Assembly (NCBI RefSeq): GCF_025685425.1
Contig: NZ_JAGTAS010000021.1
Coordinates: forward strand, 1 to 64,000
Length of the DNA stretch: 64,000 nt
From: Terriglobus albidus
GTDB lineage: Bacteria > Acidobacteriota > Terriglobia > Terriglobales > Acidobacteriaceae
Direction: 5' to 3'
In this document: piece by piece, positions 1 through 64,000 of the stretch
Layout of the letters: every line of letters starts with the position of its first letter
Numbering within the stretch: the first letter of the stretch is position 1
Made by a program: the position numbers and the translations under genes
Notes under the pieces: model-generated
What the model was told of the DNA's origin: nothing
Seen by the model: only the letters and a program-made list of their open reading frames with translations
Database searches by the model: none

Positions 1-114
1 TCAGGCCAAGACTTGCACTCCACTCCATCATCCAGCAATGGAATCAAATCGCTCACGCCCTTAGCGAACCAGCCCGAAAGCGAACACTTCAGCTTCGATT
101 GCTAGGTTAGTTAG

Positions 115-180
115 CGCTTATGGGGCAACGCCCCAGGTAACCTGCGTAATAGAGATAAAGGGCTGAAGGCCCGCTCTATA
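115..180 (-). repeat. GC-rich hairpin repeat, copy 1
   Basis: This is an inverted copy of a unit seen again at 300-392, 38725-38820 and 51547-51680. Read on the minus strand it has a GGGCCTTCAGCCC block followed by the perfect hairpin CCTGGGGC-GTT-GCCCCAGG type (here one arm is shortened). It forms an inverted pair with the copy at 300-392. No coding function is evident. The first 465 bases of the window hold only these repeats and the PadR operators. Confidence 0.6.
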
Positions 181-299
181 TTTCTGGCGATATCGGTGCG
201 ATACATTTCTCTTTTATGGATGTCTGCCGAAGTGCGTCGATCACGCCGGCTCATCGACACCCAATGCCTTGAAGGTGCACGGGTTCTCGTCTCTGCAGA

Positions 300-392
300 A
301 ATATAGATCGGGCCTTCAGCCCTCAGCCTCTCGTTGGCCGAAAACCTGGGGCGTTGCCCCAAGCTGGTATAGAACGCGCCTTCAGCGCTTTA
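300..392 (+). repeat. GC-rich hairpin repeat, copy 2
   Basis: Same unit as at 115-180 but in plus orientation. It carries GGGCCTTCAGCCC, then CCTGGGGC-GTT-GCCCCA, then GCGCCTTCAGCGC, three self-complementary blocks in a row. It lies just upstream of the PadR operators and downstream of whatever gene precedes the window, so it may act as a transcription-end structure. Confidence 0.6.
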
Positions 393-400
393 TTCTCTCC

Positions 401-421
401 TCCTCTTGACGAACTAGAGGA
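401..421. promoter_or_regulatory. Putative PadR operator, distal
   Basis: Near-perfect palindrome TCCTCTTG-N5-CTAGAGGA (8-5-8, one mismatch). An almost identical site lies 35 bp downstream. The position just upstream of the padR-like gene suggests autoregulation. The operator role is inferred from symmetry, tandem arrangement and the equivalent pair at 16851-16903. Confidence 0.55.
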
Positions 422-435
422 AAGGTGTATCTTTA

Positions 436-456
436 TCCTCTAGACGAACTAGAGGA
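436..456. promoter_or_regulatory. Putative PadR operator, proximal
   Basis: Perfect palindrome TCCTCTAG-N5-CTAGAGGA (8-5-8), ten bases ahead of the start codon. Its right arm overlaps the AGGAGAG ribosome binding site of the padR-like gene, so a bound repressor would cover the start of the message. The spacer ACGAA is the same in both copies. Confidence 0.6.
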
Positions 457-465
457 GAGAGCTTC

Positions 466-804
466 ATGTCCGTACTGAAACCGGAGCCAGATGAGCTTGT
501 CCAGGGAACACTCGAGATGCTGATTCTGAAGACACTCGCGCTTGAGCCCATGCATGGCTACGGTGTTGGGTTACGCATTGAGCAGATGAGTGACGGTGTT
601 TTCCGTGTGAATGCAGGCTCTCTGCTGCCTGCTCTGAGCCGTATGGAACGTAGCGGCTATGTGAAGACCCAGTGGCGCCATACGGAGAACAACCGGCGCG
701 CGAAGTTCTACGAGATCACGGCGAAGGGCCGGAAGGCGCTGCAGCAGGAGAAAGAGCAGTGGGGACGCAGGATCTCCGCCATTGCACGCATTCTTGAGGC
801 GTAG
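466..804 (+). CDS. PadR family transcriptional regulator
   Basis: A 112-residue winged-helix regulator of the PadR family. The family signature is clear: a LVQGTLEMLILKTLAL start helix, the HGYGVGLRIEQMS segment, a SLLPALSRMERSGYV recognition region and the NNRRAKFYEITAKGRKAL wing. PadR proteins are usually small dimeric repressors that bind palindromes near their own promoters. The start at 466 follows AGGAGAG with good spacing. It sits immediately before an ADOP permease gene, an arrangement typical of Acidobacteriota and repeated on the opposite strand at 13754-16836. The likely target is this two-gene unit through the two palindromes at 401-456. The ligand or signal is unknown. Confidence 0.93.
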   Translation: MSVLKPEPDELVQGTLEMLILKTLALEPMHGYGVGLRIEQMSDGVFRVNAGSLLPALSRMERSGYVKTQWRHTENNRRAKFYEITAKGRKALQQEKEQWGRRISAIARILEA

Positions 805-837
805 TGGGTGAACGTAATTCCATTCAAAGGACTCTCT

Positions 838-3690
838 ATGAGTTGGCTGACGAATCTCGGGATGGGAATCAGGGCTCTGTTGCAACGGAGTCGCGTGGAA
901 CGCGAGCTGGACGATGAGTTGCAGGCTTATGTCGAGGCCGCGATCCAGGACAAACTGCGCAAGGGAATGAGTGTGGATACGGCACGACGTGCGGCGATGG
1001 CGGAGCTGGGCAGCAGCAACGCCGTGAAGCACAAGGTCTGGTCGTCGCGGTGGGAGTCATCTCTCGACAATCTCTTTCAGGATCTGCGTCTCGGTCTGCG
1101 CTCCTTGATGCGGAGGCCGGGGTTTACTGCTGTAGCTGTTGTGTCACTTGCTCTCGGCATTGGAGCCAACAGCGCGATCTTTACGCTGATCGATCAGGTT
1201 CTTCTCAAGAAGCTGCCGGTAAAGGATCCGCAGCAATTGGTCGCATTCGGCAACTCGATATACGGCGGAGTCGCGGGAGGCATCGATCTTGGGGCCTTCG
1301 GAGGCTTCTTCCCGTGGGATTTCTCTCGGCATTTGGAGATGAATCCCGGGCCATTCCAGGGAATTGCGGCCTATGGAAGTTTTTCGAACAAGACGAGTGT
1401 TCGTCTTTCAGGTACAGCGAATTCTGGTGCTCCTGCCACCCTTGCCCAGGCGACGCTCGTATCCGGCAACTACTTTCAGGTGCTTGGCGCGCAGCCGCTG
1501 CTTGGACGGGCGATTCTTCCCGTGGACGATGCCGTTCCAGGCAGCGGCGCAGTTGTGGTTGTCAGTCATCATTTCTGGCAAAGCGTACTATCATCCGACC
1601 CCGCCGCTATTGGCAGGACGCTCACCCTGAATGGCACGCCGTTTGAAGTCGTTGGCGTGATGCCTAAGGCCTTTCACGGATTCCGGCAGGAGCTGGAACC
1701 AACCGACCTATGGACCCCGATCAGCATGCAGGTGGTGGTGGTGCAGCATCCATCGATGCTGGCGCCGCAGTCAGGTCTGTACTTCCTACACCTCTTCGGG
1801 CGATTGAACGAACGAGCAGCGGCAAGTAAAGCCGGAGTTCTCGAAAGCCAGAACTGGCTGAATCAGCAGGTCCGCCTCGGTATTCTCGCCAGGGAGGGAG
1901 GCGTCATTACTCCGGAGCGCCGCAAGGAAATCGAGCAGACCAATGTGCCCCTGGTGCCGTCGGCGACTGGAGTCTCGCCGGTTCGAAGCCGGTATGGCGA
2001 CTCTCTTAAGATCCTGATGGCCGTGGTCGTCGTTGTGCTTCTGATTGCGTGTGCGAATCTGGCTAACTTTCTGCTCGCGCGCGGAGCTGCGCGGCAGCGT
2101 GAGGTTGCAACCCGGCTGGCCCTGGGATCCAGCAGGGCACGCATCGTCAGGCAGAGTCTCCTGGAGGCGATGCTGTTGTCCATGATCGGTGGCGCCATGG
2201 GACTTGGCCTGTCGTTCGCGGCAACGCGCGCGCTGATCGCGTTTGTAAGCCAGGGGAGCGGAACAACTGCCATGTGCGCGACGCCAAATATGGCTGTGCT
2301 TGGGTTCACCTTCGGCATCTCAATGGCTACGGCACTGTTATTTGGGCTCGCGCCTTCCATCGTTGCGGCGCGCCTTGGGGAGACGGGTTCCCTCAACACG
2401 GCGGTACGGACCGTTCAAGGCAGCGGGGGGAGAGCTTCACGATTCTGGCCCAAGATGCTGATTACCGCGCAGGTGATGTTGTCGCTGATTCTCCTTGTGG
2501 GGGCCGGGCTGCTGGTCCGTACGTTGCGCAATCTGCAGCAACAGGATTATGGGTTTGAGCGAACGCATCTATTGCTCGCAACCATCGACCCAAAGGTTGC
2601 CGGATATCAACCTCATCAGGTACCAGCGCTGCATCAACGTCTTCTCGAGCGGCTCTCCGCAATCCCCGGTGTTCGTTCCGCTGCGTTATCGGCGACACCG
2701 CCGATCAGTGAAGATACGTGGAGCTCGAATATCTCGCCGGCGGGCTACACGCCTGCTCCCAAGGAGAATATGGTTTCGGTGCTGAACCGAGTTTCAGGCA
2801 GATACTTCGAGACCGCCGGAATTGCGACCATCGCTGGAAGGCCGATTACACCGGAGGATACCGCCGGCGGCCTTAAGGTTGCGGTGATCAGCGAATCGAT
2901 TGCAAAACGCTACTTTCCGAAGGGCGAGGCGATTGGCCGCACGCTGACCTTGGGGATTGATAGCGTCCGCGGCCCATGGCAGATCGTCGGCATCGTGCGT
3001 GATACGAAGTCAGGAAATCCGCGAGAGACCGAACCGGTACGCATGACCTACATCCCGTTGGCGCAGATCGATCCGTATGCGCCTGTCCTATCTGGCGGAA
3101 CAACAGCTACAGACGCGAGCACTCCCGCTCGGGAGGAGAACCAGGACCGCTACGCCTATACCATCCTGCTTCGAACGACCGCCGATCCGGCAAAGACAAT
3201 TGCCGATCTCAGAGGCGCGGTTGCATCCATCGATTCCAAACTGCCGCTGGTGAGAGTTACAACGATGGAAGAGCAGGTATCGAGCCTGATGGCGAACGAT
3301 CAGTTGATCTCAATGCTTACGGGCGCTTTTTCCATTCTTGCGTTGCTGCTGGCTGCGATTGGCCTGTATGGCGTGATGAGTTATCACGTTGTTCAACGCA
3401 CGACAGAGATTGGCGTTCGCATTGCGCTCGGTGCACAGCTTAAGGCGGTGTTGTGGATGATCCTGCGAGAATCGCTCAGCTTACTGGCGGTAGGCGTGTG
3501 TCTCGGATTGCCGCTCACGTTGCTGGCGACCAGAAGCATCCGCAGCCAACTCTTTGGTCTGAGTGCGCTCGACCCACTCACGTTCGCGATCTCGATTGCG
3601 GTCGTTACCGGAATGACCGTGTTTGCAACCTGGTTTCCGGCGAGGCGGGCAGCCAGAATCGATCCCTTGACGGCTCTTCGATATGAATAG
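838..3690 (+). CDS. ADOP-type permease (MacB-like periplasmic core, FtsX domains)
   Basis: A 950-residue membrane protein of the acidobacterial duplicated orphan permease type. The N-terminus has a soluble helical part rich in charged residues (about residues 15-75), then a first transmembrane segment near SLALGIGANSAIFTLID, a large periplasmic MacB-like core, an FtsX-like membrane block around residues 400-510, a second periplasmic core, and a final FtsX block ending in FPARRAARIDPLTALRYE. There is no ATPase domain, so it is an orphan of the MacB exporter family with unproven transport activity. ATG 838 is preferred because AAAGGA lies seven bases ahead; an in-frame GTG at 808 would add ten residues. 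It follows padR by 33 bases and is probably co-transcribed with it. Confidence 0.9.
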   Translation: MSWLTNLGMGIRALLQRSRVERELDDELQAYVEAAIQDKLRKGMSVDTARRAAMAELGSSNAVKHKVWSSRWESSLDNLFQDLRLGLRSLMRRPGFTAVAVVSLALGIGANSAIFTLIDQVLLKKLPVKDPQQLVAFGNSIYGGVAGGIDLGAFGGFFPWDFSRHLEMNPGPFQGIAAYGSFSNKTSVRLSGTANSGAPATLAQATLVSGNYFQVLGAQPLLGRAILPVDDAVPGSGAVVVVSHHFWQSVLSSDPAAIGRTLTLNGTPFEVVGVMPKAFHGFRQELEPTDLWTPISMQVVVVQHPSMLAPQSGLYFLHLFGRLNERAAASKAGVLESQNWLNQQVRLGILAREGGVITPERRKEIEQTNVPLVPSATGVSPVRSRYGDSLKILMAVVVVVLLIACANLANFLLARGAARQREVATRLALGSSRARIVRQSLLEAMLLSMIGGAMGLGLSFAATRALIAFVSQGSGTTAMCATPNMAVLGFTFGISMATALLFGLAPSIVAARLGETGSLNTAVRTVQGSGGRASRFWPKMLITAQVMLSLILLVGAGLLVRTLRNLQQQDYGFERTHLLLATIDPKVAGYQPHQVPALHQRLLERLSAIPGVRSAALSATPPISEDTWSSNISPAGYTPAPKENMVSVLNRVSGRYFETAGIATIAGRPITPEDTAGGLKVAVISESIAKRYFPKGEAIGRTLTLGIDSVRGPWQIVGIVRDTKSGNPRETEPVRMTYIPLAQIDPYAPVLSGGTTATDASTPAREENQDRYAYTILLRTTADPAKTIADLRGAVASIDSKLPLVRVTTMEEQVSSLMANDQLISMLTGAFSILALLLAAIGLYGVMSYHVVQRTTEIGVRIALGAQLKAVLWMILRESLSLLAVGVCLGLPLTLLATRSIRSQLFGLSALDPLTFAISIAVVTGMTVFATWFPARRAARIDPLTALRYE

Positions 3691-4231
3691 GGAAGATACC
3701 GCCGGGTAACGCGCGTAGTAGAGATAAGCCGAATTGAATAAATGATTGAATAAATTCCTTGCCCCATTCTTGTCTAAGACAAAGTGTGGGGTCTCCAGCG
3801 AACTGCGTTCGCTCCATCGCGCTATGCGCGACTGCGTTGATCATGCGTTTCCCTGGGACCCGGGCTTCAGCGCTTCATTCGCGGTTTGATGCAAGGTTGC
3901 GGTTGTGGCATGCTTGCTGCGGCCGCTGAAGCGAAAACTCTGGCTGCTGTGCGGGGTTGAACGTGGAGTGCGGAGTTGCGAAGGCTTTTTGTATACCGGT
4001 GTATGACACGCAGGTGAATCACTCGTCTTATGCTGGTGTATGGTAGCGGCGGCAGACGAATGGATGCCTTCGAGGTGCTGGTATATCAAACAGATAGCTA
4101 TGCATTTTCCCCGAAAAATAAGGTAACCTGAAAATCCTTCCGATGAAATGAGTTGTACCAGCGGAACCTTTCATCCACCGCAGCACATAGGCAGAGCAAA
4201 CATAGACTCCCCTTATTTCGATAGGAACGAC
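3691..4231. other. Intergenic region with short AT-rich repeats
   Basis: No convincing gene is seen. Just after the ADOP gene there are two copies of ATTGAATAAA-like sequence (about 3734-3756), related to the AT-rich repeat at 37780-37855. A GCGCTATGCGC palindrome follows. The right part should hold the promoter of the stressosome-like operon, but no clear -35/-10 pair stands out. Confidence 0.4.
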
Positions 4232-5116
4232 ATGGTCAAACTTTTGAAGATGATGCGCGAAAATCAGGAGCGACTCCTGACGGACTGGTTAAACGGACTC
4301 AAGGCGATCGCACAGCGGCGTGATCTGATAAGCGATGTGGAGGTCAGGGAGCAGGCGAGAAAGATTTTGACCCTGATTTCAAATCCCCCTCCGGACACTG
4401 TGCTGGAAGATTTCTCCTCCGAAGGCTGGCAGACGGTGCGAGATCAGTTGATGGCGATCTCCATCTCGCGCGTAGCCCATGGCTCCTCACCTTCTGAGAC
4501 GGCGCAGTTCCTGTTTTCGCTGAAGCCGCCGATGTTCAAGCTCATCCGTGAGCAACTGACCACGACGCCGGACGAGCTTTTTCGCGAGATTGATGTCACC
4601 AATAATTTTATTGACGCCATGGCACTCCATATTGCGGAGAGCTACATCGAGAGCCGGGACAAGGTGATCGCGCGCCAGCAGGAGGAGATGCTTGAGCTAT
4701 CGACGCCGGTTGTGACGTTATGGGACGGCATTTTGGCCTTGCCTGTTATCGGTACGCTGGACAGTACGCGGGCACAGATGGTGATGGAGTCGCTTTTGCA
4801 GGCAATTGTGCAGACAAATTCGCGTTTTGCCATTCTCGACATCACCGGCGTGCCGACCGTGGATACGCTGGTGGCGCAGCATCTGCTGAAGACGATTACG
4901 GCCGCCCGGCTGATGGGCGCTGAGTGTATTCTGAGCGGCATCCGTCCGCAGATTGCGCAGACGATCGTGCACCTGGGCATCAACCTGAACGATATAGTTA
5001 CGCGTTCCAAGCTGGCGGATGCCTTCCGTCTGGCGCTGGACCGTAGCGGACGCACGGTGACGCAAAAGCCCGGCAACCACACGCCGGTTACCGCTCCCGC
5101 CGCAGGGGTGTCGTAA
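4232..5116 (+). CDS. rsbR: RsbR-like stressosome scaffold protein (STAS domain)
   Basis: A 294-residue protein with an N-terminal helical sensor-like region (about 1-150) and a C-terminal STAS domain (about 157-270). The STAS part carries the RsbR signatures DITGVPTVDT (residues 203-212) and LSGIRPQIAQT (234-244), which hold the conserved threonines that RsbT phosphorylates in RsbR proteins. In the known system RsbR and RsbS build the stressosome and sequester RsbT until stress. ATG 4232 is chosen because AGGA precedes it closely; an in-frame ATG at 4148 would add 28 residues of unconserved-looking sequence. The stop overlaps the next start by one base, so translation is coupled to rsbS. The N-terminal region has no recognisable heme or PAS motif, so the input signal is unknown. 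Confidence 0.88.
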   Translation: MVKLLKMMRENQERLLTDWLNGLKAIAQRRDLISDVEVREQARKILTLISNPPPDTVLEDFSSEGWQTVRDQLMAISISRVAHGSSPSETAQFLFSLKPPMFKLIREQLTTTPDELFREIDVTNNFIDAMALHIAESYIESRDKVIARQQEEMLELSTPVVTLWDGILALPVIGTLDSTRAQMVMESLLQAIVQTNSRFAILDITGVPTVDTLVAQHLLKTITAARLMGAECILSGIRPQIAQTIVHLGINLNDIVTRSKLADAFRLALDRSGRTVTQKPGNHTPVTAPAAGVS

Positions 5117-5508
5117 TGGAACGCATTCCGATTCTTCGTATCGGCACTCTGCTGCTGGTGACGATCCAGGTCGACCTTTATGACGACCTGGCGCTGCGGT
5201 TGCAGGACGACCTTTCGAATCGCATTGCGGAACTGGAGGCGACGGGGGTGTTAATCGATATCTCTGGGCTGGAGATTGTCGATTCCTTCATCGGGCGAAC
5301 GCTTGCTAATATTGCTGCAATTGCGCGCGTTCTGGATGCGGAGACGGTTGTCGTCGGCATGCAGCCTGCGGTCGCAATTACGCTTGTGGAGCTGGGGATG
5401 TCATTGCCTGGCATTCGCACAGCCTTGAACGTCGACCTGGGAATGGAGTATCTGCGGCAGGCGGCGACGGGTGAGAACGGTGTCGGAACAGATCATTACG
5501 CGGAGTGA
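5116..5508 (+). CDS. rsbS: RsbS-like stressosome STAS protein
   Basis: A 130-residue single STAS domain very like RsbS. It opens with ERIPILRIGTLLLVTIQ and contains IDISGLEIVDSFIGR, where Ser57 aligns with the serine phosphorylated by RsbT in Bacillus RsbS. VVVGMQPAVAITLVELGM is another strong RsbS signature. RsbS forms the stressosome core with RsbR and holds RsbT in the resting state. The start codon overlaps the rsbR stop, and its 3' end overlaps the rsbT reading frame, so the three are clearly one operon. Confidence 0.92.
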   Translation: MERIPILRIGTLLLVTIQVDLYDDLALRLQDDLSNRIAELEATGVLIDISGLEIVDSFIGRTLANIAAIARVLDAETVVVGMQPAVAITLVELGMSLPGIRTALNVDLGMEYLRQAATGENGVGTDHYAE

Positions 5509-5893
5509 GGTCCTGCCGATCAGGACTCAGATCGATCTGGTTCACGTGCGGCAGCGGGTGCGAACCTGGCTGTCGGAAGAGCGTTTTACTCTGATCGATC
5601 AGACCAAGATCGTGACGGCCGCCAGCGAGCTGGCGCGGAATGCACTGGAGCATGGCGGGGGCGGTGAGATGGAGATGTCGCTGCTCGCCGTCGGTGCGCG
5701 GAAGGGGATACGGCTTAAGTTCTCCGACCATGGGCCCGGAATCGCGGATATCTCCAAGGCCATGAAGGATGGTTACACCACGGCAGGGGGGATGGGGCTC
5801 GGCCTGAGCGGCAGCAGGCGGTTGATGAGCGAGTTCGAGATCCAGTCGTCCCCTGAGTCTGGGACGGTCGTGACTGTCACCCGATGGAAATAA
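5471..5893 (+). CDS. rsbT: RsbT-like serine/threonine kinase of the stressosome
   Basis: A 140-residue GHKL ATPase with all nucleotide-binding boxes: SELARNALEHGGGG (N box), DHGPGIAD (G1) and GGMGLGLSGSRRL (G2). RsbT phosphorylates RsbS and RsbR and, once released, activates a partner protein. The reading frame opens with GTG at 5471 inside the rsbS end; GTG 5480 is an equally plausible start and would remove three residues. It lies between rsbS and two further genes that each contain their own RsbT-like ATPase domain, so three related ATPases may compete for one stressosome. Confidence 0.9.
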   Translation: MRTVSEQIITRSEVLPIRTQIDLVHVRQRVRTWLSEERFTLIDQTKIVTAASELARNALEHGGGGEMEMSLLAVGARKGIRLKFSDHGPGIADISKAMKDGYTTAGGMGLGLSGSRRLMSEFEIQSSPESGTVVTVTRWK

Positions 5894-5896
5894 GCT

Positions 5897-6910
5897 ATGT
5901 CCGTGTTACACCGACGGATTCCGATTCTGATCAATGACCAGAGTTGCATCGGGCACGCACGGCGACAGGCGGCGGCGATCGCGGAGTCGCTCGCCTTCAG
6001 TGAAACCGCCGCCGGGAATCTGGGAATTATCGTTACCGAAGCTGCCCGTAACATTGCACTGCACGCCGGCAGTGGGGAGATCGTCCTGGCCCCATGGACG
6101 ATGGACGGGCATGTAGGGGTGGATGTGCTGGCTCTGGACCGAGGCCCTGGAATCGCCGATATCGCGAGGGCCCTGGAAGATGGTTTCTCCACCGCGGGTA
6201 CTGCCGGAACGGGACTGGGGGCGATGCGGCGGCTAGCGCAGGAGTTCCAGGTCTACTCCATACTTCGAGCGGGAACGGTTGTCTTTGCTCGCGTCTTTGC
6301 CAGACAGAATACGAATATAGCTGCGGTCCGCGGCATCAGCCGTGTAGGTGTCGTGAACCTCGCAATGCAGGGAGAGGAGCATTGCGGCGACGCCTGGAAG
6401 GTTGTCCACTCGGGCGGGAGAAGCCTTTACATGGTCGCCGACGGCCTGGGACACGGGAAAGACGCTGCCCTGGCTTCGAGCCGTGCGTGCGAGGTGCTGG
6501 AGCAGAATCCGAGCCTTTTTCCGGAACAGCTTCTGGATGAGATGCATCGGGCATTGCGAAAGACACGAGGAGCAGCGATCTCGATTGCGACGCTCAATGT
6601 CGGTCAGCGCACCCTGCACTACGCCGGTGCTGGCAATATTGCGGGAGTGCTCCATGCCGGCAGGTTGCACCATAATCTGGTCTCGATGAATGGAACGGTC
6701 GGACATGTGGTAGGCCGTGTGCGAGAGTTCCTGTATACATGGGAAGGAGAGGCAATTCTCATTCTGTCTTCCGACGGTCTTAGCTCCCGCTGGACCCCAG
6801 AGCAATATCCAGGTCTGCTCGGAAAACACCCTGCCCTGATTGCCGCGGTGCTCTATCGCGATCATTGCAGGGGCCGTGATGATGTCACGGTCCTCGTTGT
6901 ACGTATTTGA
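5897..6910 (+). CDS. RsbT-like ATPase fused to RsbX/SpoIIE-type PP2C phosphatase
   Basis: A 337-residue fusion. Residues 1-135 form a GHKL ATPase with TEAARNIALHAGSG, DRGPGIADI and GTAGTGLGAMRRL. Residues about 150-337 form an RsbX-like PP2C phosphatase: Asp165 in GDAW, the MVADGLGHGKDA motif (Asp182), SSDGL (291-295) and the terminal RDDVTVLVV motif carry the metal-binding aspartates. In Bacillus, RsbX dephosphorylates RsbR and RsbS and resets the stressosome, and is a stand-alone protein. Here the phosphatase travels with an RsbT-like domain that could target it to the scaffold. The gene starts three bases after rsbT, without a clear Shine-Dalgarno site. Confidence 0.88.
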   Translation: MSVLHRRIPILINDQSCIGHARRQAAAIAESLAFSETAAGNLGIIVTEAARNIALHAGSGEIVLAPWTMDGHVGVDVLALDRGPGIADIARALEDGFSTAGTAGTGLGAMRRLAQEFQVYSILRAGTVVFARVFARQNTNIAAVRGISRVGVVNLAMQGEEHCGDAWKVVHSGGRSLYMVADGLGHGKDAALASSRACEVLEQNPSLFPEQLLDEMHRALRKTRGAAISIATLNVGQRTLHYAGAGNIAGVLHAGRLHHNLVSMNGTVGHVVGRVREFLYTWEGEAILILSSDGLSSRWTPEQYPGLLGKHPALIAAVLYRDHCRGRDDVTVLVVRI

Positions 6911-6915
6911 CCTGC

Positions 6916-8037
6916 ATGGAAAAAAGTCAGCGGCTACCTATTTATGCCATCCACCTGCGCTATGACCGCAACGTAATGCACGCGCGGCAGTATGCCCGCG
7001 ATGTTGCAGCACTGCTGGGGTTCAGCTACCAGGAGCAGGTGCGGTTGGCGACTGCAACCTCCGAGCTGTCGCGAAACGCCTTTCGCTATGCCGGGGGAGG
7101 GACGGTCACGTTTCTGCTGACCCGGCGGCAGCCACAGATCCTGATGGTGGTGGTGGAAGACAATGGGCCGGGAATTCCGAACCTGGATGAGATTCTGGAT
7201 GGCCGCTACCAGTCAATGACCGGCCTGGGCAAGGGGATTACAGGGACGAAAAACCTGATGGACCACTTCCGGATCACCTCATCGCGCTCCGGCACCGTGG
7301 CGGAGGCCGGCAAGCTGCTGCCTGGACTACAGCCCCTCTATGACGAGGCCGCAGTGCTGAAGATTGCGGGCGAACTGATCCGTAAAAGTATTGCTGACCC
7401 GTTCCAGGAGCTGGAACAGAGAAACCAGGAGCTGTTGCGAGCACTTGCAGAACTCCGTGAGAAGCAGACGCAGTTTGTCGAGTTGAACCGCAAGCTGGAA
7501 GAGCTTTCGCTACAGGACCCATTGACCGGTGTCGCCAACCGGCGTTCCTTCGACCGCGGACTCGATCGCGAGTGGAGCGGCGCCATGCGTACGCAGCAAC
7601 CGCTCGCGCTGTTGATGATCGATGTCGATTTCTTCAAGTTATTGAACGATCGGCACGGCCATCGTTATGGAGATGAAGCCCTGATGCTGCTGGCGGAGGC
7701 ATTGCAAAAGGGTCTGCCGCGCAGCAGCGATCTGGTTGCCCGCTATGGCGGTGAGGAGTTTGCTGCAGTGTTGCCCTTCACCAGCGCCAGCGAGGCTGCC
7801 GAAGTGGCTGCCAGAATGCACGCAGCGGTTGCAGCGCAGAAGATCGCACACGAAACTCTAATCGGACCCTTCGTGACCATCAGCATTGGAGCCGCGGTCT
7901 GTGAGCCGCCGTATGACGAATCGATTGCGCGGCTGGGATACGGCGTACTGGTAGAGGCTGCTGACCGGGCACTTTATCTGGCGAAGGAGAGAGGCCGTAA
8001 CCGGACTGAGTTCGGTGAGGTTGTCGCTCCCGCCTGA
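6916..8037 (+). CDS. RsbT-like ATPase fused to GGDEF diguanylate cyclase
   Basis: A 373-residue protein with an N-terminal GHKL ATPase (N box ELSRNAF, Asn54; G1 EDNGPGIP; G2 GLGKGITGTKNL), a coiled-coil linker at about 163-198, and a C-terminal GGDEF domain from DPLTGVANRR onward. The active site is intact, GGEEF at 278-282, and RSSD at 269-272 sits five residues before it, matching an RxxD inhibitory site. The predicted reaction is 2 GTP to c-di-GMP with product inhibition. As last gene of the stressosome-like cluster it is the likely output, replacing the RsbU/sigma-B branch. Start at ATG 6916; a TTG at 6907 overlapping the upstream stop is an alternative. Confidence 0.9.
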   Translation: MEKSQRLPIYAIHLRYDRNVMHARQYARDVAALLGFSYQEQVRLATATSELSRNAFRYAGGGTVTFLLTRRQPQILMVVVEDNGPGIPNLDEILDGRYQSMTGLGKGITGTKNLMDHFRITSSRSGTVAEAGKLLPGLQPLYDEAAVLKIAGELIRKSIADPFQELEQRNQELLRALAELREKQTQFVELNRKLEELSLQDPLTGVANRRSFDRGLDREWSGAMRTQQPLALLMIDVDFFKLLNDRHGHRYGDEALMLLAEALQKGLPRSSDLVARYGGEEFAAVLPFTSASEAAEVAARMHAAVAAQKIAHETLIGPFVTISIGAAVCEPPYDESIARLGYGVLVEAADRALYLAKERGRNRTEFGEVVAPA

Positions 8038-8133
8038 GGCGGTGTGCACGAGTCCTTCCAGACGGGCTCCAATGTCTCTCAGTCACAAGATGACGCATCA
8101 TGAAACAGTAGATCGCCTGCATCTAATGCCAGC

Positions 8134-9414
8134 GTGACGGAGCAGCAGCAAAGGTCAGATCGTCAGCATACTGTTATCAGATCGCTCGGGCTTGGGCTGA
8201 TTACAGGGGCGGCTGATGACGACTGTTCCGCCATCGGGACTTATGCCCAGGCAGGAGCGCAACTGGGCTACAAAGCCTTGTGGACTGCACCGGTTACCTT
8301 CCCCATGATGGTGGCGGTGGTCTACCTTTCGGGCAAGCTGGGACAGGTCACCGGGCAAGGACTCTTTAATGTTCTGCGAACTCATTACTCGCACCGGTTT
8401 GTCTACGTGGTGCTTGCAGGGGTAGTGGCAGGGAACACGATTGAAGCCGGGGCTGATATCGGCGGCATGGCTGCAGCGATGGGAATCCTTCTGCATTGGC
8501 CTCAGTGGGTTCTGGTTCTTTGTATTACTGCGGCAACGCTCGTTCTTCAGATATGGGGTTCTTATCGGGTCATCCGCAATATCTTCCGCGTGATCGCCCT
8601 ATCGTTGACCGCCTACATCTTCTCGGCATTTCTGGCTCACCCGCAGGTTGGCGAAGCGGTGCGCGGGACTCTGGTGCCATCGCTTCGCTTCAACAAAGAG
8701 ACGCTTTCCATTCTCGTCGCCATTGTTGGGACATCGCTCTCTGCCTATCTGTACACCTGGCAGTCGAACCAGGAGGTCGAAGAAAAAGAAGAAGCCGGAA
8801 AGCACACCGTTCGCGAGCGCCGGGGCGCATCAGAGGGTGAACTTCGAAGCGGCCTATGGGACGTTGTGTTTGGAATGCTGTTTTCGAATGTCGTTATGTA
8901 CTTCATCATTCTGGCGACGGCCGCGACACTGTATGCCTCAGGGAAGCACGACATCACAACGGCGGCGGAGGCGGCGCAGTCCCTGACGCCATTGGCGGGA
9001 CGTGCCGCTGGTCTGTTGTTTACGCTTGGAATTATCGGTGTCGGATTTCTGGCTATCCCGGTGATGACGACCGGAGCCGCGTACGACATCTGCCAGTCGC
9101 TTGGCTGGAAGAATGGCCTCGCCTATCCGCCTTCCAAAGCAAAGGGATTCTATGGTGTCATTACGGCGCTGACCCTGGTGGCCATGTCTTTGAACTTCCT
9201 CGGGATCAATCCAATGCGGGCGCTGGTCATCTCGGGCATTGTGCAGGGCTTCTCAACGCCTCCCCTGATGATGTTGATCATGATCATGACCAACAAGCCT
9301 TCCATCATGGGAGAGCAGGTGAATGGGCGAGTGGCGAATATCTTTGGGTGGGCAACGACACTTGCAATCTTCTCTGCCAGCGCGGGACTCGTTGTCACCT
9401 GGTTTCTGCAATAG
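8134..9414 (+). CDS. Nramp-like divalent metal transporter (atypical motifs)
   Basis: A 426-residue polytopic protein of the Nramp/MntH superfamily with about eleven hydrophobic segments. In place of the DPGN motif of the first helix it has GAADDDCSAIGTYAQAG (residues 25-41), and the sixth-helix MPH motif is replaced by AIPVMTTGAAYD. Both helices form the metal site in classical Nramp proteins, so the substrate may differ from Mn or Fe. Related DDxSxxGTY proteins are annotated as Nramp family. The start is GTG 8134. It lies 96 bases after the diguanylate cyclase gene and may or may not belong to that operon. Confidence 0.85.
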   Translation: MTEQQQRSDRQHTVIRSLGLGLITGAADDDCSAIGTYAQAGAQLGYKALWTAPVTFPMMVAVVYLSGKLGQVTGQGLFNVLRTHYSHRFVYVVLAGVVAGNTIEAGADIGGMAAAMGILLHWPQWVLVLCITAATLVLQIWGSYRVIRNIFRVIALSLTAYIFSAFLAHPQVGEAVRGTLVPSLRFNKETLSILVAIVGTSLSAYLYTWQSNQEVEEKEEAGKHTVRERRGASEGELRSGLWDVVFGMLFSNVVMYFIILATAATLYASGKHDITTAAEAAQSLTPLAGRAAGLLFTLGIIGVGFLAIPVMTTGAAYDICQSLGWKNGLAYPPSKAKGFYGVITALTLVAMSLNFLGINPMRALVISGIVQGFSTPPLMMLIMIMTNKPSIMGEQVNGRVANIFGWATTLAIFSASAGLVVTWFLQ

Positions 9415-9530
9415 AGATTTCTCCGCTCCGCTACGAAATGACAAAACGAAAGATTCGCCCTTTTGCGCGAATCCAAAAAGCGTGTCCTTCGCGTTGTCAA
9501 CAACCAGCAAAGCTGGCTGCGACCGTTCGC

Positions 9531-11795
9531 TCAGGATGTTTTGTTGCCCGGTGCGACAAGCAGATCCTCGATGCGAACAGGCAGATTTCTGACGCGAATG
9601 CCCGTGGCGTGGTGGACGGCGTTGGTGATGGCGGCAGCGATACCGGCGAGACCGATCTCACCGACGCCACGGGCGCCGAGCGGGTTGAGGTTGAAGTCTG
9701 GGTAATCGAGGAAGGTTACGTCGATGTTGGGGCAGTCGGCGTTAACGGCGACGATGTAGTCCGCAAGGCTGGCGTTGATGGGGCCGCCGGAGCGGTGATC
9801 GTACTCCGTGGCCTCCAGCATGGCCATGCCCACGCCCATCACCACGGCGCCTTCGATCTGGTTGCGTGCGGCACGCGGATTGATCATGCGTCCGGCATCG
9901 ATGACCGTGACGACACGGCTGACATGCAGGCGAGCGATTTCCGGCTGCCAGGTGACCTCGGCGAACTGCGCGCCGAAGCTATGGAAGGAGAACTTCTGGT
10001 TGGGGTCACCGAAAAGGCCTGTGGATTTTCCTGTACCGCTGACGGATCGGACATTGGCCGTTTTGAGAATCTCGGCGAAGGGAACTCCGCCTGAGCTTTG
10101 GCCCTTGATGCGGACCACTCCGTCAACGAACTCAAGCTCATCAACGCTCTTGTCTTTGAAGGGGCAGCCATCCGTTTTGGTAGAGAGCGAGAGCAATTGC
10201 TTGCGCGCCTGCTGCGCGGCCTGCAAAGCGGCCGGCACAACGGAAGCGGTTGCCCAGGATCCACCGCTGATGGGTCCGGGCGGAAGCCCGGAGTCGCCGA
10301 TCACGACATCGATCCGTTGCAGGGGCAGCCCGGTTTCGTGAGCAACCATCTGTGCAACGGCGGTGTAGGTGCCGGTGCCGATGTCCTGCGTACCGCAGGC
10401 GACGCGTGCGGCGCCATCCTGGCGAAGTTCGACGTTCACTTCAGCGTCGGTGCGGGTAGCGATCCAGGTGCATGCCGCAACGCCCCAACCCAGGGTTCTG
10501 CCTTCCGCATCTTTCATGGAGCCAACAGCCGGGTTGCGTTTCGCCCAGCCGAATTTCTCCGCGCCGACGGTGAGGCACTCCTTCAGGTGACGCGAGGAGA
10601 AGGGCTGGCCGGTGCTCTCGTCCTTCTCCGGCTCATTAAGAAGGCGAAGCTGTACGGGATCGATGTTGAGCTTGGTGGCGAGCTCGTCCATGGCGGACTC
10701 AAGCGCATAGAGGCCGGGCACCGCGCCGGGACCGCGCATGGAAGTAGGCGTACCGACGTTACGGCGGACCAGGCCGGAGGTGGCAAGGACATTCGGGCAG
10801 GAATACATGAAGCCCGTGGATTCGGCGCAGCCCTCGTCGTAGTCGTCCAGCATGGAGGTGTGGTTGACGTAGTCGTGCTGGATCGCGAGCAGCTTGCCTG
10901 ACTTGTCCGCGGCGAGCTGGACGCGCTGGTCGATGGCGGGTCGATGGCCGACGCTCTGGAACATCATCGAGCGGCCGACGACAAGCTTGACCGGGCGATT
11001 GAGGTTGCGGGCACTTGCTGCGGCAAGCAGGGCATGCGGCCACGGCCACAGCTTTCCGCCGAAACCGGAGCCGAGGAAGCGAGTGATCACCTGCACATTT
11101 TCCGGAGGAACGCCAAGCATGGCGGCCATAACATCGCGATGATTCACGACCGCCTGCGAGGTCTCGTAAAGGGTGAACTTGCCATCCTTGTAGACCGCTA
11201 CCGATGCGTGCAGCTCGATCGGGTTATGCGTCTCGGTTGGAGTGGAGTAGACGGCATCATGCTTATAAGCCGCGCCGGCCAGAGCCGCGGCGGTGTCGCC
11301 GCGCTTGGTCACTTCCTTTAGTTTGCCCGCGATCGTCGGAGTGTCGAGAAGCTTATCGCTGGTATCGTGCGGTGTCTTGTTATAAGTGACCTTTACCGCC
11401 TCCGCTGCGGCGCGCGCCTGTTCCACCGTGTGTGCGATGGCGACGGCGACGTACTGACCGTAGTAACGGACGATCTCATCTTCGAGCGGAGGGCGCCGCT
11501 CGTCCAGAATCATGCTGAACCCTGCCGACGGTGGTGTGCGATAGAGAGGGCCAATGTTCTTGTGGGTGTAGATGGCCAGAACGCCGGGCATCTTTTCCGC
11601 GGAAGATGAGTCGATGCCGCTGATGGTTCCGCTGGCGATTGTTGCAGTGACCGGCCACGCGTAAACCAGACCGGGGAAGTGATGGTCAGAGGAGTACATG
11701 GCCGTGCCGGTGGTCTTCAGCGGTCCATCGATGCGCGGCGTGGGTACACCGACGATCTTGCTCTCAGTAATGGGTTGCGGCGTCTGCTGTTCCAT
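9531..11795 (-). CDS. paoC: Aldehyde oxidoreductase, molybdenum-binding subunit (PaoC-like)
   Basis: A 754-residue catalytic subunit of the xanthine dehydrogenase/aldehyde oxidase family. It has the a/b hammerhead domain near the N-terminus and the large molybdopterin-binding domain, with GSGFGGK in the cofactor region and GARGVGEIGLAG near the C-terminus containing the catalytic glutamate. By analogy to PaoABC it oxidises aromatic or other aldehydes in the periplasm with molybdopterin cytosine dinucleotide. It is the last gene of a three-gene minus-strand operon in the order paoA-paoB-paoC. No PaoD/XdhC-type maturation gene is seen next to it, so cofactor insertion must be encoded elsewhere. 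Confidence 0.9.
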   Translation of the reverse strand: MEQQTPQPITESKIVGVPTPRIDGPLKTTGTAMYSSDHHFPGLVYAWPVTATIASGTISGIDSSSAEKMPGVLAIYTHKNIGPLYRTPPSAGFSMILDERRPPLEDEIVRYYGQYVAVAIAHTVEQARAAAEAVKVTYNKTPHDTSDKLLDTPTIAGKLKEVTKRGDTAAALAGAAYKHDAVYSTPTETHNPIELHASVAVYKDGKFTLYETSQAVVNHRDVMAAMLGVPPENVQVITRFLGSGFGGKLWPWPHALLAAASARNLNRPVKLVVGRSMMFQSVGHRPAIDQRVQLAADKSGKLLAIQHDYVNHTSMLDDYDEGCAESTGFMYSCPNVLATSGLVRRNVGTPTSMRGPGAVPGLYALESAMDELATKLNIDPVQLRLLNEPEKDESTGQPFSSRHLKECLTVGAEKFGWAKRNPAVGSMKDAEGRTLGWGVAACTWIATRTDAEVNVELRQDGAARVACGTQDIGTGTYTAVAQMVAHETGLPLQRIDVVIGDSGLPPGPISGGSWATASVVPAALQAAQQARKQLLSLSTKTDGCPFKDKSVDELEFVDGVVRIKGQSSGGVPFAEILKTANVRSVSGTGKSTGLFGDPNQKFSFHSFGAQFAEVTWQPEIARLHVSRVVTVIDAGRMINPRAARNQIEGAVVMGVGMAMLEATEYDHRSGGPINASLADYIVAVNADCPNIDVTFLDYPDFNLNPLGARGVGEIGLAGIAAAITNAVHHATGIRVRNLPVRIEDLLVAPGNKTS

Positions 11796-11806
11796 CGGGT
11801 TCCTCC

Positions 11807-12811
11807 TTATGCCTGGCGGGTAACTTCGGCGAGTGCGTGGGTGAGGCAGCGTTTTGCAAGCTCTACCTTGAACCCGTTCTGCGACTGTGGGCGAGCCCCG
11901 TGCAATGCAGCTTCAGCCGCCGTGCGGAAGTTGGCCGGTGTTGCCACTTTGCCCTGTAGTGCTTTCTCCGCTTCATGGCTACGCCACGGTACGGTACCGA
12001 CACCGCCCATGGCGACACGGACGAAGTCGATGCGGCCGCCGCTCTGTTTGATCACGACGGCAGCGGAGGCGAGGGCGAACTCGTAGGAGGTGCGATCACG
12101 AAGCTTGAGATAGTAGCTCTTCGCGCCCGAGGGCAAAGCTGGAATGGTGATGTGAGTGACGAGGTCGCCGGGCTCGAGAACCGTCTCTCGTTCAGGAGTA
12201 TTGCCGGGCAGCAGATAGAACTGCGCGATGGGAATGGTGTGCTCGCCCTTTGCTCCGGTGACGTGGATGGTGGCGTCCAGCGCGGCCAGGGCGACGTTCT
12301 GATCAGAGGGGTTGGAGGCGATGCATTTATCGCTGGTTCCGAGGATCGCCATTATGCGGTTATGACCGCCAATGGCAGAGCAACCGGTGCCGGGTTGGCG
12401 TTTGTTACAGCCGTAGGCGGTGTCGCGATAGTAGACGCAGCGTGTCTTCTGCAGCAGGTTGCCGGCGGTAGTGGCCATGTTGCGAAGCTGGGTGGAGGCT
12501 CCGCTGAGAATGGCGAGGGAGAGCACCGGGAACTGGGTCTTTACTGTGTCGTGATAGGCAACGTCAGTGTTGCGGGCGAGCGCGCCGATCTTCAGGCCGC
12601 CGTTCGCGGCGGGCTCGATGGCGGTGAGATTGAGTCCGTTGATGTCGACGAGCTTCGCCGGGGTCTCGACATTCAGCTTCATGTAGTCGATGAGGTTAGT
12701 GCCGCCGGCGATGTAACGGACAGACGCGCCCTGTTGCGCGGTGGGGGAAGAGGACTGAGCTTTGACCGCGTCCTGAATGCTATCGACAGAGATGAGATCG
12801 AAGGGATGCAT
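11807..12811 (-). CDS. paoB: Aldehyde oxidoreductase, FAD-binding subunit (PaoB-like)
   Basis: A 334-residue FAD-binding subunit. YIAGGTNLIDYMKLN is the FAD-binding loop, and the middle contains TRCVYYRDTAYGCNKR followed by PGTGCSA, the cysteine-rich insertion that holds an extra [4Fe-4S] cluster in PaoB and related proteins. It passes electrons from the molybdenum centre through the 2Fe-2S subunit to FAD. It lies 11 bases upstream of the large subunit and 13 bases after the small subunit, a tight operon. Confidence 0.9.
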   Translation of the reverse strand: MHPFDLISVDSIQDAVKAQSSSPTAQQGASVRYIAGGTNLIDYMKLNVETPAKLVDINGLNLTAIEPAANGGLKIGALARNTDVAYHDTVKTQFPVLSLAILSGASTQLRNMATTAGNLLQKTRCVYYRDTAYGCNKRQPGTGCSAIGGHNRIMAILGTSDKCIASNPSDQNVALAALDATIHVTGAKGEHTIPIAQFYLLPGNTPERETVLEPGDLVTHITIPALPSGAKSYYLKLRDRTSYEFALASAAVVIKQSGGRIDFVRVAMGGVGTVPWRSHEAEKALQGKVATPANFRTAAEAALHGARPQSQNGFKVELAKRCLTHALAEVTRQA

Positions 12812-12824
12812 GCCTGGTTCCTCC

Positions 12825-13481
12825 TTATGCGTGGCGCCGGACGGACTGTACGGCCGCGACGATGTTGGGGTAAGCGCCGCAGCGGCAGATGTTGCCGCTG
12901 AGTGCCTCCTTCACGTCGGTGTCGGCATCGCCCCAGGGTTCGTGCAACATGGCCACGGCGGACATGATCTGTCCGCTGGTGCAGTAGCCGCATTGATAGC
13001 CATCGTGCTCGACGAAAGCAGCCTGCATGGGGTGCATCTTCTCCGGTGTGCCCAAGCCCTCGATCGTAGTGATCTCAGCTTTCTGGTGCATGGCGGCAAG
13101 CAGAAGACAGCTATTCGCGCGGCGGCCGTCGACGTGGACCGTGCATGCACCACACTGGCCGTGGTCGCAGCCCTTCTTGGTGCCAGTCAGATGCAGTGTC
13201 TCGCGCAGGGTGTCGAGCACGGTGGCGCGGGGATCGATTCGGAGTTGATGGGTTTCTCCGTTCACCTTGAGGGTGATGGGAATGGTTCCTGGAATCTCGG
13301 GCATGGCGGCTGGGTCGCCCGACGGCTGAGGCCGCTCGGGTTCCGCAGATGCAACCACGGGAGCGACGGTTGCCGCAGCAGTGGCAACGCCCATGGCGCC
13401 CGCGCGCGAGAGGAAAGAACGCCGGCTGAGTTTTTCAAGTGAGGTAAGGGGTTTGGATGCGTCATCGGTGTGCTCTGCCAT
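12825..13481 (-). CDS. paoA: Aldehyde oxidoreductase, 2Fe-2S subunit with Tat signal (PaoA-like)
   Basis: A 218-residue iron-sulfur subunit. The N-terminus has a twin-arginine signal, LSRRSFLSRAGAMGVA, so the assembled complex is exported folded to the periplasm. The ferredoxin-type cluster is in GCDHGQCGACTVHVDG, and the second cluster uses QCGYCTSGQIM and GNICRCGAYPNI. It is the first gene of the operon; the promoter should lie in the 270 bases between 13482 and 13753, where no conserved element was recognised. Confidence 0.93.
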   Translation of the reverse strand: MAEHTDDASKPLTSLEKLSRRSFLSRAGAMGVATAAATVAPVVASAEPERPQPSGDPAAMPEIPGTIPITLKVNGETHQLRIDPRATVLDTLRETLHLTGTKKGCDHGQCGACTVHVDGRRANSCLLLAAMHQKAEITTIEGLGTPEKMHPMQAAFVEHDGYQCGYCTSGQIMSAVAMLHEPWGDADTDVKEALSGNICRCGAYPNIVAAVQSVRRHA

Positions 13482-13753
13482 CGTGTGCCTCCTTGGGTGT
13501 AATCGTACGGATGGATTCCGCGAACGTATGCTGGACGCCGAGGGAACAGCAGCGACGGCGAGAGCCTCTGCGACGGAAGCCCTTCCTGAACACCGACGAC
13601 GTACGCGGAGGAACTTTGAGCTGCACCCAGATAGATGCCGTTAAAGTCTCCCAGGGATCGAGGCTATGCCAGAAAAAGCGAAGAGTGTTATCCCGATTCT
13701 GCCGTTTCTTTGCCTATTTCTCCGAGGCAGAGCCGTGACCAAGAGCAGTGCTC

Positions 13754-16477
13754 CTACTCGTAACGCAGAGCCTCCATGGGACTGATGCGGGCTGCGCGGC
13801 GGGCGGGTAACCAGGCCGCGGGCAGGGCGATGGCAAGCAGGGCAACAATGGCCAGCAACAGGCTTAGCGGTTCGGTCGGCTTCAGGCCGTAGAGCAGGCT
13901 CTGCACAAGCTGATTCGTGGCGAGTGTGAGTGCACCTCCCAAGGCGATGCCGGAGACAACGAGCAGGACGATCTCGCGCATGATCATCCAGCCGACGCTG
14001 GAGCGCGCGGCGCCCAGAGCCATGCGGATACCGATCTCGTTGGTGCGGCGGCTGACGAGATAGCTCATCAGGCCGTAGATACCGATGGCGGAGAGAAAGA
14101 CGGCCAGAAGAGCGAAGAAGGTTGAGAGCTGGGCAACAAGGGTCTGGTTGGTGATGCTGCGTTCGATCACGCGGTCGAGCGTGGTGACGCGATTGATGGG
14201 AATGTTGCGGTTGATGGAGTGAATCGTGTTCTGGACATCTTTGGAGACGGCGCCGAACTCACCGGTGTAACGCACGGCGAGTGTGCCGTAGCCCCACGGG
14301 TGTTGAGGATTGGGGATGTAATCGATGTATTGATGGTGCTCCTGCAAATTGCCGAATTTCACATCTTTTACTACGCCGATCACTTCGTGATCGTTTCTGG
14401 GGCCGGGATCTTTCCCGATGTAGATGTGACGGCCGATGGGATTGACGCCCGGGGGGAAGAGATCGCGGACCATGCTCTCACTCAGGATGATGACCTTGTG
14501 CGAGGTCGCGGTGTCCTGCGGGCCGAAGCTGCGGCCTGCGAGCACCCGGATCTGCATGGTATTGAAGTAACCGTTGCTGATTACATTGTGCTTGATGTTG
14601 ACCGCGTCGTTGTAAGCGGTTCCCGGGATATTGATTGAGGTGTTCCAACTGCCCTGATGAAACGTGAAGGAGGCAAAGCCGGCGCCGTGTACTCCGGGCA
14701 AAGCGGCGACGCGCTCCTCAATCTCAGAGAACATCGCGACCATCCGCGGGTCTTCGCCCTTGAGGCCGAGGACCGAGGAATCCATGTTGATCAGCATCAC
14801 ACCGTTGCGGGGGAAGCCGGTATCGACGTGTGTGAGATTGACGAGGCTGCGAAGAAAGAGCACAGAGGCGATGGCAAGCACGAAAGAGATAGCGACCTGC
14901 GTGACGATGAGGACCTTACCAAGGACGTTGCGCGTGGCAACGTTGGCGTTGCTGCGACCATCTTTGAGCGCTCCGGTCACTTCGGCATGCGACGCGCGCA
15001 GTGCAGGCACGATGCCGAAGAGCACTGCTGTACCGACGGTGACGGCCAGCGAGAAGCCAAGCAAGGGCAGATTGAGCGAGACATCGATGGGGATAAGGTC
15101 CGCGTCAGGACCGCCGGAGATCATACGCAGCAACATGCGGTCGGCCACCACGGCAAAGGCGATGCTGAGCAGGCCGCCTGCAAGTGCGAGGATGAGGCTT
15201 TCGGTAAGGAGCTGACGAACCAGGCGCAGACGCTGCGCTCCGAGAGCCTGACGTACCGCGAACTCGCGGGCACGTGCGGTGGAACGCGCGAGAAGAAGAT
15301 TGGCGATATTGGCGCATGCGATCAGCAGCACCAGCGCGGTGACGCCCATCAGGAGCTTCAACGGGTCGGAGAACTGGTGACGAAGCCCGGAGATACCAGT
15401 GGCGATCGGTGTGATCGCAACATGGGCCTGCTGTAGGTGTGACAGATTGTAGTCATTGAGTCTGGCGTCTGGAAAGCCGCGAGTGATCTGCTGATAGAGG
15501 ACGTTGATCTCGGCTTCAGCCCGCGCGTGTGTGACTCCGGGTTTTAAACGGCCGAAGATGAGGTTTGATTGATAGAAGTTGTCTTTGTAGCCGTTGTAAT
15601 GAGCGGGCAACGACTTCATCATTGCCATCGGTATCCACATATCGGGCGCATGGCCGACGGTGATGCCGAAGAAGCCGGGAGGAGCGACGCCGATGATGGT
15701 GAAGGTTGTATCGGCAAATTTGACGGTGTGGTTGAGGACGTCGGGCGATCCGGCAAGGGCGGTCTGCCAGAAGGCGTAGCTGATGACGGTGACGGGATGT
15801 GCGCCTTCGGTGTTGTCGTCGTCGGCGGTGAAGAGCCGGCCAACGACGGGTTCTACACCGAGAGTGGAGAAGAAACTGCCGGAGACAAGGTCGGGAGAGA
15901 GGTTCTCCATCTGATCGCGGTGATCGATGGTGCCGTGAGCTTCGCCGTTGAAGCTGAGGACAGTGGCGATCTCACAGAAGACGGTATTCTTGGCGCGGAG
16001 CTGGGAGAAGAAGGGATAGGAGTAGAGAGTCGTGGACCCGTACCGGTCGGTAACTCCGTCTTCGTCACCATCTCCCAGAATGAAAAGCTGCGAAGGAGCT
16101 TTGACGGGCAGCGAGCGCAGCACGATGGCGTCGAGAAAGCTGAAGATCGCGGTATTGGCGCCGATACCGAGAGCCAGCGAGAGCAGGGCGACGCAGGTCA
16201 GACCAGGAGAGCGCAGCAGGGAGCGCAGGCCGTAGAGCGTGTCCTGCACGAAGGATTCGAGCCAACCCCATCCCCAGGCGGCGAAGCTTCGTTCGCGCAG
16301 ATTAGTGTTGTTTCCAAAGCGCCGGCGGGCTTCGCGATGTGCCTGCTCGGGGGCAAGACCTGTGGCGACCTGCTGCTGCTCACGCAGCTCAAGGTGGAGA
16401 CGCATCTCCTCTTCGAGGTCGGCGTTAAAGCGGGAGCGATGGAAGAGCATGCTGAGGCGGCGGAGAAGCTGGCGCAT
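13754..16477 (-). CDS. ADOP-type permease (MacB-like periplasmic core, FtsX domains)
   Basis: A 907-residue orphan permease, second in the window. The layout matches the gene at 838-3690: an N-terminal soluble helical segment (RSRFNADLEEEMRLHLELRE), first transmembrane helix at SLALGIGANTAIFSFLDA, two MacB-like periplasmic parts and two FtsX blocks, ending LPARRAARISPMEALRYE. No ATPase domain is present. ATG 16477 is preferred because AAGGAG precedes it at good spacing; a GTG at 16504 is possible. It follows its padR by 29 bases on the minus strand and is probably repressed with it. The transported substrate, if any, is unknown. Confidence 0.9.
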   Translation of the reverse strand: MRQLLRRLSMLFHRSRFNADLEEEMRLHLELREQQQVATGLAPEQAHREARRRFGNNTNLRERSFAAWGWGWLESFVQDTLYGLRSLLRSPGLTCVALLSLALGIGANTAIFSFLDAIVLRSLPVKAPSQLFILGDGDEDGVTDRYGSTTLYSYPFFSQLRAKNTVFCEIATVLSFNGEAHGTIDHRDQMENLSPDLVSGSFFSTLGVEPVVGRLFTADDDNTEGAHPVTVISYAFWQTALAGSPDVLNHTVKFADTTFTIIGVAPPGFFGITVGHAPDMWIPMAMMKSLPAHYNGYKDNFYQSNLIFGRLKPGVTHARAEAEINVLYQQITRGFPDARLNDYNLSHLQQAHVAITPIATGISGLRHQFSDPLKLLMGVTALVLLIACANIANLLLARSTARAREFAVRQALGAQRLRLVRQLLTESLILALAGGLLSIAFAVVADRMLLRMISGGPDADLIPIDVSLNLPLLGFSLAVTVGTAVLFGIVPALRASHAEVTGALKDGRSNANVATRNVLGKVLIVTQVAISFVLAIASVLFLRSLVNLTHVDTGFPRNGVMLINMDSSVLGLKGEDPRMVAMFSEIEERVAALPGVHGAGFASFTFHQGSWNTSINIPGTAYNDAVNIKHNVISNGYFNTMQIRVLAGRSFGPQDTATSHKVIILSESMVRDLFPPGVNPIGRHIYIGKDPGPRNDHEVIGVVKDVKFGNLQEHHQYIDYIPNPQHPWGYGTLAVRYTGEFGAVSKDVQNTIHSINRNIPINRVTTLDRVIERSITNQTLVAQLSTFFALLAVFLSAIGIYGLMSYLVSRRTNEIGIRMALGAARSSVGWMIMREIVLLVVSGIALGGALTLATNQLVQSLLYGLKPTEPLSLLLAIVALLAIALPAAWLPARRAARISPMEALRYE

Positions 16478-16506
16478 GGTGGTCTCCTTGCGAGGAAGAG
16501 GCACAA

Positions 16507-16836
16507 TCAGGCCGGTTGCAGCACGGCAGTAATTGCACCGTAGATGCGGTGAAAGTGCGAGAGCTCAGCGGTGAGCTGTTTGCGGCCCGCGGCAGTGAGC
16601 CGGTAGTAGCGTGCGCGACGATTGCCGGCGGTCGTACCCCACTCGGCGGAGACCCATCCCTGAACCAGAAGCCGCTGCAGTGCGGGATACAGGGAGCCTT
16701 CTTCCACCTGCAGCACATCGCCGGAGGCATGCAGGATCGACTCGGCGATCTCATAGCCATGCAATTCGCCGTGGCGCGAAAGTGTGTTGAGGATCAGGAG
16801 GGAAAGAGATCCGGGGGGAATGTCGTTGGGCTTCAC
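16507..16836 (-). CDS. PadR family transcriptional regulator
   Basis: A 109-residue PadR protein with the family features SLSLLILNTLSRHGELHGYEI-type N-terminal helices, EEGSLYPALQRL, and NRRARYYRLTAAGRKQL in the wing. It differs considerably from the PadR at 466-804, and the operators in front of it also differ in half-site sequence. RBS AAGGAG lies at 16843-16848. It is transcribed together with the ADOP permease downstream and probably represses that unit through the two palindromes at 16851-16903. Confidence 0.93.
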   Translation of the reverse strand: MKPNDIPPGSLSLLILNTLSRHGELHGYEIAESILHASGDVLQVEEGSLYPALQRLLVQGWVSAEWGTTAGNRRARYYRLTAAGRKQLTAELSHFHRIYGAITAVLQPA

Positions 16837-16850
16837 GAAATGCTCCTTGT

Positions 16851-16871
16851 TGCCATAGACAAGCTATGGCA
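16851..16871. promoter_or_regulatory. Putative PadR operator, proximal
   Basis: Perfect palindrome TGCCATAG-N5-CTATGGCA (8-5-8), just ahead of the ribosome binding site of the minus-strand padR. It shares the 8-5-8 geometry and an inner TAG-N5-CTA core with the operators at 401-456, but the outer bases differ. Confidence 0.6.
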
Positions 16872-16882
16872 GTAAGGATGAA

Positions 16883-16903
16883 TGACATAGGCTGTCTATG
16901 TCA
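16883..16903. promoter_or_regulatory. Putative PadR operator, distal
   Basis: Perfect palindrome TGACATAG-N5-CTATGTCA (8-5-8), 32 bp from the proximal site. The near three-turn spacing places both sites on the same face of the helix and fits two dimers binding side by side. The role is inferred from geometry and position. Confidence 0.6.
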
Positions 16904-16943
16904 ACCCCAGTTCCAGGCAAAACATTCGAGCGAAGCTCCAATC

Positions 16944-17400
16944 GGTGGGAGCCGTGGGCTTCAGCCGACTCCTTAAGACATTCGGACCTTCGATGCGAAA
17001 TGGTTGCGCGTATGCGCAACGGATGATTCAGCAATCCACAGAACCTTCCATCGCTGTTAGGTCGTATTTCTTACCAATTTCACGGATGGTATTGCTTAAG
17101 GGTACGGCTTCAGCCGTGCCGTAAAAAGCCCCGCAATATGCCGGCTTTAGCCGCTGAGGGCAAATTTTATTGGAACCTGACCTCAGCGGCTGAAGCCGCC
17201 GTCTTTATGGCCTCTATATGGGACGGCTGAAGCCGTCCCCTTAAGCAAGGCATTCGCACCTCCGGTGCGAAACGGTTGCGCGTACGCGTGACGGATGATT
17301 CAGCAATCTCCAGAACCTCTCCATCGCTGTTAGGTCGTACTTCTTATCAATTTCACGGATGGTTTTGCTCAAGGCACGGCTGAAGCCCGCTTCTCCCACC
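16944..17400. repeat. Composite repeat block with terminal inverted repeats and an internal ~154-bp direct duplication
   Basis: The block starts with GGTGGGAGCCGTGGGCTTCAG and ends with the inverted counterpart (CGGCTGAAGCCC...CTCCCACC, 17377-17400). Inside, a ~154-bp segment at about 16970-17121 recurs with roughly 85-90 percent identity at 17237-17390. Several smaller palindromes built on GGCTTCAGCC / CCGCTGAGG lie between. A related element with the same ends is at 50496-50614. No gene is seen in 16904-17420. Confidence 0.65.
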
Positions 17401-17420
17401 CATTTCGCAATCGGTGGCGG

Positions 17421-18482
17421 TTACGTCAGAACTGGTGCGCCCGTCTGCTCTGCGCTTACGCTGCGGAAGTCCTCGACCAGTGACTCGAGGCAATCGAGTG
17501 CGGTATCCCAGGCAAACATGAAGCGTGCGCCGCCGCCGATGAAGGTGTAGAACTTCCAGTCACGGGCGCGCAATGCTTCGGCGACAGTCGGAGGCATCTT
17601 CACAAAGACCCCGTTCGCCTCGACCGGGAACATAAGTTCGATGTTGGGCAGGCCGGCGATCTTCTCCGCAAATGTTCTGGCGCAGGTGTTGGCGTGGGCT
17701 GCGCGGTGCAGCCAGGCTCCGGTTTCGAGCATGCGCACCCAGGGAGCAGCGAGGAAGCGCATCTTGGACGCGAGCTGGCCTGCCTGTTTGCAGCGATAAT
17801 CGAAATCCTGCGAGAGGGCGCGGTCGAAGAAGATTACGGCTTCACCGACAGCCATGCCGTTTTTGGTTCCACCGAAGCAGAGAACATCGACTCCGGCCTC
17901 CCAGGTCATGGCCGCGGGGGTACAGCCGAGCGTCGCACAGGCATTGGCAAAGCGCGCTCCATCCATGTGAAGGCGAAGGCCGAGCTCGCGGCAGGCGGCC
18001 GCGATGGCGCGGATCTCTTCGAGGGTATAGACCAGGCCGGTCTCTGTCGGCTGGGTGATGGTGACGACGCGCGGCTTGGGATAATGGATATCGGTACGTC
18101 GAGATGCGATCAGGCGGATGGCTTCGGGAGTGAGCTTGCCATTTGACGAAGGGGCGACGAGAAGCTTGGCGCCATTGGAGAAGAATTCAGGAGCACCGCA
18201 CTCGTCGGTCTCGACGTGCGCCAGCTCTGAACAGATGACGCTGTGATAGCTCTGGCTCAGAGCAGCAAGCGCGAGAGAGTTGGCCGCTGTTCCATTGAAG
18301 GCGAAGAAGACATCGCAGTCAGTGTTGAAGAGCGTACGAAAGGCGTCGGCCGCCTGGGCCGTCCATGAGTCCGCACCATAGGCGCTTTCATGTCCGATGT
18401 TGGCTTCGGCCATGGCGGCCCATGCCTCAGGACAGATTCCGGCGTAGTTATCACTGGCGAACTGCTGTTTTGGTGCACACAT
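17421..18482 (-). CDS. ltaE: Low-specificity L-threonine aldolase
   Basis: A 353-residue PLP enzyme of the threonine aldolase family, which splits threonine or allo-threonine to glycine and acetaldehyde. Key elements: the substrate/PLP region SDNYAGICPEA at the N-terminus, HMDGARFANA (172-181) with the PLP-binding aspartate, and CFGGTKNG with the Schiff-base Lys207. Length fits the family. The start at ATG 18482 gives the expected N-terminus. It stands alone on the minus strand; the repeat block just downstream may end its transcript. Confidence 0.92.
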   Translation of the reverse strand: MCAPKQQFASDNYAGICPEAWAAMAEANIGHESAYGADSWTAQAADAFRTLFNTDCDVFFAFNGTAANSLALAALSQSYHSVICSELAHVETDECGAPEFFSNGAKLLVAPSSNGKLTPEAIRLIASRRTDIHYPKPRVVTITQPTETGLVYTLEEIRAIAAACRELGLRLHMDGARFANACATLGCTPAAMTWEAGVDVLCFGGTKNGMAVGEAVIFFDRALSQDFDYRCKQAGQLASKMRFLAAPWVRMLETGAWLHRAAHANTCARTFAEKIAGLPNIELMFPVEANGVFVKMPPTVAEALRARDWKFYTFIGGGARFMFAWDTALDCLESLVEDFRSVSAEQTGAPVLT

Positions 18483-18682
18483 GCGTCTCGAACCCTTTCT
18501 TACTGGTCCATCAAGAAATCACGGATGTGCGGCTTTTCCCGAAGTTGCCGGACAGGCCACATCTCCCAGACGGGACGCCACCTTGCTCGGGGCAGGTTGG
18601 CGTTGAGCAGTGAGCTCAACTCTTGATGTCGCTTTTGATCATAAATGCTGCGGGGGCTGGGAGCAATTCGATGTACCAGGTT

Positions 18683-19444
18683 CTAGTTCTCTGACGGCTT
18701 CTCAGCGCGATCGATCACTAGCACATCGACCGGGGTCTTCTCCGACGAGAGCTTCAAGCCCAACTGCTCACGAAGTGCGGTGATGAGCGAAGGACCCGCG
18801 TTCTCGCCGGCCTCCCATTGCAGCGTGAAGTCGTAGTAGCCATTGAGGCCAGTCTTGTTCAGAACCATGCTGCCGCGAAAGGCTTGTTGTTGTGCGATCC
18901 GATAGGCAAGAGCGGGCATGTCGACGCCGGAGCCAGTCATGGTTGCCGTGCCAGTGGTACCGCGCTGATTGGTTCCGCTCATGGATTTCTCTGGTGTGCC
19001 GGAGGTCTCGTGCAGCTTTGGGCCGCCCTTGTCAACGACGAGAACATAAGCCTTCATCTCGCGGCTCTCATGATGGACCGTGAGATGGAAGCGGTCAGCG
19101 AGAAGGCGTTGCAGCATGAGTGGTAGATCCGCAGGCGCGATGGGTTCCCCGTTCTCCGTCGTCGCCTGCAGATCGAACCGGGCGGTCGAAAGCCAGTTTG
19201 GGCCGCCGGTCACTTGGAAATCGAGAACACCATAGGCCTGAAGGATGAGCGTGCGCAGCGAGAGGTTCGTGGCGCTGATGCGTGAACCGGAGAGATTCAC
19301 GCCGCTATCACGATCAAGGCCGCTGAGGTTCTCACGGACGGAGGTGATCTCAAAGGTCTTCTCAGCATGTTGTGCGAAGCCGGGCATCGCGGCGAAGAAC
19401 ACCGCCGTAGTACCTAAGAACAGACAAAGCTGCTTGATGGACAT
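18683..19444 (-). CDS. TIGR03435 family secreted protein
   Basis: A 253-residue protein with an N-terminal signal peptide (MSIKQLCLFLGTTAVFFAAM...GFAQ). The TIGR03435 layout is clear: FEITSVREN, LSLRTLILQAYGV, a RFDLQATTE stretch, LMLQRLLADRFHLTVHHESREM and the C-terminal VLVIDRAEKPSEN. The family is abundant in Acidobacteriota and of unknown function; proteins are thought to be periplasmic or secreted. ATG 19444 is chosen because GGAG precedes it and a signal peptide follows directly; the longer frame upstream has no such features. Confidence 0.9.
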   Translation of the reverse strand: MSIKQLCLFLGTTAVFFAAMPGFAQHAEKTFEITSVRENLSGLDRDSGVNLSGSRISATNLSLRTLILQAYGVLDFQVTGGPNWLSTARFDLQATTENGEPIAPADLPLMLQRLLADRFHLTVHHESREMKAYVLVVDKGGPKLHETSGTPEKSMSGTNQRGTTGTATMTGSGVDMPALAYRIAQQQAFRGSMVLNKTGLNGYYDFTLQWEAGENAGPSLITALREQLGLKLSSEKTPVDVLVIDRAEKPSEN

Positions 19445-19539
19445 AGCTTTCTCTCCTGGTGAAGCGCTGCATTGGCCAGAATCAGGAATAACTACGCAGA
19501 GGAGGAGGTGTTGGTTCTCTGATTCAGCGATTCTTCGCT

Positions 19540-20421
19540 TCAGCCGATTAGGCGTTGAAACCAGAGAGCGAACGTTCTTGCCTTCGTGCTTGTCAGCCGT
19601 CCCGAGGGATACACGATCCAGAGGTCGATCTGCGGCAGCTCCCACTCAGTGAGAATGGGGACGACTTCGCCCGAGGCGATCTCGGGTTGGAACATCCAAC
19701 GAGAGGCGACGGTGAAGCCCTGGCCGGCGATGACAGCGGCACGCACCCCCTCGGCAGCAGTGAGCGCGAGACGTCCCTGGATGCGTACGCGATGGCTGGA
19801 GGAGTGTCGCGTAAACAGCCACTCCTCGCCGCCGGTGCCATGGTTGTAGATCACGGCTTCATGTCTGCGCAAATCGAACGGACGAGAGGGGATACCTCTG
19901 CGGCGCAGGTAATCAGGGCTGGCCAGCACCAGGCGATCACCGCTGGCAATCTTCTTGGCCTTGAGTGCGGAGTCGGCGAGCGCACCCATACGAATGGCTA
20001 CATCGATATTCTCTGCCAGGAGATCGATCGACCGGTCATCCATCACGACTTCGAGATCGAGTTTGGGATGAGCTCCGAGAAATTCGTGGAGCCTGGGAAC
20101 AAGGTGCAGCCGGGCGAAGGTCACCGGCGCGTACAGGCGAAGCCTTCCGCTTAGTCCTTTGCCCGCGCTCTGTGCCGCAGCCTCTGCTTCATTGGCTTCA
20201 GCGAGAGCGCGAAAGGCACGCTCATAAAAGGCCTTGCCCGCTTCGGTCGGCGTAAGCCGGCGGGTGGATCGCGCCAGAAGGCGGATGCCAAGCCGCGTTT
20301 CGAGCGAGGTGATGCTCTTTGAGATTGCGGGTTGGCCAACCTTGAAATCGCGTGCGGCGGCGGAGAACGACCCCGTCTCCACGACGCGCACAAATACTTC
20401 CATCTCCCGCAGGCGGCTCAT
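19540..20421 (-). CDS. LysR family transcriptional regulator
   Basis: A 293-residue LTTR. The N-terminal helix-turn-helix is MEVFVRVVETGSFSAAARDF...QPAISKSITSLETRLGIRLLARSTRRLTPTEAG, followed by a substrate-binding domain with RLRLYAPVTFARLHLVP typical of the CrgA/DsdC-like subgroup. Divergent from a flavin disulfide reductase and aquaporin pair, which it may control. The start at ATG 20421 puts the HTH at the expected position. A palindrome at 20425-20441 sits directly upstream. Confidence 0.92.
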   Translation of the reverse strand: MSRLREMEVFVRVVETGSFSAAARDFKVGQPAISKSITSLETRLGIRLLARSTRRLTPTEAGKAFYERAFRALAEANEAEAAAQSAGKGLSGRLRLYAPVTFARLHLVPRLHEFLGAHPKLDLEVVMDDRSIDLLAENIDVAIRMGALADSALKAKKIASGDRLVLASPDYLRRRGIPSRPFDLRRHEAVIYNHGTGGEEWLFTRHSSSHRVRIQGRLALTAAEGVRAAVIAGQGFTVASRWMFQPEIASGEVVPILTEWELPQIDLWIVYPSGRLTSTKARTFALWFQRLIG

Positions 20422-20424
20422 ATT

Positions 20425-20441
20425 TATTCCATTCCGGAATA
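20425..20441. promoter_or_regulatory. Palindrome in the LysR/flavoprotein divergent promoter
   Basis: Perfect inverted repeat TATTCC-N5-GGAATA, immediately upstream of the lysR start and about 90 bases from the divergent flavoprotein gene. Site size is compatible with a LysR-type T-N11-A box, and location over the lysR leader suggests negative autoregulation. Function is inferred only. Confidence 0.4.
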
Positions 20442-20531
20442 GATGATATTGCCTGAAGCGGTCTATTCGCGAGAGGAACGGCTCCACTAGATTCATCCGT
20501 GGACCCCATTTCCCTAAGGAATCAAAGAGCT

Positions 20532-21944
20532 ATGAGCAGCCCTTCCTCGCAACAGCCTGAAGCGTACGACCTGGTGATCATTGGAAGCGGCGCTGGAACA
20601 AAGCTATCCGCGTGGACGTTTGCCGGCCGCGGACAACGCGTTGCCGTGATTGAGCGGAAGTACGTCGGCGGGGCGTGCCCGAACATTGCGTGTCTTCCCA
20701 GCAAGAACATCATCCACACCGCACAAGTGGTTGCGTATGCGCGAAGAGGCGAAGAGTTCGGCATTCGCATGCGCGGAATGGAAGTCGACATGCCGGCGGT
20801 GCGAGAGCGCAAGCGCAGCATGGTCGCGGGCCTTGTGGAGACACATCTCGACTTATACCGGCAGAGCGGCGCTGAGTTAATCATGGGCAACGCCAGTTTT
20901 ATCGGGCCAAAGACGGTCGAGGTAACTCTGCAGGACGGACGCAAGCGGGTGCTGGTGGGAAAGAACGTCATCATCGGCACCGGGACGCATGCCGCGGTCG
21001 ATCGTACTCCAGGGCTTGCGGAAGCACAGCCACTCACCCATGTCGAAGCGCTGGAGCTGGATTATGTGCCGGAGCGGCTGATCATCCTTGGCGGCGGATA
21101 CGTAGGTCTGGAGTTTGCGCAGGCTATGCGCCGGTTTGGCAGCAAGGTGACGGTGATCGACCGCAACAGCCGGGTGCTCCATCGTGAGGATGAGGATGTG
21201 ACTGAGGCGATCCACGGTATTCTTCGCGATGAGGGAATCGAGTTTGCTCTCGGGACGCCGATTCAAAAAGTGACGGGAGTCTCGGGACAAACGGTAAAGG
21301 TCTTTCTCCATCGGCCGGATGGGGAAGCGGTCGTGGAAGGCACACATCTGCTGGTGGCCACGGGAAGAGTTCCTAATACGCAGGGGCTCGGGCTTGAAGC
21401 AACCGGTGTGCAGCTTACAAAGAGCGGCTACATCCAGGTGAATGAACGGCTGGAGACAACGGCTCCCGGCGTATGGGCTGTGGGTGAGATCGCCGGAAGT
21501 CCGCAGTTTACTCACGTCAGCGAAGACGATTTCCGGGTAGTGAAAGATAATCTCGATGGCCGCAACCGTGTCACCACGGGAAGGCTGGTTCCATTCTGCC
21601 TCTTTACCGACCCCGAGTTCGCACGCGTTGGCTTGAGCGAGACCCAGGCGAAGGCGAGCGGTATACGCTACCGCCTCTTCCGGGCGCCGATGGCAGCGGT
21701 ACTGCGTGCAAGAGCGCTGATGGAGACACAGGGATTCATGAAGGCTCTGGTCGGGGATGACGATCGCATCCTGGGTTTCTCTGGATTAGGGACAGGCGCA
21801 GGAGAGGTGATGTCGGCGGTTCAGATCGCGATGCTGGCAGGTCTACCCTATACCGCGCTTCGTGATGCGATGCTGGCGCACCCCACCCTTGTCGAGGGAG
21901 TGCACATGCTCTTCGAGTCAGAGCCCACTACTCAAACGCGCTGA
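20532..21944 (+). CDS. Class I pyridine nucleotide-disulfide oxidoreductase (mercuric reductase/lipoamide dehydrogenase-like)
   Basis: A 470-residue FAD flavoprotein. The FAD loop is DLVIIGSGAGTKLSAW, and the redox-active disulfide is in GGACPNIACLPSKN (Cys49 and Cys54). The NAD(P) loop is ILGGGYVGLEFAQ and the second FAD motif is WAVGEIAGSPQFTH. Near the C-terminus AHPTLVEG supplies the conserved His-Pro-Thr and glutamate of the partner-subunit active site. It lacks the heavy-metal N-terminal domain and extra C-terminal cysteines of true mercuric reductase, so the substrate is open. Start ATG 20532 follows AAGGA; a GTG at 20499 would add 11 residues. It is followed by an aquaporin 20 bases later. 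Confidence 0.88.
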   Translation: MSSPSSQQPEAYDLVIIGSGAGTKLSAWTFAGRGQRVAVIERKYVGGACPNIACLPSKNIIHTAQVVAYARRGEEFGIRMRGMEVDMPAVRERKRSMVAGLVETHLDLYRQSGAELIMGNASFIGPKTVEVTLQDGRKRVLVGKNVIIGTGTHAAVDRTPGLAEAQPLTHVEALELDYVPERLIILGGGYVGLEFAQAMRRFGSKVTVIDRNSRVLHREDEDVTEAIHGILRDEGIEFALGTPIQKVTGVSGQTVKVFLHRPDGEAVVEGTHLLVATGRVPNTQGLGLEATGVQLTKSGYIQVNERLETTAPGVWAVGEIAGSPQFTHVSEDDFRVVKDNLDGRNRVTTGRLVPFCLFTDPEFARVGLSETQAKASGIRYRLFRAPMAAVLRARALMETQGFMKALVGDDDRILGFSGLGTGAGEVMSAVQIAMLAGLPYTALRDAMLAHPTLVEGVHMLFESEPTTQTR

Positions 21945-21963
21945 TCATGCGTTGTTCCCCGTA

Positions 21964-22824
21964 ATGGATCCGCAACGGTTGCCACGTTTTCGGGTTACGG
22001 CGTTGCCGCCTGGCGCATCGATCGCGGAGGCGTGGAGGACTCACTGGCGGGAATATCTGATGGAGGCAGCGCAGACCGGGGCACTGCTGTTCTGCATTGG
22101 GTTGCTTGCAGCGCTGCTCTATAGCGGAGCGGCATTCCAGCTGCCACAGGCTATACGGCCGTTTGCGATGGGTGCAGGCGTCTCGGCCGCGACCGTTCTG
22201 CTGATCCGTTCCCGCTTTGGCCGGCGAACAGGTGCGCATCTCAATCCGGCGGTGACCCTGGCGTACTACTATCTGGGCCGGGTACATCGCTGGGATGCCG
22301 TCTTCTATGTGACATTCCAGTTCCTTGGTGCAGTGTCAGGGATGTGGCTCGCGCGCGGTGTGCTGGGCGGTCGGCTTGCGCGCCCTCCTGTCTGTTATGC
22401 GGTGACAACGCCGGGAAGTGGAGGCGAGGTCCTTGCCTTTCTTGCGGAGTGGAGCTTATCGGCACTGCTGATGGGTATCGTTCTCTTTACAGCGAACCAT
22501 AAGACTTTGATTCGGTACGCTCCATTCGCTGTGGGGGTATTGACGATCTTTTACTACGGGTTCTGCGCATCGCTCTCAGGGTTCAGCGTGAACCCGGCAC
22601 GATCGTTTGCGTCTGCCCTGTTCGCCTGGATATGGAATGGACTATGGATCTACTTTGTCGCTCCGGTGGGTGGTGCGGTAAGTGCCGCGGCGTTGTATGC
22701 CGGATGGACAGGAAGGGACCATATCTACTGCGCCAAGGTCTTTCATGACACCCGGTCGACGTGTCCGTTCCGCTGTAATTTTCTGGAGTTGCTACGGAGT
22801 GAAGACAACGGGAGCGGAAGATGA
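21964..22824 (+). CDS. MIP family channel (aquaporin/glycerol facilitator-like)
   Basis: A 286-residue membrane channel of the major intrinsic protein family with both pore motifs: HLNPAVT (NPA at 94-96) and SVNPARS (NPA at 210-212). Six membrane segments fit the family. Ahead of the first segment is a ~35-residue N-terminal tail, and a ~30-residue cysteine-containing tail follows the last. Start ATG 21964 has no strong ribosome binding site; it lies 20 bases after the flavoprotein stop, so translation may be coupled. Solute specificity cannot be told from these motifs alone. Confidence 0.88.
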   Translation: MDPQRLPRFRVTALPPGASIAEAWRTHWREYLMEAAQTGALLFCIGLLAALLYSGAAFQLPQAIRPFAMGAGVSAATVLLIRSRFGRRTGAHLNPAVTLAYYYLGRVHRWDAVFYVTFQFLGAVSGMWLARGVLGGRLARPPVCYAVTTPGSGGEVLAFLAEWSLSALLMGIVLFTANHKTLIRYAPFAVGVLTIFYYGFCASLSGFSVNPARSFASALFAWIWNGLWIYFVAPVGGAVSAAALYAGWTGRDHIYCAKVFHDTRSTCPFRCNFLELLRSEDNGSGR

Positions 22825-22872
22825 CACGGAGCTAATGGTAGATTGGGTTGCGAGCAAAGGTGGCTCTTTCTA

Positions 22873-23910
22873 ATGAATTGGAGAATGGCTGGAGCGGGTT
22901 TATTGCTCGCACTCCCCTGCATGCTGCACGCACAGACGGTAACGCCGCAAACGGATCGCGGCCTGAAAGATCCACCGCCCGCGAAGCCCCTGTCGGGTGA
23001 CCGCCCGCAGGCGATCGCCGATGGACGGCAGCTTGAGACACCGAACGCCGGAGATGTAGTAGCGGTGCTGGATGCGCTGCCGGAGCACGCCATTGTGCCG
23101 CCGAAGAAACCGCGGCGCATTCTCGTCTACGCCTATGCCGACGGTTGGGTGCATTCGTCGATTCCGCTGGCGGCCCGCATGGTAGAGGAGATGGGAAAGA
23201 AGACCGGCGCATGGAGCACCACCATCACCTATAACCCGGTCGACATCACTCCTGAGAACCTGGCGTACTTCGACGGCATCTTCCTGGACCAGACGACTGG
23301 CGCTTTTCTCGATGACAAGAATGATCCTGCAGTGACGGAAGCCCGCCGCAAGGCGCTGTTGGAATTTGTGCGCAGCGGAAAGGGAATTGTTGGCGTGCAT
23401 GCCGCATCGGACTCGTATCACGGCCATGCAGCCGGCGATGGCGGCGCCCCAGCGAAGCTGATCGGCACATGGCCTGAGTGGAATAAGACAATCGGTGGAT
23501 TCTTCAAGTTCCACTGGCTGTATCCGCAGATGGTGACGGTGAAGATTGACGACCCGAAGAGTCCGTTGACAGCGATGTTTCACGGGAAAGAGTTCACTAT
23601 CCACGACGAGATCTATACCTACGCGCAGGACTCGTTTTCGCGGAAGAACGTGCATGTACTGACCAGCATCGACTACGCCAAAATGAGCGATGCGGACAAG
23701 GCGAAGGAGCCGGCGGCGACGAAGCGCACAGACGGGGACTATGCGCTGAGCTGGATTCGACGCGAGGGCAAAGGCCGCGTGTTCTATGAGGCCCTTGGTC
23801 ACAACGAACATGTCTACGCCATGCCGGTGTACCTGCAGCACATGTTGGCCGGCATCCAGTATGCGCTGGGAGATCTTGAAGCTGATGACCGGCCGAGTGT
23901 AGCGAAGTAA
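22873..23910 (+). CDS. Secreted ThuA-like domain protein
   Basis: A 345-residue protein with a signal peptide (MNWRMAGAGLLLALPCMLHA) and a ThuA-like glutamine-amidotransferase-fold domain: RRILVYAYADGWVHSSIPLA, FVRSGKGIVGVHAASDS and WIRREGKGRVFYEALGHN, with histidines typical of the family. ThuA proteins are linked to trehalose or other sugar use, but most exported members have no proven activity. ATG 22873 starts the signal peptide; an upstream TTG at 22843 would add ten residues. It ends just before a heptamer repeat that could form a terminator. Confidence 0.85.
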   Translation: MNWRMAGAGLLLALPCMLHAQTVTPQTDRGLKDPPPAKPLSGDRPQAIADGRQLETPNAGDVVAVLDALPEHAIVPPKKPRRILVYAYADGWVHSSIPLAARMVEEMGKKTGAWSTTITYNPVDITPENLAYFDGIFLDQTTGAFLDDKNDPAVTEARRKALLEFVRSGKGIVGVHAASDSYHGHAAGDGGAPAKLIGTWPEWNKTIGGFFKFHWLYPQMVTVKIDDPKSPLTAMFHGKEFTIHDEIYTYAQDSFSRKNVHVLTSIDYAKMSDADKAKEPAATKRTDGDYALSWIRREGKGRVFYEALGHNEHVYAMPVYLQHMLAGIQYALGDLEADDRPSVAK

Positions 23911-23926
23911 GGGAGCTCTGGGGGAA

Positions 23927-23998
23927 CTCGTTAAAAGTTGAAAGTTAAAAGTTGAGAGGTACTGCATGGGTGAGGTGATCGTTATGCCTCACCCATGC
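23927..23998 (+). repeat. AGTTNNN heptamer array plus GTACTGCATGGG hairpin
   Basis: Starts with CTCGTTAAAAGTTGAAAG and continues in AGTTGAA/AGTTAAA/AGTTGAG heptamers, then GAGGTACTGCATGGGTGAGG whose GCATGGGTGAGG arm pairs perfectly with CCTCACCCATGC at 23987-23998 (12-bp stem). It lies just after the ThuA-like gene and is matched by an inverted array at 24482-24512 on the other side of the HIT gene. Probable transcription-end or structured RNA element. Confidence 0.65.
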
Positions 23999-24060
23999 TT
24001 ATGTCGGGTTTCGCTTTGTCGTACGTTCCTTCCCCTGCTATGCCCGTTACAATTTCCTCC

Positions 24061-24405
24061 ATGGCTTCCGATTGCCTCTTCTGCAAGATCGCCGCCGGCG
24101 AGATTCCCGCAAAGAAGGTTTACGAAGATGCGAACCTTCTCGCCTTCCACGACATCGACCCTAAAGCGCCTACTCATGTTCTGCTGATTCCGCGCCGCCA
24201 TATCAGCTCGCTCGCTGCCGTTTGCGGTGAAGACGCCGGAATTTTAGCCGAGCTGCTCTGTACCGCGCCCACGATCGCCGCGCAGCTTGGACTCGCCAAT
24301 GGCTTCCGCACCGTAATCAATACAGGCCCCGATGGCGGCCAGACCGTTGGCCATCTCCATCTGCATATCCTCGGCGGCCGTTCGATGCACTGGCCCCCAG
24401 GCTAA
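24061..24405 (+). CDS. HIT family protein (HinT-like nucleotide hydrolase)
   Basis: A 114-residue histidine triad protein. The catalytic HxHxH is in GHLHLHILGG (His98, 100 and 102), and the N-terminus has CLFCKI (Cys5, Cys8), as in many zinc-binding HinT proteins. HinT enzymes hydrolyse nucleoside phosphoramidates and AMP-lysine-type adducts in the cytoplasm. Start ATG 24061 gives the usual MASDCLFCKI N-terminus. The gene is flanked by inverted heptamer repeats (23927-23998 and 24482-24512), which isolates it as its own unit. Confidence 0.92.
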   Translation: MASDCLFCKIAAGEIPAKKVYEDANLLAFHDIDPKAPTHVLLIPRRHISSLAAVCGEDAGILAELLCTAPTIAAQLGLANGFRTVINTGPDGGQTVGHLHLHILGGRSMHWPPG

Positions 24406-24481
24406 GGATTATCGATCGCGCCAAGCGCGACGCTATACAGCACAGGTGAGGCACGGACAACGACCCCTCACCGTCGTATCT

Positions 24482-24512
24482 CTTTAACTTTCAACTTTTA
24501 ACTTTTAACGAG
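24482..24512 (-). repeat. AGTTNNN heptamer array, inverted copy
   Basis: Read on the minus strand this is CTCGTTAAAAGTTAAAAGTT followed by GAAAGTTAAAGA, the same heptamers as at 23927 but in opposite orientation. Together the two arrays bracket the HIT gene. They could pair in a read-through transcript. Confidence 0.6.
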
Positions 24513-24552
24513 CAGAACGATCGCTCGGGTGGGGCATGAAGCTCACAAAACA

Positions 24553-24578
24553 AAAGCCCGGCCATTTGGCCGGGCTTT
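24553..24578. terminator. Bidirectional rho-independent terminator
   Basis: Perfect 12-bp stem AAAGCCCGGCCA / TGGCCGGGCTTT with a two-base loop, A-rich on one side and T-rich on the other. It sits between the plus-strand HIT gene and the end of the minus-strand parvulin gene and can serve both. Confidence 0.85.
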
Positions 24579-24591
24579 GTCGTGATCCGAT

Positions 24592-25653
24592 TTACTTCGA
24601 TTCGTTCTTGAAGACCTGTTCGGCGAAGTAGTTTCTTACCTTGGCTTCGTCGCGCAGCATTTCGAAGTACGCATTCTTCAGGAGCTGGGAGCGGCCGTCT
24701 TTCAACTGCTGGCGGATGGCCTGCTGGACAGCGGGGTCGTTCACGTTGCGTTGCCCGGCGGGCTCACGGGAGACCAGTTTGAAGATGGCGTAGCCAATGA
24801 TCCGCTTCGATCCCTGGCCCTCCGGGACCGGGATGATGTCGGTCATGTGACCCGGCGTCAGCTTCGAGATAGCGTTGAAGAGCTCAGGGTCGGACCTGAG
24901 TTGCGATTCGGAGAAGAAGCCCATGTCGCCGCCGTTCGGTGCAGTCTGCGGGCTCTCAGAGAAGTTCATCGCCAGTGTTCCGAAGTCCTCGCCGGAGTCG
25001 AGCCGGTTCTTCAGCGCCTGGATCTTCTTCTTGGCCTCAGTGTCGTTAGCGGCCTTGCTGGCCTGCAGGTTCGAGACCTGCTGCGGCTGCTGGGCGGGCT
25101 GCGAGGTTACGATGATCTGTGCCAGGTGGTAGTTGGTCTCCACCAGGTTAAATTCGGCCTTGTGCTGGTTGTAGTAGCTGGAGACATCGCTGTCGGAGAC
25201 GTTAATGCGGGAGTTGATCTCCTTGTTCAGCAGCTTCTCAGAGGTGAGGGAGCGGCGGACATCGCGCTTCAGGTCATCCAGCGTCAGGCCGGAGTCCTTG
25301 AGGTGCTGATTGAACTGCTCTTCGCTGACCGGCGCTTTCATCTCGGCCACCTTCGCATCCACCTCTTCATTGGTGGCGGTCAGGTTCATCTTGGCCGCGC
25401 GCTGCTGAAAGATCTCCTCGTCAATCAGGCCGCGGAGCACGTTCAGGCGCATGGAGTCGGCCTGTTCCTGTGACGGCGTCTGCTGCGAGTCGCCGAGCTG
25501 GCCCTTGTAATATTTCTCCAGTTCAGACTTGGCGATCGGTTTGCCGTTGACGGTGGCGACGACATCGGCCGCCGGCTGACGGTTGCAGCCAACAGCGACG
25601 AACGTGAGCAGAAGCATTCCGGCGAGCGTATGTTGCGTGGTAAGACGTGGCAC
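24592..25653 (-). CDS. Parvulin-type peptidyl-prolyl isomerase lipoprotein (SurA/PrsA-like)
   Basis: A 353-residue foldase. The signal peptide ends in a lipobox, TFVAVGC, so it is probably lipid-anchored. A SurA-N-like chaperone region (about 28-165) holds VNGKPIAKSELEKYYKGQLG and several helices, followed by one PpiC domain (about 170-310) with AQIIVTSQ, SGEDFGTLAMNFSESP and GGDMGFFS. Such proteins help outer-membrane or secreted proteins fold, fitting BamA and LptD nearby. A glutamine-rich loop (SQPAQQPQQ) interrupts the start of the PpiC domain. It is 20 bases downstream of a DsbA-like gene on the same strand, suggesting a periplasmic folding operon. Confidence 0.88.
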   Translation of the reverse strand: MPRLTTQHTLAGMLLLTFVAVGCNRQPAADVVATVNGKPIAKSELEKYYKGQLGDSQQTPSQEQADSMRLNVLRGLIDEEIFQQRAAKMNLTATNEEVDAKVAEMKAPVSEEQFNQHLKDSGLTLDDLKRDVRRSLTSEKLLNKEINSRINVSDSDVSSYYNQHKAEFNLVETNYHLAQIIVTSQPAQQPQQVSNLQASKAANDTEAKKKIQALKNRLDSGEDFGTLAMNFSESPQTAPNGGDMGFFSESQLRSDPELFNAISKLTPGHMTDIIPVPEGQGSKRIIGYAIFKLVSREPAGQRNVNDPAVQQAIRQQLKDGRSQLLKNAYFEMLRDEAKVRNYFAEQVFKNESK

Positions 25654-25673
25654 GTTAGACCTTGATCTCCAGC

Positions 25674-26648
25674 TTAGTTGCCGGCCGGCTTCTGCGCGGC
25701 AGGCGGATCGGCAGGCGCCGGAGGCGGAGTGATTCCCGCAGCCAGCAACGCGCCATCGATCATTTTATAGACATATTTGAGAGGAAGCGCGCCGGCAAGA
25801 CGTTCTCCGTTGATGAATAGTTGCGGTGTCGCGTCGACTCCGAGGGAGTCTCCCTCCTTAACAGAAGCGGTCACGGCAGAGTCGTCCTGTTTTGCGATGC
25901 AGGCATTCAGCTTCTCGAGGTTGACCTTCTGCTTCACCGCTTCGTCACGGGTCCACTTGTCGAGGAGTTCAGTTGCAGGCTTCACAGCATCTGCCGCTTT
26001 GGCGTCCTTGTCGGCAGAGGGCTTGAGCGGTGGGACGTCGGCGTAGTGCGCATGGACGTTATCAACCAGTGACCAGTAGCCAGGCGTGGACTGCTCGGCC
26101 AGGCAGTTGGCGTCAACGGCGGCATGTACGGCCCAGGGATGCTGGCCCAGAGGGAAGTCTTTATAGACGATGTGCACCTTGTCGCCGTAGCGCTCCAGGA
26201 TGGCGGGGAAGAGTTGCGCATGCATGCGGGCGCAGAAGGGGCACTGCAGATCGTCGTAGATCACGATGTGAACCGGGGCCGATGCCGGGCCGCCGCGCGA
26301 GGGCCGATTGCCGTCGCTGATTCCGGCGCCTGGATCTTGCGGGATGTCATAGCGGTTGAGCTGCGCAAACGTCTTGCCATCCTGCGAGATCAGGAAGTCG
26401 AAGTTCTTGGTTGCGGCCGCATTCTGTTCCGCCTCGAGATTCGTGAAGGTGACCGTTACCGTATCGAAACCCGGCATCTCCGACTTCCTGCGCTCCCCGA
26501 TGGTGACGTCGTAATAAGGGGGGACGTTGAACTTGTTGCGGATCAGCACCTCGACGCGCCGGGCGTCGGCAGGCGAGAGCTTCTGCGCGTGACAGCCGAG
26601 AGCACCGGCCAGCAGAACGAAGGTGGAGAGGAGACGGAGACGGTTCAT
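25674..26648 (-). CDS. DsbA-family thioredoxin-like oxidoreductase, exported
   Basis: A 324-residue protein with an N-terminal signal (MNRLRLLSTFVLLAGALGCHAQ), a ~100-residue N-terminal domain of unclear function, and a DsbA-like thioredoxin domain with CPFC (Cys136 and Cys139) and a cis-proline motif DATPQLFING. It probably forms or isomerises disulfides in exported proteins. Signal cleavage could be by signal peptidase I after CHA, or as a lipoprotein at GC. ATG 26648 is used; the longer frame upstream runs through a heptamer repeat (encoding STFNFQLLT) and is not real coding. It heads an operon with the parvulin lipoprotein. Confidence 0.87.
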   Translation of the reverse strand: MNRLRLLSTFVLLAGALGCHAQKLSPADARRVEVLIRNKFNVPPYYDVTIGERRKSEMPGFDTVTVTFTNLEAEQNAAATKNFDFLISQDGKTFAQLNRYDIPQDPGAGISDGNRPSRGGPASAPVHIVIYDDLQCPFCARMHAQLFPAILERYGDKVHIVYKDFPLGQHPWAVHAAVDANCLAEQSTPGYWSLVDNVHAHYADVPPLKPSADKDAKAADAVKPATELLDKWTRDEAVKQKVNLEKLNACIAKQDDSAVTASVKEGDSLGVDATPQLFINGERLAGALPLKYVYKMIDGALLAAGITPPPAPADPPAAQKPAGN

Positions 26649-26735
26649 AAACGTAGGTATCAGTGTATTGGACGCACGAAGGGTGCGCTTGCGAGTCACG
26701 AAGAATCGGTTGAGCCCAGAAGTCAGGGGCAAGCC

Positions 26736-26776
26736 AGTTAAAAGTTGAAAGTTAAAAGTTGAAGACGTACCGCATG
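26736..26776 (+). repeat. AGTTNNN heptamer array with GTACCGCATGGG core
   Basis: GTTAAAAGTTGAAAGTTAAA-type heptamers followed by GAAGACGTACCGCATGGG. It lies in a 504-base gap (26649-27152) between the divergently transcribed DsbA-like and radical SAM genes. The rest of the gap has a small GAGGGG/CCTCC hairpin near 26825-26845 and presumably the two promoters; no gene is seen. Confidence 0.6.
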
Positions 26777-27152
26777 GGAGCGATTGGGTATCGTGCCCCA
26801 TCCATGTGATGGGTGTCCCGGTTCGGAGGGGTTCCTCCTATATAGGTTGGTCCCTTCAGGGTCGGGAGGATGACTGTTTTTGCCTCCCCATTTCGCCCCT
26901 CCATTTCCCCGTTCGCTGCACGATTCTGCCATTCGGGGCAGAAACCTATGCTTCCGGTTCCACAGGTCGTAGCCTGATCGTGCTGTAAACCGCTCAGTGG
27001 AAAGGGCCTTGGCCCGGAGCGGAACCAGCTGACGCACTCGCGCGGGATGCGCATTGCGTCTAGACTCAAGGAATTCGCGTCTGGAGAGAGGAAACGCCTC
27101 ATCCAACGCAGTTTTACCAAGACCAAACCGACCCAATCCGAGAGGGAGCGAA

Positions 27153-29249
27153 ATGGCAAGAGCCACGAAACTGGCAGAAAAGACAATCACTTACGCCGCC
27201 AAAGGCGCGTGGGCGATCTTTGAGAAGCTGAACAGCATCAGCCCCAACCCGTCGTTTACACCGAAGTGGAGCGACAAGCCGCTGCTGAAGAGCTACCAGA
27301 AGGAGAAGCCCCCCCTAGGCTGGCCTCGTACGACCGATTCTCTCTGCCCGAAGTGCGTTCCTGAGATCCGCCAGCAGATCCTGGACGGCAAGCTGCCCCA
27401 CGAGATCCTGCTGAACGAGAAGGTGGGCGAGATCAAGGCCCAGATCATCGAGCGCGACGGCAAGATCCTGATGGTGAAGGACTGCCCGAAGCACGGCCAC
27501 TTTGAAGACGTCATGTCCATTGACCCGGCCATGATGAAGCACCTTGAGGACGTCTTCCCGGGCCGTGACATCCGCGCCCACAATGACGCCAAGCTGCACA
27601 ATCACGGTACCTCGACCGTGACGCACGGCCGCGGTTCGGTTCTGACCATCGACCTGACAAACCGCTGCAACATGATGTGCGACCCCTGCTTCATGGACGC
27701 CAACCAGGTGGGCTTCGTTCACGAACTGACGTGGGACGAGATCAAGACCATGCTGGACAACGCCATCACCATCAAGCCGCGCCGCCAGATGTCGGTGCAG
27801 TTCTCCGGTGGTGAGCCGACGCTGTCGCCCTACTTCCTCGACGCGGTCGCCTATGCCCGTAAGGTTGGCTACAACTCGGTGCAGGCCGCGACCAACGGCA
27901 TCGAGTTCGCCAAGTCCAAGGAGTTCGCCAAGGCTGCCGCCGAGGCCGGTCTGCGTTATGCCTACCTGCAGTTCGACGGTATCGGCAACGCTGCCAACTC
28001 GCACCGCAAGGTGGGCAACGCGTTCGACGTAAAGCTCCAGGCCATTCATAACCTGCACGAGGCCGGCGTGGACATCGTTCCCGTAACGACCATTGTCAAC
28101 GGCATCAACAACGAGCAGGTTGGCCGCATCATCCAGTTCGCCCTGGATAACCCGAAGAAGATCAACTTCCTCTCCTTCCAGCCGGTTTCGTTCACCGGCC
28201 GTGACGAAGAGGTCTCCGATGAGCGTCGTCACGCGCAGCGTTATACGCTGAGCCACCTGGCGCACGACATCCGCAACCAGACCGGTCTGGGTGAGAGCAC
28301 CCGCGACTGGTTCCCGATCAGCTTCATGTCGACCTTCTCGGACTGGGCCGACCTGGTGCACGGACCGGAGCATGAGTGGGGCCAGCTCTCCTGCGGCTGC
28401 CACCCGAACTGCGGTATCGGTATGGCGCTGATGATCGACAAGGAAACGAAGGAAGCCGTTCCGGTGACCTCGTTCCTCGATGCGGTTCAGCTCGCTAAGG
28501 ACGTTGCGAAGGTGAACGACGCCGCACGCGGCAAGTTCCTCTCGATCGTGGGTGTGTCGCTTGCGCTGCTGCGCAACTACGACCCGACTAAGTCGCCCAC
28601 GCACTTCCGCATCCTTGACCTGCTGCAAAAGTTCGACAAGTGCTTCGGCGCTACCGGCCGCAACTATGGCAAGGTGACCGGCGACCGCACCATGGCCGAC
28701 ATCGAGAAGCGCCGCGCCGACCGCTGGAACTTCCTGTTCATCGCCGGCATGTGGTTCCAGGATCTGTTCAACTACGACTTCCGCCGCACCGAGCAGTGCA
28801 TCATCCCGTACGCCACCCAGGAAGGCGAGATCTCCTTCTGCGCGTACAACACGGGTATCGGCTGGCGCAACATCATCGAGAAGATGCACATGACCTCCAC
28901 CCTCACCAAGTGGTACGAGGAGCATGGCCGTCACGAGATCTTCGCCGGTGGTAAGAAGGTCGGTCTGGAGCGTCAGGACAAGTACGATCTGGTCCTGAAC
29001 CAGGCTCACGTTGACTCTGCCGCGAACGACACCTTCGACAAGCTGGGCATCGCCAAGAACGCCCGCGAAGAGAAGATCCGCGCTCGCGACGCCAAGCTGA
29101 AGCAGGATGCGCACAACGCGCAGATGGCTAAGCTCTACCGCAAGGAGATCCTCAAGGAGCAGGAACAGCCCGGCTTCATCTCCCTGGGTGAGATCAAGCC
29201 CGCCGCTCCGGTAAAGGTGCAGGACGAAGAAACCGTCGCCGGGGACTAG
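27153..29249 (+). CDS. Radical SAM protein, tetraether/membrane-spanning lipid synthase-like (MJ0619/Tes type)
   Basis: A 698-residue radical SAM enzyme. The SAM cluster motif is RCNMMCDPC (Cys172, 176, 179) followed by FSGGEPT. Upstream is a distinctive extra cysteine layout, TDSLCPKC (Cys65, Cys68) and DCPKHGHFEDV (Cys111), as found in MJ0619-like proteins and the archaeal tetraether synthase Tes. More cysteines occur later (GQLSCGCHPNCGIG). Tes joins lipid tails to make membrane-spanning lipids; many Acidobacteriota contain iso-diabolic acid or branched tetraethers. That function is inferred from motifs and lineage. Codon use is strongly biased to C-ending codons, unlike neighbours, suggesting high expression. 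Start ATG 27153 follows GGGAG. A clear terminator follows at 29289. Confidence 0.8.
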   Translation: MARATKLAEKTITYAAKGAWAIFEKLNSISPNPSFTPKWSDKPLLKSYQKEKPPLGWPRTTDSLCPKCVPEIRQQILDGKLPHEILLNEKVGEIKAQIIERDGKILMVKDCPKHGHFEDVMSIDPAMMKHLEDVFPGRDIRAHNDAKLHNHGTSTVTHGRGSVLTIDLTNRCNMMCDPCFMDANQVGFVHELTWDEIKTMLDNAITIKPRRQMSVQFSGGEPTLSPYFLDAVAYARKVGYNSVQAATNGIEFAKSKEFAKAAAEAGLRYAYLQFDGIGNAANSHRKVGNAFDVKLQAIHNLHEAGVDIVPVTTIVNGINNEQVGRIIQFALDNPKKINFLSFQPVSFTGRDEEVSDERRHAQRYTLSHLAHDIRNQTGLGESTRDWFPISFMSTFSDWADLVHGPEHEWGQLSCGCHPNCGIGMALMIDKETKEAVPVTSFLDAVQLAKDVAKVNDAARGKFLSIVGVSLALLRNYDPTKSPTHFRILDLLQKFDKCFGATGRNYGKVTGDRTMADIEKRRADRWNFLFIAGMWFQDLFNYDFRRTEQCIIPYATQEGEISFCAYNTGIGWRNIIEKMHMTSTLTKWYEEHGRHEIFAGGKKVGLERQDKYDLVLNQAHVDSAANDTFDKLGIAKNAREEKIRARDAKLKQDAHNAQMAKLYRKEILKEQEQPGFISLGEIKPAAPVKVQDEETVAGD

Positions 29250-29288
29250 GACTAGCCGTCCAGGCGTAGGCGCCTTCGGCGCAAAAGT

Positions 29289-29314
29289 AAAGGCCGCTCG
29301 TGAGAGCGGCCTTT
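29289..29314 (+). terminator. Rho-independent terminator of the radical SAM gene
   Basis: Perfect 11-bp stem AAAGGCCGCTC / GAGCGGCCTTT with a GTGA loop, followed by TGTTCTT. It lies 40 bases after the stop codon. Confidence 0.85.
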
Positions 29315-29508
29315 GTTCTTCCGGTTACTCCTCGTTCAATGGATGAGTTGTAACCGGAACGGTCGATGCGCCGTCCCATTACTACGTCTGAGGGACAAGT
29401 GTGTCGGGTGTGAGGAGTTTTTGGGGGAGCACCAGATATGGTGCAGCTACATTTGTTCTCTGCTTCTGAAACAGGTTCCGCTCTCTTCAGAAGGGAGCGC
29501 CCGTCCCA

Positions 29509-29514
29509 TATAAT
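29509..29514 (+). promoter_or_regulatory. Candidate -10 box of bamA
   Basis: A perfect TATAAT lies only 15 bases ahead of the chosen bamA start; no good -35 is visible. A hairpin GCTCTCTT-CAG-AAGGGAGC (about 29480-29498) lies just upstream. If used, the message would have a leader of about 9 bases. The remaining gap 29315-29508 shows nothing else recognisable. Confidence 0.4.
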
Positions 29515-29529
29515 GAAACTTTCCCCTAC

Positions 29530-32500
29530 ATGCATTTGGGGAGGTATTTTCCGAGCAGTGAGGACGCGCGTATCTTTTCCGCTAAGTTTCTGAATCAAGC
29601 TTTCTCGGATGTGCGTTCGCACTCTGGCCGGAACCGCGCGATTGCTTTTGGCAACCGTGTTCGCGCGGGTATGTTGCTGTTGAGCCTGGGCGCTGTTGCC
29701 GCCGGCTCGGCTGCTGCACAAAATGCTGGTTCGACCTTTACCACCGGGCCGGTAGCACAAGGCAATCCAAGGGCGCTTTGCTCGATCCAGGTGATCGGCA
29801 ACCGTCGCATTCCGAAAGAATCCGTTCTGGCCCGCCTGTTCTCGCATGAGGGCGATATCTACGACGAGTCGATGATCGAGCGCGACTATAACTCGTTGTG
29901 GAACACGGGCTACTTTGAAGATCTCCGTGCCGAGAAGCAGGACAAGCCGAACTGCACCCAGATCATCTGGTACGTGCGCGAAAAGCCCACGGTCAACGAC
30001 ATCAACTACAAGGGTGTGAACGCGGTCACCACTTCAGACATCCTGGAGCGTTTCAAGAAGGCCAAGGTTGGCCTGACGGTGGAGAGCCAGTATGACCCCA
30101 CCAAGGTGAAGCGCGCCGAGGTTGTGCTGAAGGAGTTGCTGGCCGAGCATGGCCACCAGTTCGCCACTATCCGCACGGTAGTGAAGAACCTGCCTCCGGC
30201 ACGCGTCTCCCTCACCTTCGAGGTGAAGGAAGGCCCAACGGTGAAGGTGGGTCATATCGATTTTGTCGGCAACGACAACGTGAGCTCGCGTACGCTGCGC
30301 CAGGCGATGCGCAACCTGCGGCCGATCGGTATTCCGAAGTCGATCATCCTGGAGAACATCTTTGCCCGCACCTTCGACGCATCCAAGCTCGACGAGGATG
30401 CGCAGCGCGTTCAGATGGCCTACCGTGACCGCGGCTACTTCAAGGCACTCACCTCGGAGCCCAAGACCCGCGTACGCGACGCCGGCGGCATCAATATCTT
30501 CACGCTGCGCCCGTCGAAGGGTAAGCGCATCGACATCCTGATGCCGGTGGAAGAGGGCAAGCGTTACCGTCTGGGCGGCATCACCTTTACCGGCAATAAA
30601 GCCATCACCAATATGAAGGCTCTGCGTGCGCAGTTTGCGCAGAAGGATGGCGAGTGGTTTTCGGCGACCCTCTTCGGCAAGGGCCTCGAGAATCTGCGTA
30701 AGGCGTACGGCGGGCTTGGCTACATCAACTTCGTCGGATCGCCGACACCGCGCTTTGACGAAGCGAAGAACCTCATCTTCCTGGACATCGATATCGACGA
30801 GGGCAAGCAGTTCAAGGTCTCGCGTATCGAGTTTTCCGGCAACAGCATTACCCGCGACCGCGTGATCCGCCGTGAGCTGATGCTGGAAGAAGGCGCGGTG
30901 TACAACGCTCAGGCATGGGAGCTGTCACTGCTCCGCCTAAACCAGTTGAACTACTTCGAGGCGCTGAAGGTCGAGCAGGACTCTGAGACCCGCACCAATA
31001 ACGATGCCGGCACTGTGGATCTGCTCCTGAAGCTGAAGGAGAAGGGCAAGAACTCCATCGGTCTGAACGGCGGTATCTCGGGCGCTTCTGGAAGCTTTAT
31101 CGGTCTGAACTACGAGACCAACAACTTCCTCGGTCTGGGTGAGACGCTTTCGGTACAGGCGAACGCGGGCGATCTGTCGCGCAATCTGAGTTTCGGCTTT
31201 ACGGAACCTTACTTCCGCAACAAGCCGCTGTCGCTTGGTTTGCAGGTCTTCCAATCCAAGTTCGACTACAACCCGTCCAAGGCGTACGGCGCTGCCGGCG
31301 GTTCGATCTCGCAGAACCTTTCGCAGGCGCAACAGTCGCTTCTGACCAACTACAACCAGGCATCGACAGGTCTGTCGATCTCGGCCAGCTATCCGCTGCG
31401 TAAGCTCTTCAACCGCTCGGGTGTGACGCGCGTGGGTATCTCGTACTCGCTGCAGCGGTCGACGATTTCAACCTTCAACGACAACACCCGCAACCTATTC
31501 CAGTCGCTGGCTTTCCGTTCCGGTATCCAGGGATCGAACCAGCTTTCGGGCATCATCAGTTCGGTCGTCACCCCGAGCTTCACCTTTTCGTCGATCGACC
31601 GTGCAGTCGGACCGCATTCCGGTAAGGACTTCAACGTCGCAATCCAGGTTGCCGGCGCGGGTGGCAACGTGAAGTACTTCTCGCCGGTCGCTACCTGGCG
31701 TCAGTTCTTCCCGATGAAGGGCCTGCACATCGACCGCGACGGTCACAATGTGCTCGGCTATCGTATCCAGGTCTCGCACGTTGAGGGCTTCGGCGGCCAG
31801 GTGGCGCCGCCCTTCAACCGTGTCTATGGCGGCGGTGAGTCTGACGTTCGCGGCTTCGACATTCGTTCGTCTTCGCCCTATACCTACATTCCGACGAAGG
31901 TGGAGTTCAATCTCACCAATCCGGATGGAACGACGGTGCCGCGCGATCCCACAAACCAGGATCTGGGAGCCATCAAGGTTCCACTGCCGGTCTATCGTCT
32001 GGTCTCGGTGGGCGCCGATACTGGAGTTACCGCAAACGTGGAGTACCGTATCCCGATCATCAATCAGGTGGTCTTCGCGTTCTTCACGGACTTCGGCTAC
32101 AACGGCAACGTCCGCGAGTCTCAGCTCCGCCAGTCGGTGCTGGGACAGGCGACCTTCAACAGCACGCTCTATGGTTGCCCCACGATCATCAACGGCTCCT
32201 GCTTCGGCGGACAGAAGGTTACCTTCCCGCAGATCCTGAAGGCAGTGCCGGGCACGAACTTCGTACCACGCATGTCGAATGGTGCGGAACTGCAGGTGAT
32301 TCTGCCGATCGTGAACGCTCCACTGCGTCTCTACTACGCCTATAACCCGCTGCGCCTGTACAAGGACCTGCCGCAGGAACTGGCCGTAGACCAGGCGACC
32401 TACCGCAGTATGTTCCCGAACAATGGCGCCGGTTTGTACAGCTATGCGCAGGCAATCCAGTTCTACGGAGCTGCCTATCAGCTTCGGGAACCGAGAAAGA

Positions 32501-32532
32501 CCTTCCGCTTGAGCGTATCGACAACCTTCTAG
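29530..32532 (+). CDS. bamA: Outer membrane protein assembly factor BamA
   Basis: A 1000-residue Omp85 protein. After an unusually long N-terminal stretch (about 47 residues before the hydrophobic MLLLSLGAVAAGSAAAQ signal core) come five POTRA-like repeats (about 80-490), recognisable by IQVIGNRRIPKESVL, INYKGVNAVTTSDI, IDFVGNDNVSSRTL, ITFTGNKAITNMKAL and IEFSGNSITRDRVI. The rest is a 16-strand barrel ending in the terminal phenylalanine of SVSTTF, with VYGGGESDVRGFD in the conserved VRGF loop. BamA inserts barrel proteins in the outer membrane. A start at the internal Met48 would leave a short signal without positive residues, so 29530 or a start between the two is preferred. Confidence 0.93.
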   Translation: MHLGRYFPSSEDARIFSAKFLNQAFSDVRSHSGRNRAIAFGNRVRAGMLLLSLGAVAAGSAAAQNAGSTFTTGPVAQGNPRALCSIQVIGNRRIPKESVLARLFSHEGDIYDESMIERDYNSLWNTGYFEDLRAEKQDKPNCTQIIWYVREKPTVNDINYKGVNAVTTSDILERFKKAKVGLTVESQYDPTKVKRAEVVLKELLAEHGHQFATIRTVVKNLPPARVSLTFEVKEGPTVKVGHIDFVGNDNVSSRTLRQAMRNLRPIGIPKSIILENIFARTFDASKLDEDAQRVQMAYRDRGYFKALTSEPKTRVRDAGGINIFTLRPSKGKRIDILMPVEEGKRYRLGGITFTGNKAITNMKALRAQFAQKDGEWFSATLFGKGLENLRKAYGGLGYINFVGSPTPRFDEAKNLIFLDIDIDEGKQFKVSRIEFSGNSITRDRVIRRELMLEEGAVYNAQAWELSLLRLNQLNYFEALKVEQDSETRTNNDAGTVDLLLKLKEKGKNSIGLNGGISGASGSFIGLNYETNNFLGLGETLSVQANAGDLSRNLSFGFTEPYFRNKPLSLGLQVFQSKFDYNPSKAYGAAGGSISQNLSQAQQSLLTNYNQASTGLSISASYPLRKLFNRSGVTRVGISYSLQRSTISTFNDNTRNLFQSLAFRSGIQGSNQLSGIISSVVTPSFTFSSIDRAVGPHSGKDFNVAIQVAGAGGNVKYFSPVATWRQFFPMKGLHIDRDGHNVLGYRIQVSHVEGFGGQVAPPFNRVYGGGESDVRGFDIRSSSPYTYIPTKVEFNLTNPDGTTVPRDPTNQDLGAIKVPLPVYRLVSVGADTGVTANVEYRIPIINQVVFAFFTDFGYNGNVRESQLRQSVLGQATFNSTLYGCPTIINGSCFGGQKVTFPQILKAVPGTNFVPRMSNGAELQVILPIVNAPLRLYYAYNPLRLYKDLPQELAVDQATYRSMFPNNGAGLYSYAQAIQFYGAAYQLREPRKTFRLSVSTTF

Positions 32533-32560
32533 AAAAAGCCCGGCGAAAGCCGGGCTTTTT
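32533..32560 (+). terminator. Rho-independent terminator of bamA
   Basis: Perfect 12-bp stem AAAAAGCCCGGC / GCCGGGCTTTTT with a GAAA tetraloop, directly after the bamA stop. Ideal bidirectional shape. Confidence 0.9.
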
Positions 32561-32688
32561 CAGTTGCTGGTTGCTAGTTCCTAGTTGCTGGTTTTTGTTC
32601 CGAAAAACAAAGCCCCCCAGCTCAAAAGCATGGATGGGGCTTTTGCTTTTCAACTAGGAACGAGGAACTAGCAACCAGCAACTAGTAG
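32561..32688. repeat. AGTTGCT-type heptamer arrays, inverted pair around a second hairpin
   Basis: Left arm: AGTTGCT-GGTTGCT-AGTTCCT-AGTTGCT (32562-32590). Right arm: the inverted counterpart ending at 32685 (ACTAGGAACGAGGAACTAGC, then AACCAGCAACT). Between them is another hairpin, AAAGCCCC...GGGGCTTT (32609-32646). The right arm ends on the stop codon of the minus-strand RDD gene. Confidence 0.65.
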
Positions 32689-33938
32689 GCGCGCATGTAC
32701 ATGCGGGAGATGCGGTCGTGCCAGCCCATGCGATCTTCGTCAAAGAGAGCCCAAAGGTAACCCAGGCCTAACGGAGCCATTGAGAGCGCCATGGCCAGCA
32801 GACGGCGGCGCATCTGGCGGCGTGAGGGGTTCTCGTCGGAGAAGGTGCATAGGCCGATGCGGGCGTAGCGCATGCCCGGTGTCTGATCGCTCAGAGAGAA
32901 GAAGAGCAGGCGGTAGCCAATGAAGAGCGTCAGCAGCACGCCGATGGCCCAGAGCGCCAGTCCACGGTCGAGAACGACGGTCTTTGCCGTGAGTGCAAAG
33001 ACGATGGTGAAGATCGCGAAGCTGCCAAGGACAGCCATGGAGTCCACCATACCTGCCATCACGCGCAGCTGCAGCGGCGCAACCTGGGGCGGCAGCGCGA
33101 AGCTGATCTCAGAGGCCGGAATGGACTCAAGGAGCGGTGCGGCTACCGGAGCAGCGTCGAGACGGATGTCACTCCACTCCGGCGTGACATGTGGCGGCTC
33201 GGGAGTGGTGGCGATCTGCTCGGCGGTTACCTCGAAGATACGAAGCTGAGGAGGCTCGGGAGCATCCTCGCGCAGCGGGCCTTCGGCCAACCGGGGACGA
33301 GCCTTTTTCGACGCGACAAGCTGCCGTGGAAACTCGATCAGGTTAGCGCTGAGCGGAGCGATGGGTTCGCTTGACGGCTCCGGGACATACTCGACCACCA
33401 TCGGCTCGAGCTCAGGCTCAGGCTCGACAACCACTGGCGGGTGGGCGACCGGGGGGTGTTTGACCAGTGGGGCTCTGGTGACATGCTCTGTGACCAACGG
33501 TTCGAGCGTAAACGGCTCCAGAACCGGAATCTCCACGATCTCTGCTGAGGCTTCTGCCGAAACGGTTTTGCCGGTGGCCTCCTCGGGCGCGTCCCACTGC
33601 TCGAGTTCCTCGAGCAACTGCTGCTGCGCCTGCGCGATCGCCGCGGCATTACGTGCGGCAATCTCGGCTTCGGCGCGAGCCTTCTGCATCGCGGCCTCTG
33701 CTTCCGCCTGCAGGTAGTCGCGATAGCTCTGCTGTTGCGCGAACCGGCTGGCGACTGCTTCGGCGACACGACGCTGCTGCCGGGGTCTGGGTTCAGGAAG
33801 ACCTTCCATCGGCAGGGTCTGCTGCTGGTCCGCTCGTTGTTTCTTCTGCCGATGGGCCGCAAGCCGGGCAGCCACCTGGTCTTTCCAGGCGTCATCGTCG
33901 CGGACGGATTCAAGGGGCAGGGGAGAGGTGGTGCTCAC
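32682..33938 (-). CDS. RDD family membrane protein with long N-terminal extension
   Basis: A 418-residue protein. The C-terminal ~140 residues are an RDD domain with membrane segments (AVLGSFAIFTIVFALTA, WAIGVLLTLFIGYRLLFFSL) and the typical QTPGMRYARIGL and GWHDRISRMYM motifs. The N-terminal ~270 residues are soluble: a charged coiled-coil rich in Ala, Gln and Glu (about 60-115), then a Pro/Val/Glu-rich low-complexity stretch. Function of RDD proteins is mostly unknown; some affect ion or compatible-solute transport. GTG start at 33938 with GGAAG ahead. It lies between bamA and lptD on the opposite strand. Confidence 0.85.
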   Translation of the reverse strand: MSTTSPLPLESVRDDDAWKDQVAARLAAHRQKKQRADQQQTLPMEGLPEPRPRQQRRVAEAVASRFAQQQSYRDYLQAEAEAAMQKARAEAEIAARNAAAIAQAQQQLLEELEQWDAPEEATGKTVSAEASAEIVEIPVLEPFTLEPLVTEHVTRAPLVKHPPVAHPPVVVEPEPELEPMVVEYVPEPSSEPIAPLSANLIEFPRQLVASKKARPRLAEGPLREDAPEPPQLRIFEVTAEQIATTPEPPHVTPEWSDIRLDAAPVAAPLLESIPASEISFALPPQVAPLQLRVMAGMVDSMAVLGSFAIFTIVFALTAKTVVLDRGLALWAIGVLLTLFIGYRLLFFSLSDQTPGMRYARIGLCTFSDENPSRRQMRRRLLAMALSMAPLGLGYLWALFDEDRMGWHDRISRMYMRAY

Positions 33939-34111
33939 AATTCACTTCCGTTTCTCATCGGGCCGTTCTTTCGACAGCCTTCCAGGCAAAAGGGTCCATG
34001 GAAACAAACGTCTCGCTTTCCCGTCTGCATACAATGAAGAGGCGAGGGGGCGCGGAGCCGGATTCCGCATAGCAGTTGCAACCATCGAACGAGTACGGAC
34101 CTACCAGAGCC

Positions 34112-36547
34112 ATGCAGCACAAACGGAGCCGGACATTCCTGCTGCGAAGTGCCTGCGTCTTCTTAAGTACCACGCTGACGGGGGGAATTTATCCGCAGTT
34201 GCATGCACAGCAGGTTCCTACTTCGGCACCTCTGCCCGAAAGCCCCACACCTCAGCTCATTTACCCCATCGCTCAGCCGGTGACGCAGCCTGAAGATGCC
34301 TCGCACAAACTAACGGTCGAGGCCGACCAGATGACCCGGAACGGCGATGAGTACACGCTGACGGGCAATGTGGAGGTCCACTACAACGGGTATACGGTTA
34401 CCGCCGAAAAACTGTCGTTTAACCAGGAGACAGGGGATGCGGTCTCGGACGGCCATATCCGGATCACCGGTGGGCCGGACGACGAGTACATTGCCGCGTC
34501 GCATGGGCAGGCCAACCTGAAGCAGCAGACAGGGAAGTTCTATGACGTGACGGGTTCCATCGGCGTGCATACGACGGCGAAGGGAACCACGTACACGACC
34601 AGCAATCCCTTTCTGTTCACTGGGCGACAGGTGATTCAGCGGGGACCGCACAACTACGAGATCCTGAACGGCACGGTCACGAGCTGCCAGCTTCCGAACC
34701 CGGACTGGAGGCTTGCCGCCAAACGCTTTGTGGTGGAAGACGGTCAGGCGCATGGCTATAACAGTGTCTTCCGTCTGCTGAATATGCCGGTACTGTTTCT
34801 GCCGTACGTGACGCATCCAACGTCGCCGGAGGAGCGCCAGAGCGGCTTTTTGATCCCCAGCTTCAGCAAAGCAGGCAGCCGCAAGGGATACATCATCGGC
34901 GAACAGGTGTATGTGCGTCTGTCGCGGTCGTCAGACATTACGGTTGGTTCAGAGTATTTCTCGGTGCGCGGTTTTTCGCAGCTTGTGACCTTCCGTTACA
35001 AAGGCAACGGCCTTAACTTCCTGACGGCACACTACACCGGACTTCTGGACCGCGGATACCACGACAGCAATGGTGTGTATGTCAACCAGGGAGGCCAGGA
35101 CTTCCTGCTCTCTGCCCGCAACGATCTGGATGAGCATGCGCGCATCGTGGCCAATGTGGAGTACCTGAGCTCTTATGTCTACCGCGAGGCATTCAATGAC
35201 ACCTTCAATCAGGCGGTCTCGACGGATGTCGTCTCGCACGCATTCGCCGCATACCAGAAGAGCGGTCTCTCGGCATCGTTGTTCGGTGACCGCTACCAGG
35301 GTCTAAAGAACGTTGTAACTGGGCAACAGGTGCGCATTATCCGGGCTCCGTCTCTGGACCTGGACCTGATTGAGCGCCGGCTGGGGACCTCGCCGCTGGT
35401 ATGGTCCTTCGATGCCTCGGCCACCGGCCTGAAGCGGGCACAGCAGAACTTCACCACCGACGGTGTGATTGAGCGGCTGGACTTGCATCCGCGGATCTCG
35501 GCGCCGGTACACTTCGCCGGGTGGATGGTAAGACCGTCGTTCGGTCTCCGCGATACGTTCTATTCGCGCAGCAGGGTTTCCTCGGTCATTCCCGGTCCAG
35601 TACCGGTGCAGGTGAATGCGACGTTGAACCGCACCGCGATGGAGACGGGCTTCGAATTCAAGCCGCCGGTACTGGAGCGTACCTTTGCCGCGAAGGACTT
35701 CATCTTCGGCCGTGAGATGAAGCACACCATCGAATCGTTCCTCAACTACCGCTATGTCACCGGTGTGGATGACTATAACCGGACGCTGCGCTTCGACCCG
35801 GTTGATGTGGTGACCAATACCAATGAGCTCGAGTACGGTGTGACCCAGCGTCTCTTCTTCCACAAGAAAGATGCGCCGGTGTGCGATGAAGAGTTGGCCG
35901 GCAATACCCGTCTGACCTCAGGCTGCGGAGGCATGGGCGAATCGGTGCGCTGGCGGCTGGCACAGAAGCACTTCTTCGACCCGAGCTTCAATGGGTCTAT
36001 CTCCCAGGGGCGGCGCAATATCTTCGAGAGCACGCTGGACTTCTCCGGCATTGCCTTTATCACGCAGCCGCGCGAGATCTCGCCGCTCATTTCGGAGCTC
36101 CGGGTACGCATCTCCGACAAGACCGACGTGGAGTGGGACGTGAACTATGACCTCGGTCAGCACCGGTTCACGGCCTCGAATGTCTTTATCGATGAACACA
36201 TCGGCCAGTACTTCGGTGGACTCTCGTTTGCGCGATTGAATGCGCCCGGCCGTTTCCTCACCTCGCCGATCTCGGACTTTACGCAGCTTCGTGTGCTGCT
36301 GGGTTATGGCGCGCCGAACAAGAAAGGGTTCTCCGCCGCGCTGAACAGCGGTATCGACCTGAATGCAGGCCAGACCCAGTACGGAGCCTTCCAGGTGAGC
36401 TACTTCTGGGACTGCTGCGGCTTCTCGGCGGAGTACCGGAAGTTCGAGCTGGGCACCGTGCGTAATGACAACATCTACCGGTTCAACTTCTCGCTGGCGA
36501 ATATCGGATCTGCTGGGAATCTTAGAAGAGCCGAACGACTCTTCTAA
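34112..36547 (+). CDS. lptD: LPS assembly outer membrane protein LptD
   Basis: An 811-residue outer membrane protein. A signal peptide (RSACVFLSTTLTGGIYPQLHAQ) is followed by an OstA/LptA-like jellyroll (LTVEADQMTRNGDEYTLTGNVE, KLSFNQETGDAVSDGHI) and a large barrel domain with FLPYVTHPTSPEERQSGFLIPS, the hallmark of LptD. It inserts lipopolysaccharide in the outer leaflet together with LptE. Few cysteines are seen, so the disulfide pairing of enteric LptD is probably different. Start ATG 34112 leads straight into the signal peptide; a TTG at 34076 would add 12 residues. It is divergent from the RDD gene. Confidence 0.9.
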   Translation: MQHKRSRTFLLRSACVFLSTTLTGGIYPQLHAQQVPTSAPLPESPTPQLIYPIAQPVTQPEDASHKLTVEADQMTRNGDEYTLTGNVEVHYNGYTVTAEKLSFNQETGDAVSDGHIRITGGPDDEYIAASHGQANLKQQTGKFYDVTGSIGVHTTAKGTTYTTSNPFLFTGRQVIQRGPHNYEILNGTVTSCQLPNPDWRLAAKRFVVEDGQAHGYNSVFRLLNMPVLFLPYVTHPTSPEERQSGFLIPSFSKAGSRKGYIIGEQVYVRLSRSSDITVGSEYFSVRGFSQLVTFRYKGNGLNFLTAHYTGLLDRGYHDSNGVYVNQGGQDFLLSARNDLDEHARIVANVEYLSSYVYREAFNDTFNQAVSTDVVSHAFAAYQKSGLSASLFGDRYQGLKNVVTGQQVRIIRAPSLDLDLIERRLGTSPLVWSFDASATGLKRAQQNFTTDGVIERLDLHPRISAPVHFAGWMVRPSFGLRDTFYSRSRVSSVIPGPVPVQVNATLNRTAMETGFEFKPPVLERTFAAKDFIFGREMKHTIESFLNYRYVTGVDDYNRTLRFDPVDVVTNTNELEYGVTQRLFFHKKDAPVCDEELAGNTRLTSGCGGMGESVRWRLAQKHFFDPSFNGSISQGRRNIFESTLDFSGIAFITQPREISPLISELRVRISDKTDVEWDVNYDLGQHRFTASNVFIDEHIGQYFGGLSFARLNAPGRFLTSPISDFTQLRVLLGYGAPNKKGFSAALNSGIDLNAGQTQYGAFQVSYFWDCCGFSAEYRKFELGTVRNDNIYRFNFSLANIGSAGNLRRAERLF

Positions 36548-36730
36548 GAGTTGAAAGTTAAAAGTTGAAAGTTGAAGAGGTACTGCATGGGTGAGACAGT
36601 TGCCAGTTAACAGTTGCCAGTTGATGAGGTACGTTATGGGCGGCACAAGCACGCCCAACACACCAGATCCAGCCAACCCACTGCAGCATTGTTAGTCAAA
36701 CTGGCAACTGGCAACCGGGAACTAGAGCCG
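36548..36730. repeat. Two different heptamer arrays in series after lptD
   Basis: First array: AGTTGAAAGTTAAAAGTTGA then GAGGTACTGCATGGGTGAG. Second array: the same layout with other third-position bases, AGTTGCC-AGTTAAC-AGTTGCC-AGTTGAT, then GAGGTACGTTATGGGCG. An inverted partner of the second (AAACTGGCAACTGGCAACC) is at about 36698-36716. The parallel organisation of sequence-divergent heptamers is notable. Nothing else is seen in this 265-base gap. Confidence 0.6.
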
Positions 36731-36812
36731 TACCATCTCAGGTTCCCCCGGCAATTCTGCATTGCCGTGTGACATAAGCCTTTTCTCTAATGAGAGAAGG
36801 GAGAGCTACGCC

Positions 36813-37007
36813 ATGGCGAACGACTGGAACGACCGCATTCATGAAGCTGTTGAGCGCATGGAGGCCGAACTCCGCAAAGCCATCGACTACGTCAACGACG
36901 AGGTCGTTCCGGAGGCGCGGATGCAGGGCGCTGAGGCGCTGCGCAAGGCGGCGGAGAAGCTTCGGCAGGTGGCGCAGAAGCTGGACGAGAGGACACCTCG
37001 CCGTTGA
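36813..37007 (+). CDS. Small charged helical protein
   Basis: A 64-residue protein, almost entirely predicted helix, rich in Ala, Glu, Lys and Arg (VERMEAELRKAIDYVNDEVV and EALRKAAEKLRQVAQKLDER). It has no signal or membrane segment. AAGGGAG lies ahead of ATG 36813. Its stop codon overlaps the TTG start of rlpA, so the two are translationally coupled and probably linked in function, but I do not recognise the family. It resembles small cytoplasmic helical proteins seen in Acidobacteriota without known role. Confidence 0.7.
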   Translation: MANDWNDRIHEAVERMEAELRKAIDYVNDEVVPEARMQGAEALRKAAEKLRQVAQKLDERTPRR

Positions 37008-37774
37008 TCCGTAGCCGCTCCATTGTCGCAGGCATTACGGTCTTGCTTGCCTTGGTCTTGACCGGATGCCACCACAAGAAGGTGCGTGTGGCGCGCCGTA
37101 CGCCGCCTCCACCCGTTACTCGCGATCCGCGCAATACGGCAGGGAATTATCCGCCGGTCCGGCCGGTACCGGGGCTGGGCACAGGGCAGCCGCAGGAGCC
37201 GCAGCCGGACTACGGCGGGAAGGTGTATTCGACCGAGATAGGTATGTCGAGCTGGTACGGTCCCCCGTATCACAACCGCAATGCTGCCAATGGTCTGCCC
37301 TATGACCAGAACGCCATGACGGCCGCGCACCGCACGCTGCCCATGGGCACTGTGGTTCGTGTGACCAATCTGCAAACGAATCAGTCTGCGGTGGTGAAGA
37401 TTACCGATCGTGGTCCCTTTGTGCCAGGACGCGTGCTGGATCTTTCGATGGCTGCGGCCAAAGCTACGGGTGTCTATCGCGCAGGTGTGGCGAAGGTAAG
37501 GATCGATGTGCTGCAGCAGACCGCGAACGCAGCGGTCTCCGGCAAATGGTGTGTGCAGGTCGGCGCATTTACCGAGGAAAAGAACTCGTTGAAGTTGAAA
37601 GACCAGATGCAGCGCCGCTATCACACGGCCAAGGTCATCGAGTTCCCCGGACCGACAGGACACTGGGTGCGGATCAATCCCGCAGTGATGGACAAAGCGC
37701 ACGCGACCGAAGTCGCGGAGAGCATTCATCCCAATGAGCCGAATGCACAGGCGTATCTGGTGAGACTGGACTGA
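37004..37774 (+). CDS. rlpA: RlpA-like septal ring lipoprotein (DPBB and SPOR domains)
   Basis: A 256-residue lipoprotein. Lipobox LVLTGC (Cys22), a proline-rich linker, a double-psi beta-barrel (SSWYGPPYHNRNAANGLPYD, LPMGTVVRVTNL, ITDRGPFVPGRVLDLS) and a C-terminal SPOR domain (WCVQVGAFTEEKNSLKLKDQ). RlpA is a lytic transglycosylase or a division-site protein that binds denuded peptidoglycan through SPOR. The start is TTG 37004 overlapping the upstream stop; no ATG or GTG fits. The barrel keeps the conserved glycine/aspartate DRGPF motif of RlpA. Confidence 0.9.
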   Translation: MIRSRSIVAGITVLLALVLTGCHHKKVRVARRTPPPPVTRDPRNTAGNYPPVRPVPGLGTGQPQEPQPDYGGKVYSTEIGMSSWYGPPYHNRNAANGLPYDQNAMTAAHRTLPMGTVVRVTNLQTNQSAVVKITDRGPFVPGRVLDLSMAAAKATGVYRAGVAKVRIDVLQQTANAAVSGKWCVQVGAFTEEKNSLKLKDQMQRRYHTAKVIEFPGPTGHWVRINPAVMDKAHATEVAESIHPNEPNAQAYLVRLD

Positions 37775-37779
37775 AGAAA

Positions 37780-37855
37780 TTGAATGATTAAATCATTGAA
37801 TAATGGAATGAAACCGGCTCATTCAATTATTCAATTCTCCATTATTCAATTCTCT
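37780..37855. repeat. AT-rich ATTGAAT repeat array at convergent gene ends
   Basis: ATTGAATGATTAAATCATTGAATAATGG-like sequence faces inverted CAATTATTCAATTCTCC and ATTATTCAATTCTC. The last unit overlaps the final codons and stop of the next minus-strand gene (Glu-Asn-stop). Related sequence is at 3734-3756. Likely acts as the shared terminator of rlpA and the TIGR03435 gene. Confidence 0.55.
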
Positions 37856-38637
37856 GATGGCTTCTCTACCTTATCGACAGCCAACACATCCACTTCTTCT
37901 TTGCTGGGTACCAGGCGCATGCCGAGTTGTTCCTGAATGGCGGTATAGAGGTCTGGTTTAGCGGGCTGTCTTGGAGGAAGACTGGCCCAGAGCCCGTCAT
38001 ACTGTGAGGCATCGGGCTGGAAGTCGAGGGTGAAATCGCTTCGTTCGGAGAGTTGTACCTTATCGACGACGGGCCGATCGAGGAGACGCTCCTGCAGGAC
38101 ATTCGCCAGTTCGCGTGAGGTCGCGTTGCGGGCGACCAGAACACCCGGTTGTGTAAAACCAATGGCGGGAACGGGTCTTTCGATGGTGCTCTTTGTAAGT
38201 TTGAGTGGGCCTTTACCGCGTTCGAGAACGTAGACCGGGAGCGCCTTCTTCTCGCTATGAGTGGTGAGATGGAAGCGCTCCACGATGAGAAGCTGCATCA
38301 TGCCCTGGGCCTGAGCTTTGTTGGGCATGCCGGGCAGGTTGGGCGTTGCTTCCACATCCCACTTCTGCGTGCGCGCCCATTCGGGAAGACTTTGAATCTG
38401 GCTGGTCTGTACGCCATAGGCCCACTTCATCATGTCGAGCAGTGTGGTGTTGAAGGCCTGAACGCGTCCTCCACCAAGGCGAAACCCGTAGCCGTGTGCG
38501 TTGGGATCGCTCATCTTGATGGTGGCCACATCAGCGATGGGATGGGCCTCCGCAGCCATTTGCGGAGGCCCCTGTGTCTGTGCGGAAGTGAAAGAGAGCG
38601 AGGCGCCAAGGATGAGAACCGGGGTTAGCTTCATCAT
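37846..38637 (-). CDS. TIGR03435 family secreted protein
   Basis: A 263-residue member of the same acidobacterial family as the gene at 18683. Signal peptide MMKLTPVLILGASLSFTSAQ; family blocks ADVATIKMSDPN, TTLLDMMKWAYGVQ, LLIVERFHLTTHSEKK and the end DVLAVDKVEKPSEN. The start at 38637 (Met-Met) gives a direct signal peptide. It is followed downstream by an AT-rich repeat that reaches into the stop codon. A second family member lies 310 bases upstream on the same strand, so this is a tandem family pair. Function unknown. Confidence 0.88.
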   Translation of the reverse strand: MMKLTPVLILGASLSFTSAQTQGPPQMAAEAHPIADVATIKMSDPNAHGYGFRLGGGRVQAFNTTLLDMMKWAYGVQTSQIQSLPEWARTQKWDVEATPNLPGMPNKAQAQGMMQLLIVERFHLTTHSEKKALPVYVLERGKGPLKLTKSTIERPVPAIGFTQPGVLVARNATSRELANVLQERLLDRPVVDKVQLSERSDFTLDFQPDASQYDGLWASLPPRQPAKPDLYTAIQEQLGMRLVPSKEEVDVLAVDKVEKPSEN

Positions 38638-38724
38638 GAAAACTCTCGTTCTACCGATGGCATTGAGTGCGATTGAGCATATCGACAATTCAATTTCATT
38701 GCGGAGTTGATTTCACCTGCAGAG

Positions 38725-38820
38725 CTATGGAGCGGGCCTTCAGCCCTTTAACGTCTTGTGGGCACCGAACCTGGGGCGTTGCCCCAGGCTGGTATAGAGC
38801 GCGCCTTCAGCGCTCAGAGC
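38725..38820 (+). repeat. GC-rich hairpin repeat, copy 3
   Basis: Full unit with GGGCCTTCAGCCC, CCTGGGGC-GTT-GCCCCAGG (perfect 8-bp stem) and GCGCCTTCAGCGC. It lies between two TIGR03435 genes, in the 38638-38946 gap, which otherwise holds only the hairpin at 38881. Confidence 0.65.
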
Positions 38821-38880
38821 TAGGCCCTTTGTTCGCCATTCGGAATGCAACGGAGAAATCTGTTTTCCCCGGTAGCGTGC

Positions 38881-38905
38881 CCCACCCTCGCAACGCGAGG
38901 GTGGG
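38881..38905. terminator. Strong GC-rich hairpin downstream of a TIGR03435 gene
   Basis: Perfect 11-bp stem CCCACCCTCGC / GCGAGGGTGGG with an AAC loop. It sits 41 bases past the stop of the minus-strand gene at 38947. No T-run follows, so it may be a terminator without a U tract or an mRNA end stabiliser. Confidence 0.5.
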
Positions 38906-38946
38906 TTCGGAGTACACCAAAATTCCTAACAAACATACAAAACGCG

Positions 38947-40083
38947 TTAGTTTTCCGAGGGCTTTTCTACTTTCTCGAAGACCATCACCTTGGCTGGGGC
39001 TTTTGTGGGTGTCGCTTTCAGGCCGAGCTGCTCCTGCAGAGCGGTGTAGAGATCGGGGCGGGGCGGGTCGAAGACGGGAGCGTTGGCGAAGCGTCCGCCG
39101 AACTGCGTTGCGTCAGGTTGCCAGGTCAGTCTGAAGTCATAGCGATTGTCGCTGAGCTCGGTCTTATCCAGCACGGGACGATCGAGCAGCGTCTCCTGCA
39201 GCAATCCACAGAAGTCGAGCATGGTCGCATTGCGGGCGACAAAGACGCCCGCTCCCTGGAAGTTGAGCCCCTTCGGTCCATCGGCTGGGGCTTCGCTCTT
39301 GAAGAGTTTGGGTCCGCCCTTCGCCTGTTCCAGAAGGTAGACCGGCATCTCACGATCTTCACTATGGAACTTGAGCTGGAAGCGTTCCACCAGCAGCTTT
39401 CTGAGGGCGGATTTCCATTGGTCGCCGCTCGGCTGGCCTTCACCATCGGGCCGTGCGTCAATATCCCACTTGATCTCATTCGCCCATGCCGGCATGCCGA
39501 CGAGTTGCTTGTCCTGCACGCCGTAGGCGAATTTCATGATGTCGATAAGCGTGGTGTTGATGGTGCGGAAGCGGCGCTGCCCGAGTCCGAAGCCGATGCC
39601 AGGCTGGTCGGGATTACTGGGCTTGATGGTCGCGATCTCCAGGACCGGGTCGTAGTCCTTTGCCATTGGCTTGATAGGCGCGGGCGGCTTGGGAATCTCC
39701 CATGCTGCTTCGGGATTGACCTTGGCGAGGTTCAGCGCCGTAGACCGCTCGGCCTGTGTGAAGGTGCCGGTCATGCTCTTGCCATCAGCGGCGATTTTTC
39801 CTTCATACTTCGCGCCGATGCCGGCGATTTCAAAGGTAAACGTATCACCTTTTACCGAGGCTGTATTCGCAGTCATCGGCGCCCCGCCCTGGTCGATGGA
39901 ATATCCGATAACCTTCAGAACCGCGTCATCCTTGCCGATCTTCAGCAAAATCCGCATCTCGCGGGGAGCGCCCTGAGGCTGCATCGTTCCCTGCCATGTC
40001 CCGGTTACATCGACAGGCGCCTGTGCCTGCATGCTCAGCATTCCAGCCAGTACCACGCACAGCCAAAGCCAAAGCCTCTTCAT
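38947..40083 (-). CDS. TIGR03435 family secreted protein with extra N-terminal lipocalin-like domain
   Basis: A 378-residue protein with signal peptide MKRLWLWLCVVLAGMLSMQAQ. Residues about 25-115 are an added beta-rich domain (DVTGTWQGTM, VLKVIGYSIDQGG, GKIAADGKSMTGTFTQ) that looks lipocalin-like. The remainder is the TIGR03435 domain (EIATIKPSNPDQPG, TTLIDIMKFAYGVQ, LLVERFQLKFHSEDREM) and the usual end VFEKVEKPSEN. The fusion suggests that the unknown ligand or substrate is a small molecule or lipid, but this is only inference. Confidence 0.87.
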   Translation of the reverse strand: MKRLWLWLCVVLAGMLSMQAQAPVDVTGTWQGTMQPQGAPREMRILLKIGKDDAVLKVIGYSIDQGGAPMTANTASVKGDTFTFEIAGIGAKYEGKIAADGKSMTGTFTQAERSTALNLAKVNPEAAWEIPKPPAPIKPMAKDYDPVLEIATIKPSNPDQPGIGFGLGQRRFRTINTTLIDIMKFAYGVQDKQLVGMPAWANEIKWDIDARPDGEGQPSGDQWKSALRKLLVERFQLKFHSEDREMPVYLLEQAKGGPKLFKSEAPADGPKGLNFQGAGVFVARNATMLDFCGLLQETLLDRPVLDKTELSDNRYDFRLTWQPDATQFGGRFANAPVFDPPRPDLYTALQEQLGLKATPTKAPAKVMVFEKVEKPSEN

Positions 40084-40146
40084 GAACCGCTCTCCTTTTA
40101 CTCGTAGAAGCAGATACGCAGCCCGTGGTACGAAGTTCGGGTTTGT

Positions 40147-40650
40147 TTACAACACGACCTTCTTGCCCGTCCTTAGCTCCATCTCCTGACGGAAGGCCTC
40201 GGACGCCGAATGATTGGGGGAATGCAGAATCGTGACGCGGTTGGAGCCCATGACGCGGGTGACGCGTCCTGCCTGTGAGACGCTAATGGCCATCACTTCG
40301 GTATAGGGAATCTGTTTGTCTTTGAAGAACCAGAAGCGCTGCACCACGGCTGTGGGTGTCAGCACGATGGTTCCGGGCATGCGCAGCACGACCAGAACGC
40401 AGACCAGGATCAGCACTATCATGACCCATACCGGTGGAATCTTGCTGACGTGCATGACCGACAGCGCAATGACAAGAGCGACATAGGCCGCCAGCAGGAT
40501 CCAGCGGGAGAGCGCGAAGAGAGGCTTGATGGGAAAGGCCAGCCCCTCGGGCGTCTGTTTTACAGAGCCCTTGCTCATACGGCTGGACAACACGAGAAAG
40601 ATAAAGAGTGAGAGAGCAATGGCGCGCAGCAGTTGCGGATCAAGGTGCAT
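40147..40650 (-). CDS. Small membrane protein with bPH-like domain
   Basis: A 167-residue protein. Three hydrophobic segments (LLRAIALSLFIFLVLS, WILLAAYVALVIALSVMH, VWVMIVLILVCVLVVLR) precede a C-terminal PH-like domain (IVLTPTAVVQRFWFFKDKQIPYTEVMAISVSQAGRV) of the kind found in YdbT/YdbS-like proteins. Function not known. It is the next gene downstream of the two TldD/PmbA-family genes on the minus strand, with the 114-bp palindromic element between. Confidence 0.75.
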   Translation of the reverse strand: MHLDPQLLRAIALSLFIFLVLSSRMSKGSVKQTPEGLAFPIKPLFALSRWILLAAYVALVIALSVMHVSKIPPVWVMIVLILVCVLVVLRMPGTIVLTPTAVVQRFWFFKDKQIPYTEVMAISVSQAGRVTRVMGSNRVTILHSPNHSASEAFRQEMELRTGKKVVL

Positions 40651-40668
40651 GGTGGTCTCTTAGACTCT

Positions 40669-40782
40669 AGAGCATTTTCCCTGTTACTGGGTATCCCGGA
40701 AGAGAAGTGCAGCGGCGTTTTCATTGCGGAAAACGCCCATAGATGCGGATGCTCTGGACTACACCTACAGGGAAAATGCTCT
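40669..40782 (-). repeat. 114-bp palindromic intergenic element, copy 1
   Basis: Bounded by a perfect 16-bp terminal inverted repeat, AGAGCATTTTCCCTGT and its complement. The interior has a second stem, GGCGTTTTC/GAAAACGCC. Read on the minus strand it has the same orientation to the gene before it as copy 3. It lies between two co-directional genes, and the stop codon of the upstream gene overlaps its end. Confidence 0.75.
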
Positions 40783-42478
40783 ACTGCGGCGGAGGGTAAT
40801 AAGGCAGCTTCTGCTGCTCATTCTGTGCGCGTTTCACGGCGATGTCACCAAACAGCAGCGATGGCGCGATGGTGGTCTGTGGCAGCGGTGCGAGCGAGTT
40901 CTGGATGTACGGATCGTCGCCGGCTGCGATGATGTCGGAGCGCAGGCTGCGCTGGTCGAGCTCATCGAAGACGGCGCCGCGCACCAGCTCGCGTTTGCCG
41001 TCAGGGGTGACCCGATAGAGCAGGCGTGGGGTCAGCTCGCCGCCCATCGTCTCCGCAATGTAGACAAAGGGGCGGTTCTGCTCCTTCGCCATGGCCAGGA
41101 TCTTCTTCTCCATCTCGGCGGCGGGTGTGACCTTCGTGGGAGTGAAGATCATTACGCCGGCGTGCGATTCGGCGCGCCGGCCGAGAGCGGCGCGACCGTG
41201 ACCGTTGGACTCAGGGAAGTCCTTCACCGGCTCGCGGTCGATGAGGTAGTTCTGCAGGATACCCTTTGAGACCACTTGCACCGTCTGTGCCGGTACGCCT
41301 TCATCGTCGATATCGTAGGAGCCGATGAGCGATTTACCGTGGAAGGTCTTCATCCCTGGGTCGTCTTTGACGTCGAGGAAGTCAGGAAGAACGCGCTGCT
41401 TCCAGCTCGATGAGAAAGCTCCCTGGGTGCGTGCCAGAGTTCCGGGATCGGGCTTGTCCGCTTCGATGTTGGGAACAAAGAGGCGGTTGAGAACGTCGGT
41501 GGAGGCATCGCCGCTGAAGAGCACAGGGCCGTGGTAGTCCTCCGCCATGACAACAGGGGCCTTCTGCAGACCACGCAGGCTCAGGAGATCGTCAATGACG
41601 CGCTGCTTGAAGACGGCTGCCGATTCAAGATCTTTTGCCTGCGCGGCCACAGGGCCGTTGTCCCGCGAGAGACGTGTGCCGTCAGGCGCCTGAGTGCCGA
41701 CACTGATGCCGGCGGAGTAGGCCGTATATCCGCGGCGTACGGCGGTACCGTCTGTATTGACCAGGTAACGGTTGACCGCAAGACCGCGAACACTTGAGTT
41801 GGAGTACTGAATCTGCTCTGCGAACCCTTTCACACGGGGGTCGATTGCATAGAGTCCGCTGGCTTCGACGACACGCTGTTTCCAGTCCTCACGATCGAGG
41901 TCGAGCTTCACCAGTGGTTCAATTTTCGTCACTGGCTTGGCAGGAGAGAAGTCATCGGCGGTCGGCGTAGTCTCGAAGCGCTTGAGGTCGGCCTGCTTGC
42001 GGGAATAGGCATTGAGCGCCGCTTTGTAGGCCTCGTCCGTAGCGAACCAGAGAGCATAGCGCAGAGCTTCGGGATTCTGGTCCATGGGCGCGACCTGCAC
42101 GGTGCCTTCGCCGCGCGTGCTGGAGTTGTCTGACTTGTAGCTTCCGACCCGGACCTGTACCCGCACAAAGCGCTGGTGGTTCTCCGTTTCGTTGGTCAGG
42201 GCGCCGAAGCTTGCATCCGCCTGGTACTCGGTGACGTCTTCGAGGCGGTACTCCATGAAATAGGGACGCAGCATGCCGGGCAGCACCAGTTTCTGGCGGC
42301 TACGCTCCATCTCCTGCTGCATGGCAACCAGCATGGGATCGGTCTGTTGTTGCGTAATAGCAGCGACAGGAACTTGTTGCTCTACAGCGGCGACAGGAAC
42401 TTGTTGCGCCACGGCCGCGACAGGAAGCACGGCAAGACCAATGACGGCGAGTGAGGAGAAGATGCGGCGTGTATTCAT
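40781..42478 (-). CDS. Secreted TldD/PmbA family protein lacking the zinc site (TldE-like)
   Basis: A 565-residue exported protein of the TldD/PmbA superfamily. The signal peptide is followed by a short duplication (two QQVPVAA units). The family body is present (ALWFATDEAYKAALNAY, LFSGDASTDVLNRLFVPN, GSYDIDDEGVPAQTVQVVSKG, ESNGHGRAA), but where the active family members have HExxxH this protein has GDASTD, and the C-terminal cysteine ligand is absent. It therefore looks like the non-catalytic partner in a TldD/TldE-like pair. It follows the HExxxH-bearing paralogue with stop and start codons directly adjoining, so the two are translated together. Confidence 0.85.
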   Translation of the reverse strand: MNTRRIFSSLAVIGLAVLPVAAVAQQVPVAAVEQQVPVAAITQQQTDPMLVAMQQEMERSRQKLVLPGMLRPYFMEYRLEDVTEYQADASFGALTNETENHQRFVRVQVRVGSYKSDNSSTRGEGTVQVAPMDQNPEALRYALWFATDEAYKAALNAYSRKQADLKRFETTPTADDFSPAKPVTKIEPLVKLDLDREDWKQRVVEASGLYAIDPRVKGFAEQIQYSNSSVRGLAVNRYLVNTDGTAVRRGYTAYSAGISVGTQAPDGTRLSRDNGPVAAQAKDLESAAVFKQRVIDDLLSLRGLQKAPVVMAEDYHGPVLFSGDASTDVLNRLFVPNIEADKPDPGTLARTQGAFSSSWKQRVLPDFLDVKDDPGMKTFHGKSLIGSYDIDDEGVPAQTVQVVSKGILQNYLIDREPVKDFPESNGHGRAALGRRAESHAGVMIFTPTKVTPAAEMEKKILAMAKEQNRPFVYIAETMGGELTPRLLYRVTPDGKRELVRGAVFDELDQRSLRSDIIAAGDDPYIQNSLAPLPQTTIAPSLLFGDIAVKRAQNEQQKLPYYPPPQ

Positions 42479-44185
42479 TTACTTACCCTCCTCATCCATG
42501 CCTGGGGGCGGAAGAATTGGGGGCCGGGCAGTGCCCTGTTGCTGCCGTTGGGTTTCGATCTCGCTCACCAGCATGGCCGGCGCGACGGCAGAGACGGGAA
42601 TAGAGCCGGACTCTGCGCCGCACTCGCCGTTGAAGATCTCCTGACGGTCGCCCGTAGCGAGGATGCGGTTCAGCGCTGCCTGTGGTGTGCCGACGATGGA
42701 AACACCTCGGACCAGCTCGTCCGGACGGCCGTCGACGTAGATGCGATAGACCACCAGCGGAATGACCTGGAAGGCCTGCGGCGAGCGGCGTGTGGTGACG
42801 GCAAAGCCGGAAGAGATGTCCTCAAAAAAAAGGCCATAAGGCTTGCCTTGCTTCTTTGCTTCCTCAATCAACATCTTGCGCAGCTCAGCATCGTTGACGG
42901 ATTTGCTGGAGCTGACGATGAGATTGCCCTGGCGGCCGGCGGGCATGCGGCCTGTCTGCGCGCGTCCGTGACCGTTAGAGGTGGATACGGAGGCGATCGG
43001 TAGCCGCGACATCAGAAAGGTCTTCAGAACTCCGTCCCGGATAAGTTCAACGCGCTGAGCGGGCTGGCCTTCGTCGTCATAGCTGTAGTGCCCGTTCAGT
43101 GGAACACCGTGAAGCGCCGCGATGGTGGGGTCGTCGACGACGGAGAGGAAGTCGGGAAGGATTGGTTTGCCGAGCGATTTGGTGAAGGTCTGTCCTTCTT
43201 CGTCGCCACGCTGCCGCTGGCCTTCCAGACGGTGGCCTAGCACCTCATGGAAGAAGACCGCAGAGGCGCGGCCGGAGAGGATCGCCGGTCCGTTGAAGGG
43301 CTGCGTAACGGGAGCGGTGCGTAGAGCCTCGAGGTTCTTCGCGAGCGCCGTCAGCTTCTCAAGGACCGCCTTCTGGTCCGGCAGGTGGTCCAGCGTATCC
43401 GCCTCGAAGGTCTCGACACGGAAGAGGTCCATACCGTCGTCGGCACGGGCACGGGCGACCACGACCAGGCGAGCCGTGGTGTAGGGATTGGCGATGCGTG
43501 TGCCTTCGCTCGAGGTGAAGTAGTCAGTCTCGTTAGAGGCAGTGAGGGCGGCGTAGTTGAAGAAGATGTTCTTGTAGGGCTTGAAGCTGGCTGAGATCTC
43601 GCGAAGCCGCGACTTCCATGCCTCCATGTCGGCAGCGAGCGGAGCCACCGCTTTCGCCTCGGAGTCGGCGGGCTTCTCCACGGAGAAGTCCGGGGAGCCG
43701 TCTTCTTCCTTGGCGCGGACCTGTGTCTCCGTTTTCACCTTCAGGTAGCCGTCCAGGGCTTTGCCGTAGCCGCGGTTGGTAGCAAACCAGAGGGAACGGG
43801 CGATGGCCTCTCTGTCATCCGTCAAAGGAAGATTGATGGTGGTGAGCGCCGAGGTGCGATGGTCGCCGTGCGTGTTGTCGAGAGCGGGCGAACCGATGCG
43901 GACCTGCACATCGGCGACACGGCGATGACCCTGCGATGCAGTGACAATAGCGCCGTACTGCGCGACAAGATTCAATGTGGAGGCATCTGCCACCTCATAG
44001 GAGATGAAGTAGGGGGCGGGCTGTTGGTCGCCCTTGGCAAGCGAGTGCATGGCACGGTCGAGCTCGGTGTGCATGGTGTCGAGCAACACAGACGGCGGCG
44101 TAGAGGTCGCGCCGGAGGCAGAGACGACAGCAGGTGCAACCGCGGCTGCGATTGCCAGAAGCGTGCAAATTGACTTCAAGGACAT
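42479..44185 (-). CDS. Secreted TldD/PmbA family metallopeptidase
   Basis: A 568-residue exported TldD-family protein. Signal peptide MSLKSICTLLAIAAAVAPAV. The zinc motif HEVLGH is at 313-318, and a cysteine in NGECGAESG (Cys522) is placed like the third ligand of E. coli TldD. TldD/TldE act as a cytoplasmic heterodimer that trims unfolded peptides, for example in microcin maturation; here both partners carry signal peptides and would work outside the cytoplasm. Start ATG 44185 is preferred over a frame starting at 44269 because it begins the signal peptide. Divergent from an M48 protease gene. Confidence 0.87.
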   Translation of the reverse strand: MSLKSICTLLAIAAAVAPAVVSASGATSTPPSVLLDTMHTELDRAMHSLAKGDQQPAPYFISYEVADASTLNLVAQYGAIVTASQGHRRVADVQVRIGSPALDNTHGDHRTSALTTINLPLTDDREAIARSLWFATNRGYGKALDGYLKVKTETQVRAKEEDGSPDFSVEKPADSEAKAVAPLAADMEAWKSRLREISASFKPYKNIFFNYAALTASNETDYFTSSEGTRIANPYTTARLVVVARARADDGMDLFRVETFEADTLDHLPDQKAVLEKLTALAKNLEALRTAPVTQPFNGPAILSGRASAVFFHEVLGHRLEGQRQRGDEEGQTFTKSLGKPILPDFLSVVDDPTIAALHGVPLNGHYSYDDEGQPAQRVELIRDGVLKTFLMSRLPIASVSTSNGHGRAQTGRMPAGRQGNLIVSSSKSVNDAELRKMLIEEAKKQGKPYGLFFEDISSGFAVTTRRSPQAFQVIPLVVYRIYVDGRPDELVRGVSIVGTPQAALNRILATGDRQEIFNGECGAESGSIPVSAVAPAMLVSEIETQRQQQGTARPPILPPPGMDEEGK

Positions 44186-44294
44186 AAGAGGCCGTGTGAG
44201 AAGCGAGTGTATCGGAATTTGTGCGGCTGCGCTTGCGCCTGAGGCGCGGCGATGCAACAATCGCAGCACTCTGACGGAGATACGCCAACACCCG

Positions 44295-45620
44295 ATGACT
44301 TTTCGACGCCTGAGCTGGCTCTTTGTTGTTCTGTTTGCAACAGTTTTCCCCTGCGCCCGGGCAGAGACGCCAGCCGTCGTGGCCGCAGAACAGGCGGCGC
44401 GCTCCGGTCCGATGCTTTACAGCCTGCCCCCAGGGAAGATGCAGCAGGCCGTGGCACTGCATCGCCAGCGGACGATGCTCTCCTGGCTCTCTCCGGCGGC
44501 CGATATCGCGATCCTTCTGGTGCTGCTGAGTGCGGGCTACTTCCGGCGAGTGCGGGTGTGGATTGAAGGACATGCCTCGCGACGGTGGGTGCAGGGTGTG
44601 TTTTTTCTCGGCGTCATGATGGTGACAGTGTCGGTGCTGAAGCTGCCGCTGGCGATGTACGGGCATCGATTGGCGGTGCGCTACGGACTCTCGGTGCAGC
44701 ACTGGGGAAGCTGGTTTGCCGACTGGAGCAAAGGGCTTGCGCTGCGGACCGGCCTCGTTGTTCTTGTCGGTCTCGGCGTCTATGCGCTGATTCGCCGGTT
44801 TCCGCGCACCTGGTGGTGGTGGCTGTGGGCGGCGATGCTTCCCTGCATCGTTTTTATGGTCTTTATTGCGCCGGTGTTCATCGATCCGCTCTTCAACAAG
44901 TTCGAGCCGCTTGCGCAGTCGAATCCGGCTTTGGTGGCGCAGCTTGAGAAGGTCGTTGAGCGCAGTGGTGTGGCCATTCCTCCGCATCGCATGTTCCTGA
45001 TGAAGGCCAGCGAGAAGGTGACCGCGTTGAATGCGTATGTCACCGGTGTCGGTGCGTCGAAGCGTGTGGTGGTGTGGGATACAACGATTGCCCGCGCAAC
45101 CCCGGATGAGATCGCGTTTGTCTTCGGTCATGAGGCAGGCCACTACGTGATGCAGCATCTCTGGCTGGGCATGGGTGCTACGGCATTGCTGATTCTGGTG
45201 CTGTTGCCGTTAGGGGTGTGGGCCGAGCGCACGGTAATCCGGCGTTTTGGCGCCCGCTGGAAAATCTCCAGTGAGGCCGAATGGGCTTCAGCACCGGTGC
45301 TGTTGCTGGTGAGCGTGCTGTTGATCCAGCTCTCCGATCCCATCGGAAACACCATCAGCCGCACGCTGGAGCACAACGCCGACATCTATGGGCAGGAAGT
45401 GATTCACGGCATCGTCGCCGACCCACAAAAAGCGGCAGTGCACGGTTTCGAGGTGCTGGGCGAGACCTCGCTCAACGATCCACGGCGGCATCCATTCGAG
45501 GAGTTCTGGTCAGAAGGGCATCCGCCGATCTGGTTCCGCACCAACTTCGCGAATGCGTACGATCCCTGGAGAGTCGGTAGTGAGCCGAAGTACTTCCCGA
45601 AAGTTGAAGACGTACGGTAG
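44295..45620 (+). CDS. M48 family metalloprotease (Ste24-like)
   Basis: A 441-residue integral membrane zinc protease. A signal-like N-terminus (SWLFVVLFATVFPCARA) precedes several membrane segments; the catalytic motif HEAGH is at 279-283, with the later glutamate in RTLEHNADIYGQE. The arrangement resembles CaaX/Ste24-type peptidases that process membrane or misfolded proteins. ATG 44295 is used; the much longer upstream frame overlaps the divergent TldD signal region and is unlikely. The last codons (Val-Glu-Asp-Val-Arg) share about 17 bases with the heptamer-repeat core, so the C-terminus may derive from an inserted repeat. Confidence 0.9.
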   Translation: MTFRRLSWLFVVLFATVFPCARAETPAVVAAEQAARSGPMLYSLPPGKMQQAVALHRQRTMLSWLSPAADIAILLVLLSAGYFRRVRVWIEGHASRRWVQGVFFLGVMMVTVSVLKLPLAMYGHRLAVRYGLSVQHWGSWFADWSKGLALRTGLVVLVGLGVYALIRRFPRTWWWWLWAAMLPCIVFMVFIAPVFIDPLFNKFEPLAQSNPALVAQLEKVVERSGVAIPPHRMFLMKASEKVTALNAYVTGVGASKRVVVWDTTIARATPDEIAFVFGHEAGHYVMQHLWLGMGATALLILVLLPLGVWAERTVIRRFGARWKISSEAEWASAPVLLLVSVLLIQLSDPIGNTISRTLEHNADIYGQEVIHGIVADPQKAAVHGFEVLGETSLNDPRRHPFEEFWSEGHPPIWFRTNFANAYDPWRVGSEPKYFPKVEDVR

Positions 45621-45753
45621 TGGTTGATCGGACTTCTGGGCTGGGGTTCAGCTCCAGTGGCGGGCCTTATAAGTTGAAAGTTGAAAACGTACGGCATGGA
45701 AAGGGATAAAGCTTAGTCAACCGACGAAGCACGTTTTCAACTTTCAACTTTCG
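45600..45753. repeat. Heptamer repeats at the end of the M48 gene
   Basis: AAAGTTGAAGACGTACGG (45603-45620) is part of the coding end of the protease gene. A second unit AAGTTGAAAGTTGAAAACGTAC continuing to GGCATGG is at 45671-45699, and an inverted array (ACGTTTTCAACTTTCAAC) at 45731-45748. These can form a stem separating the M48 gene from the minus-strand cupin gene. Confidence 0.55.
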
Positions 45754-45825
45754 GATATTGCCACAAACGCTCGAAGTAGCCCCAGACCGCAAACCTAAGC
45801 AATGCGGTGCATCTCCAACCTGGCG

Positions 45826-46308
45826 TCACTGACGAGTGAGGCGGGCGATGAGTTCCCCATGCTGCGGAAACTGCCGCAGCAGCATCTCGCGGTTGCCCAT
45901 TTCGAAATCGGCGAAGTCGAAGCCGGGGGCGACGGTGCAGCCGACCAGAGCGTAGGTGCCGGGCCATTTCAGACGGGCTCCGAACCATGCGCCTGCTGGG
46001 ACCCAGCCTTGCAGGGTTTCGCCTGCGGGTAGGCTTTGGCCGAGCAGAAGGTCTTCGTGGCGGCCGTCAGGATGAATCACGCTTACGACCAGTGTGTCAC
46101 CGGCGTAGAAGTGCCACACTTCGTCGGACTGGATGCGGTGCAGCGCAGAGAACTCATTGCCGCTGAGCAGAAAGTAGATTGCGCTGGAAGCAGCCCGCTC
46201 GCCGCGAGCGGTTTGTACCTTCTTCGCGGCGAGGTAGGTCTGGCGGTACCATCCGCCTTCGGGATGACGTTCGAGCCCGAGATGGACGATGAGCTCTTCT
46301 GCAGTCAC
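45826..46308 (-). CDS. Cupin family protein (DUF985)
   Basis: A 160-residue protein of the DUF985 cupin family, with EELIVHLGLERHPEGGWYRQTY, SSAIYFLLSGNEFSALHRIQSDEVWHFY and APGFDFADFEMG as family signatures. These are predicted small metal- or sugar-binding cupins without clear activity. The GTG start at 46308 overlaps the stop of the sulfurtransferase gene by four bases, which decides the start: frames further upstream overlap that gene extensively. The two genes are therefore translationally coupled. Confidence 0.85.
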   Translation of the reverse strand: MTAEELIVHLGLERHPEGGWYRQTYLAAKKVQTARGERAASSAIYFLLSGNEFSALHRIQSDEVWHFYAGDTLVVSVIHPDGRHEDLLLGQSLPAGETLQGWVPAGAWFGARLKWPGTYALVGCTVAPGFDFADFEMGNREMLLRQFPQHGELIARLTRQ

Positions 46309-47141
46309 TGTGTCTTCTCGATCTGCGCTTCCGGGTGCTGGGCGTATTCGCACCAGGAGCCATCGTAGAGACTGACGTGTTTTGCGCCGATCATCTCCAG
46401 ACCAAAGGCGAGTACCGCGGCTGTTACGCCGGAGCCACAACTGGTGATGATGGGCTTTTTCCTGTCCACACCCTTCGCCTCGAACAACGCCTTCAGATCG
46501 CGCACCGACTTGAAGCGGCCGTTCTCGGTGAGCTCCAGAAAAGGAATGTTGATGGAGCCCGGCATATGGCCGGAAGGGATGGGACGTGGTTCGGGGGCAG
46601 TGCCGTCAAAGCGCCCCTTCGCGCGCGCGTCCAGAATGATCTCTCCCGCGGCAATGGCCTGTTGCAGCTCGTCGAAGCTGATGACTGCCTCAGCGTCGAA
46701 GCGCGGTGTGAATCTCGCCGGCTTACAGGTGACGAAGCCGGAGTGCGTAGGATACCCCGCTTCCTCCCATGCTTTGAGTCCGCCGTCGAGGATAACGACG
46801 TCCTCCGCGCCGAAGGTCTTCAGCATCCACCAAGCACGCGGAGCAGAGAAGACGCCCTCCTGTTCGTAGATGACCACGGTCATATCGGAGCCGACGCCAA
46901 GGAAGGAGACAGACTTTGCAAACTCACGCTCATTGGGCAGCATGTGCGGCAGCGGCGTGGTGTGATCGGAAAGCTCGTCGATGTCGAAGAACGCAGCACC
47001 GGGAATGTGCTTTGCCAGATAGCGAGCGCGGGTGTCTACAGGAGGTGTAACGCCGACGGGCGGAAGGGTAGCGTCCAGCACAATAGTGCCGGGGTCTTTC
47101 AGGCGCGAGTTCAACTGCTGCGGCGTAATCAGAAGGCTCAT
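46305..47141 (-). CDS. sseA: 3-Mercaptopyruvate/thiosulfate sulfurtransferase
   Basis: A 278-residue tandem-rhodanese protein. The N-terminal inactive domain begins SLLITPQQLNSRLKDPGTIV; the C-terminal domain carries the active loop SCGSGVTAAVLAFGL, whose CGSGVT signature is that of mercaptopyruvate sulfurtransferase rather than thiosulfate rhodanese. Reaction: transfer of sulfur from 3-mercaptopyruvate to cyanide or thiols. ATG 47141 is preferred by family alignment; ATG 47153 would add four residues. First gene of a two-gene unit with the cupin. Confidence 0.88.
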   Translation of the reverse strand: MSLLITPQQLNSRLKDPGTIVLDATLPPVGVTPPVDTRARYLAKHIPGAAFFDIDELSDHTTPLPHMLPNEREFAKSVSFLGVGSDMTVVIYEQEGVFSAPRAWWMLKTFGAEDVVILDGGLKAWEEAGYPTHSGFVTCKPARFTPRFDAEAVISFDELQQAIAAGEIILDARAKGRFDGTAPEPRPIPSGHMPGSINIPFLELTENGRFKSVRDLKALFEAKGVDRKKPIITSCGSGVTAAVLAFGLEMIGAKHVSLYDGSWCEYAQHPEAQIEKTQ

Positions 47142-47220
47142 AGCGAATTCCATCTTAGATGCTTGTAGGGTGCCGGGGGACTCTGAGGTGATTGCGATCT
47201 GACAAAGCGGCGCTGGCTGA

Positions 47221-47357
47221 CGTTAAAAGTTGCAAGTTAAAAGTTAAAGCGTTAAGGCCTTGGTGACCGGAACTCCTGGGATGTCACGCATGTGCTCGGG
47301 AGCAATCATGTTTCACCCATGCATTAACGCTTTAACTTTCAACTTTTAACTTTTAAC
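47221..47357. repeat. Inverted pair of heptamer arrays
   Basis: Left: CGTTAAAAGTTGCAAGTTAA followed by AAGTTAAAGCGTTAA. Right, inverted: TTAACGCTTTAACTTTCAAC then TTTTAACTTTTAACG. Between are about 70 bases including a CATG...CATGTTTCACCCATGC segment like the core at 23964. It lies between the sulfurtransferase gene and the GH57 gene. Confidence 0.65.
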
Positions 47358-47386
47358 GCAGCATCCGGCGCGCAGCCGGATGCTGC
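47358..47386 (-). terminator. Hairpin terminator of the GH57 gene
   Basis: Perfect 12-bp stem GCAGCATCCGGC / GCCGGATGCTGC with a five-base loop. On the minus strand it follows the stop codon directly, and the TTAAAAGTT heptamers supply a T/A-rich tail. Confidence 0.75.
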
Positions 47387-49953
47387 TAGGGTTTTCCGAC
47401 GCCTTCTTCTACAACCAGCTCATCGACAGCGATGCCGAGTGCGATGCCGAGCCGGCGGTAGCCATCTCGCCATGCCTCGTTCAGGCGTGGATCGTTGCGC
47501 ACCTGGTCGAGGAGATAGTTCCAGAGATTCTGGCTGTCCCAGAACCGTACCTCGAAGGGGAGCTCGCGGAAACACTCGGCCATGGTGGTTGCGAGTTGCA
47601 AAATCTCCAGCGAAGGAAACTCCGCCAGAAGCGTATCCCGCAGCTGTTGCATCACTGCGTGCATGCGCTTACCGGCGGAGTAGCCGATGATCTGGCCATC
47701 GAGCTGAATCTCGTCCGTCATGGCTTGTTGCAGCAGGCTGGAGAGTGCCGGAGCATCGAAAGGATCAGCCTCGACCGCATTGCGGATGGCTGCGTTGAGC
47801 GCAAAGTTAGCGGTGAGGGCCAGGGCAGGCGGCGTTGGCATGTTGCTCTGCCGGATGAAGTGCAGCAGTGAGGCATGGTCCTGGTAGATGCGGCGCAGGC
47901 TCTCTTCCACTTCGGAGAGGGTGCTGGTCAGGATGGTCTGCAGGATGCGATGTTGCTCGTCGGAGAAGAGCGAGCGCAGGGAGTAGCTGGTCTGTGAGCG
48001 GTCGTGATGGAAGAAGCCATCGATGCTGCGGATGATGTCGGGAAGATTGGCCTGCGCCATGGCTCCGGAGACAGCGGTCACAAAGTTGTTGAAGGCTTCC
48101 TGCTCTTCGGGAGAGTAGGAACGTACTGCCGCGGAGAGGTTCTGGTCTCCGCCGAGGTGAAGTACGGCGAAGGCGACCATCTCGCACTCCCCGGTAATTC
48201 GTGAGCGGACCGTGGCGGTACCCAGCGCCACGCGTCCACGGCCGGAGGAGAAGACCTTGTATTCGTGCCGGCGGATGTCGTAGCAGAAGATGTAGCCATC
48301 TTCCGGATAGGCGCGGAAGATCGAGGAGATGGCATAGTGCGCGCCCACCTGCTCCAGGCCGACACGCATGCCCAGCACCCAGCGGCGATAGACCTGAGCG
48401 CCATCGCTCATCTCAGCGATGTTGGATTTTGCGTTCTTGAGAATATCGAGGAACTTTCCTTCGAGCTCTTTGCCCTTTTCCCCGAAGAGCTGATAGGCAA
48501 GCTGCAGCACGCGGCCCGCGTAGGCGATGATCTGCACGGTCTCAATACCGGAGATCTCATCGAAGAACCAGCCGCAGGAGGTGTACATCAGCTGTGTATG
48601 CCGCTGCAGTTCCAGCAGCTCGAGCAGGCGGATTCGTTCTTGAGCGGTCAGCTGGCGTGTGGCGTGCTCAGCGAAGAACGCCTGAATATTTTCAGGATTG
48701 CGATTCAGAATGACGTGGACATACGCATCGCGCGCAGCCCACAGGTCCTTGAGGAAGGGTTTCGCAAATTCTTCCGAGAGCGGAGTGACGTTGTCGCGGA
48801 CATAGTCGAGAGCTTCACGAAGCGGTGCGCGCCACTCCTGGTTCCAGCCTGCGCGTCCGGTGTTGCAGCCGCAGTTGGAGCGCCAGCGCTCCACCCCGTG
48901 CACGCAGCTCCAGGAGGTATTGTCGAAGATCTCGGCTTCCCAGGAAGATGGAAACTTCTCCAGGAATTCACCATAGTTCGTCAGCTTCGCCAGACCCTGC
49001 TGCTCGATGAAATGAAAGGCGTAAGTCAGCGCCATTTCACCGTGACGATGATGATGTCCATAGCTCTCGCCATCGGTCGCAATGTGTGCCAGTTGGGGGG
49101 CAGGTCCATCGTTCTCGCGTGGAGAGAGAGAACCGACGATGCGGTTGGCGAGATATTCGCCGGAGTTCAGCAGACCTTCGAAAGCGACAGCACGCGAAAC
49201 CGGACCATCGTAAAAGAAAACAGTGATGGTGCGACCTTCATCGAGTTTCACAAGATAGGGCCGTGAAGGATCAACCTTCGAGTCGCTGGTGTCAATCCAC
49301 TCGCCGGGCGCCTGGCCTTCTTTGGGAAGAGGGCGGATGCGGGCGCACTGTGCGGGAGCAAGGATGGTGAACTTGATGCCTTCCTTGGCCAGCAGATCGA
49401 GCACGCGACGGCTGGCTGCAGTCTCGGCAAGCCACATACCTTCCGGGTCGCGGCCAAAACGGAAGCGGAAGTCTGCCTTACCCCAGCGGATTTGCGTCAG
49501 GCAATCGCGGTCATTGGCCAGGGGCATGATGATGTGGTTGTAGACCTGCGCCATGGCGGAGCCATGACCGCTGAATCGTTGTGCCGAGATGCGATCGGCA
49601 TCGAGGATGGTGCGATACGTGACGGGTGCGAATTCAGCAAGCCAGCTTAACAGCGTGGGGCCGAAGTTGAAGCTCATGCGCGAATAGTTGTTGGAGATGC
49701 GCACGATCTGATTGGCGGAGTTAACAATCCTCGAGGCTCCGTTGGTGGAGTAACACTCGGCAGTGATGCGCTCATTCCAGTCGTGATATGGATGCGCGGA
49801 CTCCTGTACCTCCACGGTCTCAAGCCATGGGTTCTCGCGCGGAGGCTGATAGAAGTGGCCATGTACGCAGACGTAGCGCTTATGCTGCTCCGGCGAAGGG
49901 GAGACGGGACCGCTGGGCTCAGGCATGATCGCGATTTTTTTCGTCTTAGACAT
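47386..49953 (-). CDS. Glycoside hydrolase family 57 protein with DUF3536
   Basis: An 855-residue cytoplasmic enzyme. Residues about 25-330 form the GH57 catalytic fold (YVCVHGHFYQPPRENPWLE, the nucleophile region GMWLAETAAS with Glu177, and IATDGESYGHHHRHGEMAL with the acid residues). A cysteine-rich segment SCVHGVERWRSNCGCNTG follows, then the large helical DUF3536 domain to the end. GH57 members act on alpha-glucans (amylase, branching enzyme, 4-alpha-glucanotransferase); the DUF3536 type has no settled specificity. No signal peptide, so glycogen or maltodextrin metabolism is plausible. Length is normal for this subgroup. Confidence 0.9.
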   Translation of the reverse strand: MSKTKKIAIMPEPSGPVSPSPEQHKRYVCVHGHFYQPPRENPWLETVEVQESAHPYHDWNERITAECYSTNGASRIVNSANQIVRISNNYSRMSFNFGPTLLSWLAEFAPVTYRTILDADRISAQRFSGHGSAMAQVYNHIIMPLANDRDCLTQIRWGKADFRFRFGRDPEGMWLAETAASRRVLDLLAKEGIKFTILAPAQCARIRPLPKEGQAPGEWIDTSDSKVDPSRPYLVKLDEGRTITVFFYDGPVSRAVAFEGLLNSGEYLANRIVGSLSPRENDGPAPQLAHIATDGESYGHHHRHGEMALTYAFHFIEQQGLAKLTNYGEFLEKFPSSWEAEIFDNTSWSCVHGVERWRSNCGCNTGRAGWNQEWRAPLREALDYVRDNVTPLSEEFAKPFLKDLWAARDAYVHVILNRNPENIQAFFAEHATRQLTAQERIRLLELLELQRHTQLMYTSCGWFFDEISGIETVQIIAYAGRVLQLAYQLFGEKGKELEGKFLDILKNAKSNIAEMSDGAQVYRRWVLGMRVGLEQVGAHYAISSIFRAYPEDGYIFCYDIRRHEYKVFSSGRGRVALGTATVRSRITGECEMVAFAVLHLGGDQNLSAAVRSYSPEEQEAFNNFVTAVSGAMAQANLPDIIRSIDGFFHHDRSQTSYSLRSLFSDEQHRILQTILTSTLSEVEESLRRIYQDHASLLHFIRQSNMPTPPALALTANFALNAAIRNAVEADPFDAPALSSLLQQAMTDEIQLDGQIIGYSAGKRMHAVMQQLRDTLLAEFPSLEILQLATTMAECFRELPFEVRFWDSQNLWNYLLDQVRNDPRLNEAWRDGYRRLGIALGIAVDELVVEEGVGKP

Positions 49954-50024
49954 TGCTCTCCGTATTTCTGCTGTGCCCCATTAGCCGGGCAGGTGACTCG
50001 TGACGAGGGGGTGCGGCACCATTT

Positions 50025-50423
50025 CTAGTGTGCCTCAGCATTGGATGCGCCGGGACGGAAGAGCGTGTCTGCCCAGGCTGTACATGCAATGGCCAGAAGA
50101 TATGCGGCGATATTTTTTACAGAGAAAAAACGGCCAAGCAGAAATCTTCCGGCAAGCGTAAGGCGAAAAGCATCAATATGCGGCTCCGGAAAAATCCGGG
50201 AGAGTTCAACCAGGGTCGCGGCAATGCCGGAGATGCAGAAGAGCGCGAGCGATCGCAGCCGCGGTAACAAGGCTGCAATAAACCAGTAAAGCGCAACCGC
50301 CCAGAGGGCAGAGCCGAGATATTTCGCCCAGAACCATGAGAGATGCAGTGGAGCAAAACGAGCCGCCAGGCCGACAGGAATAGTGGCCAGCAGTAAAAGA
50401 AGGCAGGCGATGGAGCGAGGCAT
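50025..50423 (-). CDS. DUF2809 family membrane protein
   Basis: A 132-residue membrane protein with about four membrane segments. IACLLLLLATIPVGLAARFAP, KYLGSALWAVALYWFIAALLP and the conserved RLTLAGRFLLGRFFSVKNIAAY follow the DUF2809 pattern. Function unknown. It lies 70 bases upstream of the GH57 gene on the same strand. The start at ATG 50423 gives the standard N-terminus. Confidence 0.8.
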   Translation of the reverse strand: MPRSIACLLLLLATIPVGLAARFAPLHLSWFWAKYLGSALWAVALYWFIAALLPRLRSLALFCISGIAATLVELSRIFPEPHIDAFRLTLAGRFLLGRFFSVKNIAAYLLAIACTAWADTLFRPGASNAEAH

Positions 50424-50495
50424 GGTGCACCCACTTTATCGCACAACTTTCCCAGGATCTGTCTCGCACGAGCGGCTGACGTCCTGTGCTTCCCT

Positions 50496-50614
50496 GGTGG
50501 GAGCCGTGGGCTTCAGCCAACGGTCTATTGGCTCTCCAAGGAATGGGCTTTTATTTTGACATGCAGAAAAGCCCAGGGCTAAAGCCAGTCTCTTTAGAGC
50601 CCGCTGCTCCCACC
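50496..50614. repeat. Element with GGTGGGAGC terminal inverted repeats
   Basis: Starts GGTGGGAGCCGTGGGCTTCAG and ends GCTCCCACC; inside is another inverted pair, GGGCTTTTATTTT...AAAAGCCC. It shares its left end with the composite block at 16944-17400. It fills most of the 316-base gap 50424-50739; nothing else is recognised there besides the promoter and ribosome binding site of the next gene. Confidence 0.6.
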
Positions 50615-50739
50615 GGCACCTCAGAGAGTCTTCTGCCGCCAACTGGCTCGTATGATGACAGGCGCCAGTCTCTCGTAGCGGGAACTGCAGGTCGTCATGC
50701 ACCGTATCCAAGCAGCAATGTGCTGGACGGAGGAATGCG

Positions 50740-51501
50740 ATGCAGGCGGTAAGCTCGACTAAATCTCAATGGAGTGACCGGACGTTACCGGTGCGCGAAG
50801 AGTTCTGGTTCCCAGGGCGCTGGCTGGGTGGCGTGTCGTTGATGGCCGGACCACTCCTTTTTCTGACAGGAATTCTTCTCCGTCTTCCATTTCGTTTCTT
50901 CTTTCCCTACCAGTTGGCGGCCTTCGATCAGCATCCGGTGCTGATGACGATGTCTTACAACTGCTTCTGGGCGGGAAATATTCTGCTCTGGCCGGCGGTA
51001 TTGACGATCACACAGAAGATCGGCAGATCCAAACCGCTCTGGGCTGCTTGGGGAGGGGCATTCGTCCTCTTCGGCCTGTTCGCACGTACCTTTCACGCTG
51101 GAGCGGATCATCTCGCCTTCCAGCTTGTCCGCATCGAAGGCGTGGATCGCGCGACAAAGACGATCGCAGCCTCCTACGGTGCTTTTCATATCGTCAGCGC
51201 GCTTTCGGCCACGATCATGATCGGCTGGATTTTGTTGGCAATCGGAGCGTATCTCTCCGGCACCTTCGGTCTGTTGAGAGCTGTTGGATTGGGATTGATG
51301 TCAGCTCTGATGCTTGGGATTCTGAAAGGCAGTTCGATCACGTCAGTGGTTGCAGCCACAGGACTTTGTTTGGCGATGTTGCCTCTCGGGATCCACGTGT
51401 TGCTGGCGCCGCCGAGGCCTGGCCTCCGTTCTGTCTTTACGACGATCGCAATTGGAACTGTCCTTCTGGTTCTTTTGTTTGTCTCAGGACGGCTCGGTTG
51501 A
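50740..51501 (+). CDS. Hypothetical membrane protein
   Basis: A 253-residue protein with about seven hydrophobic segments (SLMAGPLLFLTGILLRL, ILLWPAVLTI, WAAWGGAFVLFGLFA, IVSALSATIMIGWILLAIGAY, AVGLGLMSALMLGIL, AATGLCLAMLPLGIHVLL, AIGTVLLVLLFVSG). A first-loop FHAGADHLAFQLVR and SYGAFHIVSA bring histidines near membrane helices. I do not recognise the family. GGAGGA precedes ATG 50740 at good spacing, which supports a real gene. It is isolated between repeat elements. Confidence 0.7.
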   Translation: MQAVSSTKSQWSDRTLPVREEFWFPGRWLGGVSLMAGPLLFLTGILLRLPFRFFFPYQLAAFDQHPVLMTMSYNCFWAGNILLWPAVLTITQKIGRSKPLWAAWGGAFVLFGLFARTFHAGADHLAFQLVRIEGVDRATKTIAASYGAFHIVSALSATIMIGWILLAIGAYLSGTFGLLRAVGLGLMSALMLGILKGSSITSVVAATGLCLAMLPLGIHVLLAPPRPGLRSVFTTIAIGTVLLVLLFVSGRLG

Positions 51502-51546
51502 CCTGTGGAGGGAACCAGGCCGCATCGACGAAATCGACCTCGGAGT

Positions 51547-51680
51547 TATAGAGCGGGCCTTCAGCTCTTTAGGATCTTGTGGGCGCCGAAACCTGGGGCG
51601 TTGCCCCAGGCTGGCATAGAACGCGCCTTTCCACCCCAATGAACAAGTTCATTTGGGGATCCCGGCCTTCAGCGCTTAGA
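51547..51680 (+). repeat. GC-rich hairpin repeat, copy 4, interrupted by a ~40-base hairpin insertion
   Basis: Same unit as at 38725 but the right part is split between CGCGCC and TTCAGCGCT by about 40 bases carrying their own hairpin, CCCCAATGAAC-AA-GTTCATTTGGGG (51634-51658). It lies in the 346-base gap 51502-51847, in which no gene is seen. Confidence 0.6.
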
Positions 51681-51847
51681 ACGGGGCACCTTTCGTTTGT
51701 CATCCTGAGCACAGCGAAGGACCTGCTTTTTACTACAGCTTCCTAACCTCGGGTGCCCCATCCTCACGGAGTCAGGGTGGGTAAGGAAATCCAACCTCCC
51801 TGACCGAAACCGCGAAACGAATCCCTTTAGTTTCCGTTAGGGAACCG

Positions 51848-52126
51848 CTACTTCGGTGTCCCCGTCGATGGATCGATGATGGTTGAGATCTCGGTGATCT
51901 TGGTTGCCGGGAATCCGCTGATTTCTGCGTGACGGCGAATCACTGCTTCGTCCTTGGCCAGATAGATGCAAAAGGTCTTGTCAGCGGTGACGTAGGAGTG
52001 TACCCATTGAATGTCCGGACCGAGCTGCGCCAGCGCGGCGTTGGAGGTAGCCGCCGCATCGCAGAGCTGCCCGGAATTCAGGGAACCGACCTTGGGAATA
52101 TCGCGTTCTATCAGATAGCGCTTCAT
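51848..52126 (-). CDS. DUF4242 domain protein
   Basis: A 92-residue protein of the DUF4242 (nickel-binding-protein-like) family: MKRYLIERDIPKVGSLN at the start, IQWVHSYVTADKTFCIYLA and EAVIRRHAEISGFPATKITEI are the conserved ferredoxin-like-fold strands. The family is small and soluble with unproven function. The start at ATG 52126, with GGAGC ahead, gives the standard family N-terminus. Divergent from a GlxA-type regulator, which may control it. Confidence 0.85.
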   Translation of the reverse strand: MKRYLIERDIPKVGSLNSGQLCDAAATSNAALAQLGPDIQWVHSYVTADKTFCIYLAKDEAVIRRHAEISGFPATKITEISTIIDPSTGTPK

Positions 52127-52193
52127 GTTTTTGTTGCTCCTATTGTTGATTGGTTCTTGTCCGAATCCAATCCTAGGCAATGGAGTACGGCGT

Positions 52194-53213
52194 ATGAAGT
52201 GGCAGATAGGCCAATGTGCGGCGGTGAAACAGCCAATGATTGACGTCACTATCTACTTTCCGCAAGGGATGTTTTCTTCCACGGCGATTGGGCCGATGGA
52301 GGTGTTTCGCCATAGCGGAAGTCTGTGGAACCTGTGTAGCGGTACAGCCGTAGAGACTCGGTTCCAGGTAACGACGGTATCGATGGATGGCCGGGCAGTG
52401 GAGTGTGATGGCCCGCTGCGCATTGAGCCGATGGGATCGATCCACGATGTCTCGAAGGCCGATGTGATTCTGATTCCATCCACCGGACTTGGTTTGGAAG
52501 ATGTTGTCGAACGTAACCGTGATGTGGTGCCATGGCTGCACCGTTGGCGCGAGCGCGGTGCTGCGATTGCCAGCGTGTGTTCCGGCGTGGGGCTGGTGGC
52601 GGCGACAGGTCTGCTGGATGGAAGGCGGGCGACTACGCACTGGGGGCTGGCGGCGAAGCTCCGCACCCTGTATCCCCGCGTGTTGTGGATGCCGGAGTAT
52701 ATGGTCACGGAAGATGACAACCTCTTCTGCGGTGGAGGCGTGCATGCCTCTCTGGATCTGAGCCTGTACCTGGTGGAGCGTTTCTGCGGGCACGAGATTG
52801 CGCTGCAGAGCGCACGGGCAATGTCGATTGAGACCAGACGTGCATGGCAGGCCGGTTTTGCCATCGCTCCTCTCAAACTGGAGCATGGGGATGCCGGTGT
52901 GCAGCGGGCGCAGGAATGGATGCACAGCCACTTCCACCATGGATCGACGGTGGAGGCGGCGCATCACGCAGGCATGAGCGAACGCAACTTTGCCAGGCGC
53001 TTCAAGCAGGCGACGGGTGACTCTCCGCTCGAGTATCAGCAGAAGCTGCGCGTGGCTGCGGCCAAGCGATTGCTCGAGAATCCTTCGCAGACGATCGAGG
53101 AGGTCAGCCAGGCGGTGGGTTATGGCGATGTCGCTTTCTTCCGGACGGTCTTCCAGCGACACGCGGGATGCTCGCCTGCGGCGTATCGTCGGCGATTCGA
53201 TATCGCGTCGTGA
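52194..53213 (+). CDS. GlxA family transcriptional regulator (DJ-1/PfpI plus AraC domains)
   Basis: A 339-residue regulator. Residues about 15-200 are a DJ-1/PfpI-like domain with the nucleophile-elbow motif SVCSGVGLVAATGLLDGRRAT; residues about 230-335 are an AraC helix-turn-helix pair (TVEAAHHAGMSERNFARRFKQATG and TIEEVSQAVGYGDVAFFRTVFQRHAGCSPAAYR). GlxA proteins sense metabolites or oxidants through the first domain. ATG 52194 follows GGAG; Met at 52236 is an alternative. Probably controls the divergent DUF4242 gene. Confidence 0.9.
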   Translation: MKWQIGQCAAVKQPMIDVTIYFPQGMFSSTAIGPMEVFRHSGSLWNLCSGTAVETRFQVTTVSMDGRAVECDGPLRIEPMGSIHDVSKADVILIPSTGLGLEDVVERNRDVVPWLHRWRERGAAIASVCSGVGLVAATGLLDGRRATTHWGLAAKLRTLYPRVLWMPEYMVTEDDNLFCGGGVHASLDLSLYLVERFCGHEIALQSARAMSIETRRAWQAGFAIAPLKLEHGDAGVQRAQEWMHSHFHHGSTVEAAHHAGMSERNFARRFKQATGDSPLEYQQKLRVAAAKRLLENPSQTIEEVSQAVGYGDVAFFRTVFQRHAGCSPAAYRRRFDIAS

Positions 53214-53216
53214 GCG

Positions 53217-53261
53217 ATTCGAGCTTCGCTCGAACGTCCCAACCATCGCTGGTGCGATGGA
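53217..53261. terminator. Double hairpin after glxA-like gene
   Basis: TTCGAGC-TTC-GCTCGAA (7-bp stem) is followed by CCATCG-CTGGTG-CGATGG. The first hairpin with flanks ATTCGAG...AACGTCCCA is repeated exactly at 56407-56431, where it is again followed by a second hairpin of different sequence. Here it separates two convergent genes. Confidence 0.6.
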
Positions 53262-53291
53262 TGGGGCACCCGGCGTAGGGGCGCTCAGAAT

Positions 53292-53726
53292 TCAGAGCGA
53301 GATCTGGATGAGTTGCTGCAGCACGGGCATGGCGGCGACGTCGGCCAGCGTGTACTGGTCGAGCTCGCGGAAGAAAGCCTCATACGCGCGGTCCAGCGCT
53401 TCTTTCAGCGTGCATGCGGAGCGTAGCGGGCAGGCCTGCGTAAAGCAGTCGATGACGTCGTGCGAGGGCTCGGTGGTGCGCAGAATCTCGCCAATGCGGA
53501 CGTCTTCGGGGCGCCGTGAGAGGCGAAGTCCGCCTCCCTTGCCCTTGGTGGTAGTTAGCCAGCCCTTGCGGCCGAGCTGGTGCGTGACCTTCACCATGTG
53601 GGTGTAGGGCACGTTGAAGAGTTCGGAGACGGCGCGGACGGTTGCCGTCGTCTCCATCGGTTTGTCATGGCCGGCAAGGTAGAGCAGCAGACGTAGTGCG
53701 AGATCGGAAAATCGGGTCAGTTGCAT
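53292..53726 (-). CDS. nsrR: Rrf2 family regulator, NsrR-like (nitric oxide sensing)
   Basis: A 144-residue Rrf2 protein. The N-terminus MQLTRFSDLALRLLLYLA is NsrR-like, the winged helix includes FNVPYTHMVKVTHQLGRKGWL, and three cysteines in CFTQACPLRSAC (Cys94, 99, 105) have the same 5- and 6-residue spacing as the iron-sulfur ligands of E. coli NsrR. The cluster is expected to react with nitric oxide and release repression. The adjacent globin gene upstream on the same strand is the natural target. No NsrR-type inverted repeat was identified by eye. Confidence 0.85.
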   Translation of the reverse strand: MQLTRFSDLALRLLLYLAGHDKPMETTATVRAVSELFNVPYTHMVKVTHQLGRKGWLTTTKGKGGGLRLSRRPEDVRIGEILRTTEPSHDVIDCFTQACPLRSACTLKEALDRAYEAFFRELDQYTLADVAAMPVLQQLIQISL

Positions 53727-53744
53727 CGAGTTCGACTCTCGTCA

Positions 53745-53858
53745 TAAAGAATTTTCCCTGTAGGGGTAGAGTAGGGCTTCCGCATCTATGGGCGTTTTCC
53801 GCTATTAAACGCCGCTGCACGCCCTCTCCGGGATACCTGGTAACAGGGAAAATGCTCT
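53745..53858 (+). repeat. 114-bp palindromic intergenic element, copy 2
   Basis: Terminal repeats AAGAATTTTCCCTGT (left, slightly decayed) and ACAGGGAAAATGCTCT (right), with the internal GGCGTTT/AAACGCC stem. It lies between the co-directional globin and nsrR-like genes, opposite in orientation to the gene upstream compared with copies 1 and 3. Confidence 0.75.
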
Positions 53859-53887
53859 AGTACTGCTGCTCCTGGGCTTGCCTGAAG

Positions 53888-54364
53888 TTAGACAGCAGCG
53901 ACTTCTTCTTCTTGTTCCTGTTCTTCTTCCTGCTCTGCGTAGATGGCTGCTTCGTGCCCGATCATGATCTGCGCCAGCTCGTTGTAGGCCACGCTCCAGG
54001 CTTCCAGAATCTCCGGTGTAGCGGCGTCACCGAGAACTTCCTGGATGGCTACGAGCAGATACTTTCCGACGATGGGATAGTGCTCCGGGCGGACCTTGGT
54101 CGCGACGTGACGGTGCTCGATCCTGGAGACTGCGGGACCAAGCAGGTCGAGCCGGTCAAGGTTGCCGGCGTAGGCAAGAATCGCGCCTGCCAGACGCTTG
54201 TGCTGGGCTCCGTTCTTCTGATCGTCCTGGTTGAACATGGGAGCGACCTCGGGATGCGCGGCGAACATGCGCTGGTAGAAGACGCGGGTGATCTCTTCGC
54301 CGTGTTTCGTGAGTGCCGGAATGGTGGACTGGACAAGCAGCTTCTGGTGATCGAGCAAAGTCAT
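53888..54364 (-). CDS. Single-domain flavohemoglobin-like globin with acidic tail
   Basis: A 158-residue globin similar to the heme domain of flavohemoglobin Hmp. All key residues align with an offset of one: Tyr30 (B10), Gln54 (E7), proximal His86, Tyr96 and Glu138. The FAD/NAD reductase domain is absent. A Glu/Gln-rich tail (YAEQEEEQEQEEEVAAV) is unusual. It probably binds oxygen and detoxifies nitric oxide with an outside reductase. ATG 54364 starts the standard globin N-terminus MTLLDHQKLLVQSTIPAL; the longer frame upstream overlaps the TetR gene. The Shine-Dalgarno AGGAG is very close to the start. Confidence 0.9.
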   Translation of the reverse strand: MTLLDHQKLLVQSTIPALTKHGEEITRVFYQRMFAAHPEVAPMFNQDDQKNGAQHKRLAGAILAYAGNLDRLDLLGPAVSRIEHRHVATKVRPEHYPIVGKYLLVAIQEVLGDAATPEILEAWSVAYNELAQIMIGHEAAIYAEQEEEQEQEEEVAAV

Positions 54365-54465
54365 CTCTCCTATGAATTTAATATAACTTTCAAATCTATA
54401 TTCAGGTCGAGAAAAGCTCGATGCGGCAAAATTTCGCGTTCCGAATGGGGACGAGGACGTCTCGT

Positions 54466-55056
54466 CTAATGAGCCTCTGGGATAACCGGAAAGATCGGCT
54501 TGACCAGGGTTTCTATGGTCGCTGCCACTTCTTCGGCAGGCGGGCGATTCGGTGTCTGGATCCACTGTTTGGCGGCGCCGAAGATAGCCCAGGCGACGGT
54601 CGCGGCGATCAGAGTTGTTGGCGTCTCCGGTGGGACCGGGTGCTCCTGAAACCCGTGAAGGATCATGCCTTCGACGACTGGGATGATCGAGGTCTCAAGC
54701 GGCATGGAGGCCAGTTGCTCGGGGCACCCGCCGGTCTGGGAGAGAAAGTCGCAGACACCCAGCGCAAGAGAGCGGAAAACACCTTCGCAGGAGAAAACGA
54801 CGCCACGGCGATCAAGCAACTCTCGGAAGCGGGACTCGGTCATGGCCTGTAGCAGGGCATGCTTATCCGTGTAGTGGAGATAGAACGTGGCCCGGTTCAC
54901 ACCTGCCTGCGCCGCGATATCGCTGATGGAGATGTCGTTGAAGTGCTTTCTAGTCAGCAGGTTGACGAGAGCTCCCTGCAGCATCTGGCGGGTGCGGCGG
55001 ATGCGCGGATCAGTCGGTTGGTTCGAGCAAGGCGCGGCTTGGGTGGCCGGTTCCAT
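54466..55056 (-). CDS. TetR family transcriptional regulator
   Basis: A 196-residue TetR protein. The DNA-binding part is DISISDIAAQAGVNRATFYLHYTDKHALL; the C-terminal part is a ligand-binding helical domain (TTLIAATVAWAIFGAAKQWIQTP) like the AcrR/YxaF type. Divergent from an azoreductase gene with 115 bases between, so it probably represses that gene. No clean palindrome is visible in that gap. The neighbouring globin gene on the same strand could be co-transcribed. Confidence 0.9.
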   Translation of the reverse strand: MEPATQAAPCSNQPTDPRIRRTRQMLQGALVNLLTRKHFNDISISDIAAQAGVNRATFYLHYTDKHALLQAMTESRFRELLDRRGVVFSCEGVFRSLALGVCDFLSQTGGCPEQLASMPLETSIIPVVEGMILHGFQEHPVPPETPTTLIAATVAWAIFGAAKQWIQTPNRPPAEEVAATIETLVKPIFPVIPEAH

Positions 55057-55171
55057 CTGAATTGAGGATAACTCCTTTCTCCTCGCCCGTTGCTTTTGCG
55101 ACAGATGTCGATTATTTAAGAGTCAACAAGTGTTGCTTAATCATCATTTGTCGTAAAGGAGATTCCTGGCT

Positions 55172-55798
55172 ATGCCTACCCTCTTGCGTGTCGACTCCAG
55201 CCCCCTGTACGGAGCATCTGTTTCACGCCAACTGACTGAAACCTTTGAAGCGACCTGGAAGGCGACCCATCCGGGGGGCCAGGTGATCGTGCGCGACCTG
55301 ACTGCGACGGTAATGTGGCCCATCACGGCAGAGTGGGTCGGCGCCGCATTTACGCCCGAGGACCAGCGCAACGCTGAGCAGGTGGAGCTGCTGAAGCTCT
55401 CCGACTCGTTGATCGCTGAGCTGGAGAAGGCCGACGAGTTTGTCTTTGGCGTGCCGATGCACAACTTCGGGGTGCCTGCCTCGTTGAAGCTCTGGATCGA
55501 TCAGGTTGTGCGCGTCGGCAAGACCTTTTCGTATGGAGAAGGCGGACCTAAGGGCCTGCTTGCCGGAAAGAAGGCGACCTTTCTGATCGCGACGGGCGGT
55601 GTTTATGATGCCGGAACGGCGATGGCTTCGCTAAACTTCGTTGAGCCGTATCTACGTTCCGTCTTCGGTTTTATCGGTGTGACCGATACGACCTTCCTCA
55701 CCGCCGGCGGCACCGCTGCGCTGCGGTACGGTAAGGACCGGGCAACATTCCTGCAGCCACACCTGGAAGCCGTGCAGCTTCATGCCCAGAGCGCCTGA
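55172..55798 (+). CDS. azoR: FMN-dependent NADH-azoreductase
   Basis: A 208-residue flavodoxin-fold quinone/azo reductase. The FMN site is made by RVDSSPLYGASVSRQLTE, VFGVPMHNFGVPASLKLWID and LIATGGVYDAGTA. AzoR reduces quinones and azo dyes with NADH and often protects against thiol or quinone stress. ATG 55172 follows AAGGAG. Divergent from a TetR repressor; followed by a DoxX gene with a 114-bp palindromic element between the two genes. Confidence 0.92.
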   Translation: MPTLLRVDSSPLYGASVSRQLTETFEATWKATHPGGQVIVRDLTATVMWPITAEWVGAAFTPEDQRNAEQVELLKLSDSLIAELEKADEFVFGVPMHNFGVPASLKLWIDQVVRVGKTFSYGEGGPKGLLAGKKATFLIATGGVYDAGTAMASLNFVEPYLRSVFGFIGVTDTTFLTAGGTAALRYGKDRATFLQPHLEAVQLHAQSA

Positions 55799-55910
55799 GC
55801 ATTTTTCACTGTAGGTGTAGTGCAGGGCTTCCACATTTATGGGCGTTTTCCGCAATGAAAACGCCGCTGCACGTCTTTTCCGGGATACCCAGCAACAGTG
55901 AAAATGCTCT
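55796..55910 (+). repeat. 114-bp palindromic intergenic element, copy 3
   Basis: Terminal repeats GAGCATTTTTCACTGT and ACAGTGAAAATGCTCT (compensatory change relative to the other copies), internal stems GGCGTTTTC/GAAAACGCC and GTGCAG/CTGCAC. It begins on the azoR stop codon and ends one base before the ribosome binding site of the doxX gene. Confidence 0.75.
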
Positions 55911-55927
55911 AAGGAGAGAAGAGATCG

Positions 55928-56314
55928 ATGAAGATTGTATCCACCATTGCACGTTATCTGCTTGGCCTGATGTTCACCGTCTTTGGCCTGAACGGTTTCC
56001 TTAACTTCATCCCAGCGCCGCCTCCGGCAAATCCGCTGGCGCTGCAATTCTTCGGCGCTGTGAGCATGTCACATTTCGCTGCCTTCTTCTTCGCGGTGCA
56101 GCTGATCGGAGGGCTGTTGTTGTTGTCTGGTTTCTTTGTGCCTCTGGCGCTCACGCTGCTGGCGGCGGAGCTGTATAACATCCTGGCCTTCCATCTGACG
56201 CTCTCGCCCGGCATCGCTCCGGCCCTGGTTGCGGTGGTGTTATGGATCCTGGTCTTCCTGCAATACCGTGAAAGCTTCCGCGGCATTCTTGCAGCGAAGC
56301 CTGCGCAAAGCTAA
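55928..56314 (+). CDS. DoxX family membrane protein
   Basis: A 128-residue protein with four membrane segments, starting MKIVSTIARYLLGLMFTVFGLNGF, the DoxX/DoxD-like signature. Members are often linked to quinone or thiol chemistry. AAGGAG precedes ATG 55928. Gene order with azoR and TetR suggests a quinone-stress operon. Confidence 0.87.
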   Translation: MKIVSTIARYLLGLMFTVFGLNGFLNFIPAPPPANPLALQFFGAVSMSHFAAFFFAVQLIGGLLLLSGFFVPLALTLLAAELYNILAFHLTLSPGIAPALVAVVLWILVFLQYRESFRGILAAKPAQS

Positions 56315-56406
56315 ATTCGCGGTTGCCCCATTCTTCGCGGTGATGTCGCGAAAGATGGGGTAATCGCGCGGAGTAGAGTTCGCCTGTCTCCAGGATCGTA
56401 TCGAGA

Positions 56407-56448
56407 ATTCGAGCTTCGCTCGAACGTCCCATGTCCCTAAGGGACATG
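56407..56448. terminator. Double hairpin between convergent genes
   Basis: The first hairpin is identical to that at 53217 (TTCGAGC-TTC-GCTCGAA with the same flanks); the second is ATGTCCC-TA-GGGACAT. It lies between doxX (plus) and the AlkA-like gene (minus). Confidence 0.6.
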
Positions 56449-56467
56449 GAGCATCCAGTGTATGGGC

Positions 56468-57205
56468 TTACTCCGCCGGCAACTTGCCGGCCGCCAGATC
56501 GCAGGCGCGCCACATGTACCAGCTTGCAACCGAGCACCATGGGCGCCACTTCTTTGCGCGGCGCAACATCTGCTCTTTGGTGGCGAGCAGGTCCGGTGTG
56601 ACCTTCTGCGTTGGCTTCAGGCCGAGAAAGGTAAGCGCGAAGCCTTTACGTACGCCGTAATCATCCAGCGGCAAAACATCAGGACGGCCGAGACGGAAGA
56701 TCAAGAGCATCTCGGCGGTCCATTTGCCGATGCCGCGCACCTGGATGAGATGTTCGATAATTTCCTCATCCGGCATCTTCTTAATCTTTGCCAGTGTGGG
56801 AACGGTGCCGTCGATGGTTTTTGCTGCCAGGTCACGCAGCGCGAGTGTCTTGTTATGCGATAGGCCGGCTTTGCGGAGCTGATCGTTTGGGCAGTCGAGG
56901 ATGTGCTCGGGTGAAGGATGATTGCCAATGCCGCAGACGTGATGAAAGCTCTCGATCATTCGGCTGTGAATAGCGCGCGCGGCGTTGGCATGCACCTGCT
57001 GGTAGATGATGCTTTCGGCCAGTGCTTCAAAGGGCGACTGGCTCGCTGGCAGACGCATGGTGAAGGGGCCCCAGCGCTCAATCAGCCGGCCGAGCTTCGG
57101 GTCAGCGGCAGAGAGTTCGGCGATGGCGCGTGCAGCATCATACGGGGGCTTGTGAGTGCGGCCGGAGCGGGAGCTGGGCATGCTGGAGAGTGTATCGAAA
57201 AGCAT
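56468..57205 (-). CDS. DNA-3-methyladenine glycosylase (AlkA/HhH-GPD type)
   Basis: A 245-residue base-excision repair glycosylase. The helix-hairpin-helix GPD motif is LIQVRGIGKWTAEMLLIF, followed by PDVLPLDDYGVRKG with catalytic aspartate at 181 or 182. The N-terminal part SPFEALAESIIYQQVHANAARAI is typical of the AlkA-like DNA-3-methyladenine glycosylase II group without the N-terminal AlkA domain. Cytoplasmic, removes alkylated purines. Start at ATG 57205; Met9 is an alternative. Confidence 0.9.
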   Translation of the reverse strand: MLFDTLSSMPSSRSGRTHKPPYDAARAIAELSAADPKLGRLIERWGPFTMRLPASQSPFEALAESIIYQQVHANAARAIHSRMIESFHHVCGIGNHPSPEHILDCPNDQLRKAGLSHNKTLALRDLAAKTIDGTVPTLAKIKKMPDEEIIEHLIQVRGIGKWTAEMLLIFRLGRPDVLPLDDYGVRKGFALTFLGLKPTQKVTPDLLATKEQMLRRAKKWRPWCSVASWYMWRACDLAAGKLPAE

Positions 57206-57842
57206 GGCCTGTCTTGGAGCATTCTGCCTGTTGCTTGGCTGCTGATTCTTCCTGATGCCTGCTCCACCGCATGCCGATCTTCATAGCTTCATGGCGCACG
57301 ACAGTTGAAACAGTAGCGGGCAGAGGCGCCGACCGGTTTCGAGTGCGAACCGAGGCGCGAAAGCATAGGCTTGCGCCGACCGCTGGCCGGTTTATGCGGC
57401 AAACAGAAGAGCGAAAGACCTTCTAAGCGGGAGGCTACGGTTTAGGGGTCAGGCAAAGCCCGAAGTTACGTCATCGGTAAATCTCGTTCGGATATCGACA
57501 AATTGTGGCCGAATATCAAACTAAGACCATTTAAGTACGCATTTCAGAGGTTAATCGATGACCGGGGAGTCAGATGTTGTGTCTTTTCTGCCGCTTTACC
57601 CACAGGCTGCACGAGATGTTGTGCAGTGGGGGTGGATGGAATGTTGTCGATTATCGAAGTTATAGATAGAAATGAGGGTTGCCGTGATGGGGGTCACTTG
57701 AAGGGGTCCTGACCCGCTGCTTATACTCAAACTTTCCGAGGCAGGTTTTTCCTGGACAGCACGCTACCCCAAGTCCTGGATGGTCTTCTTCAAAACATCA
57801 GCAACGACTTCTCTTTGACGCAGAGGAAACAGGAACGCACTC
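57206..57842. other. Long leader/intergenic region ahead of the act operon
   Basis: 637 bases without a convincing gene. No tRNA or known riboswitch form was recognised. Its right part carries the candidate promoter at 57698-57726 and, if that is correct, a leader of about 110 bases. The left part should hold the promoter of the AlkA-like gene. Confidence 0.5.
57698..57726 (+). promoter_or_regulatory. Candidate sigma-70 promoter of the act operon
   Basis: TTGAAG and TTATAC are separated by exactly 17 bases. They lie about 117 bases ahead of actA. A GGTCCTGACC-like dyad sits in the spacer and could be a regulator site. Confidence 0.5.
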
Positions 57843-58754
57843 ATGGCGCAAGTTTTTGACCGCAGTTCGAACGCGCTGGCCCGGGCAAGTCTGGTTATTA
57901 CGGGTCTGATCGTGATCGCACTGGGCGTTGCGCTGAACCAGTTGCAGCGCTCTCCGTGGGTAACACGGCAGGGCCAGCGACCGGATCAGCCCGTCCCGTT
58001 CAGTCACAGGCATCACGTTGAGGGTCTTGGCGTGCAGTGCCAGTACTGCCACACCAGTGTGGAGAAGTCGATGTACGCCGGCATTCCGCCGACCAAGACG
58101 TGTATGAACTGCCATGCGCAGATCTGGACGAACGCCGAGATGCTCGAGCCCGTTCGCCAGAGTTGGGCAACCGGCGAGTCCATCAAGTGGACCCGTGTAC
58201 ATGACCTTCCGGACTATGTGTACTTCAACCACGAGATCCACGTGAACAAGGGTATCGGCTGCGCAAGCTGCCATGGCCGTGTGGATGAGATGCCGTTGAT
58301 GTACCAGGAGAACACCCTCCAGATGGAGTGGTGCTTGAACTGCCACCGCAATCCTGGCAAGAACCTCCGCCCGACTAGCGAGATTTACAACATGGCCTGG
58401 GCTGGCCCCTCTGCCGACAAGCCGGTCTACTGCGCCGACACCGGCGTCAGCGGCCCGACCTCGCAGGGTGTGGTCTGCACCACCGAGAAGCCAAACGGTG
58501 TGAATGTCGCCATGCTGCAGGCTGCGGTTCCGAGTGAGAAGAACTCCTCGGCCGGCTACGGCCAGAGTGGAACACAGCTTCAGCCGCGAGCGCTGAGCGG
58601 CGTGGGCGAGACGATGACCTCGACCCCTGTGATCAAGCTTCCGCTCAACTATGTGAAGTTCACCAGCCAGGAAGATCTTGGCAAGTTCCTGACGGACAAG
58701 TACCACATCCGCACTCCGAATGAGCTCTCAAGCTGCGAGGTGTGCCACAGATGA
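57843..58754 (+). CDS. actA: Alternative Complex III subunit ActA (pentaheme cytochrome c)
   Basis: A 303-residue membrane-anchored cytochrome. One N-terminal helix (SLVITGLIVIALGVALNQL) is followed by five CXXCH heme sites: CQYCH (66-70), CMNCH (87-91), CASCH, CLNCH and CEVCH at the extreme C-terminus. ActA receives electrons within Alternative Complex III, which oxidises menaquinol and passes electrons to cytochrome c or an oxidase. First gene of the operon; its stop overlaps the actB start. Confidence 0.93.
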   Translation: MAQVFDRSSNALARASLVITGLIVIALGVALNQLQRSPWVTRQGQRPDQPVPFSHRHHVEGLGVQCQYCHTSVEKSMYAGIPPTKTCMNCHAQIWTNAEMLEPVRQSWATGESIKWTRVHDLPDYVYFNHEIHVNKGIGCASCHGRVDEMPLMYQENTLQMEWCLNCHRNPGKNLRPTSEIYNMAWAGPSADKPVYCADTGVSGPTSQGVVCTTEKPNGVNVAMLQAAVPSEKNSSAGYGQSGTQLQPRALSGVGETMTSTPVIKLPLNYVKFTSQEDLGKFLTDKYHIRTPNELSSCEVCHR

Positions 58755-61700
58755 GTACGGAGATGAATCAACCGATGCAGCCCGAGGTAGTAAGCACCAT
58801 TGCTCCGGCCAAGCCGAAGCGTATGACGCTGGCAGAGGTGCAGGCCAAGCTGGCCAATAAGACCGGCCGCCGCTTCTGGACCAGCCTGGATGAATTGGCT
58901 GAGCAGCCTGGATTCGACGAGATGCTCCGTGAGGAGTTTCCGCGCCAGGCCAGCGAGATGACCTCCGGTGTCTCGCGCCGCGGCTTCATGAAGGTGATGG
59001 GCGCCAGCTTCGCGCTCGCCGGTCTTAGCGGTTGCACCAAGCAGCCCGATGAACCGATCTATCCCTATGTGAAGGCTCCTGAGGACCTGGTTCTCGGTAA
59101 GCCGATGTACTTCGCGACGGCGCATCCTTTCCCGACCGGTTCAGTGCCGGTACTGGTGAAGTCCGATGCCTTCCGTCCGATCAAGGTCGACGGCAATCCG
59201 GAGCACCCGGTAACGAAGGGTAGGAGCGATGCCTTTACGCAGGCGTCGGTACTCGATCTGTACGATCCGGACCGCTCGCAGCACGTTCTTTTTGAAGGCA
59301 ACAACAAGAGCTGGGGAGATTTTCAGGATGCCCTCGCAAAGGGATTGGATGGTCTCCGCCAGGGCGCCGGACTGTACATCCTGAGCGAGACGGTGACCTC
59401 GCCGACTCTCGCTGCGCAGTGGAAAGCCGCGCAGGCGAAGTATCCGGCCGCCAAGCTGATCCAGTGGGAGCCGGTAAACCGCGACGCCGCCCGCGCCGGA
59501 TCGATGGCTGCGTTCGGCGAGTACGTCGATGCGCAGTACAAGCTGGAAGAAGCCGATGTAATTCTGTCGCTCGACGCTGACTTCCTTGGCGGAGCTCACT
59601 TCCCCGGCTTCCTGCCGCTGGCGGCCGGTTATGCTGAGCGCCATCGCTTCGAAAAGGATAAAGAGCAGAACCGCCTGTACGTCGTCGAGTCGATGCCGTC
59701 GGTAACCGGTTTCAAGGCGGAGCATCGTCTCTCCCTGAAGCCCTCGGATGTAGAGAAGTTCGCTCTGGCGCTGGCTGGACAGGGAGCTGCTCCGGCTGAA
59801 GCCGCGAAGTTCCTGGAGGCGGTCAAGAAGGATCTGACCAAGGCCGGCGGTAAGGCTGTCGTGATTCCGGGCGAGGCCACCTCGCCGGCGGTACACGCCG
59901 CCGCTGCCCTGATCAACGCGCAGATCGGCGCCGTGGGCAAGACGGTGGTCTACACCGAGACCGTGAACCCGATTCCGAGCCAGCAGAATGCTGACCTGAA
60001 GGCATTGGTCGCTGACCTGAACGCCGGTAAGGTGTCATGGCTGGTGATCCTGGGTGTGAACCCGGTCTACTCGGCTCCGGCTGACCTTAACTTTGCTGAT
60101 GCAGTCAAGAAGGCTAAGGTAATCGTCCATTTCGGTTCCCATGTCGACGAGACGGCGCTGATCGCTCACTGGCACATCAATAAGGCTCACTATCTGGAGA
60201 GCTGGTCGGATGCGCGTGCGTACGACGGCACGATCTCGATCATCCAACCGATGATCGATCCGCTGTATGGCGGAAAGACGGCGCATGATCTTCTGGCGCA
60301 GTTCACTGACAATCCGCAGAGCTCGGGTTACGACGCTGTGTTGGCCAACGCGAAGACCGTGATCAAGGGGAACTTTGAGGCGGGCTGGCGCAAGGCGCTG
60401 CACGATGGCTGGGTGGCGGACACTGCCTTCTCGCCCAAGTCGGTTTCGGCGAAGGCCGGAAGCATCACGCCAAGCTCTGTACCCTCGGGGGAGTATGAGA
60501 TCTCGTTCAAGCCGGACGCTTCCCTGTATGACGGACGCTATGCCAACAATGGCTGGCTGCAGGAGCTTCCCAAGCAGGTCACGCACCTGAGCTGGGACAA
60601 CGCGGCGCTGATGTCGATGGAGACCATGAAGAAGCTCGGTGTGGAAGAGACCGAGATGGTCGAGCTCACCGTAGGCGGCAGCAAGGTCAAGGCTCCGGTC
60701 CTGATGGTTCCGGGTCATCCTCAGGGTTCCATTACGGTGCACCTCGGTTTCGGCCGCACTGTGGGCCGTGTGGCGACAGGCGTGGGGTTCAACGCCTATG
60801 CCGTGAACACCTCTTCGGCAGCTTCCTGGACCGGTGGATCGGCCAAGAAGACTGACGGAACCTACGACATCTGCGTCACCACCGTGCACTCGCTCGACAA
60901 CCGCGGAAGCTTCGCGCAGTCGACGGTTGCCAGCGTTGGTATGGCGAAGGACTTCTCCAAGACGCACTCGCTGGCCGGTAATGAAGCCATGACCCGCGGC
61001 ATCATTCGTTATGCCACGGCGGAAGAGGCGAAGAAGAATCCTGGTTTTGCGCACGAAGGCCCGGGTCTGAAGGAGACCCCGGAGAAGGACATGAGCTTCT
61101 TCCCGGATGATTGGCGCTATGACCATATCGATAAGTCGAGCGGCAAGATCCAGAACGCCTGGGGCATGTCGATCGATCTGAACTCCTGTGTCGGTTGCAA
61201 CGCCTGCGTCGTGAGCTGCTATGCGGAGAACAACATTCCGGTGGTTGGCCGTGAGCAGGTGAAGGTCGGCCGCAACATGCAGTGGCTCCGCATCGATACC
61301 TACTTCGAAGGCGACCTGCATGCTCCCAAGGCGCACTTCCAGCCGATGCTGTGCCAGCACTGCGAGAACGCGGGCTGCGAACAGGTCTGCCCGGTAGGTG
61401 CGACGCTGCACACGCCCGAGGGCCTGAACACGATGGTGTACAACCGTTGCGTCGGCACTCGCTACTGCTCGAACAACTGCCCGTACAAGGTCCGCCGCTT
61501 CAACTTCCTGCTGTACTCAGACTATGAGACCGAGAGCCTGAAGCTGGGCCGTAATCCGGATGTTTCGGTTCGCTCGCGCGGCGTGATGGAGAAGTGCTCC
61601 TACTGCGTGCAGCGTATCCAGTCGGCGAAGATTCAGGCCGACAAGGAAAACCGCGAAATTCGCGACGGCGATATCGTGACGGCTTGCCAGCAGGCCTGCC

Positions 61701-61867
61701 CGACCGACGCCATCGTCTTCGGCAATATCAACGACAAGGCGAGCAAGGTGGCCAAGCGCAAAGCGGAAGAGCGCGAATACGCTGTACTCGCCGACCTGAA
61801 CTACCGTCCGCGTACGACCTACACGGCCGGTGTCATCAACCCGAATCCTGAGCTGGAGCTGGCATAA
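58751..61867 (+). CDS. actB: Alternative Complex III subunit ActB (molybdopterin-like and iron-sulfur)
   Basis: A 1038-residue subunit. A twin-arginine-like sequence with lipobox, SRRGFMKVMGASFALAGLSGC, lies at about 75-95 after a ~70-residue N-terminal region, so the protein is exported and anchored by Cys95. A large molybdopterin-oxidoreductase-like domain (no cofactor expected in this family) is followed by a ferredoxin-like domain with cysteine sets SCVGCNACVVSC, CQHCENAGCEQVC, YCSNNC, CSYC and ACQQAC, typical of three [4Fe-4S] and one [3Fe-4S] cluster. Overlaps actA by four bases (ATGA). Confidence 0.93.
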   Translation: MSTEMNQPMQPEVVSTIAPAKPKRMTLAEVQAKLANKTGRRFWTSLDELAEQPGFDEMLREEFPRQASEMTSGVSRRGFMKVMGASFALAGLSGCTKQPDEPIYPYVKAPEDLVLGKPMYFATAHPFPTGSVPVLVKSDAFRPIKVDGNPEHPVTKGRSDAFTQASVLDLYDPDRSQHVLFEGNNKSWGDFQDALAKGLDGLRQGAGLYILSETVTSPTLAAQWKAAQAKYPAAKLIQWEPVNRDAARAGSMAAFGEYVDAQYKLEEADVILSLDADFLGGAHFPGFLPLAAGYAERHRFEKDKEQNRLYVVESMPSVTGFKAEHRLSLKPSDVEKFALALAGQGAAPAEAAKFLEAVKKDLTKAGGKAVVIPGEATSPAVHAAAALINAQIGAVGKTVVYTETVNPIPSQQNADLKALVADLNAGKVSWLVILGVNPVYSAPADLNFADAVKKAKVIVHFGSHVDETALIAHWHINKAHYLESWSDARAYDGTISIIQPMIDPLYGGKTAHDLLAQFTDNPQSSGYDAVLANAKTVIKGNFEAGWRKALHDGWVADTAFSPKSVSAKAGSITPSSVPSGEYEISFKPDASLYDGRYANNGWLQELPKQVTHLSWDNAALMSMETMKKLGVEETEMVELTVGGSKVKAPVLMVPGHPQGSITVHLGFGRTVGRVATGVGFNAYAVNTSSAASWTGGSAKKTDGTYDICVTTVHSLDNRGSFAQSTVASVGMAKDFSKTHSLAGNEAMTRGIIRYATAEEAKKNPGFAHEGPGLKETPEKDMSFFPDDWRYDHIDKSSGKIQNAWGMSIDLNSCVGCNACVVSCYAENNIPVVGREQVKVGRNMQWLRIDTYFEGDLHAPKAHFQPMLCQHCENAGCEQVCPVGATLHTPEGLNTMVYNRCVGTRYCSNNCPYKVRRFNFLLYSDYETESLKLGRNPDVSVRSRGVMEKCSYCVQRIQSAKIQADKENREIRDGDIVTACQQACPTDAIVFGNINDKASKVAKRKAEEREYAVLADLNYRPRTTYTAGVINPNPELELA

Positions 61868-63292
61868 ATGGCGACCAAGGGACAAATCAGCGATCCGATG
61901 ATCGACCCGAAGACTGGCGAATTCGCCGTCATCGCGCCGGGCCATAATTTCAAATCGGTAACCGAGAAGATTGCCGGCGTCGTGCTGACGTCGAACACAC
62001 CGCTGGGCTGGTTCTTTGGCCTGATCGTAGCGTCTGGTGTGGCAACCTTCCTGGTGATTGCCGTTACCTGGCTCTTCCTGAAGGGCGTTGGTATCTGGGG
62101 TGTAACGATCCCGGGCGCCTGGGGTTTCGCCATCATCAACTTCGTCTGGTGGATCGGTATCGGTCACGCCGGAACGTTGATCTCGGCGATCCTTCTGCTC
62201 TTCAAGCAGACCTGGCGTAACTCGATCAATCGCTTCGCGGAAGCGATGACGATCTTCGCCGTATGCTGCGCCGGTCTGTTCCCGGTCCTGCACGTCGGCC
62301 GTCCGTGGCTCGGTTACTGGCTGTTCCCGTACCCGAACACGATGAACATCTGGCCGCAGTTCCGGTCGCCGCTGTGCTGGGACGTGTTCGCCGTATCGAC
62401 ATACGCGACCATCTCGGTGGTGTTCTGGTATATCGGCATGGTTCCCGACTTTGGAACCCTGCGCGATAAGGCGCAGTCTCCGCTGGCCAAGTTCGTTTAT
62501 GGTCTGCTCTCGCTGGGCTGGCGCGGATCGACCCGCCACTGGATGCGGTATGAGACGGCTTCGCTGCTTCTGGCCGGTCTTTCAACGCCGCTGGTGCTCT
62601 CGGTACACACGGTCATCAGCTTCGACTTCGCGGTCGCGGCTCTGCCTGGCTGGCATACGACGATCTTCCCGCCGTACTTCGTCGCCGGCGCCATCTACTC
62701 CGGTTTCGCCATGGTGCTCACGCTGGCGATTCCGATCCGCAAGTTCTACCACATGGAAGATCTGGTCACGCTGCGCCACCTGGACAACATGGCCAAGGTC
62801 ATGCTCGGTACCGGTCTGATTGTGGCCTACGGCTATGGCATGGAAGTCTTCATGGCCTGGTACTCGGCCAGCCACTGGGAGTTCTTCATGATGTGGAACC
62901 GTATGTTCGGGCCGATGGGCTGGGGCTACTGGATCCTGATCGCGACGAACATCGCCATCCCGCTGACCACTCTGTGGTCCCGCAAGCTGCGGGTGAACGT
63001 AACGTATCTGTTCATCCTGTCGCTGATCGTGAACACGGGTATGTGGTTCGAGCGTTTCGTCATCGTCGTCACTTCGCTCTACCGTGACTTTCTGCCCTCG
63101 AGCTGGGGTACGTACAAGGCGACCAAGTGGGACTACATGCTCTACGTTGGAACGCTCGGCATGTTCTCGTTCCTGTTCCTGCTCTTCGTCCGTCTGGCTC
63201 CGATGATCCCGATGAACGAAATCAAGATGATGCTGCCTCAGACCAAGATCAAGGGTCTGGACGCTGAAACCACCATAGAGGAGACCGCCTGA
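61868..63292 (+). CDS. actC: Alternative Complex III subunit ActC (NrfD-like quinol-binding)
   Basis: A 474-residue membrane protein of the NrfD/PsrC type with about ten membrane helices. It binds menaquinol at the periplasmic side of the complex. Starts immediately after the actB stop, so translation is coupled. Contains the conserved segments NFVWWIGIGHAGTLISAILLL and LHVGRPWLGYWLFPYPN. Confidence 0.93.
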   Translation: MATKGQISDPMIDPKTGEFAVIAPGHNFKSVTEKIAGVVLTSNTPLGWFFGLIVASGVATFLVIAVTWLFLKGVGIWGVTIPGAWGFAIINFVWWIGIGHAGTLISAILLLFKQTWRNSINRFAEAMTIFAVCCAGLFPVLHVGRPWLGYWLFPYPNTMNIWPQFRSPLCWDVFAVSTYATISVVFWYIGMVPDFGTLRDKAQSPLAKFVYGLLSLGWRGSTRHWMRYETASLLLAGLSTPLVLSVHTVISFDFAVAALPGWHTTIFPPYFVAGAIYSGFAMVLTLAIPIRKFYHMEDLVTLRHLDNMAKVMLGTGLIVAYGYGMEVFMAWYSASHWEFFMMWNRMFGPMGWGYWILIATNIAIPLTTLWSRKLRVNVTYLFILSLIVNTGMWFERFVIVVTSLYRDFLPSSWGTYKATKWDYMLYVGTLGMFSFLFLLFVRLAPMIPMNEIKMMLPQTKIKGLDAETTIEETA

Positions 63293-63834
63293 TGCCGGTA
63301 AAAGAAGGAATCTACGGACTTCTTGCGGAGTTCGACACTCCGGGGGCCCTGGTGGATGCCACCGAGGCCGCACGGGATGCCGGTTACCGCCGCATGGAAT
63401 GCTACACACCGTATCCGGTGGAAGAGGCTGCGGAGGCTCTGGGCGCGGTGCGTAACCGCGTTCCGCTGCTGACCCTGATGGGCGGCATCATGGGTCTGAC
63501 GACGGCGTTTCTGATGCAGACCTGGATCTCGCGTTGGGGTTACCCGATGAACTTTGCCGGACGTCCGCTGTTCTCGTGGCCGGCGTTCATTATCCCGACC
63601 TATGAGTGGACGATTCTGTTCAGCGGTCTGTCGGCTGCCTTCGGCATGCTGGCGCTGAACGGTCTGCCGCAGCCGTATCACCCGCTGTTCAACGCTCCCA
63701 ACTTCCGTCAGGGAGCGACCGACCACAAGTTCTTCCTGTGCCTGGAAGCGATCGATCCTAAGTTCGATGTGAACGAGACGCGCGCCTTCCTCGAGCAGTT
63801 CCATGCGGTAAGCGTGGTGGAGGTGGATCTCTAA
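63292..63834 (+). CDS. actD: Alternative Complex III subunit ActD (DUF3341)
   Basis: A 180-residue protein with a cytoplasmic N-terminal domain (GIYGLLAEFDTPGALVDA, RMECYTPYPVEEAAEAL) and two membrane helices, the DUF3341 pattern of ActD. Overlaps actC by one base (TGATG). Confidence 0.92.
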   Translation: MPVKEGIYGLLAEFDTPGALVDATEAARDAGYRRMECYTPYPVEEAAEALGAVRNRVPLLTLMGGIMGLTTAFLMQTWISRWGYPMNFAGRPLFSWPAFIIPTYEWTILFSGLSAAFGMLALNGLPQPYHPLFNAPNFRQGATDHKFFLCLEAIDPKFDVNETRAFLEQFHAVSVVEVDL

Positions 63835-64000
63835 TGCAGGGCGCAAGCTTCAAGGTTCAAGGCGCACGCCTCATCCTGTCAGCCACCCTGGCCAGCGTTG
63901 CTGTGCTGACAGGTTGCCGTCAGGATATGCACGACCAGCCGAAGATGTTTCCGCAGCGTTCGACGACGATCTTCGCCGACGGCCGCTCCGCACGTCCGCA
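63834..64000 (+). CDS. actE: Alternative Complex III subunit ActE, 5' part only
   Basis: Starts with ATG overlapping the actD stop. The visible 55 codons encode a lipoprotein signal (LSATLASVAVLTGC, Cys28) and the beginning of a domain (MHDQPKMFPQR) as in ActE, the monoheme cytochrome c of the complex. The heme motif lies beyond the window end. Called from position in the operon and the lipoprotein start. Confidence 0.8.
   Translation, partial: MQGASFKVQGARLILSATLASVAVLTGCRQDMHDQPKMFPQRSTTIFADGRSARP

Follow-up and report, generated by a model that had tools for sequence, protein, structure and literature searches.

A stressosome-type operon in Terriglobus albidus with a diguanylate cyclase as its candidate output

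The window analysed here is a 64,000-nucleotide stretch of Terriglobus albidus DNA (contig NZ_JAGTAS010000021.1, positions 1 to 64,000). It holds five open reading frames, all on the + strand and overlapping or 3 to 5 bases apart, encoding RsbR, RsbS, RsbT and two proteins here called X and D. Their features are as follows (basis in parentheses).

4232..5116, + strand: RsbR, an RsbRD_N sensor domain followed by STAS; phospho-sites Ser178 and Thr212, numbered from 4232 (Pfam, alignment to solved RsbR)
5116..5508, + strand: RsbS, one STAS domain; phospho-site Ser57 (Pfam, structure-chain match, alignment)
5471..5893, + strand: RsbT, a stand-alone Bergerat ATPase/kinase starting at GTG 5471 or 5480 and overlapping rsbS (Pfam, alignment)
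5897..6910, + strand: X, an RsbT-like ATPase followed by an RsbX/SpoIIE-type PP2C phosphatase (Pfam, structure-chain match)
6916..8037, + strand: D, an RsbT-like ATPase, a coiled-coil stalk and a GGDEF diguanylate cyclase domain; ATG 6916 (Pfam, model)
6919..7311, + strand: ATPase domain of D, with Glu49, Asn53, D81-x-G83-x-G85, G104-x-G106 and alpha1 Arg23 (alignments)
7396..7506, + strand: stalk helix of D, residues 160-196 (from 6919); histidine-kinase D proteins have a homologous stalk (alignments, model)
7513..8004, + strand: GGDEF domain of D, with an RSSD inhibitory-site motif (268-271) and GGEEF (277-281) (Pfam, alignment)

The five-gene set is real. The open reading frames, Pfam, three relatives and dN/dS all bear out the first-pass annotation, which had described the same five genes; since they recur together in the genomes G241, G610 and G629 with low dN/dS, the arrangement is not due to chance. 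Pfam placed RsbRD_N (3.9e-20) and STAS (5.9e-16) in RsbR, STAS in RsbS (1e-8), HATPase_c in RsbT (4.3e-13), HATPase_c_2 (1.3e-8) and SpoIIE/PP2C (3.3e-10) in X, and HATPase_c (7.9e-9) and GGDEF (1.2e-43) in D. RsbS and RsbR matched the corresponding chains of a solved stressosome (E 1.3e-27 and 3.4e-34), and the PP2C domain of X matched the RsbX chain 3w40 (E 6.2e-11) as well as the SpoIIE-type phosphatase 3zt9. An RsbX-type PP2C beside RsbR, RsbS and RsbT is what defines an rsbRSTX module (Heinz 2022), X being here a two-domain protein. RsbR may start at ATG 4148, 28 residues before the matched part, but the orthologous frame at locus L118 has only 22.

Also in line with the earlier description, no sigma factor, RsbV, RsbW or RsbU was found by Pfam among the frames at 4148-9414, so that the locus does not have the make-up of a SigB operon; elsewhere in the genome there are two pairs of an RsbW-like protein with a STAS protein (C39:180431-181173 and C19:10613-11338) and eight other SpoIIE-domain matches. 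RsbU_N had no match in the whole genome, while a B. subtilis control was positive, which leaves RsbT without its canonical target; D likewise has no RsbU_N, the domain that marks an MtG-type cyclase. An Nramp gene at 8134 was considered as a sixth operon gene and rejected, as the stretches examined at three orthologous loci contained nothing matching it. A promoter and terminator scan of the locus gave scores below the shuffled means.

The residues on which partner switching would depend were then compared across 61 operons, that is, the window and 60 complete operons from relatives. RsbS carries a phosphorylatable serine, Ser57 (presumably the counterpart of B. subtilis S59), whose alignment column is at least 95% conserved over the 61 rows. 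RsbR combines a variable N-terminal domain, STAS and two phospho-sites, Ser178 (a Ser in place of Thr) and Thr212, both in conserved columns; we take these to correspond to T171 and T205. The Bergerat motifs of RsbT are intact, as expected of a stressosome RsbT. In the ATPase domain common to RsbT, X and D, the ATP-site Glu, Asp and GxG were present in 61/61 operons for each class, and the Asn and first Gly of the G1 motif in 61/61 for RsbT and D and 60/61 for X. One alpha1 Arg (T22, XA22, DA23) was likewise found in all 61 operons in each class and is missing from both RsbW-like proteins of the same genome. When the alignment of RsbT to SpoIIAB, its homologue, is extended by two residues, this Arg falls on SpoIIAB residue 20, which we take to be a partner-contact residue. 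A tree of the ATPase subfamilies used 16 of the 61 operons.

The GGEEF and RSSD motifs of D align to 3bre (PA3702, presumably WspR), the closest match in both sequence and fold, and by its motifs D is a predicted diguanylate cyclase. WspR of Pseudomonas is likewise a stalk-GGDEF protein with RxxD and GGEEF; it differs from D in having no ATPase as its governing domain, being governed by a receiver domain. The nearest solved structures to the D model were WspR-type proteins, including a GCN4 zipper-WspR fusion. The stalk is predicted as a single helix (161-197) running up to the GGDEF domain, with pLDDT rising from 70 to 91; the GGDEF domain is mostly above 90. The ATPase part is poorly modelled (block pLDDT of at most 66), and the ATPase-stalk link is therefore not visible in the model.

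In the 60 complete relative operons, D is a histidine kinase in 57 and a GGDEF protein in three. Homology between D and the kinase-type proteins spans the ATPase domain and the stalk and ends at about residue 193-196, before the catalytic domain. Downstream of a kinase-type D there is usually a REC(-HK) gene; at the window locus the REC-HK gene is missing. RsbS residues 21-22 also differ between kinase-type and GGDEF-type operons. The GGDEF operons (the three relatives and the window) formed one clade (100/100), all from one genus, nested in a larger clade, also 100/100, that holds 15 kinase operons as well; this tree left out 16 of the 61 operons, and a quick tree of all 61 gave the same clade and the same nesting. 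Against the window, dN/dS in G241, G610 and G629 was 0.04-0.16 in every gene (0.04-0.07 for the D ATPase, 0.06-0.08 for GGDEF), and the flanks are conserved in all three. By these measures, the phospho-sites and catalytic motifs are intact and under purifying selection. We read the comparison as an exchange of outputs, c-di-GMP for a phosphorelay: at the stalk/catalytic junction a GGDEF domain took the place of the histidine kinase, in a common ancestor of several species within a single genus.

The three RsbT-like ATPases were present in 60/60 of the relative operons, a set chosen for completeness, and, among six opened out of 60 matching plasmid records, also on Sphingomonas, Deinococcus and Salipiger plasmids. 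Within this Acidobacteriota family the layout with three ATPases is widespread yet patchy, and it is also found in Pseudomonadota and Deinococcota, there with a histidine-kinase D. The suggestion of the first-pass annotation that three such ATPases on one scaffold set this locus apart thus fell away, while its reading of a stressosome-type module with an adjacent cyclase output held up. What is peculiar to the locus is the kinase-to-cyclase exchange at the stalk end together with the missing downstream gene. Nor is the gene order confined to this genome; the annotation had named such uniqueness, had it been found, as fatal to its reading. The exact GGDEF five-gene form occurs in 4/19 genomes of the genus (the window's, G241, G610 and G629).

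In a search for further ATPase-GGDEF fusions (phmmer, 1e-3), none of 78 loci beyond L038 and L039 had an operon domain besides GGDEF, among the best 80 ranked by whole-protein similarity and thus mostly by GGDEF. No donor of the GGDEF domain was identified among outside matches or the genome's own paralogues; the top-scoring outside match (Noviherbaspirillum) had 52% identity, and the paralogues at most 45%. A 386-aa D in G531, whose length suggested a second GGDEF origin, is actually a kinase D that is broken up into two frames. L137, with a weak D ATPase match and no N-terminal ATPase by Pfam, is in the D alignment and excluded from the counts. Of the 60 genomes whose match extends into the stalk, all except G521 (frame of 735 aa) were fetched; G486 and G689, with short frames (181 and 106 aa), lie outside that set and were left aside. 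From another match set of 95 genomes, the 20 fetched comprised 13 stalk-reaching genomes besides the window's and seven others.

We favour, with moderate confidence, a stressosome-type partner-switching operon that controls a diguanylate cyclase through capture and release of D by the scaffold. We infer complex formation, capture and release, the direction of control and the cyclase activity as follows. RsbR and RsbS would form a STAS scaffold, of megadalton size in a stressosome, that at rest binds RsbT-like ATPase domains, including the N-terminal one of D, and so keeps the GGDEF domains from pairing. When RsbR senses stress, RsbT would phosphorylate RsbS (Ser57) and RsbR (Ser178/Thr212); D would then be freed, its stalk helices would pair, and the GGDEF dimer would make c-di-GMP. 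Through the third ATPase domain, X would bring PP2C to the scaffold and reset it by dephosphorylation. A single polypeptide, D, may thus combine roles that in Moorella and Bacillus are shared out between RsbT and an effector headed by RsbU_N. Precedents, treated in PMC12143880, are MtG and the coiled coil in the linker of RsbU. Among the points against capture, X-D pairs can occur with no scaffold genes nearby (see below), D position 112 is Asn in the GGDEF clade and Arg in 55/57 kinase-type D proteins, and in V. vulnificus no interaction between RsbT and the downstream protein D1 was found (PMC9237108).

It is also conceivable, if rather unlikely, that D never sits on the scaffold and is activated by freed RsbT pairing with its ATPase domain. 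Bergerat anti-sigma kinases dimerise, and the homology to SpoIIAB would suit such a pair. In the operons read, RsbT has kept its own gene next to D, which, in a set selected as complete, is not an independent count; Bacillus RsbT activates its effector by binding the N-domain and linker (PMC12143880, in part). The alpha1 Arg and ATP site of D are, however, conserved like those of RsbT itself, which would be needless in a mere docking domain. Intact motifs suit a kinase equally well as a captured domain, and we regard it as improbable, but worth weighing, that the D ATPase phosphorylates its operon partners, or they D, so that ATP level or phosphorylation rather than capture would tune the cyclase. 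The catalytic Glu and ATP motifs of D fit this, RsbT-dependent phosphorylation of downstream proteins has been suggested (PMC9237108, in part), and control in Moorella is described as cyclase phosphorylation in sections of PMC4976288.

A cyclase that merely shares the operon and is functionally unrelated to the stressosome seems very improbable. GGDEF domains are promiscuous, with 20 in this genome, and X-D pairs with no R, S or T in the 4-5 kb upstream occur at 2/72 loci (L120 and L209), so that X and D may sometimes do without an adjacent scaffold; D nonetheless retains the RsbT-like domain, stalk and gene place of the kinase type, under purifying selection. A decaying or assembly-made chimera, to which the finding of the GGDEF form in only four of the genomes searched might point, is for practical purposes refuted by its occurrence in four separate genomes, by low dN/dS in all genes and domains, and by the conserved flanks of the three relatives.

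Stressosome control of c-di-GMP is already known or predicted in Moorella (through RsbU_N), Vibrio and others. In Moorella thermoacetica, an RsbRST-type module likewise controls a GGDEF protein, MtG, also with a predicted coiled-coil linker (Quin 2012, as cited in portions of PMC12143880 and PMC4976288); MtG has an RsbU_N and GAF head reached by a separate RsbT, whereas D carries its own RsbT-like ATPase. The rsbRSTX modules of Vibrio, Chromobacterium, Herbaspirillum and Ruegeria (Heinz 2022, PMC9237108, in extract) also pair a minimal R-S-T-X set with an interchangeable adjacent output, c-di-GMP or phosphorelay. In their globin set, X consists of a PP2C domain alone and RsbR bears a globin; in the window's operon, X includes an ATPase domain, the N-terminal part of RsbR is RsbRD_N, and the output domain is joined to an RsbT-like ATPase. 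A Sphingomonas aliaeris plasmid and Deinococcus radiodurans MP1 share the gene order (R-S-T, ATP-binding SpoIIE, ATPase-histidine kinase) and the D ATPase-stalk module; their outputs are histidine kinases with REC, not cyclases, and MP1 has an additional REC-HK gene. Among the open-access titles listed, none concerned an RsbT-like ATPase-GGDEF fusion or acidobacterial stressosomes, and the accessible portions of PMC6848086 and PMC3999984 held nothing on the R-S-T-X-D arrangement.

How stressosomes reach outputs without RsbU_N is unsettled: most downstream proteins listed in the relevant part of PMC9237108 lack it, and RsbT-dependent phosphorylation is offered there as a possibility. Effectors that themselves bring along an RsbT-like domain are a further candidate explanation; it would hold for numerous operons across three phyla or more, on which we found no study. 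Tentatively, a writer (RsbT), an eraser (ATPase-PP2C) and an effector (ATPase-stalk-enzyme) may share one STAS scaffold through the same kind of ATPase, with competition setting the output. The ATPase-stalk might also be a portable input cartridge, first on histidine kinases and then, in one genus, on a diguanylate cyclase, turning phosphorelay into c-di-GMP in one step. The clean exchange where the stalk ends offers a natural test of an idea put forward in PMC12143880, namely that, thanks to coiled-coil linkers, input domains can be traded among phosphatases, kinases and cyclases. With the GGDEF version, the output can be assayed through cyclase activity or a c-di-GMP biosensor, where the kinase version leads to an unknown phosphorelay.

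The five closely packed genes that the first-pass annotation had placed at 4232-8037 of the window were confirmed, both as reading frames and by their Pfam domains:

RsbR: RsbRD_N and STAS domains
RsbS: a STAS domain
RsbT: an ATPase domain
X: an RsbT-like ATPase domain and a PP2C domain
D (6916-8037, forward strand): an RsbT-like ATPase domain and a GGDEF domain, joined by a coiled-coil stalk

Solved stressosome chains aligned to the STAS parts of RsbS and RsbR, with the aligned phospho-acceptors at Ser57 in RsbS and Ser178/Thr212 in RsbR. Some solved chains matching RsbR carry Thr, Ala or Glu at the Ser178 position, and we read these as phospho-site variants. The PP2C domain of X matched the RsbX chain 3w40. 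In a quick tree of the ATPase domains from 16 of 61 operons (the window and 60 complete relatives), those of RsbT, X and D formed separate groups with support of 90, 100 and 88, respectively. The Glu, Asp, GxG and one alpha1 Arg were present in 61/61 rows of each class, and the Asn and one Gly of the ATPase motifs in 60/61 of the X class. Compared with three orthologous loci, dN/dS was 0.10-0.12 for RsbR, 0.07-0.09 for RsbS, 0.10-0.14 for RsbT and 0.14-0.15 for X; within D, it was 0.04-0.07 for the ATPase, 0.07-0.16 for the stalk and 0.06-0.08 for GGDEF.

Using the ATPase and stalk part of D as query, we found matches in 95/396 genomes of the phylum (E 0.001; stalk reached in 14 of the 95), 71/398 of the family (E 1e-10; stalk reached in 60) and 8/19 of the genus, where four genomes had the GGDEF form, four the kinase form and 11 neither. 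The module is therefore widespread yet patchy. Among 72 fetched loci, 60 held the complete R-S-T-X-D set, and the other 12 were truncated at contig ends or missing a part. The interpretation in the first-pass annotation, a stressosome-like operon in which three RsbT-like ATPases could compete for one scaffold and the output is a diguanylate cyclase, proved half right: a cyclase output does lie beside stressosome genes, but the layout recurs in these 60 relative operons, and D ends in a histidine kinase in 57 of them, most of these D proteins also carrying one or two receiver domains. HisKA was found in all 12 kinase-type D proteins scanned with Pfam. A same-strand receiver-domain gene, usually REC-HK, came next after D in 50/57 kinase operons and in 0/3 of the relatives with the ATPase-stalk-GGDEF form of the window (G241, G610, G629). 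In two of the incomplete loci, L120 (4772-7584) and L209 (4200-6700), X and a kinase-type D were present, with no RsbR, RsbS or RsbT in the fetched 4-5 kb upstream; these two proteins may use a scaffold encoded far away, or none. In another of the incomplete loci, L130 of genome G231, rsbR (3017-4111) is oriented against its operon neighbours, and in the incomplete genome G531 the kinase-type D gene is in two frames of 386 and 322 aa (L167), either a true break or an assembly error.

Among 398 Pseudomonadota genomes, 38 gave a match at 1e-20; the stalk was reached in 10, all with histidine kinase ends (8 by phmmer, 2 by eye). Matches also came from 60 plasmid records, six of which were examined. 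The R-S-T-X-D order was present in four (Sphingomonas aliaeris, Deinococcus radiodurans MP1, Deinococcus sp. KNUC1210 and Salipiger), with a kinase domain in D of each; D of a Paraburkholderia plasmid, where the set is partial, has one too. A haloarchaeal plasmid, from Halanaeroarchaeum, carried R/S/T/PP2C and a separate kinase: a PAS/STAS-STAS-RsbT-PP2C module and, after it, a large PAS/histidine-kinase gene (L242, 2839-8357). No GGDEF-form D was found outside the one genus among the loci examined in Acidobacteriota, Pseudomonadota and the six plasmids. The MP1 operon, from a model stress-resistant bacterium, is a stressosome-type operon of six genes, R-S-T-X-D(kinase)-REC-HK (L239, 3134-8938), annotated merely as STAS, anti-sigma and ATP-binding proteins.

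The exchange of output was unusually clean. We aligned 67 D proteins, namely that of the window, three other GGDEF forms and 63 kinase forms; one of the latter, L137, is doubtful, as it has no N-terminal ATPase by Pfam. From the ATPase through the stalk, the window D was colinear and almost gap-free with the kinase D, and N169, E171, L172, L176, L179, N190 and L193 were common to >90% of the proteins. From about residue 195, identity dropped to near zero, with a phospho-acceptor helix in the kinases versus DPLTG of GGDEF in the window. Six isolated agreeing columns past this junction (198, 202, 206, 211, 218 and 229) were put down to chance, or to a helix pattern where the alignment has no gaps. 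When a tree was built on the remaining domains of the operon, all four GGDEF rows grouped in one clade (100/100) with a long stem (0.61), nested with 15 kinase operons in a 19-row clade (100/100); a quick tree of all 61 rows gave the same clade and nesting. Since operons from other families of the phylum fell outside the 19-row clade, the kinase form is likely ancestral (trees were midpoint-rooted). All 57 kinase rows differed from the window at RsbS M21L and H22Y, positions fixed in kinase operons, and 55/57 at D R112N; judged from sequence, co-adaptation is possible.

In a structure model of D built on a 22-row alignment, a helix (161-197) ran up to a confident GGDEF domain, while the ATPase part was poor. 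The best solved-structure matches were WspR-type proteins, including a GCN4-zipper fusion, which we take to be GGDEF domains active when paired by a coiled coil. In the most likely working model, whose binding steps we infer, the scaffold would capture D via its own ATPase, phosphorylation by RsbT would drive release, the stalks of released D would pair so that c-di-GMP is made, and X would reset the system. In the main competing model, the ATPase of D would pair with RsbT in place of being captured by the scaffold; the mechanism is open to test. RsbU_N, the canonical RsbT target, had no match anywhere in the window's genome. PMC12143880 describes RsbU linkers forming a coiled coil upon RsbT binding, and recounts control of the Moorella GGDEF protein MtG by RsbU_N and RsbT. 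In PMC9237108, rsbRSTX modules have eleven downstream architectures, c-di-GMP and phosphorelay outputs among them; most lack RsbU_N, and RsbT-dependent phosphorylation is suggested. PMC4976288 describes a stressosome of Vibrio. Given MtG and these c-di-GMP outputs, the link from stressosome to c-di-GMP is not new; for the ATPase-stalk fusion and the kinase-to-cyclase switch, no description was found in the open literature searched.

The 6.1 Mb genome has 20 GGDEF matches, D among them, and three PilZ matches, two of them in ~1500-aa frames that may be cellulose synthases. RsbW-like/STAS pairs and further SpoIIE phosphatases occur elsewhere in it, so a second partner-switching pathway, separate from this one, may operate alongside it. 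The pairs lie apart from the operon on two contigs, C39 (L003) and C19 (L007), and SpoIIE phosphatase matches flank the C19 pair on both sides. Upstream of the operon is a permease gene (466-3690), presumably MacB/FtsX-like, and the three other GGDEF-type loci likewise have it ahead of their operons. In the window a PadR regulator precedes the permease gene, as it does in one of the three, L118; the other two stretches stop short of that place. Between D and a convergent xanthine-dehydrogenase-like gene, the window has an Nramp-family transporter gene (8134-9414). The three orthologous stretches had no Nramp match, and the xanthine-dehydrogenase-like gene directly follows D there, pointing to either an insertion in the window or a loss in the three orthologues.
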